Origin: Cryomorphaceae bacterium
GTDB taxonomy: Bacteria > Bacteroidota > Bacteroidia > Flavobacteriales > Schleiferiaceae
Direction: 5' to 3'
Length of the DNA stretch: 41,648 bases
NCBI GenBank assembly: GCA_024639785.1
Contig: JAHEGI010000004.1
Span: 1-41,648 of the forward strand
Made by a program: the position numbers and the translations under genes. The notes beneath the pieces are model-generated. The model was not told the DNA's origin and ran no database searches. It saw nothing but the letters and a program-made list of their open reading frames with translations. Shown in pieces: positions 1 to 41,648 of this stretch (position 1 is the first letter of the stretch; each line of letters opens with the position of its first letter).

Positions 1-108
1 ATCCAAGCCGTCGATGGGATAACTGGGGCGACCGTATCTGTGAATGCCTTTGTGGACGACCTCAAGGCATTAGTCTTGGAACATCACGACCACAGCAGCA
101 ATCAATAA
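1..108 (+). CDS. FMN-binding domain protein, C-terminal end (partial)
   Basis: The window opens inside a gene; frame 1 reads 35 codons and then TAA at 106-108. The fragment contains D-G-I-T-G-A-T-V-S, which matches the (S/T)GAT(S/T) motif of FMN-binding domains (RnfG/NqrC-like), where the last Thr carries covalently linked FMN. The tail after it is short and ends in a His/Asp/Ser-rich stretch. The rest of the protein lies outside the window, so whether this is an Rnf/Nqr subunit or a stand-alone flavoprotein cannot be decided. Its 3' end overlaps the opposite-strand small membrane gene at 70-234 by 39 nt. Confidence 0.6.
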   Translation: MQAVDGITGATVSVNAFVDDLKALVLEHHDHSSNQ

Positions 109-234
109 GCCAAAGCTGATGAGAATGGCCTTCCACAGGGGCCAGCCTTCTTGTTTGAGGTGGAAGTACCAGGCAATGGTCATAAAGACGTTGCTTAGAG
201 CGAGCAGACCAACCGTGACAAAAATGGGGCGCAT
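70..234 (-). CDS. Small membrane protein resembling the N-terminal half of DUF486
   Basis: A 54-residue protein starting at ATG 234, mostly two hydrophobic helices (about residues 3-22 and 34-50). The segment L-S-N-V-F-M-T-I-A-W-Y-F-H-L-K, followed by P-L-W-K-A-I-L-I-S-F-G, closely resembles the first half of DUF486 (DMT-like) proteins, which usually run to about 110 residues. Here the frame stops soon after the second helix, and I found no continuation in the other frames, so it is either a genuinely short version or an old truncation. It is divergent from acs and ends antisense to the FMN-binding gene. Function unknown. Confidence 0.5.
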   Translation of the reverse strand: MRPIFVTVGLLALSNVFMTIAWYFHLKQEGWPLWKAILISFGLLIAAVVVMFQD

Positions 235-256
235 AGGGTGGAAAATTGGTAGTGGA

Positions 257-280
257 ATTTTGGCAAATATGTGCCAAATT
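257..280. promoter_or_regulatory. Dyad TTTGGCA-N6-TGCCAAA upstream of acs
   Basis: A perfect 7-bp inverted repeat (259-265 and 272-278), nearly extendable to 9 bp, lies in the 51-bp gap between the divergent small membrane gene and acs, ending 5 nt before the acs ATG. It could be an operator. No good TAnnTTTG element is visible for acs, so the exact promoter is unclear. Confidence 0.4.
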
Positions 281-285
281 GAAGC

Positions 286-2187
286 ATGTCTTACACCTAC
301 CAAGTTCAAACCGCTGCGGACTACGAAGCAGCCTATGCGCATGCCACCGAAAACCCTGAGGCTTTTTGGGCCGAAATCGCCGCCACCTTCCGGTGGAAAA
401 AGCCTTGGAAAACGGTTCTGAACTGGGAATTTCGCAGTCCATCCGTGCGCTGGTTTGACGGCGGCACGTTGAATATGACGGAAAACGCCCTCGACCGCCA
501 TGTGGAAGCGCATCCAGACCGCGTAGCGCTTCTCTGGGAGCCCAATGATCCGGGTGAGGCGACGGTTTCCTGGACCTATAAAGATCTTCTGGAGCGCGTG
601 GAGGCCTACTGCCATGTGCTTGTAGCGCGTGGCATCCAAAAAGGGGATCGCGTTTGCATCTACATGGGGATGATTCCTGAACTGGCGGTGGCGGTCCTGG
701 CTTGCGCGCGCATTGGGGCGGTGCATTCGGTCATCTTTGGGGGCTTTTCTGCGGAGAGCATCGCCGATCGCGTGCTCGATGCGCAAGCTTCTGCGATCAT
801 CACGTGCGACGGGGCTTTCCGGGGCGCTAAAACGATACCCCTCAAGAGCGTCGTCGACCAGGCCCTTTCATCCTGTCCAGAGGTGCATACCGTTGTGGTT
901 CACCAGCGCACGCGCGAGCAGGTGGACATGATGGAAGGCCGGGATGTGTGGTACCATGAGGCCCTGCCTGTCGACCTCAAGCCCTTTCCTGCGGTGGAAA
1001 TGGAGGCAGAGGACCTCTTGTTCATTCTGTACACCAGTGGCAGCACGGGCAAACCCAAGGGGGTGGTACATACCTGTGGTGGCTACATGGTGTGGGCAAC
1101 CTACACCTTTGTCAACGTCTTCCAGTACCAGCCTGGCCAAATTCATTTCTGTACCGCCGACATTGGTTGGATTACGGGTCACAGCTACATCGTCTATGGC
1201 CCCTTATGCGCTGGGGCGACCACTTTGTTGTTTGAAGGCATACCCACGTACCCTGATTGTGGGCGATTCTGGCAAATCACCGAAAAGCACCACGTGGACA
1301 TTCTTTACACGGCGCCCACGGCCATTCGTAGTTTGATGGCAGCCGGCCCCGAATTTCCTGACGCCTACCCCATGTCCAGCCTAAAAGTACTGGGCACGGT
1401 AGGGGAGCCCATCAACGCAGAAGCCTGGCACTGGTACGACCAACATGTGGGCAAAGGCCGTATCCCGATTGTGGATACGTGGTGGCAGACAGAAACAGGC
1501 GGCATCATGATTTCCAATTTGGCGGGGGTCACGGAGGCCAAACCGACTTACGCCACACGCCCTCTGCCCGGGATTCAGCCGCTCCTTGTCGACGAACATG
1601 GCGCGGAAATCCATGGCAATGGGGTTTCGGGCAATTTGTGCATGCGCTACCCCTGGCCGGGCATGATCCGAACGACCTACGGCGATCACGACCGATGCCG
1701 CCAAGCCTATTTTTCCACGTATCCCGGCTTGTATTTTACAGGGGATGGCTGCATTCGGGATGAAGAAGGCTTGTATCGCATCACCGGCCGCGTGGACGAT
1801 GTCTTGAATGTGAGCGGCCACCGGATTGGCACGGCCGAGGTGGAGAATGCCATTAACATGCATCCACAGGTCGTGGAATCCGCCATTGTAGGCTATCCGC
1901 ATGACATCAAAGGCCAGGGCATCTATGCCTATGTCATCCTGCATAGCCCTGAAAAAGAAGACCTAAGAGTCGAAATTCTCGCAGAAGTGGTGAAGCACAT
2001 TGGGGCCATTGCCAAACCCGACAAGATTCAGTTTGTCCCTGGCTTGCCGAAGACGCGTTCGGGCAAGATCATGCGCCGTATCCTCCGAAAAATAGCGGAA
2101 GGGGAGCTTCAGCAACTCGGAGATACCACGACGCTATTGGATCCAGCGGTAGTCCAGGCGATCATTTCGGGCCGCGCTAGCGAATAG
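286..2187 (+). CDS. acs: Acetyl-CoA synthetase
   Basis: Cytoplasmic AMP-forming enzyme making acetyl-CoA from acetate, ATP and CoA through acetyl-AMP. The 633-residue length is slightly below the usual ~650. The adenylate-forming core motif YTSGSTGKPKG is at 249-259. The hinge/A8 region TGD...GRVDDVLNVSGHR is near the start of the C-terminal domain, and PKTRSGK ends at Lys594, equivalent to the Lys acetylated to switch off Acs in other bacteria. Start ATG 286 fits the family N-terminus. It stands alone, converging on the GNAT/nitrilase gene with only 6 nt between the stops. Confidence 0.96.
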   Translation: MSYTYQVQTAADYEAAYAHATENPEAFWAEIAATFRWKKPWKTVLNWEFRSPSVRWFDGGTLNMTENALDRHVEAHPDRVALLWEPNDPGEATVSWTYKDLLERVEAYCHVLVARGIQKGDRVCIYMGMIPELAVAVLACARIGAVHSVIFGGFSAESIADRVLDAQASAIITCDGAFRGAKTIPLKSVVDQALSSCPEVHTVVVHQRTREQVDMMEGRDVWYHEALPVDLKPFPAVEMEAEDLLFILYTSGSTGKPKGVVHTCGGYMVWATYTFVNVFQYQPGQIHFCTADIGWITGHSYIVYGPLCAGATTLLFEGIPTYPDCGRFWQITEKHHVDILYTAPTAIRSLMAAGPEFPDAYPMSSLKVLGTVGEPINAEAWHWYDQHVGKGRIPIVDTWWQTETGGIMISNLAGVTEAKPTYATRPLPGIQPLLVDEHGAEIHGNGVSGNLCMRYPWPGMIRTTYGDHDRCRQAYFSTYPGLYFTGDGCIRDEEGLYRITGRVDDVLNVSGHRIGTAEVENAINMHPQVVESAIVGYPHDIKGQGIYAYVILHSPEKEDLRVEILAEVVKHIGAIAKPDKIQFVPGLPKTRSGKIMRRILRKIAEGELQQLGDTTTLLDPAVVQAIISGRASE

Positions 2188-2193
2188 AGGAGC

Positions 2194-3720
2194 CTACTTG
2201 CGCTCGAGGGAGAAGAGGTCTAACCGGCGGTCTTTGAGATTTCGGACGCTTCCTCGGGTGTGGAGCTCCCTTAAGAGATCCAAGTCCACATCAGCGATAA
2301 GAATCATCTCGGTATTGGGCGTAGCTTCTGCTTTAATTCCGTTAGAAGGAAAGGCGAAGTCGCAGGGCGTAAAGACCATGGATTGAGCATATTGAATGTC
2401 CATGTTTTCTACGTTGGGAAGGTTGCCAACACTCCCGGCGATCGCCACATAGCATTCATTTTCAATCGCTCGGGCTTGGGCGCAATGACGTACGCGGGAA
2501 TACCCGTTTTGGGTATCGGTTAAGAAGGGAACGAATAGAAGATCCATGCCTTGGTCTGCCAGTAAACGACTGAGTTCAGGGAATTCTGAATCGTAGCATA
2601 TCAACACGCCAATTTTGCCGCAATCTGTATCAAACACCTCCAATTTATTTCCTCCTTGCATGCCCCAAACTTTCGCTTCGTCCGGGGTGACATGGAGTTT
2701 TTCATAGCGTTCAAAGCTTCCGTCACGCCGGCATAAATAGCCTACATTATACAGCGTGCCATCGCGTAATTCCGGCATGCTACCCGAGATAATGTTGATG
2801 TTATAGGAGATGGCCAACTCTTGAAATTTTGCCAAAATAGCCTCCGTGTGTGCCGCCAAAGAGCGGATGGCCTCCGCTTCAGATTTGTGGTTGTCTTTGG
2901 CCATCAAGGGGGCATTGAAAAACTCTGGAAAAAGGGCAAAATCTGATCGATACCCGGATACGGCATCGACAAAAAATTCTACCTGACGCAAGAGATCGTC
3001 CAGGTCCAGGTATGAGCGCATTTGCCATTGAACGAGCCCTAGGCGAACGATGCGTTTCGTGGTGGTCGCGGATTCATTCGGTTCTTCATAATAGATGTTG
3101 CTCCACCGCAAGAGCACCGCCATGCCCAAAGAATCTTCATCCTGATGGAGGTAGTTTTTCAAGGCGCGGACAGGCTGAAAATCATTCGAAATTTGGAAGC
3201 TCAACACCGGATCATGGAGTTCCTTTCGCTTGACGGCTTCAATGTATTCCTTGGGCGTCATACGCGCTGAATGACTGTGGTAGCGCGGAATGCGACCCCC
3301 AAATACAATGCCTTTGAGATTTAATTTCTCACACAACTCTTTGCGGTAGTCATAGAGCCTGCGCCCGAGGCGCAAGCCGCGAAACTCAGGTTTGATGAAT
3401 ACATCAATTCCGTATAGCATATCGCCCGTTTCCGTATGCGTCGAAAAGGTGAAGGCTCCCGTGATTTGTTCGTAGGTGTGCGCTTTGTTGGTAACACTCT
3501 CCATCACTCGAATGCTCAGAGCGCATCCCGCGAGTTGTCCATTGATTTTTAGCACCACTTGGCCCTCGGGGAAACGTTCAATCAGTGTGGCGATATGGCT
3601 CTCTTTCCAATAGGCCTCTGGCATACTCGGATAGGCCGAGATCATGGCAGTTTTTAACGCTTGATAATCGATGAGTTGGAGGTATTCCAGCTCAATGCTC
3701 TGGATGTCTTGAATATCCAT
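2194..3720 (-). CDS. GNAT acetyltransferase / carbon-nitrogen hydrolase fusion
   Basis: 508 residues with two enzymes in one chain. Residues 1 to ~210 form a GNAT domain: the FIKPEFRGLRLGRRLYDYR stretch at 108-126 contains the acetyl-CoA pyrophosphate loop R-G-L-R-L-G-R. Residues ~224-495 form a nitrilase-superfamily amidase with the full triad Glu266 (LFPEFF), Lys341 (YEKLH) and Cys375 (LICYDSEFPE). This fusion is known across Bacteroidota but its substrate is not settled. It is the second gene of an operon, 9 nt after the MBL hydrolase stop. No signal peptide, so probably cytoplasmic. Confidence 0.88.
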   Translation of the reverse strand: MDIQDIQSIELEYLQLIDYQALKTAMISAYPSMPEAYWKESHIATLIERFPEGQVVLKINGQLAGCALSIRVMESVTNKAHTYEQITGAFTFSTHTETGDMLYGIDVFIKPEFRGLRLGRRLYDYRKELCEKLNLKGIVFGGRIPRYHSHSARMTPKEYIEAVKRKELHDPVLSFQISNDFQPVRALKNYLHQDEDSLGMAVLLRWSNIYYEEPNESATTTKRIVRLGLVQWQMRSYLDLDDLLRQVEFFVDAVSGYRSDFALFPEFFNAPLMAKDNHKSEAEAIRSLAAHTEAILAKFQELAISYNINIISGSMPELRDGTLYNVGYLCRRDGSFERYEKLHVTPDEAKVWGMQGGNKLEVFDTDCGKIGVLICYDSEFPELSRLLADQGMDLLFVPFLTDTQNGYSRVRHCAQARAIENECYVAIAGSVGNLPNVENMDIQYAQSMVFTPCDFAFPSNGIKAEATPNTEMILIADVDLDLLRELHTRGSVRNLKDRRLDLFSLERK

Positions 3721-3729
3721 GAAGATGGT

Positions 3730-4647
3730 TTAGAGGTCAAATTGCATCCCTGTTCTAGCGATGTGATATCCTGCATTCTGTACGGTATGCGTCGCAGAAC
3801 TTTCAGGATCCAGCAAGGGATTGCTGTGATTAAAATGGATGAAATAAATCTTGTCCTTCTGCTCGACCGACCAGTCCGTGCTGAGTGCGAGCGTTTCAAG
3901 CACGAAAGGGTGCGGGATTTCGGCCATGTTTCGGCCCGGAAGTTCCTCCTCGGAAAAAAAGGTGGCATCCAGCAGGGCGTAATCCACCATTTGGATCAGG
4001 CTGTCCAAATCTGTATCCCAACGCTCCCATTTGTCAATATCGGGTATGAAAAGTAGCCGTTTTTTAGGGCCTTGAACGATAAATCCATAGGTGTCGGAAA
4101 CCTCATCTCTGTGTGGCACGTGAAGCGCTTCCATGTGGCCGCTTTCTAGCTTGATCCGATCGCCAGTAACCCACTCCTGTGGCCATATATTCTGAAGGTC
4201 ACACAATTGCTTCCAGGGTTGGTCCCGCTGTAAAAATTCTATAAATCGGGGCGTTCCAAAGACCTCGACTAAATGACTATTCATGGCTTCGCGCCCTAAA
4301 AACATCAAACCGGTATAATGGCCCATGTGGGCATGGGTGATAAAGATGCGCTTGGGCGCTTGACCGTTGTTTAGCCCGATTAAGGCATTCCATTGTGCGG
4401 TGAGGTCAGGTGTGGCTTCCAGCAAGGAAGCAGGTCCATTCGCTTGGGTAATTCCCAGGGAGACCACGGCTTCATGGGGACGGGGCTGACCAAGGGCATC
4501 GACACAGCAGGAATTCAAACAACCCACTTGTGGTCGACCCGCATCTTGGGCGGTGCCGAGGACATGCACGGTCATTTGAGCGGTCAAAGTACTATTGAAC
4601 GCGCCACTGAGTACCAGAACAAAAAGAAGTAGAAACGTAGGTCGCAC
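3730..4647 (-). CDS. Exported PqqB-like metallo-beta-lactamase-fold hydrolase
   Basis: 305 residues starting at GTG 4647, with an N-terminal signal peptide (residues ~1-24, ending T-A-Q). The MBL loop reads T-H-A-H-M-G-H (104-110): the three His are present, but the Asp of HxHxDH is Gly. Later H-R-D-E and F-I-P-D-I-D-K-W segments and the overall layout resemble PqqB. No other PQQ biosynthesis gene is near, so I do not assign a PQQ role. It heads a two-gene operon with the GNAT/nitrilase fusion and is divergent from the COG2509 gene. Confidence 0.78.
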   Translation of the reverse strand: MRPTFLLLFVLVLSGAFNSTLTAQMTVHVLGTAQDAGRPQVGCLNSCCVDALGQPRPHEAVVSLGITQANGPASLLEATPDLTAQWNALIGLNNGQAPKRIFITHAHMGHYTGLMFLGREAMNSHLVEVFGTPRFIEFLQRDQPWKQLCDLQNIWPQEWVTGDRIKLESGHMEALHVPHRDEVSDTYGFIVQGPKKRLLFIPDIDKWERWDTDLDSLIQMVDYALLDATFFSEEELPGRNMAEIPHPFVLETLALSTDWSVEQKDKIYFIHFNHSNPLLDPESSATHTVQNAGYHIARTGMQFDL

Positions 4648-4650
4648 GGG

Positions 4651-4658
4651 TAAATTTA
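4651..4658 (-). promoter_or_regulatory. Candidate -7 element TAAATTTA for the PqqB-like gene
   Basis: On the minus strand TAAATTTA sits 3 nt before the GTG start at 4647. It lies within the perfect 10-bp palindrome GTAAATTTAC (4650-4659), which might also act as an operator in this 39-bp divergent gap. Confidence 0.35.
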
Positions 4659-4674
4659 CGACCTAGACGCCACC

Positions 4675-4682
4675 TACCTTTG
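4675..4682 (+). promoter_or_regulatory. -7 element TACCTTTG, leaderless start of the COG2509 gene
   Basis: Perfect match to the Bacteroidota -7 consensus TAnnTTTG, 4 nt before ATG 4687. Transcription should begin at or next to the start codon. No clear -33 TTTG is visible. Confidence 0.6.
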
Positions 4683-4686
4683 TAAA

Positions 4687-6261
4687 ATGCCCCAAGAGCT
4701 TGTTTTGCGTGTTCGGCCTGAGGAAGCCCATGATGAAGTGGGATTGCTTCGACTAGTTTCTCAACGATTGGGACGCTCCCCACGTTCCATTTCCGAAATA
4801 CATGTGCGCAAGCGCTCTATTGATGCACGACAGCGTCAGGTGCTCTACAACGTATCCCTCGTGGTCTACGGTCAAGGAGAGGCTATTCCAAGCCTGGTTC
4901 CCCAGCGGCCGGACTACCCCAACGTCCAAGGCGCTCCGGAAGTGATCGTCGTAGGAGCCGGTCCTGCCGGATTGTTCGCGGCCTTAGAGCTTATTGAGCT
5001 GGGGATCAAGCCTATCGTCATCGAGCGCGGCAAGGATGTCCAAGGCCGCCGCCGAGACCTCAAGGCCATCACCATCCACCATAAAGTCGACTCGGATAGC
5101 AACTACTGCTTTGGAGAAGGCGGGGCGGGAACCTATTCGGACGGAAAACTCTACACCCGTTCTAAGAAGCGTGGGGACGTTCAGCGCGTGATGGATTTGC
5201 TCGTAGCCTTTGGGGCGAGCCCGGATATTTTGGTGGACGCTCATCCGCATATTGGTACCAACAAGCTTCCCAAAATCATCGAGCAGATGCGCGAGACCAT
5301 CCGCCAACATGGGGGAGAGGTGCGCTTCGGGACGCGTATGACCGAGGTGCTCGTGGAAGAGGGGCGAGCCGTGGGTATTCGCTGCCAGGCAGGGGAAGAG
5401 CTCCGCGCCGAGGCGGTGTTGTTGGCGACGGGGCATTCCGCCCGGGACGTTTTTCGCTTGCTGCACCAGCAAGGCATTCTCATTGAAGCCAAACCCTTCG
5501 CACTTGGGGTTCGGGCCGAGCATCCGCAATCGACGATTGACCGAATCCAATACCGTTGTGAAACCCGTGGGGATTTCTTGCCCCCTGCACCCTACAGCCT
5601 GGTCAAGCAAGTGGACGGTCGAGGCGTCTATTCCTTTTGCATGTGCCCCGGTGGGGTCGTTGCACCCTGCGCGACGGGACAGGAAGAGGTGGTGACCAAT
5701 GGCTGGTCGCCATCGAAGCGGGACCAAGCCACGGCTAACTCGGGCATTGTGGTCGAGTTGCGATTGGAGGATTTTGTCTCCTATGCCGAACACGGCCCCT
5801 TGGCGGGTATGGAATTTCAAGCCGCCATTGAGCGCAAAGCTTGGGAGCTTGCTGGAAAAACCCAAAAGGTGCCCATGCAGCGTATGACCGACTTTGTGCT
5901 CGGTAAGGTGTCGAATGACCTCCCTAAGACGTCCTATCTACCCGGTGGGACCCCCGTTGATCTCGCAGACGTTTTTCCAGACTTTATCGTTCGTTGCTTG
6001 CGCGAGGGCTTTAAATCCTTTAACCAATCCATGCCTGGTTATCTCAGCGCGGATGCCATTTTGCATGCGCCAGAATCCCGAACGTCCTCCCCCGTGCGCA
6101 TTCCCCGCGACGCAGAGACCCTAGAGCACTTGGAAGTCCAAGGCTTCTATCCATGTGGGGAAGGCGCAGGGTATGCGGGCGGTATTGTGTCCGCAGCCAT
6201 GGATGGTCAAAAATGTGCGCAAAAAATAGCGGAGTCCATCCGCGCTCGTGGGCTGGCCTAA
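4687..6261 (+). CDS. FAD-dependent oxidoreductase of the COG2509 family
   Basis: 524 residues. After an ~80-residue N-terminal domain comes a Rossmann FAD-binding motif, G-A-G-P-A-G at 90-95 followed by the acidic end of the second strand (VIERG). The conserved G-E-G-G-A-G-T-Y-S-D-G-K-L family signature follows, and a C-terminal G-E-G-A-G-Y-A-G-G-I motif closes the FAD site. This is the family labelled 'uncharacterized FAD-dependent dehydrogenase'; the substrate is unknown. No signal peptide. It has a leaderless-type promoter at 4675-4682, and its stop overlaps the convergent repeat-protein stop by 4 nt. Confidence 0.88.
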   Translation: MPQELVLRVRPEEAHDEVGLLRLVSQRLGRSPRSISEIHVRKRSIDARQRQVLYNVSLVVYGQGEAIPSLVPQRPDYPNVQGAPEVIVVGAGPAGLFAALELIELGIKPIVIERGKDVQGRRRDLKAITIHHKVDSDSNYCFGEGGAGTYSDGKLYTRSKKRGDVQRVMDLLVAFGASPDILVDAHPHIGTNKLPKIIEQMRETIRQHGGEVRFGTRMTEVLVEEGRAVGIRCQAGEELRAEAVLLATGHSARDVFRLLHQQGILIEAKPFALGVRAEHPQSTIDRIQYRCETRGDFLPPAPYSLVKQVDGRGVYSFCMCPGGVVAPCATGQEEVVTNGWSPSKRDQATANSGIVVELRLEDFVSYAEHGPLAGMEFQAAIERKAWELAGKTQKVPMQRMTDFVLGKVSNDLPKTSYLPGGTPVDLADVFPDFIVRCLREGFKSFNQSMPGYLSADAILHAPESRTSSPVRIPRDAETLEHLEVQGFYPCGEGAGYAGGIVSAAMDGQKCAQKIAESIRARGLA

Positions 6262-6653
6262 CAGGGGCGAAGCGTAAAGAAGTACCAGAAGGCGAGGACT
6301 TTGTTCTCTTCGCTCATTCGGCCCCAGTAGCGGCCATCCGCACCATAGAACCGGTCTCCGTCCAAACGTCCGATGTACTCGCCATTGGCTCTATAAAACC
6401 GGTCGTTTTGCATGCGCCCAATGTACTCGCCATTGGCTTTGTAGAGGCGGTCACCCTGCATGCGGGCCTCCAAGGTGCCGTTGCTCAAATACATGCGATC
6501 GCCCGAAATCCGCAGCACAAATTCCCCGGTCGAACTATACCAACGCTCGCCGTCAAAGCGACCCTCGTACTGACCGTTGTCCGCATAGAAGCGTTGGGCC
6601 GCCGCGGGGAGTGCGATGGTCAGGAGGATGAGGGTAACGTAGGCGCGTTTCAT
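6258..6653 (-). CDS. Secreted 16-residue-repeat protein (beta-flower-like)
   Basis: 131 residues: signal peptide 1-20 (ending A-A-A-Q), then five complete 16-residue repeats at 26-41, 42-57, 58-73, 74-89 and 90-105 and a partial sixth at 106-116. The pattern is N-G-x-Y-x-G-R-[MFL]-x-[GN]-[DE]-R-x-Y-x-x. It resembles Bacteroidota proteins annotated as '5-fold beta-flower'. A hydrophobic, aromatic tail ends in Cys131. No enzymatic motif, and its role outside the cytoplasm is unknown. It lies right after mnmE, with its own -7 element between the mnmE stop and its ATG. Confidence 0.75.
   Translation of the reverse strand: MKRAYVTLILLTIALPAAAQRFYADNGQYEGRFDGERWYSSTGEFVLRISGDRMYLSNGTLEARMQGDRLYKANGEYIGRMQNDRFYRANGEYIGRLDGDRFYGADGRYWGRMSEENKVLAFWYFFTLRPC
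6306..6578 (-). repeat. In-frame 48-bp coding repeat, 5 full copies plus a partial
   Basis: DNA encoding the 16-residue repeats of the secreted protein. Units 4 and 5 share most residues, whereas the first two have diverged, suggesting older and younger duplications. Confidence 0.7.
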
Positions 6654-6657
6654 AGGG

Positions 6658-6665
6658 GTAAGGTA
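6658..6665 (-). promoter_or_regulatory. -7-like element TACCTTAC before the repeat protein
   Basis: On the minus strand, directly after the mnmE TAA stop, TACCTTAC lies 4 nt before ATG 6653. It fits the fixed-spacing leaderless pattern seen elsewhere in the window, with a weaker consensus match. Confidence 0.4.
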
Positions 6666-8009
6666 TTACTTCCCAATGCAAAACCTGCTAAACACACTAG
6701 ACAGCAAATCATCTGCGACAATCTCACCCGTGATGCTGCCCAAATGCTGCAAGGCCTCACGTAAGTCATAGGCTACTAGTTCTCCACTAAGACCAGAAGA
6801 CAAGCCATGATGCGCGCGTTGCAGGGCTTGAAGCGCTTCCCGCAAGGCCTCTGCATGACGTATGTTGGCGATGAGCACCTCCTGGGAGTCATTCCAACCT
6901 GCATTGATTATGGCTTCATTCAATCGGTCCTCTAAAGCACTCAAATCTTCATTCAAACCCATAGTTAAGCCATGAGGCCATGGGGATTTAACCTCTTTGG
7001 TCCAAAGATCGGATTTGCTCAAAACGGGAATTATCTCGGCATTGGGCGCCTGATTCCTCAAGGCTTCAAAGAGTTCGTTGGCTTGACCTGTTTCGCTCTG
7101 CATCGGATCAACCAAATACAAGACGATTTGCGCCTCCGCTACTTTTTCCCAGGTTTTTTGCATGCCCATTTGCTCCACTCGGTCCGTGCTTTCATGCAGT
7201 CCTGCGGTGTCAATTAAGCGAAATAAATGCGCGCCTAATCTGAATTTCTCTTCGATGGTATCCCTTGTTGTTCCTGGGATCTCCGTAACAATGGCCCGAT
7301 CTTCTTGCAAGAACCGATTCAAGAGAGTGGACTTTCCAGCGTTTGGCGCTCCGGCCAAAACGAGCGGAATTCCCTCCCGAATAGCCCGGCCCAGACGAAA
7401 GGTCTGCAACATGCGCTCAATTTCAACTTCTAGGTCATTCAAGAGCTTAAGTAAAGCTGGCCGCTGGGCAAACTCCACATCTTCCTCAACAAAGTCAAGC
7501 TCCAATTCGATTAACGCGGCAAAATCAATCAACTGCTGGCGGAGATGCTGTAGGTGTTTGGAGACGCTTCCTCGCATTTGTCGAAAAGCCAAGCGGTGGG
7601 CGGAAGCCGATTCGGAGGCAATCAAATCACCCACAGCTTCTGCTTGAGATAAATCCAATTTTCCATTGAAAAAGGCCCGCTGCGTGAATTCACCCGGCTT
7701 GGCAAGTTGAGCGCCGGCTTGAACCAGGCGATCCAAGGCGGAATCCAATATATAGGCCGAACCGTGAAAGCTGAGTTCGACCACTTCCTCGCCCGTGTAG
7801 GAGTTTGGGCCAGGAAACCACAAGGCGATCACCTCATCAAGTACCTCTTCGTCTACCACAAAAGCTTGAAAGTGCGCATGCCGTGGCTTCCATGAAACGA
7901 GGCCCGGCAGAAACCCTTGGACGAGGTTGAGCGCATCTGGTCCGGAGATCCGGAGAATGCCTAAAGCGCCGCTTCCCGATGGGGTGGATAATGCCACAAT
8001 GGTTTTCAC
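6666..8009 (-). CDS. mnmE: tRNA uridine-5-carboxymethylaminomethyl GTPase MnmE
   Basis: With MnmG this GTPase modifies the wobble U34 of several tRNAs. 447 residues, the family's usual length, from GTG 8009 (start V-K-T-I-V-A-L-S-T-P-S-G). Visible: N-terminal tetrahydrofolate-binding domain, G domain with P-loop G-A-P-N-A-G-K-S and G4 S-K-S-D, and the C-terminal F-C-I-G-K motif carrying the catalytic Cys. The reading frame stays open upstream to 8282, but those codons do not look like MnmE, and the -7 element TACCTTCG exactly 4 nt before GTG 8009 supports the shorter start. Divergent from the alpha/beta hydrolase. Confidence 0.95.
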   Translation of the reverse strand: MKTIVALSTPSGSGALGILRISGPDALNLVQGFLPGLVSWKPRHAHFQAFVVDEEVLDEVIALWFPGPNSYTGEEVVELSFHGSAYILDSALDRLVQAGAQLAKPGEFTQRAFFNGKLDLSQAEAVGDLIASESASAHRLAFRQMRGSVSKHLQHLRQQLIDFAALIELELDFVEEDVEFAQRPALLKLLNDLEVEIERMLQTFRLGRAIREGIPLVLAGAPNAGKSTLLNRFLQEDRAIVTEIPGTTRDTIEEKFRLGAHLFRLIDTAGLHESTDRVEQMGMQKTWEKVAEAQIVLYLVDPMQSETGQANELFEALRNQAPNAEIIPVLSKSDLWTKEVKSPWPHGLTMGLNEDLSALEDRLNEAIINAGWNDSQEVLIANIRHAEALREALQALQRAHHGLSSGLSGELVAYDLREALQHLGSITGEIVADDLLSSVFSRFCIGK

Positions 8010-8013
8010 TCGA

Positions 8014-8021
8014 CGAAGGTA
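8014..8021 (-). promoter_or_regulatory. -7 element TACCTTCG, leaderless start of mnmE
   Basis: One mismatch to TAnnTTTG, 4 nt before the GTG start at 8009. It decides the start codon against longer upstream reading frames. Confidence 0.5.
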
Positions 8022-8034
8022 CGGCACGGCTTTT

Positions 8035-8047
8035 GCCTCCCGGAGGC
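8035..8047 (+). promoter_or_regulatory. 13-bp palindrome containing GGAGG just before a start codon
   Basis: GCCTCC-C-GGAGGC is a perfect inverted repeat ending 1 nt before ATG 8049. It contains GGAGG, one of very few Shine-Dalgarno-like sequences in the window. With a 1-nt loop a simple hairpin is strained, so it may be chance or a protein site. Confidence 0.3.
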
Positions 8048-8048
8048 T

Positions 8049-8990
8049 ATGCAGCGCAAAGCAGTTCTTTCTGGGTTCTTCCTTCTTCTTATGTTTTCGG
8101 CTTGCACGGTAGATAAAGCGATTGAAAGTGAGTCGCGTTGGTTTTATCGCGCAATGGCAAGCCAATCTTACCGTATTCCCGTGGCGACTTCGGATACTTT
8201 GGCGGTTCTGCACACAGGAGATGGGCGGGATACCCTGGTGTTTATCCATGGCTTTGGGCCATATCCCCGCGTACAATGGCAACCTATGGTGTGGGGATTT
8301 GGGGACGATAAAAGCATGTACATCGTGGATTTGCTGGCCTTCGGAGCGAGTAGTTCAGGGGACAGTTTGATAGGTATTGCTCAACAAAGTGAGGCGATAC
8401 GACAGGCGATGGATAGCCTAGACGTCCGGCACTATGGTTTGCTAGGGCATTCCTACGGAGGAATGGTCGCCGCTCATTTGGCTGGTATGCACCCTGAAAA
8501 GGTCACAAGCCTTGTTTTGATTGATCCCTTGAATCGCTACTTTGACTTCCAGACGCTTGATAGTTTGCAAAACGTCTTGGGTCGACCCATCGAAGAAGTA
8601 TTGCTTCCAAAGGATGTCGAAGGGTTTGACCTAATGCAGCAAATTTCCATTAAAGACCCTTTATATGTTCCTGATTTTGTGAAGCAACGTGCGATAGATA
8701 ACATTTATTCAGAAAATGCCCAACAGCGAGAAGGGCTCTTAGTCGCGGTCCGCCGCGATGCAGAGGTTCTGCAGTCTGAGTTGCGCGGATACCCCGGACC
8801 AACGATCCTCATTTGGGGGGAAGACGATGCCATTTTCCCTGTCAATAATGGCAGAGAACTGCTCCAAGATTATCCTTTGGCGAACCTAAAAGTCATTCGG
8901 AATTCTGGACATAGCCCGCATATGGAGCGACCTTTTGACGTCTTGGAAGTGCTCAAAGAATTCTATTTGATCGACCAATCAGAAAAATAG
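8049..8990 (+). CDS. Alpha/beta hydrolase, probable lipoprotein
   Basis: 313 residues. The N-terminus is a hydrophobic signal ending M-F-S-A-C (Cys at 19), a passable though imperfect lipobox, so it is probably membrane-anchored outside the cytoplasm. The hydrolase core shows the oxyanion H-G-F-G-P-Y segment, nucleophile elbow G-H-S-Y-G-G, acid in W-G-E-D-D and His in S-G-H-S-P-H-M-E-R-P, so a complete Ser-Asp-His triad. The substrate cannot be inferred. Its last 38 nt overlap the convergent RsmI-like gene. Confidence 0.85.
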   Translation: MQRKAVLSGFFLLLMFSACTVDKAIESESRWFYRAMASQSYRIPVATSDTLAVLHTGDGRDTLVFIHGFGPYPRVQWQPMVWGFGDDKSMYIVDLLAFGASSSGDSLIGIAQQSEAIRQAMDSLDVRHYGLLGHSYGGMVAAHLAGMHPEKVTSLVLIDPLNRYFDFQTLDSLQNVLGRPIEEVLLPKDVEGFDLMQQISIKDPLYVPDFVKQRAIDNIYSENAQQREGLLVAVRRDAEVLQSELRGYPGPTILIWGEDDAIFPVNNGRELLQDYPLANLKVIRNSGHSPHMERPFDVLEVLKEFYLIDQSEK

Positions 8991-9678
8991 CTGGGCGTTT
9001 GTGAAGCGTAGGGCGCTGACGATCTTTCCTCCATTCCTGAATGCTCCGACTACGGATATATTCTGCCGGCCCACTGAGGTCGCAGGCGATACAAAAGTGC
9101 AAGTCGGGACCTAGGCTCTGAAGTGCTTCTTCAAGCATTTTTTCGTTTCGATACGGCGTTTCAATAAAAATTTGAGTTTGGCCTTGTCGAACAGCACGTT
9201 CCATTGCAGACCATTGCTTCTTGCGCTCACTTTGGTCATGCGGCAAATACCCAACAAATTGAAAATTCTGCCCATTAAACCCCGAAGCCATCAATCCCAA
9301 TAAAATGGATGAAGGACCCACCCAGGGGAGCACACGAATCCCCAAAGCATGGGCCGCTTCGATAATTCGACTGCCTGGATCGGCTACCCCGGGAACCCCA
9401 GCGTCTGAGATTAAACCCATGTCAATTCCCTCGAGGCATGGCTTTAGGAAGTCCGCCGTATTGCGTTCCGGATTGTGCTTGTCTAAGGGGCTTAGGTGGT
9501 GCTCTGAAACGGCCACATGGGGAGCCAGCACTTTCAGATGTGCACGCGCCGTTTTGGGAGTTTCAACAATCCAATGCCGCAAATGAGCGGCTGTTTCCAT
9601 CACATCCGCTGGAAAAACAGCGCTAGCAGCGCCCTCAGCGAGAGGCACAGGAAGCAAGTGTAGAACGCCTAGGTCCAT
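8953..9678 (-). CDS. RsmI-like SAM-dependent methyltransferase
   Basis: 241 residues from ATG 9678. The tetrapyrrole-methylase fold is seen in L-I-S-D-A-G-V-P-G-V-A-D-P-G-S and V-G-P-S-S-I, as in RsmI, which methylates the 2'-OH of C1402 in 16S rRNA. This shorter Bacteroidota form is a paralog of classical RsmI, so the exact target is less certain. ATG 9690 is also possible, but family proteins begin with a short L-x-L-x-P-x-P-L strand, which favours 9678. It is the last gene of the dnaA operon, overlapping the phosphatase by 10 nt, and its 3' end overlaps the alpha/beta hydrolase by 38 nt. Confidence 0.85.
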   Translation of the reverse strand: MDLGVLHLLPVPLAEGAASAVFPADVMETAAHLRHWIVETPKTARAHLKVLAPHVAVSEHHLSPLDKHNPERNTADFLKPCLEGIDMGLISDAGVPGVADPGSRIIEAAHALGIRVLPWVGPSSILLGLMASGFNGQNFQFVGYLPHDQSERKKQWSAMERAVRQGQTQIFIETPYRNEKMLEEALQSLGPDLHFCIACDLSGPAEYIRSRSIQEWRKDRQRPTLHKRPAIFLIGRSNRIL

Positions 9679-10148
9679 TGGTCTAACCATTTTTCTGAGG
9701 CTTCTGCCAACAGTTGATATACATTTTCAAAACCATGCTCTCCTCCATAATAGGGATCGGGGACCGGGCGATTCTCACCGGGAAATGAAGCATCAAGCAT
9801 CAGGTGAATTTTTCCCTTGTGATCCGAGGCTTCAGCGAGATTGGATACATTCACGTGGTTTGAGCTGTCCATAACCATGATAAAGTCAAATCGCTCAAAG
9901 TCCATAGCTTCAAAAGGTCTGGATCGTTGGGCTGAGATGTCTATGCCATGGCGAAGCGTGGAGGCTTGAGACCTGGGATCAGGAGATTCACCTGCATGAT
10001 AGTTTGAAGTGCCAGCCGAGTCCAAAGTCCATAGACCTGCTCGCTCAGGGCCGAGTCGTTGTGTGAGGGCGTGACGAAAAACCCCTTCAGCCACCGGGGA
10101 GCGGCAAATGTTTCCTAAGCAAACAAAGAGGATCGAACGGGGGCTCAT
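9669..10148 (-). CDS. Low-molecular-weight protein-tyrosine phosphatase
   Basis: 159 residues, normal for the family. The P-loop C-L-G-N-I-C-R-S (10-17) has the nucleophilic Cys10 and Arg16, and the late P-D-P-Y-Y-G-G supplies the general acid Asp. It dephosphorylates phosphotyrosine or small phosphoesters in the cytoplasm; its partner is unknown. ATG 10148 overlaps the dnaA stop (ATGA), so it is translationally coupled to dnaA, an arrangement I know from other Bacteroidota. Confidence 0.92.
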   Translation of the reverse strand: MSPRSILFVCLGNICRSPVAEGVFRHALTQRLGPERAGLWTLDSAGTSNYHAGESPDPRSQASTLRHGIDISAQRSRPFEAMDFERFDFIMVMDSSNHVNVSNLAEASDHKGKIHLMLDASFPGENRPVPDPYYGGEHGFENVYQLLAEASEKWLDQWT

Positions 10149-11581
10149 CCCACCAGGTTCAGCTTCTTTTTAATGTCGTCCACGTAAGTGCGGAAGCGTT
10201 TATCTGTTTCTGCCAAGTTGCTCACCGTGCGGCAGGCATGGAGGACGGTTGCATGGTCCTTATTCCCACATTGTGCACCAATGGCTGCGAGACTGTTTTT
10301 CGTCAGTTGCTTGGAAAAATACATGGTCAATTGACGGGCCTGAACGATTTCGCGTTTGCGGGTTTTGCTCTTGAGCAATTCCATCGGCATATCAAAATAA
10401 TCACAGACGACTTTTTGAATGAAGTCAACACTGACTTCGCGGGTCGTGTTTTTCACAAACTTGTCAATCATCTGCTTCGCCAATTCGACCGTAATCTTCT
10501 TGCGATTGAGCGATGATTGAGCGAGCAAAGAAATTAAGGCTCCTTCCAATTCGCGCACATTGCTGGTAATGCTATAGGCGAGGTATTCTACAACATCACT
10601 GGGCATTTCAATCCCATCTGCATAGAGCTTTTGGCGAAGAATTGCTATGCGTGTTTCGAGATCTGGGCGCTGTAAATCCGCCGAAAGCCCCCATTTGAAG
10701 CGAGAGAGCAATCGCTGCTCCATCCCTTGAAGATCTACTGGTGCTCGATCCGACGTGAGGATGACTTGCTTTCCTTGTTGGTGGAGGTGGTTGAAAATTT
10801 CAAAGAAGACGTCTTGGGTCTTTTCTTTACCACTAAACGACTGAACGTCGTCCATGATAAGGACGTCAATCAATTGGTAGAAGTGGACAAAGTCATTCTT
10901 CGTGTTGTTCCGAATGGCATCAATAAATTGCTGCGTAAAGCGTTCAGCAGAGACATAAAGAACCGTTTTCTCAGGAAAGCGGTCTTTGATTTCAATGCCA
11001 ATCGAATGAGCCAAATGTGTTTTACCTAGTCCAACACCTCCGTAGATGAGCAATGGGTTAAACGAAGTGCCTCCGGGTTTTTGAGCCACGGCATATCCTG
11101 CAGATCGCGCTAGCCGGTTGCAGTCGCCTTCAATAAAGTTTTCGAAGGTGTAATTGGGGTTCAGTTGACTCTCAATATTGACCTTTTTCAGCCCGGGAAT
11201 CACGAATGGATTGCGGATTCCTTCATCGCCGCCTATTCGGGCGGGCAAGGATACCTGAGGATTCTCAATAGGGCCACGGTTTGAGCTAGGAATGTCTACC
11301 TTGTTGACGTCCAAATGCGCAGTGTCTTGGTCCATCACAATGGAATACACTAAACGCGCATCAGGTCCCAGTTCTTTGGTAATGGCAGACTTGAGTAGCT
11401 TGATATAATGTGCCTCCAACCACTCATAAACGAATTTACTCGGCACTTGTAAAGTGATTACTTTGCCTTGGAGTTTGACTGGCCGAATGGGGAGAAACCA
11501 GGTCTTGTATGCCTGAGGACTAATGTTGTCCTGAACATAGCTAAGACAGTTTCGCCAGACGGCTTCAGCAGTACGCTCCAT
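10145..11581 (-). CDS. dnaA: Chromosomal replication initiator DnaA
   Basis: 478 residues from ATG 11581. Domain I (E-A-V-W-R-N-C-L) is followed by a variable linker, the AAA+ domain with Walker A G-G-V-G-L-G-K-T and Walker B L-I-M-D-D-V-Q, and the DNA-binding domain IV with G-N-K-D-H-A-T-V-L-H-A. A GTG at 11623 would add 14 basic residues, but family alignment favours 11581. First gene of a three-gene operon with the phosphatase and RsmI-like genes, divergent from the thioesterase across 239 bp. Confidence 0.96.
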   Translation of the reverse strand: MERTAEAVWRNCLSYVQDNISPQAYKTWFLPIRPVKLQGKVITLQVPSKFVYEWLEAHYIKLLKSAITKELGPDARLVYSIVMDQDTAHLDVNKVDIPSSNRGPIENPQVSLPARIGGDEGIRNPFVIPGLKKVNIESQLNPNYTFENFIEGDCNRLARSAGYAVAQKPGGTSFNPLLIYGGVGLGKTHLAHSIGIEIKDRFPEKTVLYVSAERFTQQFIDAIRNNTKNDFVHFYQLIDVLIMDDVQSFSGKEKTQDVFFEIFNHLHQQGKQVILTSDRAPVDLQGMEQRLLSRFKWGLSADLQRPDLETRIAILRQKLYADGIEMPSDVVEYLAYSITSNVRELEGALISLLAQSSLNRKKITVELAKQMIDKFVKNTTREVSVDFIQKVVCDYFDMPMELLKSKTRKREIVQARQLTMYFSKQLTKNSLAAIGAQCGNKDHATVLHACRTVSNLAETDKRFRTYVDDIKKKLNLVG

Positions 11582-11595
11582 CGTTCGTTTTAATC

Positions 11596-11629
11596 GTTTA
11601 AGTTTAGGGTCCCGTCCGAACACTTAAAC
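11596..11629. promoter_or_regulatory. Inverted repeat GTTTAAGT-N18-ACTTAAAC in the dnaA leader
   Basis: A perfect 8-bp inverted repeat lies 14-48 nt upstream of the dnaA ATG. It is a possible operator or transcript structure controlling dnaA. The core resembles the half-sites at 27687-27773, but the orientation and spacing differ. Confidence 0.35.
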
Positions 11630-11820
11630 AAACTCAAATGAGTCTGGCTGCGAAGTGTTCTTTGGGTTCACGAAAGTGTCAATTAAATCCGTTGAAAAAA
11701 AATTGATTGGCTATTGATTTTAAAGTTTTTTTTGTTCATGACCTCATTTACTTCATGCGGCATGAGGCCAATAAAAAAATGCATAAATAGTTGAAAATAA
11801 GAAAAATAAGTAAAAAATTA
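11630..11820. other. AT-rich dnaA-thioesterase intergenic region
   Basis: This is the main part of the window's longest non-coding gap (239 bp in all). It is AT-rich with A/T runs, and carries an inverted repeat CCTCAT (11742-11747) / ATGAGG (11762-11767) and an adjacent CATG-CGG-CATG. I see no clear DnaA box (TTWTNCACA) on either strand and no complete -33/-7 promoter. It must hold the promoters of both divergent genes; an origin role is possible but unsupported. Confidence 0.4.
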
Positions 11821-12228
11821 ATGTTTGTTACAACATGTAAAACGCGTGTGAGATACGCTGAAACAGATCAGATGGGATACTGCTACTATGGCAACTATCC
11901 AACCTTTTTTGAAATTGGCCGAGTGGAGGCATTGAGGACCTTAGGGGTGCGCTATAGAGACCTTGAAAATCAGGGGGTCATGCTCCCTGTGGCTCAGCTT
12001 CATATCGACTACAAAAAGCCGGTGAAATACGATGAAGAAATCACCATCGAAACCACCATTACGGCCTTCCCATCAGGAACCCGTTTGCCTTTTGACTTTC
12101 GAATTTTAAATGAAGCGGGTGAAGTGACGACCACGGGTAGTGCTATCCTGGTATTTGCCTCCACGGAAACGGGTCGCCCATGCTCGGCACCCTTGGCGGT
12201 GCAACAAGCCTTGAAGCCATATTTCTAA
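11821..12228 (+). CDS. Acyl-CoA thioesterase, YbgC/4-hydroxybenzoyl-CoA type
   Basis: 135 residues, a single hotdog fold. The motif Y-A-E-T-D-Q-M-G-Y-C-Y-Y-G-N-Y contains the catalytic Asp of the 4-hydroxybenzoyl-CoA thioesterase group. It hydrolyses acyl-CoA thioesters in the cytoplasm; chain-length preference is unknown. An in-frame TTG at 11791 would add ten Lys/Ile-rich residues, but the ATG gives the normal family start. Divergent from dnaA and convergent with the metalloprotease, with 3 nt between stops. Confidence 0.9.
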   Translation: MFVTTCKTRVRYAETDQMGYCYYGNYPTFFEIGRVEALRTLGVRYRDLENQGVMLPVAQLHIDYKKPVKYDEEITIETTITAFPSGTRLPFDFRILNEAGEVTTTGSAILVFASTETGRPCSAPLAVQQALKPYF

Positions 12229-12231
12229 TTC

Positions 12232-13893
12232 CTACGGATTCTGAACTAAGACGCTAAAGGACTTCCCATTTTCCCATAGCCCGATGTAGCGGCCAGAAGG
12301 GAGCACATCGTTCCTTCTGTCCGAATGCAAACCCCAATCGGCTACTTTTCTGCCTTGGATATCAAATAATGACCCGGCCATGTTTGTAAATGGCCAAAGA
12401 TCTTCAGGGCGCATCACAAAGAAATCCAATGGCGGAGTATGCACGGGTTCATGTGTTCCTATTTGAGGGCTGAGGATATTACGTGCCGCAAAATTCAAAT
12501 GTAAGAGCGAGGCGTTTTGGGCGCCATGGAGCACCGTATCCGCGAGCAACATCCAATTCGCGGCTTGTGGCATGGTCATGAACGAGGTAAAGTTGAACAT
12601 GGACTCTAGGACGATTTTGTCCATCACCTCCGGGCCAATCGCTGCAAGCGTGACTCCCAGGGGGTCCGCAAACACATCGGTGTGACTATAGATGCTTGAA
12701 AAAGTGAGTTGGCTATAGTCCTTCGTGCTCCATCCCTGGCGACCGCTCCAAAAGGGATTGTGCCCGTCCCAGTTGAAAATATACTGGTATCTCCAGTGGT
12801 CCCAACGGTATGAATGACTCATGGCAAAGTAGTCGCAAAGGGCTTCTTCCAAGCACGAACGCTCCGTTCCATTGACCGTAAATGGGGCGGCAGCATGCGA
12901 AAGGGCATGTCCGTATTCATGGGCCAAAACATCGGAATCTTCCGCATCGTCGACGCCTCCTTCTCCAAAGAATAATCGCGGAGGGTTGCTTGAACGATCA
13001 AAAGCGGAATTGTCCTGTCCATTAAAGGCATTGACATCCACTGGAATCGCATAGGTCATCAAGCCGCCATAGCCTAGACTATCGAGTCGGGTTCGAATGC
13101 GCTCAATGTGATACATGGCGTTGGCCATTTCAAAGCCAGCTGCGGAGCGAGAGAAGAAGAAATCCGGACTTGATTGGATTGGAATGGAGGAGGCAGGTGG
13201 GTCAAATTCTTGGATAACCACCGCTGAATTACTCAGGGTAAATAATCCATTGGCGTAGGTCAATCCCAGTGAAACGGTGTCACGCAAGGGATCTAGTACT
13301 CCGACATTTTGGTCATTGTCATCGATGAAAGCGCCGCCATAGACCACACCTGCTTTGACTAAAGGATCGGGACGAAAGACGAGTGCTCGCCCCACGCTAT
13401 CCGAAAAATGTAATAACATATCTCGTTGCTGTAGCACAGTTCCATCTTCGGCATCTAAGGCCCAGCGTTCCCAATAACGGGGACCATAGCCGGAATGATC
13501 CTCCCAGCGCACCCATTTCCACATGTTGTCCTGCCAAAGGGCTGCATCGCAGTTATGGACGGTCGGGGAGGGGAGCGCAGAAAGCTGAGCCCATTGTGCC
13601 CCGCGCACGTGTTGGTCTTTCGTGATAAAAACGACGGCTTCAGCCCCTTCGAGTGGCTTTCCGAAGAGCGTCGCCTGAAAATGGTGGTGCAATCCGCCCG
13701 GGCTTTCTCGACTAAATGCCTCATTCCAGCGCGCTGGTTCGGGCAGACTCGCGTGTTGGTTCAACCAACTCAAGGCATCATGAGATTCTACTCCTGCCAC
13801 CGGAAAGTGGCCAAATACTTGCTGCTGCGGCAGGGACTGACCAAGGCTCTTCAGGGCAAGGGTACAGAGTAGGAGAAGGAGAATCCGCTTCAT
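12232..13893 (-). CDS. Secreted gluzincin metalloprotease
   Basis: 553 residues with signal peptide 1-19. The N-terminal ~180 residues look like a propeptide. The zinc site H-E-Y-G-H is at 325-329 and the third ligand motif E-A-L-C-D at 350-354 (ExxxD), as in M4/M36-type gluzincins. The last ~70 residues, ending G-R-Y-I-G-L-W-E-N-G-K-S-F-S-V-L-V-Q, resemble a type A sorting domain for type IX secretion, so export to the surface or medium is likely (inference). Its ATG overlaps the ribD stop (ATGA), an odd pairing with a riboflavin gene that suggests cotranscription but not shared function. Confidence 0.8.
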   Translation of the reverse strand: MKRILLLLLCTLALKSLGQSLPQQQVFGHFPVAGVESHDALSWLNQHASLPEPARWNEAFSRESPGGLHHHFQATLFGKPLEGAEAVVFITKDQHVRGAQWAQLSALPSPTVHNCDAALWQDNMWKWVRWEDHSGYGPRYWERWALDAEDGTVLQQRDMLLHFSDSVGRALVFRPDPLVKAGVVYGGAFIDDNDQNVGVLDPLRDTVSLGLTYANGLFTLSNSAVVIQEFDPPASSIPIQSSPDFFFSRSAAGFEMANAMYHIERIRTRLDSLGYGGLMTYAIPVDVNAFNGQDNSAFDRSSNPPRLFFGEGGVDDAEDSDVLAHEYGHALSHAAAPFTVNGTERSCLEEALCDYFAMSHSYRWDHWRYQYIFNWDGHNPFWSGRQGWSTKDYSQLTFSSIYSHTDVFADPLGVTLAAIGPEVMDKIVLESMFNFTSFMTMPQAANWMLLADTVLHGAQNASLLHLNFAARNILSPQIGTHEPVHTPPLDFFVMRPEDLWPFTNMAGSLFDIQGRKVADWGLHSDRRNDVLPSGRYIGLWENGKSFSVLVQNP

Positions 13894-14915
13894 ACTTTAA
13901 AGATAGGGGATAGGTAACGCTCGATCCGGTTATCCTCAATAGCTTCAGGGCATTCATCCGCTGGCAGCTGGCCAGCCTGAATACGTGCCACATTGGCCGG
14001 CAAAACAGGTGCGGTAACTCCATCTCCCATGGGGATTTCGCCTTTAATGATTCGGATTTCATCGTAGAGCCCCGCATCTAATAACGCTTGTAGCGTCGCA
14101 GCGCCCCCTTCTACCAAAATGCTTCGCAGATCGGATTCTTTGGCCAACCGTTCAAATACCTTCCATGGCGTAGGACTGTTCTTCGCCTGCCATAGCCACC
14201 ACCCAGCCGCTACGTCCCATCTGCCGCGAGAGGACCATAGAATACGCTGGGGTTGAGCGCCGCGCACCTCGCGCACGGTGAGTTCAGGTTCATCCAGCAT
14301 ATAGGTTCCCCAGCCAACAAGAATACTGGCCTCTAAGCTCCGCCATGTGTGCACGAGTGCGCGGCTCGCGTCGTTGGAAATTCGGTAGGGGCCCGGATGA
14401 TCGATGCTGCGGACGCCGTCGATGAAGCCGTCTGGACTTTCCGCCCATTTAAGCAGGATATAGGGTCGCCCGGTTTCAATACTTTGAAAAAAACGGCGGT
14501 TCAGCCAACGGCAAGCTACTTCCTCCACGCCGACGCGTACCTCGACGCCTGCCTCGCGAAGAATAGCCACGCCTTTGCCTGCCACCAGGGGGTTCGGATC
14601 AAACGTGCCTACGACCACGGTGCGCAGGCCGGCCTCCACGATGGCATTGGCGCAAGGGGGCGTCTTTCCAAAGTGAGCGCAAGGCTCCAAATTCACATAG
14701 AGTGTCGCCTGCGAAAGGAGTGCGCGGTCCTCGTCCTTCACCGCTTTCAATGCTTCCACCTCTGCATGCGCTTTCCCCACCTTGCTGTGGTAGCCTTCGG
14801 CAAGCACCCGGCCTTCTGCGACAATCACACAGCCGACCCAGGGGTTGGGATGAACGTAGCCGCCCGCTTGTTTAGCGAGCTCGATACAGCGTAAAATTCC
14901 TTCAGCATCCGTCAT
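13890..14915 (-). CDS. ribD: Riboflavin biosynthesis deaminase/reductase RibD
   Basis: Bifunctional cytoplasmic enzyme performing the second and third steps after GTP cyclohydrolase II. 341 residues. The deaminase domain has H50-A-E52 and P-C79-A-H-F-G-K-T-P-P-C88, the zinc-binding set. The C-terminal reductase domain begins near 155 (P-Y-I-L-L-K-W-A) and contains the V-E-G-G-A segment. ATG 14915 is set by TACCTTTG 4 nt upstream. It leads a two-gene unit with the metalloprotease and is divergent from prmC across only 30 bp. Confidence 0.95.
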   Translation of the reverse strand: MTDAEGILRCIELAKQAGGYVHPNPWVGCVIVAEGRVLAEGYHSKVGKAHAEVEALKAVKDEDRALLSQATLYVNLEPCAHFGKTPPCANAIVEAGLRTVVVGTFDPNPLVAGKGVAILREAGVEVRVGVEEVACRWLNRRFFQSIETGRPYILLKWAESPDGFIDGVRSIDHPGPYRISNDASRALVHTWRSLEASILVGWGTYMLDEPELTVREVRGAQPQRILWSSRGRWDVAAGWWLWQAKNSPTPWKVFERLAKESDLRSILVEGGAATLQALLDAGLYDEIRIIKGEIPMGDGVTAPVLPANVARIQAGQLPADECPEAIEDNRIERYLSPIFKV

Positions 14916-14919
14916 GAGT

Positions 14920-14927
14920 CAAAGGTA
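14920..14927 (-). promoter_or_regulatory. -7 element TACCTTTG, leaderless start of ribD
   Basis: Perfect TAnnTTTG on the minus strand, 4 nt before ATG 14915. It sits back to back with the prmC element, 6 bp away. Confidence 0.6.
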
Positions 14928-14933
14928 CAGTCC

Positions 14934-14941
14934 TACCTTTA
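14934..14941 (+). promoter_or_regulatory. -7 element TACCTTTA, leaderless start of prmC
   Basis: One mismatch to TAnnTTTG, 4 nt before ATG 14946. Any -33 element must lie in or near the start of ribD. Confidence 0.5.
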
Positions 14942-14945
14942 TCCC

Positions 14946-15779
14946 ATGACCTACAGTGCGTTTCAGCAGGCATTCTTTTTGGATCTCCAGCACGCGGGCA
15001 TTCCCTCGGAGGAGGTTCGTGCGCTGTGGGCGCGATGGACGGAATGGAAGCATGGTAACCGCCTTGCCTACAGCTTAGTCGACCCCCAATCGCCCTTACC
15101 TAGCCCCAAAGCGGCTCAGTCTGTACTAGACCGACTTAAAAACCATGAGCCCTGGGCGCACATTCGGGGCCAGGTGGACTTTGGAGGGTTGACCCTCAAA
15201 ATCGATTCCCGCGCGCTGATCCCGCGGCCCGAGACGGAAGAGGTGCTCCAGGCCGCTTTGGAGGTTCTGCCTCAAGGAAGGCGATTGCTCGATTGGTGCA
15301 GCGGTTCGGGCTGTATCGCGTTAGCCGCCAAGCATGCTCGGCCCGATGCTGAGGTCCAAGGCTGGGAGTGGAGTGATGAGGCCTTAGCGCTGGCACGGCT
15401 GAATTCGGTCCTTACTAAGCTAGATGTTTTATTTAGTCTAGCTGACTTAAATGACTCACCCATAGAGGATTCAAATTCATTTAGTGTCATCGTCAGCAAT
15501 CCCCCCTACATTCACCCGTCTGAAGTGCTCGATCCGAGCGTGGTAGACTTTGAGCCCCATGCAGCGTTGTATTCTCCCACATCCGATGTGCTCCATTTTT
15601 ACCGCCGGTTAAAGCTTTGGGCCGAAGTGCAGCTAGCCCAAGATGGGTATCTTGTCTTGGAGTGCCATGGGAATCATGCGCGTGCGACCGCAGCGCTTTT
15701 CAGCACGGGATGGAAGGCACCCGAAATCCTGCTAGATTTTTGTGGAAAAGAACGCATCGTGCGCGTGCAACGGGCCTGA
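14946..15779 (+). CDS. prmC: Release factor glutamine methyltransferase PrmC
   Basis: Methylates the GGQ glutamine of release factors RF1/RF2. 277 residues: helical N-terminal domain, I-P-R-P-E-T-E at 92-98, SAM-binding D-W-C-S-G-S-G-C-I-A at 116-125, and the Gln-binding N-P-P-Y motif at 185-188. The start fits the leaderless element at 14934-14941. ligA follows 20 nt downstream but has its own -7 element. Confidence 0.95.
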   Translation: MTYSAFQQAFFLDLQHAGIPSEEVRALWARWTEWKHGNRLAYSLVDPQSPLPSPKAAQSVLDRLKNHEPWAHIRGQVDFGGLTLKIDSRALIPRPETEEVLQAALEVLPQGRRLLDWCSGSGCIALAAKHARPDAEVQGWEWSDEALALARLNSVLTKLDVLFSLADLNDSPIEDSNSFSVIVSNPPYIHPSEVLDPSVVDFEPHAALYSPTSDVLHFYRRLKLWAEVQLAQDGYLVLECHGNHARATAALFSTGWKAPEILLDFCGKERIVRVQRA

Positions 15780-15787
15780 TTGGTCGG

Positions 15788-15795
15788 TATTTTTG
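15788..15795 (+). promoter_or_regulatory. -7 element TATTTTTG, leaderless start of ligA
   Basis: Perfect TAnnTTTG located between the prmC stop and ligA, 4 nt before ATG 15800. ligA and the genes after it can therefore be transcribed independently of prmC. Confidence 0.55.
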
Positions 15796-15799
15796 AGGT

Positions 15800-17806
15800 A
15801 TGAGTTTGGACCGATTGTATGCTTTGCGTGCGGAATTGCACGAACACAACCGACGCTATTACATCGAGGACCAACCGAGCATAAGCGACCAGGCATTTGA
15901 TTCTTTACTGCGTGAATTGCAAGAACTTGAAGCTCAGTTTCCCGATGCCTTTGATCCAAACAGCCCAAGTCAACGGGTGGGGGGTACGGTAGTCAAATCC
16001 TTTGAAGCAGTTGCGCACAAACGCCCTATGCTGAGTCTGAGTAATTCCTACAGTGCGGAAGAGCTCGGGGAATTTGTGGAACGCGCAGAAGCAAGCGCAG
16101 GAGAAGCAGTCACGTGGAGTGCCGAACTCAAATACGACGGCGTAGCTATTTCGTTGTGGTACCAGAATCGCCAACTTGTGCGTGCCTTGACACGCGGAGA
16201 TGGGGAGAAAGGAGACGATGTATCGGTGAATATTCGTACCATTTCGTCGCTGCCCTTGACCTTGCCGCCTGACGCGCCCGAAGAGCTGGAAGTCCGCGGC
16301 GAAGTGGTGTACACTTTTGAAAAGTTTGAAGCGTTGAATGCGCGCCGAGCCGCCGCAGGCCAAGACACCTTCGCCAATCCTCGGAATGCCGCGAGTGGCA
16401 CATTAAAGATGCAAGATTCCGCAGAAGTTGCTCGTCGGGGTTTGTCGGCCTGTATGTACGCTGTCTTCTCAGAGGATCGCCAATTCTCTAGCCACCGCGA
16501 AGCCCTCGATGCTATCACCGCATGGGGTTTTCCCACGCCATCACGCGAGCAGCGATGGGTGCAGAGCTGCAGCGATGTCACTGAAATTCAAGCATTCCTC
16601 CAACACTGGGACAGCGAACGTCAGCATTTGCCCTTTGCCATTGATGGTGCGGTCGTAAAAATCGAATCCACGGCCGTACAACAGCGATTGGGCAGCACCG
16701 CCAAGTCGCCACGATGGGCCATGGCCTATAAGTTCAATGCGGAAAAGGCTTTGACGCCCTTACATGACGTCATTTACCAAGTAGGGCGCACTGGGGCTAT
16801 CACGCCCGTGGCTGTTCTTGAGCCCGTTTGGCTTTCCGGTACGGTGGTTAAGCGTGCATCGATCCATAACGCAGACCAAATCGCCAAGCTGGACCTGCAC
16901 TTGGGTGATTTTGTATCCGTGGAAAAAGGAGGCGAGATTATTCCCAAGATCACGGAAGTAGATCTGAGCAAGCGCCCAGCCGACGCCCCAGTGGTCACCT
17001 TTCTCACCCATTGCCCGGATTGTGGAACTGCCCTGCAGCGTCGTGAAGGAGAGGCGCAGCACTTTTGCCCCAATGCCTATGGCTGTGCCCCTCAGGTCAA
17101 GGGCCGAATCGAACACTTTGTTCATCGGAAAGCCATGGATGTCGAAGGGATTGGATCTGAAACAGTGGACCAACTCGTGGATCTTGGATTGGTCCATCGA
17201 CCGGCGGATCTCTACGATTTGACCTGGGATCAATGGGCCCGATTAGATAAATTCAAGGACAAGTCCATCCAGAATGCCCTCGAAGGCTTGGCAAGATCCA
17301 AGGACATTCCCTTTGAACGCGTACTCTTCGCCTTAGGCGTTCGACATGTCGGAGAAACCGTGGCCAAAAAATTAGCCAAGCATTATGCGCACATCGACGC
17401 ATTAGTTTCAGCGAGTCAAGCCTCCCTTGAAAATGTGGGGGATATTGGGCCGATGATTGCTCAGTCCGTGTTGGAATATTTCGCTGATCTCGCAAATCTT
17501 CACGAATTAGATCGATTGAAGGCCCATGGCCTGCACATGAAATTTCAAGCGGCCGAAGGAGCGTCCGATATTCTGGGCGGTCAAACCTTTGTAATTTCAG
17601 GGGTGTTCACGCATTTTACCCGGGACGGCATTAAAACGGCAGTAGAACAAAACGGCGGGCGTATTGCTAGTTCGGTAAGCAGTAAAACGCATTATTTACT
17701 AGCAGGTGAGGGGGTAGGTCCAAGCAAACGCGCGAAAGCCGAACAACTTGGTGTTAAATGGTTAACGGAAGAAGAATTTAGAACATGGATTGGCTCTACC
17801 GATTAA
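15800..17806 (+). CDS. ligA: NAD-dependent DNA ligase LigA
   Basis: Seals nicks in replication and repair using NAD+. 668 residues, the normal length. The adenylation motif K-Y-D-G has active-site Lys111. OB fold, a four-Cys zinc finger (C-P-D-C...C-P-N...C), helix-hairpin-helix repeats, and a C-terminal BRCT domain (~592-668, beginning at L-G-G-Q-T-F-V-I-S-G) follow in order. The next gene starts inside its last 22 nt. Confidence 0.97.
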   Translation: MSLDRLYALRAELHEHNRRYYIEDQPSISDQAFDSLLRELQELEAQFPDAFDPNSPSQRVGGTVVKSFEAVAHKRPMLSLSNSYSAEELGEFVERAEASAGEAVTWSAELKYDGVAISLWYQNRQLVRALTRGDGEKGDDVSVNIRTISSLPLTLPPDAPEELEVRGEVVYTFEKFEALNARRAAAGQDTFANPRNAASGTLKMQDSAEVARRGLSACMYAVFSEDRQFSSHREALDAITAWGFPTPSREQRWVQSCSDVTEIQAFLQHWDSERQHLPFAIDGAVVKIESTAVQQRLGSTAKSPRWAMAYKFNAEKALTPLHDVIYQVGRTGAITPVAVLEPVWLSGTVVKRASIHNADQIAKLDLHLGDFVSVEKGGEIIPKITEVDLSKRPADAPVVTFLTHCPDCGTALQRREGEAQHFCPNAYGCAPQVKGRIEHFVHRKAMDVEGIGSETVDQLVDLGLVHRPADLYDLTWDQWARLDKFKDKSIQNALEGLARSKDIPFERVLFALGVRHVGETVAKKLAKHYAHIDALVSASQASLENVGDIGPMIAQSVLEYFADLANLHELDRLKAHGLHMKFQAAEGASDILGGQTFVISGVFTHFTRDGIKTAVEQNGGRIASSVSSKTHYLLAGEGVGPSKRAKAEQLGVKWLTEEEFRTWIGSTD

Positions 17807-18324
17807 GCGCAGGCTACCGTGCCCGCCAGTGGAATAAAGCTGCTCGGCAGGAGGTGAAGCACCTACCGTGGAAGGGCTGGGTGCAGGCTCGCCGCATCGG
17901 AATCCTATTCGACGCGCATGCCCATCGAGCGGATTTAGAAGCGCTACGAGCGGTCGTGGCACAATTGAAAACACAGCAGCGTTCGGTGACATTGTGCGGT
18001 TGGACGGCGCAAATGCGCCCCAAAAATGTTTTGTACAATGGCCGTCAGTTGATTTTTACCGATGATTTCACCTGGAAGGGGGAGGCAGAAAGTGGGAATG
18101 CATTAGAATTTGTCCAAACAGAATTTGATGTGCTCATCTGTATGCATCGGACCGCTGGGAGTCCTTTGGATGAACTCGCAGCACAAGCCCCGGCTGGAAT
18201 GCGTATTTGTGCAGCCGGCGACCAAGACTTTTATGACCTTTGTATGCTTCCCGAAAGCACCGATTACATTGCTTACATAGAATCTCTCAGCGCATGGCTG
18301 AATAAAATAGCACCCACCTCATGA
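17785..18324 (+). CDS. DUF6913-type conserved protein
   Basis: 179 residues, function unknown. Basic N-terminus, then an alternating strand/helix pattern (I-G-I-L-F-D-A; D-V-L-I-C-M-H) suggesting an alpha/beta fold. No signal peptide or catalytic motif that I recognise. It matches my memory of the small Bacteroidota protein family DUF6913, which typically lies next to dapA, as here. It overlaps ligA by 22 nt and dapA by 4 nt (ATGA), so it is translated in a coupled series. Confidence 0.7.
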   Translation: MDWLYRLSAGYRARQWNKAARQEVKHLPWKGWVQARRIGILFDAHAHRADLEALRAVVAQLKTQQRSVTLCGWTAQMRPKNVLYNGRQLIFTDDFTWKGEAESGNALEFVQTEFDVLICMHRTAGSPLDELAAQAPAGMRICAAGDQDFYDLCMLPESTDYIAYIESLSAWLNKIAPTS

Positions 18325-19220
18325 CGAACATTCGACACAATCCATTTCAAGGCACGGGCGTTGCTTTGGTGACTCCATTTACTGCAGAGGGTCAAGTAGA
18401 CCATGTAGGCCTGCGAGCGTTGGTCACACACTGCCTTGCAGGGGGTGTGGAATTCCTTGTAGCCCTTGGAACGACTGGAGAATCTGCCACTTTGAGCCCA
18501 GAGGAGAAATCTGCGGTGGTTCAAAGCATCTTAGACGCCAATAGCGGCCAAGTGCCCGTAGTGCTCGGGGTTGGGGGGAATGATACCCGGGCCGTCTGTG
18601 AATCCCTTGCCCATGTACCTAAGGGAATTCAGGGCATCCTCTCTGTTTCGCCCTATTATAATAAGCCAAGTCAGGAGGGTATTTTTCAACATTATATGGC
18701 GGTAGCTGCGGCCACCGACCTGCCGATCATCCTATACAATGTTCCAGGCCGGACCGCATCCAATGTCACCGCTGCCACCACCTTGCGCATTGCCGATGCT
18801 TGTCCCAATGTAGTCGCTGTGAAAGAAGCGAGTGGTCAGATGGAGCAAATCATGGCGATCATCCAAGGAGCACCCGCTGGGTTCCAGGTTTTGTCCGGCG
18901 ACGACAATTTGACGCTACCAATGATTGCGTGTGGCGCAACGGGTGTGATTTCGGTCTCTGGTCAAGCATTTCCCGGTATCTTCAGTCAAATGGTGCGAGA
19001 CGCACGCGCTGCTCGAATGACCGAGGCGCAAAAGGGGCACTTCGCCTTATTCGCCTTGACGCAAGATCTCTTTGCGGAGGGCAATCCAGCGGGGGTAAAG
19101 TCAGCCTTAGCCCATTTAGGAATTTGTGGACCGCATGTTCGTCTGCCGCTTTGGGGCGTATCTCCTGTGTTAGATGCCAAAATGGCGCAGCATGTTTCCG
19201 AACTTCGGTCCGGTATTTGA
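18321..19220 (+). CDS. dapA: 4-Hydroxy-tetrahydrodipicolinate synthase DapA
   Basis: First committed step of lysine/diaminopimelate synthesis: condenses pyruvate with aspartate semialdehyde. 299-residue TIM barrel with G-T-T-G-E-S near 50-55, Tyr140 in Y-N-V-P-G-R, and Schiff-base Lys168 in A-V-K-E-A-S-G. Coupled to the preceding DUF6913 gene by an ATGA overlap. The next gene, bamD, has its own promoter. Confidence 0.97.
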   Translation: MTNIRHNPFQGTGVALVTPFTAEGQVDHVGLRALVTHCLAGGVEFLVALGTTGESATLSPEEKSAVVQSILDANSGQVPVVLGVGGNDTRAVCESLAHVPKGIQGILSVSPYYNKPSQEGIFQHYMAVAAATDLPIILYNVPGRTASNVTAATTLRIADACPNVVAVKEASGQMEQIMAIIQGAPAGFQVLSGDDNLTLPMIACGATGVISVSGQAFPGIFSQMVRDARAARMTEAQKGHFALFALTQDLFAEGNPAGVKSALAHLGICGPHVRLPLWGVSPVLDAKMAQHVSELRSGI

Positions 19221-19245
19221 GTTCACAGAGCTCCCGAATCCAACG

Positions 19246-19253
19246 TACCTTTG
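19246..19253 (+). promoter_or_regulatory. -7 element TACCTTTG upstream of bamD
   Basis: Perfect TAnnTTTG in the 38-bp gap after dapA, 5 nt before ATG 19259, one nt further than the usual 4 in this window. Confidence 0.6.
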
Positions 19254-19258
19254 CCCTC

Positions 19259-20050
19259 ATGCGAAAAATCGCCCTCCTTTTCTTTGCTATCAGCCTCCTC
19301 GCTAGTTGCGGAGAATATCAGAAAGTGCTTAAAAGCACGGACCCGGCATTCAAGTTCACGAAAGCCGTAGAGTATTACGATGCAGAACAATTCAACAAGG
19401 CCTATCCTTTATTTGACGAATTGATGTCCGCCTATCGTGGGACGACACGCGCCCAGGATGTCTACAAGTACTATGCGCAAACCTTGTATGGCCAGAAAGA
19501 TTTCATTTTGGCCGGGTATCATTTCAAGCGCTTTTCCCAAACCTTCCCCAATCATGAATTTGCCGAAGAGGCATCCTACTTGGCGGCATATTGCTACTAC
19601 TTAGAAGCCCCGGTCAGTAGTTTGGATCCAGCCTACACGTTCAAGGCTATGGATGAGCTTCAATTATTCATCAATACCCACGAGGGCAGCCCGCGCATTC
19701 CAGAAGCAAATGGGTTTATTGATGAGCTCCGGGAGCGATTAGAAAAGAAAGCGTTTGACATTGCCAAAGGATATCACCATCGTCAACTCTTCAGTTCGGC
19801 CGTAACGTCTTTGAATGTGATGCTTTCGGAGTTTCCGGATTCACCCTACCGTGAAGAAGCTTTGATGTTGCGCTTGGAATCCGCATTTAAATTGGCTGAA
19901 AACTCGATTCAGGACAAAGAGGCTCAACGCTTTAAAGAAGCAGAGACGGCCTACCTGGAGTTTATGGATGCTTACCCCGAAACCCCTTACTTGAATCAGG
20001 CAAATGCCTATTACGCAAAGATTCAAGCATTTTTGCAAAAAGAATCGTAA
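19259..20050 (+). CDS. bamD: Outer membrane assembly lipoprotein BamD
   Basis: 263 residues. Lipoprotein signal with lipobox L-A-S-C (lipidated Cys17), followed by TPR-like repeats (A-V-E-Y-Y...A-Y-P-L-F-D-E-L, Y-Y-A-Q-T-L-Y-G, Y-H-F-K-R-F). It is the essential partner of BamA in inserting beta-barrel proteins at the periplasmic face of the outer membrane. ATG 19259 gives a clean signal peptide and sits 5 nt after a perfect -7 element; the frame is open further upstream but overlaps dapA and is not protein-like. Confidence 0.92.
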   Translation: MRKIALLFFAISLLASCGEYQKVLKSTDPAFKFTKAVEYYDAEQFNKAYPLFDELMSAYRGTTRAQDVYKYYAQTLYGQKDFILAGYHFKRFSQTFPNHEFAEEASYLAAYCYYLEAPVSSLDPAYTFKAMDELQLFINTHEGSPRIPEANGFIDELRERLEKKAFDIAKGYHHRQLFSSAVTSLNVMLSEFPDSPYREEALMLRLESAFKLAENSIQDKEAQRFKEAETAYLEFMDAYPETPYLNQANAYYAKIQAFLQKES

Positions 20051-20055
20051 TTTTG
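20048..20055 (+). promoter_or_regulatory. -7 element TAATTTTG for the omega-like gene
   Basis: TAnnTTTG match that begins within the bamD stop codon, 18 nt before ATG 20074. It would give a short leader rather than a leaderless transcript. Confidence 0.4.
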
Positions 20056-20073
20056 CCCTCCTAATTATAGACC

Positions 20074-20409
20074 ATGGACAAGAATCATTTGCTCGCTAGT
20101 AAGACTACCAAGACGTTAGATTTCAACGAATTGGATCAAAGCACTGGCAATATTTACGAAGCTATTTCCGTGATTTCTCGCCGCGCTGAGCAGATCAACG
20201 AAGGCATTCGCGCTGAGATCAACGAGAAATTGGAAGAGTTTACCACGTTTACAGACAGCTTGGATGAGGTGTTTGAAAACCGTGAGCAAATCGAATTTTC
20301 CAAGCAATATGAGGCCTTGCCAAAGCCTCACGCCATGGCAGTACACGAGTGGTTAGATGGAAAGATCTACACCCGTTACCCAGACGCCGAGGAGACCCCC
20401 AATGCATGA
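20074..20409 (+). CDS. rpoZ: RNA polymerase omega-like subunit, Bacteroidota type
   Basis: 111 residues. The G-N-I-Y-E-A-I-S-V-I-S-R-R-A-E-Q-I-N core corresponds to the omega fold that helps assemble RNA polymerase around beta'. The C-terminal K-P-H-A-M-A-V-H-E-W-L-D-G-K-I-Y extension is characteristic of the Bacteroidota version. 23 nt after bamD, and its stop overlaps the coaBC start (ATGA). Confidence 0.85.
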   Translation: MDKNHLLASKTTKTLDFNELDQSTGNIYEAISVISRRAEQINEGIRAEINEKLEEFTTFTDSLDEVFENREQIEFSKQYEALPKPHAMAVHEWLDGKIYTRYPDAEETPNA

Positions 20410-21620
20410 GCTCCCTCGCGGGTAAGCACGTCCTAATTGGGATTACAGGCGGTATTGCCGCCTACAAGCTTCCGTTTCTTGTGCGCCTGTTGAGGGCTCA
20501 AGAAGCGGAAGTTCGCGTTTTAATGACCCCAGCAGCAACTCAATTTGTTAGCCCGCTGACGTTGGCTGCATTAAGTGGTCAGGCCGTGCATCACCATTTG
20601 GTCGATGTGCAGCCCGGGCAAACCGCGTGGAATAATCACGTTGCCCACGCTGAATGGGCGGACCTCTTTATTCTAGCCCCCGCAACGGCAAATACACTGG
20701 CCAAAGCAGTCCAAGGTCTTTGTGACAATCTAGTCATGGCCACCTATTTAAGTGCTAAATGTCCCATTTTATGGGCGCCGGCGATGGATTTGGACATGTT
20801 TGCCCACCCCGCAACCCAGCAGAATTTAAGCACCCTGAAGGCATGGGGGCAACATGTTTTACCCTCTCCTGAAGGTAGTTTAGCCTCGGGGCTGAGTGGC
20901 GCTGGACGCATGGCTGAGCCGGAAGCAATCTACCATCATGCATGCCGAATTTTGAATGCGGTGGGCTTTTGGAAAGACAAAAAAGTATTGCTCACCTCGG
21001 GCCCAACCGAAGAAGCCCTAGATGCGGTTAGGTTCATTAGCAATGGATCGTCAGGACGTATGGGCAATGGCTTTGCCTTGGCGTTGAGTGCCTTGGGTGC
21101 CCAGGTTCATTGGGTATACGGACCCTCGCACGTACAAACCCAAGAGTTGCCTGGCGTGGCCTATCATCCTGTGCGAAGTGCCCAGGAGATGCATGCGGAA
21201 GCAATGCGCGTTCAGCCCGAAATTGACCTGGCAATTTGTGCCGCTGCCGTTGCGGATTTCCGTCCTTCGGACCTGCACGATGGCAAGCGAAAAAAAGCAG
21301 AAGGTATGCCGGCTACCACGTGGGTAGAGAACCCGGACATTCTGCGCTCCCTCGGAGCGGCAAAAAAGGCCCATCAACGGGTACTTGGATTCGCTTTAGA
21401 GGCGGAATGGAACATAGACGAAGCTCGCCGTAAAGGGCGCGATAAACAAGCCCATTGGATCGTATTAAATCAAGTGGCAGACCCGGAGGGTGGGATGCAT
21501 ACGGAAAGCAATCGAATCGCGTTAGTTTCGCAGACCGACAGTATGGAATGGCCTACAACCGATAAGGCGCAATTGGCCTTGGACCTGCTCCGTTGGATTG
21601 AAACGCATTGGAATTCATGA
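20406..21620 (+). CDS. coaBC: Phosphopantothenoylcysteine synthase/decarboxylase CoaBC
   Basis: Two steps of coenzyme A synthesis in one 404-residue chain. The N-terminal flavoprotein decarboxylase has G-I-T-G-G-I-A-A-Y-K, catalytic His78 in N-H-V-A-H-A-E-W-A-D and P-A-M-D. The C-terminal synthase starts near 190 (K-V-L-L-T-S-G-P-T-E-E). The substrate-flap segment reads L-A-S-G-L-S-G-A-G-R-M where E. coli has A-C-G-D, so the catalytic Cys158 position is Ser161. ATG 20406 overlaps the rpoZ stop; the open frame upstream is not CoaBC-like. Confidence 0.95.
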   Translation: MSSLAGKHVLIGITGGIAAYKLPFLVRLLRAQEAEVRVLMTPAATQFVSPLTLAALSGQAVHHHLVDVQPGQTAWNNHVAHAEWADLFILAPATANTLAKAVQGLCDNLVMATYLSAKCPILWAPAMDLDMFAHPATQQNLSTLKAWGQHVLPSPEGSLASGLSGAGRMAEPEAIYHHACRILNAVGFWKDKKVLLTSGPTEEALDAVRFISNGSSGRMGNGFALALSALGAQVHWVYGPSHVQTQELPGVAYHPVRSAQEMHAEAMRVQPEIDLAICAAAVADFRPSDLHDGKRKKAEGMPATTWVENPDILRSLGAAKKAHQRVLGFALEAEWNIDEARRKGRDKQAHWIVLNQVADPEGGMHTESNRIALVSQTDSMEWPTTDKAQLALDLLRWIETHWNS

Positions 21621-22513
21621 GAACACTCACGTTAGCCCTGATCCTATGTGTCATGCCCTTGCATGCACAGGAATTCTTGTTGGATGTCAAAGTGCAGGCG
21701 CCTCAAGTGCAAACGAATGATCGCCAGGTGTTTACGAATTTGGAAACAGCCCTGCGGAATTTTGTAAATCAGCAGGCCTGGGGGCAAGTTTCTTTTGAGG
21801 ACAAAGAGAAGATTCGTGGATCCATGGTCTTTACTATTTCGGATTACGATCAAGGCTCAGGCCAAATGGCAGGAAATCTGCAGATCCAATTTGCACGACC
21901 GGTCTACATGACAGACTATCAGTCACCCATGCTGACCTTTTTGGATGGAGATGTCAGCTTTACCTATCGCAGTAATGAAGTGATGGACTTCAATCCGGGC
22001 AGGCATGGCAATAACCTGACGGCCATCACGGCATTCTATTGCTACATCGCTTTAGGTTTAGATGCCACCTCCTTTAGTACGCAACAAAATAACTACTTGA
22101 CTCAAGCGCAAATTGTTGCAGCTAATGCGGCATCTGCGGGGGCAGGAGGCGGTTGGGACCGGTTTACCGGCAGTCGTAATCGCTTTTGGCTGATTGAAGA
22201 CATCATGAATCCGGCCAATGCGGATTTTCTCACTTTCTGGTATGATTATCATCGAAAAGGCATGGACCGTATGTACGACCCGAAGCAGCAAATGGCTGCC
22301 AAAGAAGCGATGGCTTCGGCGTTGCTTTCCTTGAAGGCCATTCATACACGTCAGCCCAGTATCTTTTTACTTCGATGGTTTTTTGATACCAAATCCGATG
22401 AAATTCAGCAGGTCTATGGGGATGGTCCGCGATTCCAAAGTGATGAACTCATCAAAGCCCTGCAGACTATGGATGCAACGAATGCATCTAAGTATTTAAA
22501 CATGGGCCGCTAA
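21617..22513 (+). CDS. DUF4835 secreted protein
   Basis: 298 residues with a signal peptide (1-18, ending L-H-A-Q). A family of Bacteroidota proteins of unknown function between coaBC and recN, exactly as here. It is exported, with no transmembrane segment after the signal and no catalytic motif. ATG 21617 overlaps the coaBC stop (ATGA); a TTG three codons earlier is less likely. Confidence 0.82.
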   Translation: MRTLTLALILCVMPLHAQEFLLDVKVQAPQVQTNDRQVFTNLETALRNFVNQQAWGQVSFEDKEKIRGSMVFTISDYDQGSGQMAGNLQIQFARPVYMTDYQSPMLTFLDGDVSFTYRSNEVMDFNPGRHGNNLTAITAFYCYIALGLDATSFSTQQNNYLTQAQIVAANAASAGAGGGWDRFTGSRNRFWLIEDIMNPANADFLTFWYDYHRKGMDRMYDPKQQMAAKEAMASALLSLKAIHTRQPSIFLLRWFFDTKSDEIQQVYGDGPRFQSDELIKALQTMDATNASKYLNMGR

Positions 22514-22541
22514 GGCCCTTTGATGTAATTTTCGGGTAGCT

Positions 22542-24191
22542 ATGCTGTGCGCCCTTCGAATCCAAAATTTTGCTCTTATCGAGCAGCTAGACCTTGACAT
22601 TGCGCCGGGTTTCACCGTACTCACGGGAGAAACCGGTGCGGGTAAATCCATCCTTTTGGGCGCATTGCAATTAGCGCTCGGTGGGCGTGCCGATGTGCAA
22701 TCGCTGGCCTTAGATGGGCAAAAGTGCGTGGTGGAAGCGGATTTCAAATTGACTTCGGACCCTTGGATGGAGCGCCTCGCATCGTATGACCTGGATTATT
22801 TGCCAGTCAGCACGCTGCGCCGGGAGATTTCTGCCGCAGGGAAGTCTCGTGCCTTTGTCAACGATACCCCGGTTCGTTTAGATAGCCTCAAAGAAATTTC
22901 TGAACAGCTGATTGACATCCATAGCCAACGCGACAGCGCATTTTTGTCTCAGCCGGCCTTCGTTGCTGAGTTCTTAGATCGATTTGCAGGATTGGCGCGT
23001 GAAAAGACAGCCTATGATCACGCTTTGAACGCATGGAAAGAAGCACTGTCCGCGCTGGAGCGTTTCGAAAGGATGCAAGGGGAGGGATTCGATTCGGAAT
23101 ATACCCAGTTCATTCTAGATGAAATTCGGCAGGCAAAACTGACGGCGGACGAAGAGGATCGGTTGCGAGAAGAACTGCGCACCTTGTCCAACATGGAGGC
23201 GATTCAAACCATCTATGCAGAAGCACGGGCAAGCTTGGAAGGGCCCATGGGCGCCCTGGAAACCTTGGCCCAATTCAAGACTTCATCGGATCGCTTAGTG
23301 CGACTTTCTGAACAATTCAACGAGACGCAGGCGTGGGCTAGTCAATTGGACCAACATGCGCAAGAAGCGTTGCGTGAGTTGGAGCTTCAAGCGGACCATT
23401 TAGATTTAGATCCAGAACGGATGGCGCAGGTCGAAGGCCGACTCGCCTTTATCGATCAGTTGCAGCGCAAACATCGTGTGGGAAGCGTCCAAGACCTTTT
23501 GGATATGGCAGACCATTGGGAATCTCAATTGGATGCGCATGCGTCCTCCGCTTCCGATCGGAAAGCGGCAGAAGCCCAGTGTGAGGCCTGCGAAAAGGCC
23601 CTGCAGGCCCAAGGCCTCGCTCTTCATGAGGCTCGTTTAAAAGAAATCCCTAAGGTTCTAACGTCCTTACATCAAACGTTGGCTGAAGTCAATCTCGCGG
23701 ATGCCTCGATGGAAATCCGCCCTGAGTCCTTAGTTCAGCCGGCCAGCTATGGCAGCCATCGCTACGAGCTGTATTTCTCAGCTAACCCTGGGGCGTTGGC
23801 TCAACCTGTGCAAAAAGTGGCGAGTGGCGGCGAGCGCAATCGGTTAATGTTAGCGCTCAAAGCGCTTTTTGCTCAAGGCAAGGGATTGCAAACCTTGCTG
23901 TTGGACGAAATTGACAGCGGAATTTCAGGAGGGACCGCTGCGCGTGTGGCCGAACTTTTCAAACGGATGGCCGACCATGTTCAATTAATTGCGATCACCC
24001 ACCTACCGCAAGTTGCGGGAGCAGGGAGTCAGCATTGGCGCGTCCAAAAATGGGTGGAAGCAGGCCAAACCCATACGGGCTTGCAGGTCTTGAGCGCCTC
24101 GGAAAGAGTAGAAGAGGTTGCCCGATTACTCGCTGGAGAAGAAATAACCGAAACGGCCCGTGCTCAGGCGCGCAGCCTTTTGTTGACTTAA
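22542..24191 (+). CDS. recN: DNA repair protein RecN
   Basis: SMC-like ATPase acting at double-strand breaks. 549 residues: Walker A G-E-T-G-A-G-K-S at 29-36, a long helical coiled-coil middle, then signature A-S-G-G-E-R-N-R-L-M-L-A-L-K and Walker B L-L-L-D-E-I-D-S-G-I-S-G. The start M-L-C-A-L-R-I-Q-N-F matches the family N-terminus. It follows DUF4835 by 28 nt; a TAATTTTC sequence in the gap (22526-22533) is a weak promoter candidate. Confidence 0.95.
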   Translation: MLCALRIQNFALIEQLDLDIAPGFTVLTGETGAGKSILLGALQLALGGRADVQSLALDGQKCVVEADFKLTSDPWMERLASYDLDYLPVSTLRREISAAGKSRAFVNDTPVRLDSLKEISEQLIDIHSQRDSAFLSQPAFVAEFLDRFAGLAREKTAYDHALNAWKEALSALERFERMQGEGFDSEYTQFILDEIRQAKLTADEEDRLREELRTLSNMEAIQTIYAEARASLEGPMGALETLAQFKTSSDRLVRLSEQFNETQAWASQLDQHAQEALRELELQADHLDLDPERMAQVEGRLAFIDQLQRKHRVGSVQDLLDMADHWESQLDAHASSASDRKAAEAQCEACEKALQAQGLALHEARLKEIPKVLTSLHQTLAEVNLADASMEIRPESLVQPASYGSHRYELYFSANPGALAQPVQKVASGGERNRLMLALKALFAQGKGLQTLLLDEIDSGISGGTAARVAELFKRMADHVQLIAITHLPQVAGAGSQHWRVQKWVEAGQTHTGLQVLSASERVEEVARLLAGEEITETARAQARSLLLT

Positions 24192-24220
24192 CCGATATTT
24201 GCACAACTTAAACACGAGAC

Positions 24221-25039
24221 ATGAATCAATTACTAGCAGGTAAAAAGGGCATCATCTTTGGCGCCTTGAACAGCGAGTCTATCGCATGGAAAGTGGCCGA
24301 ATTATGCCATGCTCAAGGAGCTCAAATCGTTTTGACCAATGCGCCCATGGCCATGCGCATGGGGGAGATCAATACGCTCGCTGAAGCTATCAACGCTCCG
24401 GTGATCGGTGCAGACGCAACAAGTTTAGAAGATTTGAATAATCTTTTGGACCAGTCTGTGGCGCATTTTGGTGGCAAAATTGACTTCATTCTACACAGTA
24501 TTGGGATGAGTGTGAACGTCCGCAAAAATCGTCCGTACACGGATTTGAATTATGACTTTTTGCACAAAGGATGGGATGTGTCTGCGGTGAGTTTTCACAA
24601 GCTTCTTCAAACAGCTTATCAAAAAGATTGTATCAATGATTGGGGTTCAGTGCTCGCGTTGAGTTACATGGCTGCCCAGCGTTCGTTCCCTGACTACAAT
24701 GATATGGCCGAGAACAAGGCTTATTTGGAGTCAATTGCCCGTTCATTTGGATACCATTACGGCATTAAGCGCCAGGTGCGTATAAATACGATTTCTCAGT
24801 CTCCTACGCTGACCACGGCAGGTAGCGGCGTCAAAGGCTTTATGGGCTTCTTGAACTTTGCTGAGAAAATGAGCCCACTGGGCAATGCGACGGCGGAAGA
24901 TTGCGCGAACTATTGTATCGCCATGTTCTCCGATTTGACCAAGCGCGTCACCATGCAGAACCTCTATAATGATGGCGGATTTAGCATGATGGGAGTGAGC
25001 CAAGAAGTTTTGGATCGCTATCTCGATGCCGAAGAATAA
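24221..25039 (+). CDS. fabI: Enoyl-ACP reductase FabI
   Basis: NADH-dependent last step of each fatty-acid elongation cycle. 272 residues: an atypical Rossmann motif ending S-I-A-W-K-V-A, and the catalytic set Tyr149, Tyr159 and Lys166 (E. coli Y146/Y156/K163) in S-Y-M-A-A-Q-R-S-F-P-D-Y-N-D-M-A-E-N-K. Last gene of the rightward housekeeping series, closed by the terminator at 25058-25090. Confidence 0.96.
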   Translation: MNQLLAGKKGIIFGALNSESIAWKVAELCHAQGAQIVLTNAPMAMRMGEINTLAEAINAPVIGADATSLEDLNNLLDQSVAHFGGKIDFILHSIGMSVNVRKNRPYTDLNYDFLHKGWDVSAVSFHKLLQTAYQKDCINDWGSVLALSYMAAQRSFPDYNDMAENKAYLESIARSFGYHYGIKRQVRINTISQSPTLTTAGSGVKGFMGFLNFAEKMSPLGNATAEDCANYCIAMFSDLTKRVTMQNLYNDGGFSMMGVSQEVLDRYLDAEE

Positions 25040-25057
25040 TCGGGTCGTCACAGACAT

Positions 25058-25090
25058 AAAAAAGCCCGCGGGATTCCGCGGGCTTTTTTT
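25058..25090. terminator. Bidirectional intrinsic terminator between fabI and prfC
   Basis: Perfect GC-rich stem GCCCGCGG (25064-25071) / CCGCGGGC (25076-25083), 4-nt loop, flanked by six A on the left and a run of seven T on the right. The A/T symmetry lets it terminate fabI rightward and prfC leftward. Confidence 0.92.
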
Positions 25091-25108
25091 ATTTAGAACT
25101 TCCTTTTG

Positions 25109-26689
25109 CTAGAATTCCGATTTGGCATGAAAGCTCAACTTGTCAAACTTCTCTTGAGACATCTGCAAGCTGAATGCCGAATCGGCCAAAAATACCAGGC
25201 GACCATATTTGTCCTCGGCTAAATAGCGCGCTTTGAATTTTTTAAATTCTTCCAGTTGATCCATATCTGTTGATTGAACCCAGAGGGCTTTGTAGGCTTG
25301 GAAGGGCTCGTAGGCACATTTAGCACCATATTCATGCTCCAAACGGTATTGAATGACCTCATATTGAAGGGCGCCTACCGTGCCGATAATTTTCCGTCCA
25401 TTGCTAATCAACGTGAAAAGCTGGGCCACCCCTTCGTCCATTAATTGGTCTACTCCTTTAGCTAATTGCTTGGATTTAAGTGGGTCGGCATTGTTGATGA
25501 AACGAAAATGTTCCGGAGAAAAAGAAGGGATTCCTGTGAAATGCAGGGCTTCGCCACCGGTCAGGCTGTCGCCAATGCGGAAATTCCCTGTATCAGGCAA
25601 ACCGACGATGTCACCGGGAACGGCATAATCCACCACTTCTTTCTTACTCGCCAAAAAGGTGAGGGGAGAGCTGAATTTGAGGTTCTTGCCTTCGCGGACG
25701 TGCAAATAGTTGGTATTTCGCTCAAATAATCCCGAGACAATTTTGACAAATGCAATGCGGCTGCGGTGATTGGGGTCGATGTTCGCGTGGATTTTAAAGA
25801 CAAATCCAGAAAATTGCTTTTCCGAAGGGATGACCTCACGCTCTTCAGCCTTTTTGGGCTGGGGACTTGGGGCGATTTCCACAAAGCAGTCGAGGAGTTC
25901 TTTGACGCCGAAATTGTTCAATGCAGACCCGAAAAACACGGGGCAAATTTCCCCTTTGAGGTATGCCTCCCGGTCAAATTCGGGATATACGCCTTGGATT
26001 AGTTCAATTTCTTCCCGTAGTGTGGATGCCGCCTCTTCCCCAATTCGTTGATCCAATTCTGGATCATTCAAATCTTTGAATGCCATGGAGCGACCAATCT
26101 TTTGCTTGGATTGCTCTTCATACAGTAGGAGCGATTGATCCCAAATGTTGTACACCCCTTGGAATCGGGCGCCCATGCCCACGGGCCAAGAGAGCGGGCA
26201 GAGGCGAAGGCCTAATTTGCCTTCAATTTCGTCTAGTAAGTCAAATCCATCGCGTCCTTCGCGGTCCAATTTGTTGATAAACACCATAATAGGTGTGGCG
26301 CGCATCCGGCAAACCTGAACCAATTTTTCGGTCTGTGTTTCCACGCCTTTGGCTACATCCACCACGACGATCGCGGAATCAACCGCGGTCAATGTGCGGA
26401 AGGTGTCCTCCGCGAAGTCTTGGTGGCCTGGGGTGTCCAGAATGTTGATATGGCGATTTTTGTACTCGAAGGCCATTACAGAGGTAGCCACAGAGATGCC
26501 CCGCTGCTTTTCGATTTCCATGAAATCCGAAGTAGCCGTCTTTTTGATTTTATTGTTTTTGACGGCCCCAGCTTCTTGAATGGCCCCGCCAAATAGCAAA
26601 AGCTTTTCGGTGAGCGTGGTCTTGCCTGCATCTGGATGCGAAACAATGCCAAAGGTGCGTCGGCGGGCTATTTCTTCTAAAATTTTCAC
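25109..26689 (-). CDS. prfC: Peptide chain release factor 3
   Basis: GTPase that recycles RF1/RF2 from the ribosome. 526 residues from GTG 26689, matching the usual ~527. Motifs: P-loop S-H-P-D-A-G-K-T-T, switch II D-T-P-G-H-Q-D, and N-K-L-D. The frame stays open to 26743, but the extra 18 residues are unlike RF3 and would contain the -7 element TACATTTG (26708-26715). Divergent from the CarH-like regulator. Confidence 0.95.
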   Translation of the reverse strand: MKILEEIARRRTFGIVSHPDAGKTTLTEKLLLFGGAIQEAGAVKNNKIKKTATSDFMEIEKQRGISVATSVMAFEYKNRHINILDTPGHQDFAEDTFRTLTAVDSAIVVVDVAKGVETQTEKLVQVCRMRATPIMVFINKLDREGRDGFDLLDEIEGKLGLRLCPLSWPVGMGARFQGVYNIWDQSLLLYEEQSKQKIGRSMAFKDLNDPELDQRIGEEAASTLREEIELIQGVYPEFDREAYLKGEICPVFFGSALNNFGVKELLDCFVEIAPSPQPKKAEEREVIPSEKQFSGFVFKIHANIDPNHRSRIAFVKIVSGLFERNTNYLHVREGKNLKFSSPLTFLASKKEVVDYAVPGDIVGLPDTGNFRIGDSLTGGEALHFTGIPSFSPEHFRFINNADPLKSKQLAKGVDQLMDEGVAQLFTLISNGRKIIGTVGALQYEVIQYRLEHEYGAKCAYEPFQAYKALWVQSTDMDQLEEFKKFKARYLAEDKYGRLVFLADSAFSLQMSQEKFDKLSFHAKSEF

Positions 26690-26707
26690 AGTGCGTATTT
26701 TCGTCTG

Positions 26708-26715
26708 CAAATGTA
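26708..26715 (-). promoter_or_regulatory. -7 element TACATTTG for prfC
   Basis: Perfect TAnnTTTG on the minus strand, 18 nt before GTG 26689, with a TTG about 18 nt further upstream as a possible -33 element. Confidence 0.5.
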
Positions 26716-26723
26716 GGGTTTGC

Positions 26724-26737
26724 ATTGGTGAACCAAT
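26724..26737. promoter_or_regulatory. 14-bp palindrome ATTGGT-GA-ACCAAT between prfC and the regulator
   Basis: Perfect 6-bp inverted repeat with a 2-nt centre, located in the 73-bp divergent gap over the probable prfC -33 region. It could be an operator; no factor can be named. Confidence 0.35.
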
Positions 26738-26762
26738 TGTCAAAACCTGTGTTATTGGAGTG

Positions 26763-27668
26763 ATGGGATCTACCTACAGTATCAAAGACTTAGAACACCT
26801 CACCGGAATCAAAGCGCATACGCTACGAATCTGGGAGCAGCGGTATGGCATAGTTATGCCTGAGCGTACCGAGACCAACATCCGATATTACACGGACGAG
26901 GATCTAAAGACCTTATTGAACGTAGCGGTTCTTATTCAGAAAGGCTGGAGAATCAGTAAGGTGGCGGATTTGAGCCGAGCGGAGTTGAATAAACAGGTGC
27001 TGGATTTGGCCCTGAATGATGGTCATTATCCCTCTCAGATTGCGCGCCTGCTTCAAGCTACGATAGATCTCGATGAGCCCACGTTCACGGCTATTTTGGA
27101 TGCATGCATTCACGAAATGGGGGAGAATGAAACCTTCACCAAAATTGTGGGTGGTTTTATTCATCAAGTGGGCGTTTTATGGCAAACCGATGCCATTGGC
27201 GTGGCCCATGAACATTTTGCAAGCAACCTGATAAAGCAAAAGCTGTACACCGCTCTGGACAAATTGCCCGCCCAAGTGGCCTCGGTAGAAAATCCTGGAT
27301 ACCTTGTTTTCCTGGCAGACCAAGAGATGCATGAGTTAGGCCTGTTGTATGTGCATTACATTCTCAAGGCCCAAGGGCAATCTGTCGTGTACCTAGGTCA
27401 AAGTGTGCCTTTGGAGTATTTGGCGCCCTTGTTGAAGGAACGAGGTCGATGGAAAGCGGTGGTGTCTATTTGGACCACAAATCCAGACAATGATAGCCGT
27501 CACAACTATTGGCTTCAATTAGAAGAGATGTTGGGCGGAACACCATTTTGGGTGTCCGGAATTGGGAGCCATGAATGGGATGGAAAGGGACTTGAGCATA
27601 CGGCCAAGGTTTACCCGGACCTTAGAAGTCTTTGCGAGGCACTCCATTCACTGGAAGTAACCGCCTGA
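26763..27668 (+). CDS. CarH/LitR-like B12-dependent MerR photoregulator
   Basis: 301 residues. MerR winged helix at 5-70 (Y-S-I-K-D-L...H-T-L-R-I-W-E-Q-R-Y, then R-Y-Y-T-D-E-D-L). A helical bundle carries the CarH hallmark W-x9-E-H at Trp140...Glu150-His151. The B12 Rossmann domain has E188-x-H190-x-x-G, where His190 would be the lower cobalt ligand. In Thermus and Myxococcus such proteins repress carotenoid genes in the dark as adenosylcobalamin tetramers and release DNA in light. The residue after Trp140 is Gln rather than the His132 of T. thermophilus CarH. It sits immediately upstream of the carotenoid/photolyase cluster. ATG 26763 is the family-like start. Confidence 0.88.
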   Translation: MGSTYSIKDLEHLTGIKAHTLRIWEQRYGIVMPERTETNIRYYTDEDLKTLLNVAVLIQKGWRISKVADLSRAELNKQVLDLALNDGHYPSQIARLLQATIDLDEPTFTAILDACIHEMGENETFTKIVGGFIHQVGVLWQTDAIGVAHEHFASNLIKQKLYTALDKLPAQVASVENPGYLVFLADQEMHELGLLYVHYILKAQGQSVVYLGQSVPLEYLAPLLKERGRWKAVVSIWTTNPDNDSRHNYWLQLEEMLGGTPFWVSGIGSHEWDGKGLEHTAKVYPDLRSLCEALHSLEVTA

Positions 27669-27686
27669 AATACAAACTCTTAAGTT

Positions 27687-27722
27687 TTTTGTTAAATAAA
27701 TTGTGAAAAAAGTTTAACAAAA
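27687..27722. promoter_or_regulatory. Inverted repeat TTTTGTTAAA-N16-TTTAACAAAA, candidate operator
   Basis: Perfect 10-bp arms at 27687-27696 and 27713-27722, ending 2 nt before the -33 TTTG of the sigma-factor promoter. Shares the GTTTAA core with the pair at 27744-27773. Confidence 0.6.
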
Positions 27723-27724
27723 CC

Positions 27725-27755
27725 TTTGGCTCTAGACAATTCCTGTTTAACTTTG
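27725..27755 (+). promoter_or_regulatory. Promoter TTTG-N19-TAACTTTG of the light-response operon
   Basis: -33 TTTG at 27725-27728, 19-nt spacer, perfect -7 TAACTTTG at 27748-27755, and 20 nt to ATG 27776. The best full Bacteroidota promoter in the window. Confidence 0.75.
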
Positions 27756-27773
27756 ATAAGTAATCGTTAAACA
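27744..27773. promoter_or_regulatory. Inverted repeat TGTTTAAC-N14-GTTAAACA over the -7 and start site
   Basis: Perfect 8-bp arms at 27744-27751 and 27766-27773. The left arm overlaps the -7 element and the right arm abuts the sigma-factor start codon, an ideal repressor position. Confidence 0.62.
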
Positions 27774-27775
27774 AG

Positions 27776-28288
27776 ATGGCCATGACCGCTTCAGATGCAT
27801 TTGGATACGAGATTTATCAGCACACTGCATTCCTTCGAACCCTCGCGTTAAAATTGACGCATCACTCGGAAGATGCCGAAGATTTGATTCAAGAAACGTT
27901 CTACAAAGCGATTAAGAACCAAAGTCGCTATCAGGAAGGTACCAATCTCAAAGGATGGCTTTACACCATTCTGAAAAACACCTTCATTAATAATTACCGG
28001 AAGAAGCGCAATCAGAATACCTATAGCGACGACACCGAAAACCAATTCATTCTGGGCTCCATGGCCTCTGATCGTGCAACCGAGGCAGATAGTCCGGCTG
28101 AGCTCTCTACGATATTAGAGAACATAGAATCGGTCGAAAAATCTTATTTGGATGCCTTCATGATGTATTTCAATGGCTACAAATACGAAGAGATTGCCCA
28201 AGAAATGGACATTCCATTAGGCACGGTGAAAAGCCGTATCTTCCTAGCAAGGAAGAAGATGATGGAGAAACTTAAAGACTTTAGGTAA
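27776..28288 (+). CDS. ECF-type RNA polymerase sigma factor
   Basis: 170 residues. Region 2 (H-S-E-D-A-E-D-L-I-Q-E-T-F-Y-K, then G-W-L-Y-T-I-L-K-N) and region 4 (Y-K-Y-E-E-I-A-Q-E-M-D-I-P-L-G-T-V-K-S-R-I-F-L-A-R) are both present, typical of ECF factors, and no anti-sigma gene is adjacent. ATG 27782 is an alternative start. First gene of the carotenoid/pterin/photolyase operon, so light-induced production would spread the response to other promoters (inference). Confidence 0.9.
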   Translation: MAMTASDAFGYEIYQHTAFLRTLALKLTHHSEDAEDLIQETFYKAIKNQSRYQEGTNLKGWLYTILKNTFINNYRKKRNQNTYSDDTENQFILGSMASDRATEADSPAELSTILENIESVEKSYLDAFMMYFNGYKYEEIAQEMDIPLGTVKSRIFLARKKMMEKLKDFR

Positions 28289-28321
28289 GTCTCTCACACT
28301 TAATCCCTCTACCTCTTTCAC

Positions 28322-29791
28322 ATGCACGCAGTTGTCATCGGCGCTGGTTTTTCCGGCTTAAGTACCGCCTCCTATCTAGCCCAAAAAGGGTATGAAGTGA
28401 CTGTGCTAGAAAAACATGAAGGTCCGGGTGGTCGCGGCCGCCAGTGGAAGTCTGAAGGCTTCACCTTCGACATGGGCCCATCTTGGTATTGGATGCCCGA
28501 TGTGTTTGAGACCTTTTTCTCCCATTTTGGTAAAAAGCCCAGTGATTACTATACCCTAGAGCGCTTAGATCCTTCCTACAGCATCTTCTACGAGGATGGT
28601 CCGATGACCATACCTGCTTCGATGGAGGAGATGGAGGCTTTATTTGAGCGCGTGGAACCCGGCTCTGCATTGCGATTGCGTGCGTTCTTAAAAGATGCGG
28701 CCTACAAATACGAGGTGGGCATTAATGATTTGGTGCGCAAACCATCCCGTTCTGTATTTGAATTTGCGGATTCTCGTGTGCTCAAGGGGCTACTTCAGCT
28801 TGACTTGCTAAGCAACATTCGTTCTTCGATTAAAAAGGTGGTCAAGAATCCCCAGTTACAGCAGTTGTTGGAGTTCCCAGTTTTGTTCTTAGGAGCGACG
28901 CCCAGTAACACCCCAGCGCTGTATTCCTTGATGAACTACGCAGACATGGCCTTAGGTACTTGGTATCCGCAAGGGGGCATGTATGCGGTGGTTGAAGGAT
29001 TTTACACCTTAGCGAAGGAACAGGGAGTTCGCTTTGAGTTTTCTTCAGAGGTTAGCGGCTTCGACTATGCCCAAGGCGCCATTTCCCATGTGATTTGTGG
29101 CGAGCAGCGAATCCCCTGTGATCTGGTCGTTGCCAGTGCAGACTATGCGCACGTGGACCAACATTTGCTAGCTCCTACGTACCGCAAATACAGCCCTTCG
29201 TATTGGGCAAAGCGCAAAATGGCACCTTCATCCTTTTTGTACTACATCGGCTTGGATGCCCCAATTCCAGGGATTGAGCACCATAGCTTGTTTTTCGATG
29301 CCCCATTTGACGTTCACGCGGATGCCATCTATACGGACCCACGTTGGCCTGAAAAGCCGCTCTTCTACTTATCTGCAGCCTCCAAAACGGACCCAAATGC
29401 GGCACCCAAGGGAGGGGAAGCCTTAGTGATTCTTATTCCTACGGCCCCAGGCTTGGAGGACACGGATGAGGTACTTGAGCGCTACTACCAATTGGTTGCT
29501 GAGCGCATTAAGGATCACGTGGGATTTGATATTAGGGAGCATGAGGTAATTAAACGCACCTATGCCTACCGAGATTTTGTAAAGGACTACCATGCCCATC
29601 AAGGCAATGCTTATGGGTTGGCGAACACACTAGACCAAACGGCTATTTTTAAACCGAGTTTAAAGGGCAAATTGTCTAACCTTTATTATGCTGGACAGCT
29701 GACTGTCCCCGGGCCTGGGGTTCCGCCATGCATCATAAGTGGTGAGGTTGTGGCCTTGGAAATTCAAAAAGAGCACCCTTTGAAATCATGA
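28322..29791 (+). CDS. crtI: Phytoene desaturase CrtI
   Basis: Membrane-associated FAD enzyme introducing the conjugated double bonds of phytoene toward lycopene. 489 residues: N-terminal V-I-G-A-G-F-S-G-L-S-T-A dinucleotide motif with G-G-R-G-R, and C-terminal L-Y-Y-A-G-Q-L-T-V-P-G-P-G-V-P-P signature. Starts 33 nt after the sigma gene and overlaps crtB by ATGA. Confidence 0.93.
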   Translation: MHAVVIGAGFSGLSTASYLAQKGYEVTVLEKHEGPGGRGRQWKSEGFTFDMGPSWYWMPDVFETFFSHFGKKPSDYYTLERLDPSYSIFYEDGPMTIPASMEEMEALFERVEPGSALRLRAFLKDAAYKYEVGINDLVRKPSRSVFEFADSRVLKGLLQLDLLSNIRSSIKKVVKNPQLQQLLEFPVLFLGATPSNTPALYSLMNYADMALGTWYPQGGMYAVVEGFYTLAKEQGVRFEFSSEVSGFDYAQGAISHVICGEQRIPCDLVVASADYAHVDQHLLAPTYRKYSPSYWAKRKMAPSSFLYYIGLDAPIPGIEHHSLFFDAPFDVHADAIYTDPRWPEKPLFYLSAASKTDPNAAPKGGEALVILIPTAPGLEDTDEVLERYYQLVAERIKDHVGFDIREHEVIKRTYAYRDFVKDYHAHQGNAYGLANTLDQTAIFKPSLKGKLSNLYYAGQLTVPGPGVPPCIISGEVVALEIQKEHPLKS

Positions 29792-30624
29792 TGGAATTAT
29801 ATCACCAAAGTTCTGTTCGGATCAATAAATTGATCACTCGTGCCTACAGCACCTCCTTCTCTTTGGGCATCTTGGGCTTGAATCGAGCGCTAAGAAATCC
29901 GATTTATTCGATTTATGGATTTGTCCGTGTGGCCGATGAAATCGTAGATAGTTTTCATGGGCACGACAAAGCGGTTTTGTTAAAGCGGTTTTGGAAAGAA
30001 ACCCATTTAGCGCTAGAGGAAGGCGTCAGCACGAACCCGGTATTGCACAGCTTTCAGATGGTCGTGCATGAATTTAAAATAGACCAGTCCCTCATCGACA
30101 CCTTCTTGGCCTCGATGGAGATGGATTTAGAAGATCGCGAATACAATCAAGCAGAGTACGAGAAGTACATTCTTGGTAGCGCCGAAGTGGTCGGCTTGAT
30201 GTGCCTCAAAATATTTGTCCGAGGTGACCAGCGCCAGTACGAAGCCTTAACTCCGTATGCGATGAAGTTGGGTTCGGCGTTCCAAAAAATCAATTTTTTG
30301 CGCGATGTGAGTGCTGATTTTAACACCTTGGGACGAACCTACTTCCCGAATGTGGATCTAAGTTCCTTTGATGACGACGCGAAGCGAGCCATTGAAGAGG
30401 ATATTGCGATGGATTTCAGAATGGGCTATGAAGGGATCCTTCGACTGCCCAAAGGAGCTCGTTTTGGGGTGTATATCGCCTACATGTATTATTACGCCCT
30501 GTTCCAAAAGATTATGCGTACGCCTTCTGCCCATATTTTCCAGTCGCGCATTCGCATTAACAACCCTAAAAAGTACCGCCTTTTTGTGAGCAGCTACTTG
30601 CGTCACGCACTCAATCTATTGTGA
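29788..30624 (+). CDS. crtB: Phytoene/squalene synthase CrtB
   Basis: Condenses two GGPP to phytoene. 278 residues. First Mg-binding motif in V-A-D-E-I-V-D, and the second prenyl-diphosphate motif in F-L-R-D-V-S-A-D plus L-G-R-T-Y-F-P. ATG 29788 overlaps the crtI stop; a second ATG follows directly at 29791. Pairing with crtI supports phytoene over squalene as product. Confidence 0.93.
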   Translation: MMELYHQSSVRINKLITRAYSTSFSLGILGLNRALRNPIYSIYGFVRVADEIVDSFHGHDKAVLLKRFWKETHLALEEGVSTNPVLHSFQMVVHEFKIDQSLIDTFLASMEMDLEDREYNQAEYEKYILGSAEVVGLMCLKIFVRGDQRQYEALTPYAMKLGSAFQKINFLRDVSADFNTLGRTYFPNVDLSSFDDDAKRAIEEDIAMDFRMGYEGILRLPKGARFGVYIAYMYYYALFQKIMRTPSAHIFQSRIRINNPKKYRLFVSSYLRHALNLL

Positions 30625-30625
30625 A

Positions 30626-31156
30626 ATGACTGAATATGTTATCCTCGTTTCGGAAGCGGATGAAGCTCTGGGACGGATGGAGAAAATGGAAGCCCACCAA
30701 AAAGGGGCCTTGCACCGTGCCTTCTCTGTCTTCTTATTTAATGAACACGGTGAAACGCTTTTGCAGCAGAGGGCCGCAGAGAAATACCATAGTCCCTTGC
30801 TCTGGACGAATACGTGTTGCAGTCACCCGAGAGAGGGGGAGACCGTGTTGGAGGCCGCGCAACGCCGAGTTTCAGAAGAGTTGGGGATTCAGCCCGCGGC
30901 GATTCGAGATCTTGACGTGGCATTTCACTTTACCTACCGAGCGGAATTTGACAATGGCTTAATCGAACATGAGCTTGATCACGTCCTTATAGGCCATTTT
31001 GAGGGGGACTGCGTCCTTAATCCGGAAGAAGTTGCCTCGGTGCGATGGGTGGCTATGGAGGATCTAATGGCCGATGTCAAAGCCGCTCCAGAGAATTATA
31101 CCGCGTGGTTCAAGATCATCTTGGATGAGTACGTGAAACACCTTCCCAGTCTATGA
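30626..31156 (+). CDS. idi: Isopentenyl-diphosphate isomerase, type I
   Basis: Interconverts IPP and DMAPP, raising precursor supply for carotenoids. 176 residues with a Nudix-like fold: catalytic Cys in T-N-T-C-C-S-H-P, and E-x-E near H-E-L-D-H. One nt separates it from crtB, and its stop overlaps the next ATG (ATGA). Confidence 0.93.
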   Translation: MTEYVILVSEADEALGRMEKMEAHQKGALHRAFSVFLFNEHGETLLQQRAAEKYHSPLLWTNTCCSHPREGETVLEAAQRRVSEELGIQPAAIRDLDVAFHFTYRAEFDNGLIEHELDHVLIGHFEGDCVLNPEEVASVRWVAMEDLMADVKAAPENYTAWFKIILDEYVKHLPSL

Positions 31157-31560
31157 ATGCTACAGTAAGTCGCCACGCCCATTTTAATGCGGCCCACCGC
31201 TTGCATGTCCCCTCATGGAGTGAGGCCGAGAACCAACGCTTTTTTGGTGCATGCAATAACCCCCATTTTCATGGTCACAATTATGAGCTCATCGTTTCCT
31301 TGACGGGCCCCATAGATCCAGTTTCGGGATATGTGTATGATATGAAGGTCTTGGCGGATTTAATCAAAGCAGAGGTCACGTCCAAATTGGACCACAAAAA
31401 CCTGAGTATTGAAGTGCCAGAGTTTACCACCTTGAATCCAACGGCAGAGAACATTTCTGTATGCATCCATCGCTGGCTTCGACCACACATCTCAGCCGAT
31501 ATTAAAATTAAAGTAACACTTTACGAAACACCTCGCAACTATGTCGAATTCAACGATTAA
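31153..31560 (+). CDS. 6-Pyruvoyl-tetrahydropterin synthase (PTPS-II motif)
   Basis: 135 residues of the QueD/PTPS family. The motif F-G-A-C-N-N-P-H-F-H-G-H-N-Y has the catalytic Cys five residues before HGH (C-x5-HGH), as in animal PTPS of tetrahydrobiopterin synthesis, whereas queuosine QueD has C-x3-HGH. Zinc His ligands, L-D-H-K-N-L and E-T-P-R-N are also as in PTPS. It uses dihydroneopterin triphosphate, the product of FolE encoded next (20-nt overlap). Function as PTPS rather than QueD is inferred from the motif. Confidence 0.85.
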   Translation: MNATVSRHAHFNAAHRLHVPSWSEAENQRFFGACNNPHFHGHNYELIVSLTGPIDPVSGYVYDMKVLADLIKAEVTSKLDHKNLSIEVPEFTTLNPTAENISVCIHRWLRPHISADIKIKVTLYETPRNYVEFND

Positions 31561-32206
31561 ATTAAACGGAAGATCGAATGGTGTAACCATTTCTCTGCCC
31601 ATGTTAAACACGCCAATGCATGCGAATTCCATGGCCTTATCTGATTCAGAAAAGGTCGTTTTAATCGCTGAAAAATTTGCGGAGATCATGGAGATCATGG
31701 GCTTGGATCTTCAAGACGATTCTTTGGCCGGAACCCCGGAGCGGGTGGCAAAGATGTACGTTCACGAGACCTTCCAAGGGCTAAATCCGCTGAATAAGCC
31801 AGACATCACCTTGTTTGATAATGCCTATGCCTATGGGGAAATGCTCGTGGAGCGGAACATCACGCTGCACAGCACCTGTGAGCACCACTTTGTACCCATT
31901 CTCGGTGTCTGTCATGTAGCCTATTTTGCCACAGGCAAGGTGGTTGGATTATCGAAGCTAAATCGAATTGTGAAGTTCTACGCGAAACGCCCACAAGTTC
32001 AGGAGCGTCTCACTGAACAAATCGCCGCCGAACTAAAGCGCGCCTTGCAGACGGAAGACGTCGCCGTCTACATCGATGCGGAGCACCTCTGCGTCAAAAC
32101 CCGAGGGGTAGAAGACTGTGCTTCATCCACAGTGACTAGTCACTACAGTGGAAAATTCAAGGATCAGCACACGCGTGCCGAATTCTTGAATGCGATTAAA
32201 GCATAA
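31541..32206 (+). CDS. folE: GTP cyclohydrolase I FolE
   Basis: Makes 7,8-dihydroneopterin triphosphate from GTP. 221 residues with zinc ligands in S-T-C-E-H-H and A-E-H-L-C-V, and the G-L-S-K-L-N-R-I-V and G-V-E-D-C-A-S-S-T segments. The ~30-residue N-terminal extension is unconserved, so a later ATG is possible. It begins inside the PTPS gene and is followed 3 nt later by the photolyase. A dedicated copy here suggests a pterin product linked to light rather than only folate supply. Confidence 0.93.
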   Translation: MSNSTIKLNGRSNGVTISLPMLNTPMHANSMALSDSEKVVLIAEKFAEIMEIMGLDLQDDSLAGTPERVAKMYVHETFQGLNPLNKPDITLFDNAYAYGEMLVERNITLHSTCEHHFVPILGVCHVAYFATGKVVGLSKLNRIVKFYAKRPQVQERLTEQIAAELKRALQTEDVAVYIDAEHLCVKTRGVEDCASSTVTSHYSGKFKDQHTRAEFLNAIKA

Positions 32207-32209
32207 TTC

Positions 32210-33517
32210 ATGGTGCTGCATTGGTTCCGCAGGGACCTTCGTCTGGAAGATAACGCCGCATTAGCAAAGGCCCACGCGAGTGGCCATCCTGTTCAGCCGG
32301 TGTTCATCTTTGATCGGGCAATTCTAGACCGACTTGAGGATACAGAAGATGCGCGCGTATCCTTTATTTACCGCGAGCTGACTCGGTTGAAGCAGGAAAT
32401 TGCGGCACAAGGCGGTCATCTTTGGGTCGTGTATGGAGATCCTCTAGATTGGCACCGCCAATGGGCATCCGATGCCTCGATCAAGGGTCTGTATGCAAAC
32501 CGTGATTATGAACCCTATGCCGGGCAGCGTGACACAGCAGTACATGCCGTCTACCAGGCCGAAGGAAAAGAGGCAAAGTGGTTGAAAGACCACGTGATGA
32601 AGGAGCCCAAGGAGGTCTTAAAAGACGACGGCAATCCATACACGGTGTTCACGCCCTATGCCCGAAAGTGGCGCAGTCAATTTGTTCCCGAACAAATTGA
32701 AGCCTATCCAACACCTACTGGAAATTGGAATACGCAGGTCAGCCCCTACGAGTGGCCGACGTTAGATTCCATGGGTTTCACACAAAACGAGCGTCAAATT
32801 CCTGCGCGAACTATTCTGACGAACACGCTGGCTCAGTATGAGGCCAAACGAAACTTTCCTGCATTGCCAACAGGTACTACGCGACTGGGCGTACACTTGC
32901 GCTTTGGCACGTTGTCTATCCGTGCTCTAGCCCGTTCCGCCTATCCCGAACATGGGAAGTTTTTGACGGAACTCATTTGGCGCGATTTCTACCAGATGAT
33001 TCTGTATTTCTATCCGGAGAGCCCTCAAAAAGCCATTAAGCCCGCTTATGATCGCATCGAGTGGGAGCGAAGTGAGGAACACTTTGTTGCATGGTGCAAG
33101 GGCAAGACAGGCTATCCTTTGGTGGATGCAGGCATGCGAGAGTTGAATGCGACCGGGTTTATGCACAACCGTGTGCGCATGGTTGTCGCAAGTTTTCTGA
33201 CGAAGCACTTATTGCTCGATTGGCGCCTCGGGGAAGCATATTTTGCCGCCAAACTCATGGATTTTGACCTTGCGTCAAATGTGGGTGGCTGGCAGTGGGC
33301 GAGTGGCTCAGGTTGTGATGCTGCCCCTTATTTTCGAATTTTCAACCCCGAAAGTCAATTAGAAAAGTTTGACAAGCAGTTAACCTATGTCAAACGGTGG
33401 GTTCCTGAATACGGAACGCCTTATTACGCGAAACCAATCGTTGAGCACAAAATGGCACGTGAGCGTGCCCTCGCTCGCTACAAAGAGGGCTTGGCTTCTT
33501 CTAGCGCAGGACTATAG
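32210..33517 (+). CDS. Photolyase/cryptochrome (class I type)
   Basis: 435-residue FAD photoenzyme. N-terminal antenna domain begins H-W-F-R-R-D-L-R-L-E-D-N. FAD domain has E-L-I-W-R-D-F-Y, G-Y-P-L-V-D-A-G-M-R-E-L, M-H-N-R-V-R-M, and N-V-G-G-W-Q-W-A-S-G-S-G-C-D-A-A-P-Y-F as in CPD photolyases, with the electron-transfer Trp residues apparently kept. Probably repairs UV-made cyclobutane dimers; a signalling role cannot be excluded. Last gene of the light operon; its final 40 nt overlap the convergent gene. Confidence 0.92.
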   Translation: MVLHWFRRDLRLEDNAALAKAHASGHPVQPVFIFDRAILDRLEDTEDARVSFIYRELTRLKQEIAAQGGHLWVVYGDPLDWHRQWASDASIKGLYANRDYEPYAGQRDTAVHAVYQAEGKEAKWLKDHVMKEPKEVLKDDGNPYTVFTPYARKWRSQFVPEQIEAYPTPTGNWNTQVSPYEWPTLDSMGFTQNERQIPARTILTNTLAQYEAKRNFPALPTGTTRLGVHLRFGTLSIRALARSAYPEHGKFLTELIWRDFYQMILYFYPESPQKAIKPAYDRIEWERSEEHFVAWCKGKTGYPLVDAGMRELNATGFMHNRVRMVVASFLTKHLLLDWRLGEAYFAAKLMDFDLASNVGGWQWASGSGCDAAPYFRIFNPESQLEKFDKQLTYVKRWVPEYGTPYYAKPIVEHKMARERALARYKEGLASSSAGL

Positions 33518-34911
33518 CCAAAAAGACCCTTTTCCTTGATGATGGTATCTACGTAGGTAGGAAGTCCTTCCTCCCAACCTGCTTCACCAGAGCGAATCTT
33601 ACGTAGAATCTCACGGCTCCAAACATTCAAAATATTTGGATCATAATCTTCGATATCCCGCATCCTACGGTTGTAAAAAAGGTAGTCGAATACGGGTCGG
33701 AAACGTGGATGCATTTCCACATCCTTGATTGTCCCAACGCCTGACTCATCGTCTTTGCGGAAGGGGTAGGCGTAGATGACCAAATCTTTAGAGAAGATCT
33801 TACCAAAGGCTTCTAGGATCCCGCCATTCAAATCGCGGTAATACTTCTCTTCGAAAATTTCTTGTAGGCTTGGAATCCCCATGATTAAACCCATGCGCTT
33901 TTTCGTGTAGCCCGAGAAATAGTCTACGAGTTTGTAATACTCTTGGTAATTGGAAATCAGAACGGTTTGGCCAATGGAGCAAAGAATTTCTGCGCGATCC
34001 AAAAAGTCTTGCTCGTCTAAATCACCATCGGTCAAGAGATTGTTCAGGGTGATTTCAAAAAGCACCACCATCTTCTCTTTATCCACCCGCTTGGATTCAA
34101 TAAACTTTTGATAGCCTTTCTTCACCATGTCCATGTTCACTTTCGTGACAGGGCGGAAGGAGCCGCGCATGGCTAGAATGTTTTTTTTGTAGAGCAGTTC
34201 CGCAGGCAGAAGGTTCTTTCCTTCTGGGCCAAAAATGACCGCATCCGTAAAGCCGTTCTTGATCAACTGAAGCGACATTAAACGATTGTCCACGTGCTCA
34301 AAATCAGGCCCTGTAAAGTTGACCAGGTCGATTTCAATGGCGGACTGATCGATGCCGTCATAAAGGCTTAACAGGAGTGCTTTTGGGTCCTCGTGCATAA
34401 AATGCACACCGTAGATCAGGTTGACTCCCAGGGTTCCAATGGTTTCCTGTTGGTGTTTTGGGTCATTTTCGAGCAAGCGAACGTGAATGATAACCTCATT
34501 CGGAGCTTGTCCAGGAACCGTTTGAAAGCGAATGCCAATCCAGCCATGGCCCTTGAAGGTCTTGGCAAAGTTGATCGTGGCTACCGTATTCGCAAAAGCA
34601 AAGTAGGTTTTTGTCGGATGCTTCTCCCGAGAAAGCCGATCTTCCAAAAGCTGGTACTCATGACCTAGCATTTTACGAAGACGACTTTCGGTCACATAGC
34701 GACCGTCGGTTTCTATTCCGTAAATAGCATCGGAGAAGTCTTTGTCATAGGCGGACATGGCTTTGGCAATCGTTCCAGAAGCACCTCCCGCACGGAAAAA
34801 GTGGCGAACAGTTTCTTGGCCAGCGCCAATTTCGGCGAAGGATCCGTAGATGTCCGAATTTAGGTTAACACGCAACGCTTTTTGCGCTGCAGACAGTACC
34901 ATGTCTCCCAT
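33478..34911 (-). CDS. Conserved Bacteroidota protein of unknown function
   Basis: 477 residues, no signal peptide or membrane segment. N-terminal G-S-F-A-E-I-G-A-G-Q-E-T-V-R-H-F-F-R-A-G-G-A is strikingly conserved-looking, and the whole chain has alternating strand/helix character. I recall homologues of similar length across Bacteroidota with inconsistent labels such as nicotinate-nucleotide adenylyltransferase, but the HxGH motif of that enzyme is absent, so I do not use it. ATG 34911 is fixed by TACCTTTG 4 nt upstream. Divergent from the MBL hydrolase over 28 bp. Confidence 0.75.
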   Translation of the reverse strand: MGDMVLSAAQKALRVNLNSDIYGSFAEIGAGQETVRHFFRAGGASGTIAKAMSAYDKDFSDAIYGIETDGRYVTESRLRKMLGHEYQLLEDRLSREKHPTKTYFAFANTVATINFAKTFKGHGWIGIRFQTVPGQAPNEVIIHVRLLENDPKHQQETIGTLGVNLIYGVHFMHEDPKALLLSLYDGIDQSAIEIDLVNFTGPDFEHVDNRLMSLQLIKNGFTDAVIFGPEGKNLLPAELLYKKNILAMRGSFRPVTKVNMDMVKKGYQKFIESKRVDKEKMVVLFEITLNNLLTDGDLDEQDFLDRAEILCSIGQTVLISNYQEYYKLVDYFSGYTKKRMGLIMGIPSLQEIFEEKYYRDLNGGILEAFGKIFSKDLVIYAYPFRKDDESGVGTIKDVEMHPRFRPVFDYLFYNRRMRDIEDYDPNILNVWSREILRKIRSGEAGWEEGLPTYVDTIIKEKGLFGYSPALEEAKPSL

Positions 34912-34915
34912 ATGT

Positions 34916-34923
34916 CAAAGGTA
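34916..34923 (-). promoter_or_regulatory. -7 element TACCTTTG, leaderless start of the 477-residue gene
   Basis: Perfect TAnnTTTG on the minus strand, 4 nt before ATG 34911. Confidence 0.6.
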
Positions 34924-34927
34924 TGGC

Positions 34928-34935
34928 TAAATTCG
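34928..34935 (+). promoter_or_regulatory. -7-like element TAAATTCG before the PhnP-like gene
   Basis: One mismatch to TAnnTTTG, 4 nt before ATG 34940; back to back with the opposite element in the 28-bp gap. Confidence 0.45.
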
Positions 34936-34939
34936 TAGG

Positions 34940-35716
34940 ATGACTCCCATAGAACTTGAGTTTTTAGGCACGGGAACCTCCGGAGGGGTGCCTTTAATTG
35001 GATGTGATTGCCCGGTATGCACCTCTGAGGATTCACGCAATCTGCGATTGCGTAGTTCCGTGCTCATTCGGTACGGTAAAACTTCTGTAGCGATTGATTG
35101 TGGCCCTGACTTCCGTCAACAAATGCTCCGATGTGGGCAAAAGACGCTGGATGCCATCGTCTTAACGCATGAGCACATGGATCATGTGGCGGGCTTAGAT
35201 GAGGTGAGGCCACTGAATTATCAGCAAAAAGCGGATATGCCCATCTACTGTACCGAACGAGTAGCTCAGCGACTGAAGCAACAATTTGCCTACGCTTTTG
35301 CTGTGGATAAATACCCGGGAGCTCCAGGGTTAACTCTCGAAACGATCGGGGCTAATCAGTCGTTTGAAATTGCCGAAGTGCCTTGGACTCCCATCCTGGG
35401 TAAGCACGGAACGTGGCCAGTGATGGGCTTTCGCATCGGCGACTTGGTCTATCTCACAGATGTTTCTGCCATGGAGATGGATCAGGTGGAACGCATTCGC
35501 GGGGCTAAAATTCTCGTCGTGAATGCCCTGAGAAAGATCCCTCACGTCAGCCATTTTTCGTTGGAGGAAGCGGTGCGCTTTGCGCAATCTTGTGCCGTGC
35601 CAGAAGTGTATTTCACGCACATCAGTCACCAAATGGGGGATCATGCCGAGGTCGAGGCAAGTTTACCTCCCTCTATGCACCTGGCGCATGATGGCTTGAG
35701 ACTTACAATCCCGTGA
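34940..35716 (+). CDS. PhnP-like MBL-fold hydrolase
   Basis: 258 residues, cytoplasmic. Starts E-L-E-F-L-G-T-G-T-S-G-G-V-P, with C-D-C-P-V-C (a PhnP-like Cys cluster) and the canonical metal motif T-H-E-H-M-D-H. A later L-T-D-V-S and T-H-I-S-H-Q complete the site. PhnP-group members are phosphodiesterases; the true substrate is unknown and no phosphonate genes are nearby. Its 3' end overlaps the dihydroorotase-like gene by 14 nt. Confidence 0.85.
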   Translation: MTPIELEFLGTGTSGGVPLIGCDCPVCTSEDSRNLRLRSSVLIRYGKTSVAIDCGPDFRQQMLRCGQKTLDAIVLTHEHMDHVAGLDEVRPLNYQQKADMPIYCTERVAQRLKQQFAYAFAVDKYPGAPGLTLETIGANQSFEIAEVPWTPILGKHGTWPVMGFRIGDLVYLTDVSAMEMDQVERIRGAKILVVNALRKIPHVSHFSLEEAVRFAQSCAVPEVYFTHISHQMGDHAEVEASLPPSMHLAHDGLRLTIP

Positions 35717-36953
35717 TTTGACTTCCAAGGATGGTGCCTACAGCTCGGCCATTCTGGGTCCACGTGGGTACGTTCACGCCTTTGCTGTATTGTCCTTCAG
35801 CACTTCCGTCCAAAGCAAATAAGGTCAAGTCTGCCGGCATGCCCACTTTGATTTCACAATCTCCAAGATGGTAGAGGGCACGCGCTTGGTGGGCGACGGC
35901 GTCTACCCATCGCTCCAATGCCTCATGGCTTGGGTTTACCTGCCGATACCAACCAAAAGCCTGTTCTATCGTTGCGGCGCCAAATTGGGCGAGTCCCCAT
36001 TCGCAGTCCTTCGCCTCGGTGTCCATGGGGTGATGGTCGCTGACTACGAGATCAATGGTCCCATCCATGAATCCTTCCCAGAGCGCTTCTTGGTCTTCTG
36101 TGCTACGCAAGGGGGGTAGCAGCTTGTACGTTGTGTCAAAGCCCACAATATCCGCTTCTGTGCCTACGAGGTTAGCAATGGCCACATCGGCGCTGACCTG
36201 CTGGCCTTGAGCTTTGGCCGCTCGAACCGCATCCACACCTTCTGCGGTGCTCAGTCCCGCAATATGCAAATGCCCCCCAGCATAGGCATGGATCATGAGA
36301 TCCCGCTGGATTCGGAGACTCTCCGCCAAAGAAGGGATGGGCGAGAGGCCTTGAGAGAGCGCGATGGGTCCCTCGTGCGCTTGCCCGGTAGGACATAGTT
36401 GTTTTTCAAAAGCAAAGCTTTGAATATGGGTAGGGAGGTCTGCCGCGTATTGCAGGGCGAGCTGCAGTAAATGGGGATGGCGAATGGAGGCGTGGTCATC
36501 GCTGAAAGCCACAGCGCCACCTTCGAGCATATCGAGCATCTCTGACATCTGTTCGCCCTCTAAATTTTTAGAGACGGAGCCGATTCCTAAAAATTCAACC
36601 GGATAGCCCGAGGTGCTCTGTTGCAAAGATTCAATGTGAGGACGGCTATCCCTTACTGGGCTCGTAGAGGGCATCACGGCAATGTGGGTAAATCCACCAT
36701 GCGCGGCAGCCTCTGCCAAGCTGCGATAGGTCTCGCGCTCTTCATGGCCAGGCTCACCGCAACGTGCGCGCCCATCAATCCAACCCGGACTGACCAATCG
36801 CCCGCGGGCGGATTCCAAAACCTCGGCTCCTGAACTATCTAGGTTGGAGCCTATGGCAGAGATGGCGTCATCCTCGAGGAGAATATCAACGGTCTGGCCG
36901 TGGTGGGGGGATTTAGGGTCCATAACCAGCACATGGGGGAGGAGGATCTTCAT
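35703..36953 (-). CDS. Dihydroorotase-like protein lacking HxH metal ligands
   Basis: 416-residue amidohydrolase fold. Where active dihydroorotases have D-x-H-x-H followed by R-E-P-G, this protein reads W-I-D-G-R-A-R-C-G-E-P-G, so both His are gone; V-S-D-H-H-P marks the usual late S/T-D-H site. It therefore resembles a non-catalytic PyrC paralog, a form I recall from other Flavobacteriia, so the substitution seems family-wide. Possible structural partner in pyrimidine synthesis or an unknown activity. Its ATG overlaps the DUF3299-like stop (ATGA). Confidence 0.8.
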   Translation of the reverse strand: MKILLPHVLVMDPKSPHHGQTVDILLEDDAISAIGSNLDSSGAEVLESARGRLVSPGWIDGRARCGEPGHEERETYRSLAEAAAHGGFTHIAVMPSTSPVRDSRPHIESLQQSTSGYPVEFLGIGSVSKNLEGEQMSEMLDMLEGGAVAFSDDHASIRHPHLLQLALQYAADLPTHIQSFAFEKQLCPTGQAHEGPIALSQGLSPIPSLAESLRIQRDLMIHAYAGGHLHIAGLSTAEGVDAVRAAKAQGQQVSADVAIANLVGTEADIVGFDTTYKLLPPLRSTEDQEALWEGFMDGTIDLVVSDHHPMDTEAKDCEWGLAQFGAATIEQAFGWYRQVNPSHEALERWVDAVAHQARALYHLGDCEIKVGMPADLTLFALDGSAEGQYSKGVNVPTWTQNGRAVGTILGSQITGL

Positions 36954-37405
36954 GGGGTGTAGGGTCGAACGTTAATCAGCGTGAAGTAAAAACCATTCAC
37001 AGGTTTTTTGACGAGAACGAGTTTTCCCGTGTAGGTTTTGACGGCATCCGTGGTAAGGCGTCCCGGTGGACTTTCAAACTCTAGGCCCATGACCGACTCG
37101 GGACCAGCGCCACCACAAAAAAAGCAAGAGCTAAACGGATAAGCACTCAGAGCATAGATTTCTCCTTTATTATCAACGGGGAGCACATAGCCGGTGATGA
37201 AAATATCCTTGCCTCGCAGGGCATCAATGCTTTGGGGATAAGCCGCTTCAAGGGACCAAATGCCCTTTTTACTATCGTAATACTCTGTAAAAGAAACGGT
37301 TGCGAGTTGGCGCCAAGTCATTTTTGCTGGGCTAAAAATCGAAAATGCCGATACCGTAAAGAGGATCCCAAGAAGGGTCAACGGTTTAATGATCGACCAA
37401 CGCAC
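36950..37405 (-). CDS. DUF3299-like protein
   Basis: 151 residues from GTG 37405. N-terminal hydrophobic segment (~8-28), so exported or anchored. Core G-Y-V-L-P-V-D and S-C-F-F-C-G-G-A-G-P-E-S-V match DUF3299-type proteins; the C-F-F-C pair could bind metal. In Pseudomonas a DUF3299 gene accompanies an ABC ATPase and FtsX-type permease in a zinc-responsive operon, and the same trio is found here. Starts inside the permease gene (20-nt overlap), with TACCTTTG 4 nt upstream. Confidence 0.72.
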   Translation of the reverse strand: MRWSIIKPLTLLGILFTVSAFSIFSPAKMTWRQLATVSFTEYYDSKKGIWSLEAAYPQSIDALRGKDIFITGYVLPVDNKGEIYALSAYPFSSCFFCGGAGPESVMGLEFESPPGRLTTDAVKTYTGKLVLVKKPVNGFYFTLINVRPYTP

Positions 37406-38549
37406 GGTGCAAAGGTATTTTTTGTAGCCAAACCCACGGCCCTATTCCGGCAAAAAGTGCTAAAAAAAGCGTCAAAGCCCACCAGAAAAGGTCAAATTGG
37501 AGATTCCACCAGTCCGAAGCCAGGAGCAGCAACCCCGGAGGCAACCAGGCACCTTGACTCCAAAAAGCCATGGCAAGACCCAGATAGGTCAAGCTAACCG
37601 CCAGGAGGGCCAGCACGAAGTTTTGCCCTAACACGAGCGCGGCGATTTGGCCCCATGTGCCGCCCATGGCGCGCAGCAAAGCATATTCAGGCAAGCGCTC
37701 ACGTAAGTGGCTATGCAGTAAGAGCGCCATGGACAAAAAAGCGATGGCGGTCAGCAACCAGGCCATCGCCTCGATTACCTGACCTCCTTGGTTCATCCAA
37801 CCGACCATGCGATTCGCTTCCATGGCTGGGGAAACCGCCATTAATGGACTGTTTCGTTGGATTTGACCAGGCAGCATCAAGCGCGTCATGGCTTGGTCAA
37901 TGCGGGCTAATACGGCCGTATAGTTTCGCGCTTCTTCCTCGTGAACAGCCCAAACACTCTCTAACGGGGTCAATACGAGTTCATTCCAGTGAAGTTCAGG
38001 GCTTTGAACAATACCCACAACGTGGTAATGGTGTTCGGCATGATCTCCCATGTCTTCGACTGTTCCATGGCTGCCATGAAATTCATCGCCTATCTCTACT
38101 CCATGCTTCTCAGCGACATGGGAACCAACGACAACTTCCATGGCCATCTCTGGCCAGCGACCCTCAAGTTCAAATGCTGGAATGTGCAACCAAGTCGCTG
38201 AATCGCAGCCAAGGATTCGGCTTCCGCGATACGAATCGCCATATGCGAGACGCCGCACGTGCAAAATGTCCGGATGTGACAGCCATTTTTCCGCTTCATC
38301 AGTCGGAATATTCCCTGTGGCTTGATCGACATGAAAAATATTGGCCAGAATGGCTTGCGTTGGAGAGCCTTTCGCACAGAGCATTATATCACTGCCCTCG
38401 AGCGTGCGCACCAATTGCGCCTCCATCCCACGCTCTAAACGTTGGGTAGTCGCCAATCCAAGCAACCCCATGGCCCAAATAAGGCCGATAAAAAGACTGC
38501 TTACTTTACGGCTCCAAAGTGCTTTGAAGGCAAAACGAAGGGCCTTCAT
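37386..38549 (-). CDS. FtsX/MacB-type ABC permease with His-rich loop
   Basis: 387 residues: one N-terminal helix (~17-34), a large periplasmic domain, then three helices near the C-terminus, the usual four-helix FtsX layout. Between 144 and 176 there are eight His (144, 149, 158, 161, 170, 173, 174, 176), suggesting metal binding in the periplasm. Overlaps the ATPase stop by ATGA. Such transporters generally act as mechanotransmitters or lipoprotein exporters rather than importers. Confidence 0.8.
   Translation of the reverse strand: MKALRFAFKALWSRKVSSLFIGLIWAMGLLGLATTQRLERGMEAQLVRTLEGSDIMLCAKGSPTQAILANIFHVDQATGNIPTDEAEKWLSHPDILHVRRLAYGDSYRGSRILGCDSATWLHIPAFELEGRWPEMAMEVVVGSHVAEKHGVEIGDEFHGSHGTVEDMGDHAEHHYHVVGIVQSPELHWNELVLTPLESVWAVHEEEARNYTAVLARIDQAMTRLMLPGQIQRNSPLMAVSPAMEANRMVGWMNQGGQVIEAMAWLLTAIAFLSMALLLHSHLRERLPEYALLRAMGGTWGQIAALVLGQNFVLALLAVSLTYLGLAMAFWSQGAWLPPGLLLLASDWWNLQFDLFWWALTLFLALFAGIGPWVWLQKIPLHRALVDH
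37410..37417 (-). promoter_or_regulatory. -7 element TACCTTTG inside the permease 3' end
   Basis: Perfect TAnnTTTG on the minus strand, 4 nt before GTG 37405, so the DUF3299-like and dihydroorotase-like genes can be transcribed separately from the ABC genes. Confidence 0.55.
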
Positions 38550-39172
38550 GACAGTTGGACCATTCGATCGACAAAAGGAAGTACCCGCTGGTCATGACTA
38601 GCGAGGACAATCGCACATGGGTGCTTTAATTGCTGGTCTCGGAGCAGCTCTAGCATTACCTGAGCATTCGCATCATCCAAAGAAGCTGTGGGTTCATCTG
38701 CGAGAAGTAAGGGGCTTTCAGATATAAATGACCGCAAAGCAGAGACGCGTTGTTGCTCTCCCATGCTCAAACTGTGGGCAGATTGTCCCGCCTGTTTTGC
38801 AAGTCCTAAACGATCCAAGTCCACCTTGGCCTCATCCACGCCTTTTGCCCATGCAGCTAGGGATAAATTCTCTTCTAGGCTCAGGCTATTCCAAAAAAAG
38901 GCGCGTTGAGGCAGCACAGATACAGCATGTCGTCGCCATGCTTTGGGGACCGATTGACCGGCCCGGAGTATCCCATGTCCAGGGATTTCAACTTCGCCCG
39001 AAGATAAGGGGATCATTCCAGCAAGGGCATGCATCCAGGTGGACTTTCCCGCGCCCGATGCTCCTTGGATTAAAAGCATTTCACCCGCATGTACCTCCAA
39101 TGCTGGGAAGTCCAAACATGTGTTCCGGTTTAAGTGGATACGTAGGGGGCTGGAACGCAAGACGACAGACAT
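38546..39172 (-). CDS. ABC transporter ATPase (MacB/LolD type)
   Basis: 208 residues: Walker A G-A-S-G-A-G-K-S-T, signature L-S-M-G-E-Q-Q-R (a variant of LSGGQ), Walker B L-L-L-A-D-E-P with D-loop S-L-D, and switch His in A-S-H-D. It powers the permease encoded next. It follows the MFS gene by 48 nt on the same strand, with no clear promoter in between, so cotranscription with the MFS gene is possible. Confidence 0.88.
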   Translation of the reverse strand: MSVVLRSSPLRIHLNRNTCLDFPALEVHAGEMLLIQGASGAGKSTWMHALAGMIPLSSGEVEIPGHGILRAGQSVPKAWRRHAVSVLPQRAFFWNSLSLEENLSLAAWAKGVDEAKVDLDRLGLAKQAGQSAHSLSMGEQQRVSALRSFISESPLLLADEPTASLDDANAQVMLELLRDQQLKHPCAIVLASHDQRVLPFVDRMVQLS

Positions 39173-39220
39173 GGTTCAAAACTACTTCATTCCGTATCAA
39201 GTATCGCCCGTTCTCCATGT

Positions 39221-40426
39221 TTAGTCCTCTTCGAGGTAGTCCAAATCCTTCCCAAAGGTTTCCTTGAGGCCGGAGACCGCCCAGTAGGTGATGGCCATCA
39301 CAATGACAGCGGTCCAAATGCCTGCCGAGATATAGTTCGTCTGGGATACAAAAAAGAGGAACAAGGCTGAAATGCCGTTCAACGACCCCCGAACCATATT
39401 GGGAATGGTTGTTGCAGCGGTAGCGCGGAGGTTGGTTCCGAAATTCTCTGCACCAATCGTTACAAAAATGGCCCAAAAGCCCGTGCCAAAGCCGAGGACG
39501 CCACAAGCGAAATAGAGCATCTCGGCAGAACTTGAATTGAAGAACAAAACCATACCCAGGATAGTGATGCCATAGAACACATGAAGTGCTTTTTTCCGGC
39601 TTTTAAGTTTTTGGGACAAAAGTCCAATCAGCACATCGCCTACCGCAATAGCAGCATAGGAATAGAGTATTCCGCGACCGGGATCTATAGGATCCTCAAT
39701 GCCGAGGTAGATTCCGAATTCCTTGGAAAAGCTGACCAAGATGCCAATGACAAACCAGGTGGGTAGCCCAATCAGAATGCAACGGAGATAACGAAGTGCG
39801 CGTTCACGATGGGCAAACAACGCAAGAAAATTTCCACGAGCTACATGTGTTTTTTTCACGGTTTGCTCAAATAGGTGAGATTCGAAAACACCTAGTCGCA
39901 AGAACAATAGCAAGAGGCCCATTCCGCCACCGATAAAGTAGCAGGTGCGCCATTCAAAATTCTGAGCGATGAAGAAGGCCGCCACGGCTCCGGTTAGTCC
40001 AATTCCTGCAACCAAAGAAGTGCCAAGGCCGCGTTTGTCTTTGGGCAGTAATTCTGCGACTAGGGTGATGCCCGCACCAAGCTCCCCGGCCAGCCCAATG
40101 CCAGCAATCAAACGGATCCATGTGTACTGATCGAGGTTTTGCACGAAGCCATTGGCGATGTTGGCCAGCGAATAGATGAGTATCGATAGAAAAAGGACCC
40201 GGGTGCGACCGAGCTTATCGCCCAAGACTCCCCAGAGAATTCCGCCGAGCAACAAGCCGAACATTTGCATGTTGATGATGAGTAAGCCGGATTCGAAGAC
40301 ATTTTCAGCCCCCAGCGACTGCAAGCTGGGCACTCGGATAATGCTGAATAATAACAAATCATAAATATCCACGAAGTAGCCTAGTGCGGCTACCCAGACG
40401 GCCATATTTCGGAGAATTGTGCGCAT
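39221..40426 (-). CDS. Major facilitator superfamily transporter
   Basis: 401 residues from ATG 40426, about twelve hydrophobic helices. The loop 2-3 signature G-V-L-G-D-K-L-G-R-T-R is present. Resembles the metabolite:H+ symporter/sugar-porter side of the superfamily; substrate unknown. A GTG at 40450 is also open, but the -7-like element TATCTTTC lies 4 nt before ATG 40426 and would fall inside the longer version. Divergent from the Cys-rich PDZ gene. Confidence 0.85.
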   Translation of the reverse strand: MRTILRNMAVWVAALGYFVDIYDLLLFSIIRVPSLQSLGAENVFESGLLIINMQMFGLLLGGILWGVLGDKLGRTRVLFLSILIYSLANIANGFVQNLDQYTWIRLIAGIGLAGELGAGITLVAELLPKDKRGLGTSLVAGIGLTGAVAAFFIAQNFEWRTCYFIGGGMGLLLLFLRLGVFESHLFEQTVKKTHVARGNFLALFAHRERALRYLRCILIGLPTWFVIGILVSFSKEFGIYLGIEDPIDPGRGILYSYAAIAVGDVLIGLLSQKLKSRKKALHVFYGITILGMVLFFNSSSAEMLYFACGVLGFGTGFWAIFVTIGAENFGTNLRATAATTIPNMVRGSLNGISALFLFFVSQTNYISAGIWTAVIVMAITYWAVSGLKETFGKDLDYLEED

Positions 40427-40430
40427 CGAC

Positions 40431-40438
40431 GAAAGATA
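40431..40438 (-). promoter_or_regulatory. -7-like element TATCTTTC before the MFS gene
   Basis: One mismatch to TAnnTTTG, 4 nt before ATG 40426; favours that start. Confidence 0.4.
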
Positions 40439-40479
40439 CAGCGTGAACAACTATGTGGTGCTCATGGTGGAAGGCAAGG

Positions 40480-40487
40480 TATCTTTG
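40480..40487 (+). promoter_or_regulatory. -7 element TATCTTTG for the Cys-rich PDZ gene
   Basis: Perfect TAnnTTTG, 28 nt before ATG 40516, giving a short leader. A weaker TACCTTAA follows at 40498-40505. No clear -33. Confidence 0.45.
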
Positions 40488-40515
40488 GCTAGAAACCTAC
40501 CTTAATTAAACCAAG

Positions 40516-41648
40516 ATGAAAACATACGTTCTAGGCCTTATTGTTGGACTCGGTATGAGCATGGGAGCGCTAGCTCAAGAAGCGCCAAAGGCCTGCTGCA
40601 GTGACCAAAAGACAGAGCAACCGGCCTGTGCAGAAAAAGCTGCGGCCGACAAAGAAGCCTGCGCATCTAAGCCGGCTGAAGGCGCAAAGACTTGCTGCGC
40701 GGACAAAGCAGCCGCTAAACCCGCTGAAGGTTGTGCCGAGCACGGCGCAGCCAAACCCGCAGCCTCGTGCGGTGATCACGGTGCAGGTAAAAAAGAAACT
40801 TGTGCGCAGGGCGAAGGTCAGGTTGGCAAGCAGTGCTGTGGCGCCTGCCAAGAAGGTGCCAACAAGCCCAAAGTTGTGACGGGCTACCGCATTCAAAGTG
40901 GGCAGGTGCACCACGGTGACGTGCCCATGCACCGTATGCAACGCATGGGGGAGGGCACTGAAATGACGGTAGATACGATTGTTTCCGGCGATTCTACGAA
41001 GGTCATTGTGCGGGTCATGAAGCGGGCAAACCTCGCGGAAGGCGAGAATTTGGAAGACGTGATGATTCACCTGGACGGCGTAGAGCTCCCAGCGGGTGCC
41101 TTTGCCGGCGAGCCCCACATGTTTATGTTCAAAGGCGAAGGAATGGGTTCTGACATGGTTTGGAACGAAGCTGCTCCTGGCGCCGGAAATGTGTTCTTTA
41201 GTGCGTCTGACAAAGGCACACTCGGTGTGAAATTGAAGGAACTAGACGCTCGTGACGCAATCAATGGCGCTTTTGTGGTGGAAGTTATCCCCGCATCAAC
41301 GGCAGCAGCATTGGGTCTTCAAGCGAACGACATTATCATTGCCGTGGATGGCCAATCCGTTACGAGCGAGCAAAGCATGATGGACCGAATGGCCGGAAAG
41401 AAAACGGGCGACGCCATCGAAGTCACCTACCGCCGCGAAGGCAAGAAGAAGAAAGCCAGCGGCTTCCTTATTCCTACGTCGCCTGCATTGGGTCTTCCTA
41501 TGGGCGGGATGATGCACGGCATGCCGAGCATGCGCGGAGAGGATGTGGAGATCATTACAGGGGGTGTGCCCGTGCGCTTCGACGATTCCTCTGCTCAAAA
41601 CGTGGAAATCACCGAAGAAGTGGGTGAAAACGGCGAAAAACGCGTCAA
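40516..41648 (+). CDS. Secreted Cys-repeat, Met/His-rich PDZ protein (partial)
   Basis: 377 codons to the window edge with no stop. Signal peptide 1-20 (ending G-A-L-A-Q). Residues 27-111 hold 12 Cys (27, 28, 38, 49, 60, 61, 73, 85, 96, 107, 108, 111) heading ~11-residue units rich in Ala, Lys, Glu, Asp. Then V-H-H-G-D-V-P-M-H-R-M-Q-R-M (131-144), a ~90-residue middle domain, a PDZ domain (~234-325, with L-G-V, V-I-P-A-S-T-A-A-A-L-G-L and N-D-I-I-I-A-V-D-G), and M-G-G-M-M-H-G-M. Likely periplasmic or outer-surface metal binding (inference). No protease motif seen. Long opposite-strand frames here are shadows. Confidence 0.8.
   Translation, partial: MKTYVLGLIVGLGMSMGALAQEAPKACCSDQKTEQPACAEKAAADKEACASKPAEGAKTCCADKAAAKPAEGCAEHGAAKPAASCGDHGAGKKETCAQGEGQVGKQCCGACQEGANKPKVVTGYRIQSGQVHHGDVPMHRMQRMGEGTEMTVDTIVSGDSTKVIVRVMKRANLAEGENLEDVMIHLDGVELPAGAFAGEPHMFMFKGEGMGSDMVWNEAAPGAGNVFFSASDKGTLGVKLKELDARDAINGAFVVEVIPASTAAALGLQANDIIIAVDGQSVTSEQSMMDRMAGKKTGDAIEVTYRREGKKKKASGFLIPTSPALGLPMGGMMHGMPSMRGEDVEIITGGVPVRFDDSSAQNVEITEEVGENGEKRV
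40594..40848 (+). repeat. ~33-bp coding repeat, about eight Cys-headed units
   Basis: Cys codons recur at 11, 11, 11, 13, 12, 11 and 11-codon steps from residue 27 to 107. The units have diverged in sequence but keep Cys at position 1 and acidic/basic residues around position 3-4. Confidence 0.65.

Follow-up and report, generated by a model that had tools for sequence, protein, structure and literature searches.

Inverted repeats at a carotenoid and photolyase operon promoter as probable operators of a CarH-type photoreceptor in Bacteroidota

The promoter of a carotenoid and photolyase operon in a Cryomorphaceae bacterium is flanked and overlapped by two inverted repeats, and the gene just upstream encodes a CarH/LitR-type regulator. 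This raises the question of which protein reads these repeats, and in which arrangement. The window, i.e. the whole analysed stretch of 41,648 nucleotides of contig JAHEGI010000004.1, was compared with related genomes. The best explanation, held with high confidence, is that the repeats are two CarH-box operators (TGTTTA-N18-TAAACA) of the B12-dependent photoreceptor-repressor encoded upstream, which would keep the promoter closed in the dark and open it in the light.

The regulator gene carH (26763..27668, on the forward strand like the promoter, the repeats and the operon) encodes MerR wHTH and B12-binding domains. Its frame is open upstream to 26580, and relatives favour the start at 26763. 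An RF3-like (prfC) gene and carH are arranged head-to-head (25109-27668), which was also seen by eye in the same-genus loci L003, L004, L006, L008, L012 and L017. The first operon gene encodes an ECF sigma factor (27782..28288); an in-frame ATG is also present at 27776, and the alignment of relatives favours the start at 27782. It is followed by a phytoene desaturase-like gene that is probably crtI (28322..29791, PF01593), the phytoene synthase gene crtB (29788..30624, PF00494), a gene for a NUDIX protein, probably an IPP isomerase (30626..31156, PF00293), a gene for a 6-pyruvoyl tetrahydropterin synthase (PTPS) family protein (31153..31560, PF01242), the GTP cyclohydrolase I gene folE (31541..32206, PF01227) and a DNA photolyase gene (32210..33517, PF03441 and PF00875). 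These genes overlap or are separated by short gaps, and the stretch from the sigma to the photolyase gene is presumably one transcript. The preliminary description had placed the repeats at the promoter of a carotenoid/photolyase operon; the operon was borne out, but the description had missed that its first gene is an ECF sigma factor ahead of crtI. The adjoining PTPS-family, folE and photolyase genes (31153-33517) suggest a pterin supply that serves the photolyase or another light-related function.

Housekeeping promoters of Bacteroidota follow the consensus TTTG-N(about 19)-TAnnTTTG. The window promoter, which was assigned by this consensus, conforms to it as TTTG-N19-TAACTTTG, with the -33 element TTTG at 27725..27728, 19 nt ahead of the -7 element at 27748..27755. 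A narrow scan of the relatives recovered a TTG or TTTG at the matching -33 place in only 39 of 69. In the -7 element of relatives the TTT is conserved, and the G is kept in most. An E. coli-type sigma-70 promoter was not found in a scan of 27500-28400.

The repeats and promoter elements described earlier were all confirmed at their positions. Box 1, the upstream inverted repeat TTGTTAAA-N16-TTTAACAA (27689..27720), has 2 mismatches to the consensus and arms of 10 nt with 100 % complementarity (27687-27696/27713-27722). It lies upstream of the -33 element, with a gap of 4 bp to the TTTG. Box 2, CTGTTTAA-N16-TTAAACAA (27743..27774), has 1 mismatch, and its arms at 27744-27751 (TGTTTAAC) and 27766-27773 (GTTAAACA) lie within an 11-nt pair of 91 %. 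Its left arm includes the start of the -7 element and its right arm lies in the leader, so that box 2 covers TAACTTTG (27748-27755) and overlaps the target promoter. The family consensus common to both boxes is TTGTTTAA-N16-TTAAACAA with a length of 32 bp. Its natural unit is the 8-nt half-site TTGTTTAA at a start-to-start distance of 24 (27689/27713 and 27743/27767), which replaces the half-site steps of 22, 33 and 20 bp given in the preliminary description. With at most 3 mismatches, the consensus has three matches in the window, two of which are these boxes; 100 shuffles gave 0.19 on average and always fewer than 3. In the whole genome, the same spacing with at most 2 mismatches occurs at four places, two of them here, 54 bp apart, while the site at C12:143286 (2 mismatches) is probably due to chance. 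An RNA hairpin formed by the repeats was ruled out by position, since a transcript from this promoter would contain no arm but the right one of box 2.

The conservation of the boxes was assessed in the DNA upstream of the sigma gene in 72 genomes, comprising 70 of the same family, including the window's own, and 2 further ones of its order. Of these 72 genomes, 69 carry an inverted pair whose left arm holds a -7-like element; the distance is 24 in 55 and 25 in 14. The expectation that the half-sites recur in relatives with the same operon thus held. In all 69, box 2 (at most 4 mismatches) lies no more than 35 bp from the start codon; the first-pass anchors of L010, L054, L055 and L072 sat on box 1, and a recheck placed a box 2 closer to the start codon in each. 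At 67 of 69 loci, the two arms of the anchored box match TGTnnA/TnnACA, and hence the core TnnACA. Box 1 was found at 60 of 69 loci with at most 3 mismatches, and with a cruder anchor at 56 of 69, compared to 6.5 % of Markov shuffles. Between the arms, the sequence is largely unconstrained except for the -7 element, although the underlying column counts are slightly blurred by some anchors that were misassigned in that scan.

Such conservation could also arise if only the promoter and leader (TAnnTTTG and an A-rich start region) were conserved, or if the sigma gene had an autoregulatory ECF sigma promoter, as box 2 overlaps the -7 element and adjoins the start codon. However, box 1 agrees with box 2 in arms and spacing, and none of its 60 copies carries a TTTG at the -7 place. 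Its arms are therefore conserved independently of the promoter. Furthermore, a bare promoter would give no dyad fixed at 24 bp, and boxes also precede other genes, including some without a sigma gene. These off-promoter copies largely refute a purely promoter-based origin, which retains hardly any probability.

The distance between the two boxes varies at the 60 loci with both, being 46 in 18, all of one genus, and 52-56 in 42. For this reason the location of all four half-sites on one face of the helix, as initially suggested, is no conserved feature; the geometry is fixed inside the box and not between boxes. At many loci of genus g33 (L080-L097), an extra small dyad, TGTTCAAACA or TGTTTGAACA, was seen by eye between the boxes near -33. 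Together with boxes that are 46 bp apart instead of about 54, this dyad is possibly a third contact.

The linkage between box and carH is close but imperfect, and this speaks against the CarH-box explanation. Box 2 is missing in three of the 72 genomes (G044, G063 and G065). No CarH was detected in G044 at an E-value of 1e-10, while G063 and G065 have only distant CarH proteins with 37-39 % identity, encoded on other contigs. G063 nevertheless keeps a different box with 1 mismatch, which lies about 64 bp ahead of the sigma gene and off the -7 element. A perfect co-occurrence of box and CarH was therefore dropped, as G063 has a box without a linked CarH and only G044 and G065 have none. In four genomes of genus g3 (L053, L055, L057 and L058), carH lies beyond the fetched locus on the same contig, about 2-8 kb away, and in one of them, G051, it is a fragment.

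The box of G063 would suit a different regulator, an unlinked MerR or CRP-like protein that shares the light and carotenoid regulon and binds the repeats while the neighbouring CarH acts elsewhere. A candidate exists in a second, short MerR-type HTH protein, which is encoded here and in several relatives (25-32 % identity along some 60 residues). Against such a regulator stands the placement of boxes before carH itself in several genera (G024, G041, G049, G062, G064 and G075, and G063 with 2 mismatches). Boxes also precede a crtI-like gene that follows carH with no sigma gene between them (G062, G063, L025 and L027), and a distant CarH beside a crtI-like gene, likewise without a sigma gene, still has boxes.

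A further argument against a third protein comes from a class-wide comparison of half-sites and recognition helices. Of 395 genomes drawn from the class, 253 had a CarH relative at an E-value of 1e-25. The type-A set comprised 29 automatic and 60 hand-chosen regions, the latter aimed at different genera, from the best-scoring matches listed, as well as 8 order-level or family loci, 12 named contigs and 1 further locus. The type-B set comprised 28 loci of a divergent type after removal of 4 duplicates; L281, a fragment without the helix, was left out. The sampled loci are biased towards closer relatives. The recognition helix reads GIKAHT[IL]R-I-WE[QK]R at the 110 type-A loci and G[IL][NT]K[IFL][VL]LR-T-WENR at the 28 type-B loci.

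Half-site pairs were counted from 500 bp upstream to 800 bp downstream of carH with 1 mismatch allowed per arm. At type-A loci, TTGTTTAA...TTAAACAA at 24 bp gave 80 pairs in 51 of 110 loci, compared to 9 pairs at 25 bp and at most 7 at each of the remaining distances between 12 and 45. At type-B loci, TTGTATAA-N16-TTATACAA at 24 bp gave 34 pairs in 25 of 28 loci and at most 5 elsewhere. As the two cores are one base apart, cross-pickup occurred, with 29 type-A pairs for TTGTATAA and 10 type-B pairs for TTGTTTAA, and the types were separated by a template blind to the two middle bases of the half-site. With this template, sites were recovered at 59 of 110 type-A and 19 of 28 type-B loci, and the base at position 5 of the half-site was T 183, A 4, G 5 and C 8 times in type A and A 51, G 1 and T 0 times in type B. 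The remaining 51 type-A and 9 type-B loci had no strict site in the DNA scanned next to carH. Fisher's test gives a p-value of 1e-47 for the base-5 difference, which ignores shared ancestry and overstates independence; the switch between A and B was probably a single evolutionary event. H19 was rejected as the sole specificity residue because it is Gly in two type-A proteins, of which L327 keeps TTGTTTAA sites and L312 has near-matches.

Operator and recognition helix thus differ together, which at the level of sequence comparison is strong evidence for binding by CarH and is not predicted by a third-party regulator. An unlinked regulator is therefore regarded as quite improbable, and the recurring box is very probably the landing site of the repressor. 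The earlier proposal of a multi-half-site operator for the neighbouring CarH/LitR regulator is likewise supported by this covariation and by the conservation of the boxes. The two natural half-site alphabets with their different recognition helices would allow a direct test of the DNA code and its use in orthogonal light switches.

The regulator itself is a member of the CarH/LitR group by sequence and fold tests. Its MerR winged helix and B12-binding helical domain score above the Pfam cutoffs (PF13411, PF00376 and PF02607), and the one soft spot is the Rossmann B12-binding domain PF02310, which falls under its cutoff with 20.5 vs 32.1 bits. The Wx9EH motif is kept (W140, E150 and H151), as is the lower-ligand histidine motif E/DxHxxG in the form ExHxxG (E188/H190/E191). 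With loose patterns, both sensor motifs are present in 96 of 110 type-A and 24 of 28 type-B proteins. The best solved-structure relatives by sequence, 3whp and 5c8d, are Thermus CarH with the same aligned sequence. In a search with the predicted fold, the top 12 matches were all full-length Thermus CarH entries with a whole-chain TM of 0.43-0.51, a range that can arise when domains shift in such models.

The relation of the boxes to known operators depends on the orientation of the half-sites. Published CarH operators consist of tandem 11-bp direct repeats, nAnnTnnACAn with the core TnnACA, which is unusual for a MerR protein (PMC9304148, PMC8156234). Known CarH proteins occupy the operator in the dark as an AdoCbl-bound tetramer or, in Cystobacter, as two dimers, and in Thermus one head-to-tail dimer contacts repeats 1 and 3 (PMC9304148, PMC8156234). 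The CarH systems of Thermus thermophilus, Bacillus megaterium and myxobacteria share with the present one a MerR and B12 regulator of carotenoid genes, a promoter-overlapping operator and TnnACA. Unlike in these systems, the half-sites here are inverted at 24 bp and form separate boxes 46-56 bp apart, and 11-bp direct repeats, of which the known operators have three or more in tandem, show no enrichment. The view that the site differs in sequence from known operators was therefore revised in part: TnnACA is the published CarH core, whereas the inverted 24-bp arrangement is not that of the published CarH operators. With its CarH core and outside the tandem-repeat definition, the operator is a new variant within a known photoreceptor family.

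Since the half-sites keep the TnnACA core and CarH operators are described as plastic (PMC9304148), a single CarH tetramer might contact the half-sites as in Thermus, with hidden direct repeats as the deciding feature and the inverted repeats as incidental. A faint TGTnnA copy was indeed seen by eye 12 bp inside box 1 of the window. However, 11-bp direct repeats are not enriched beside carH, with 2 pairs in type A, 2 in type B and 1 in the family set, while the inverted distance is nearly fixed. A Thermus-like contact is therefore considered unlikely, and the initially noted likeness to an 11-bp spacing was given up.

The closest two-site layout on one promoter is that of the class II LitR proteins of Pseudomonas (PplR1/PmlR2), with the site T(G/A)TACA-N12-TGTA(C/T)A, one copy of which lies over the -35 element and one between the start site and the start codon (PMC9758184). 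The light-inducible set there includes photolyase and folE genes, and PmlR2 works through a LOV protein (PMC9758184). The half-sites here are TGTTTA and not TGTACA and are 24 bp (N18) instead of 18 (N12) apart, so that a site of the Pseudomonas form is absent, and the sensor motifs of CarH are kept here while PmlR2 is LOV-dependent. For the CarA operator of Myxococcus xanthus, two inverted repeats were proposed, of which one lies upstream of the -35 element and the other overlaps it (PMC9304148). As described there, these are degenerate in relatives and direct repeats explain the binding, whereas the inverted geometry is conserved in the present case. Among the matches listed, no Bacteroidota CarH/LitR operator was found in the literature, a weak result with subscription journals mostly outside the coverage, and the motif as a text query returned nothing related by title. 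One listed paper on a MerR-like protein of Bacteroidetes reportedly concerns the iron regulator MliR.

In Streptomyces, the LitR-LitS system places a B12-type regulator beside the gene of an ECF sigma factor, by which carotenoid and photolyase genes are switched on in the light. It belongs to another phylum, and here the sigma, crt and photolyase genes appear as one operon.

For the CarH-box operators, a mechanism can be proposed in which AdoCbl-loaded CarH would sit on each box in the dark as a two-fold symmetric head-to-tail dimer. The distance of 24 bp is near the 22 bp between repeats 1 and 3 of Thermus, from which we infer that one head-to-tail dimer per box might bind with its DNA-binding domains in two-fold symmetry. 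The two dimers may be joined as a tetramer. Occupancy of box 2, which spans the -7 element, the transcription start region and the leader, would block RNA polymerase directly, and box 1 would add cooperativity. Light would break the cofactor and release CarH, and the ECF sigma factor, carotenoid enzymes, pterin enzymes and photolyase would be made. For Bacteroidota CarH in general, an undescribed mode is favoured with moderate confidence, in which one head-to-tail dimer reads a symmetric 30-bp TGTTTA-N18-TAAACA, a second lineage has switched to TGTATA, and the light regulon covers carotenoids, photolyase, pterin enzymes and, in part of the lineages, the rhodopsin pump. An inverted operator that recurs class-wide would demonstrate symmetric reading of DNA by the same photoreceptor architecture.

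For Bacteroidota genomes with carH, the box also offers a means to predict which genes belong to the light regulon. With at most 1 mismatch, 88 family genomes gave a forward count of 128 vs 16 for the reversed control, and the 28 type-B genomes gave 99 vs 8. Among the matches listed, 34 regions of the window's family and 20 of type-B genomes were inspected. The type-B boxes precede PTPS-family genes (L372, L385), photolyase-family genes (L381, L384), a fatty-acid desaturase gene (L387) and one rhodopsin gene (L386). These scattered boxes thus mark several of the functions that are collected in the one operon of the window. Other type-B neighbours look unrelated, such as a Bax-inhibitor-like protein (L383), and in 2 of 20 type-B regions (L375, L380) no ORF of at least 70 AA starts within 350 bp. 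Some boxes are surely due to chance.

In the window's own genome, the best other box (1 mismatch, L139:2739-2770, corresponding to G000:C5:35738-35769) ends about 64 bp before a Bac_rhodopsin gene, and G003 has a perfect box at the corresponding place before its rhodopsin gene. For the family, 32 rhodopsin loci from 57 rhodopsin-bearing genomes were examined, 4 of which were dropped because the upstream DNA was missing or masked. A box with at most 2 mismatches lies upstream of 6 of the 28 usable loci, with the count for L141 taken from a separate reading of its region. Rhodopsin regulation as a general rule is unsupported by this patchy distribution, and the association within the family is a lead. 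It suggests that a B12 photoreceptor may gate rhodopsin phototrophy in some carH-bearing Bacteroidota.

In the window's family, boxes also precede two CIA30 proteins (L142, L152). A few bp before the genes of a fasciclin-domain protein (L148) and of DUF4397 secreted proteins (L151, L157), further boxes were observed, and in L160 a box lies between two lipoprotein genes, the one before it encoding a fasciclin protein. The fasciclin and DUF4397 proteins are possibly light-regulated surface proteins. In L369, a PAS-UbiA prenyltransferase fusion is encoded at 2165-3442, 12 bp after a perfect type-B box.
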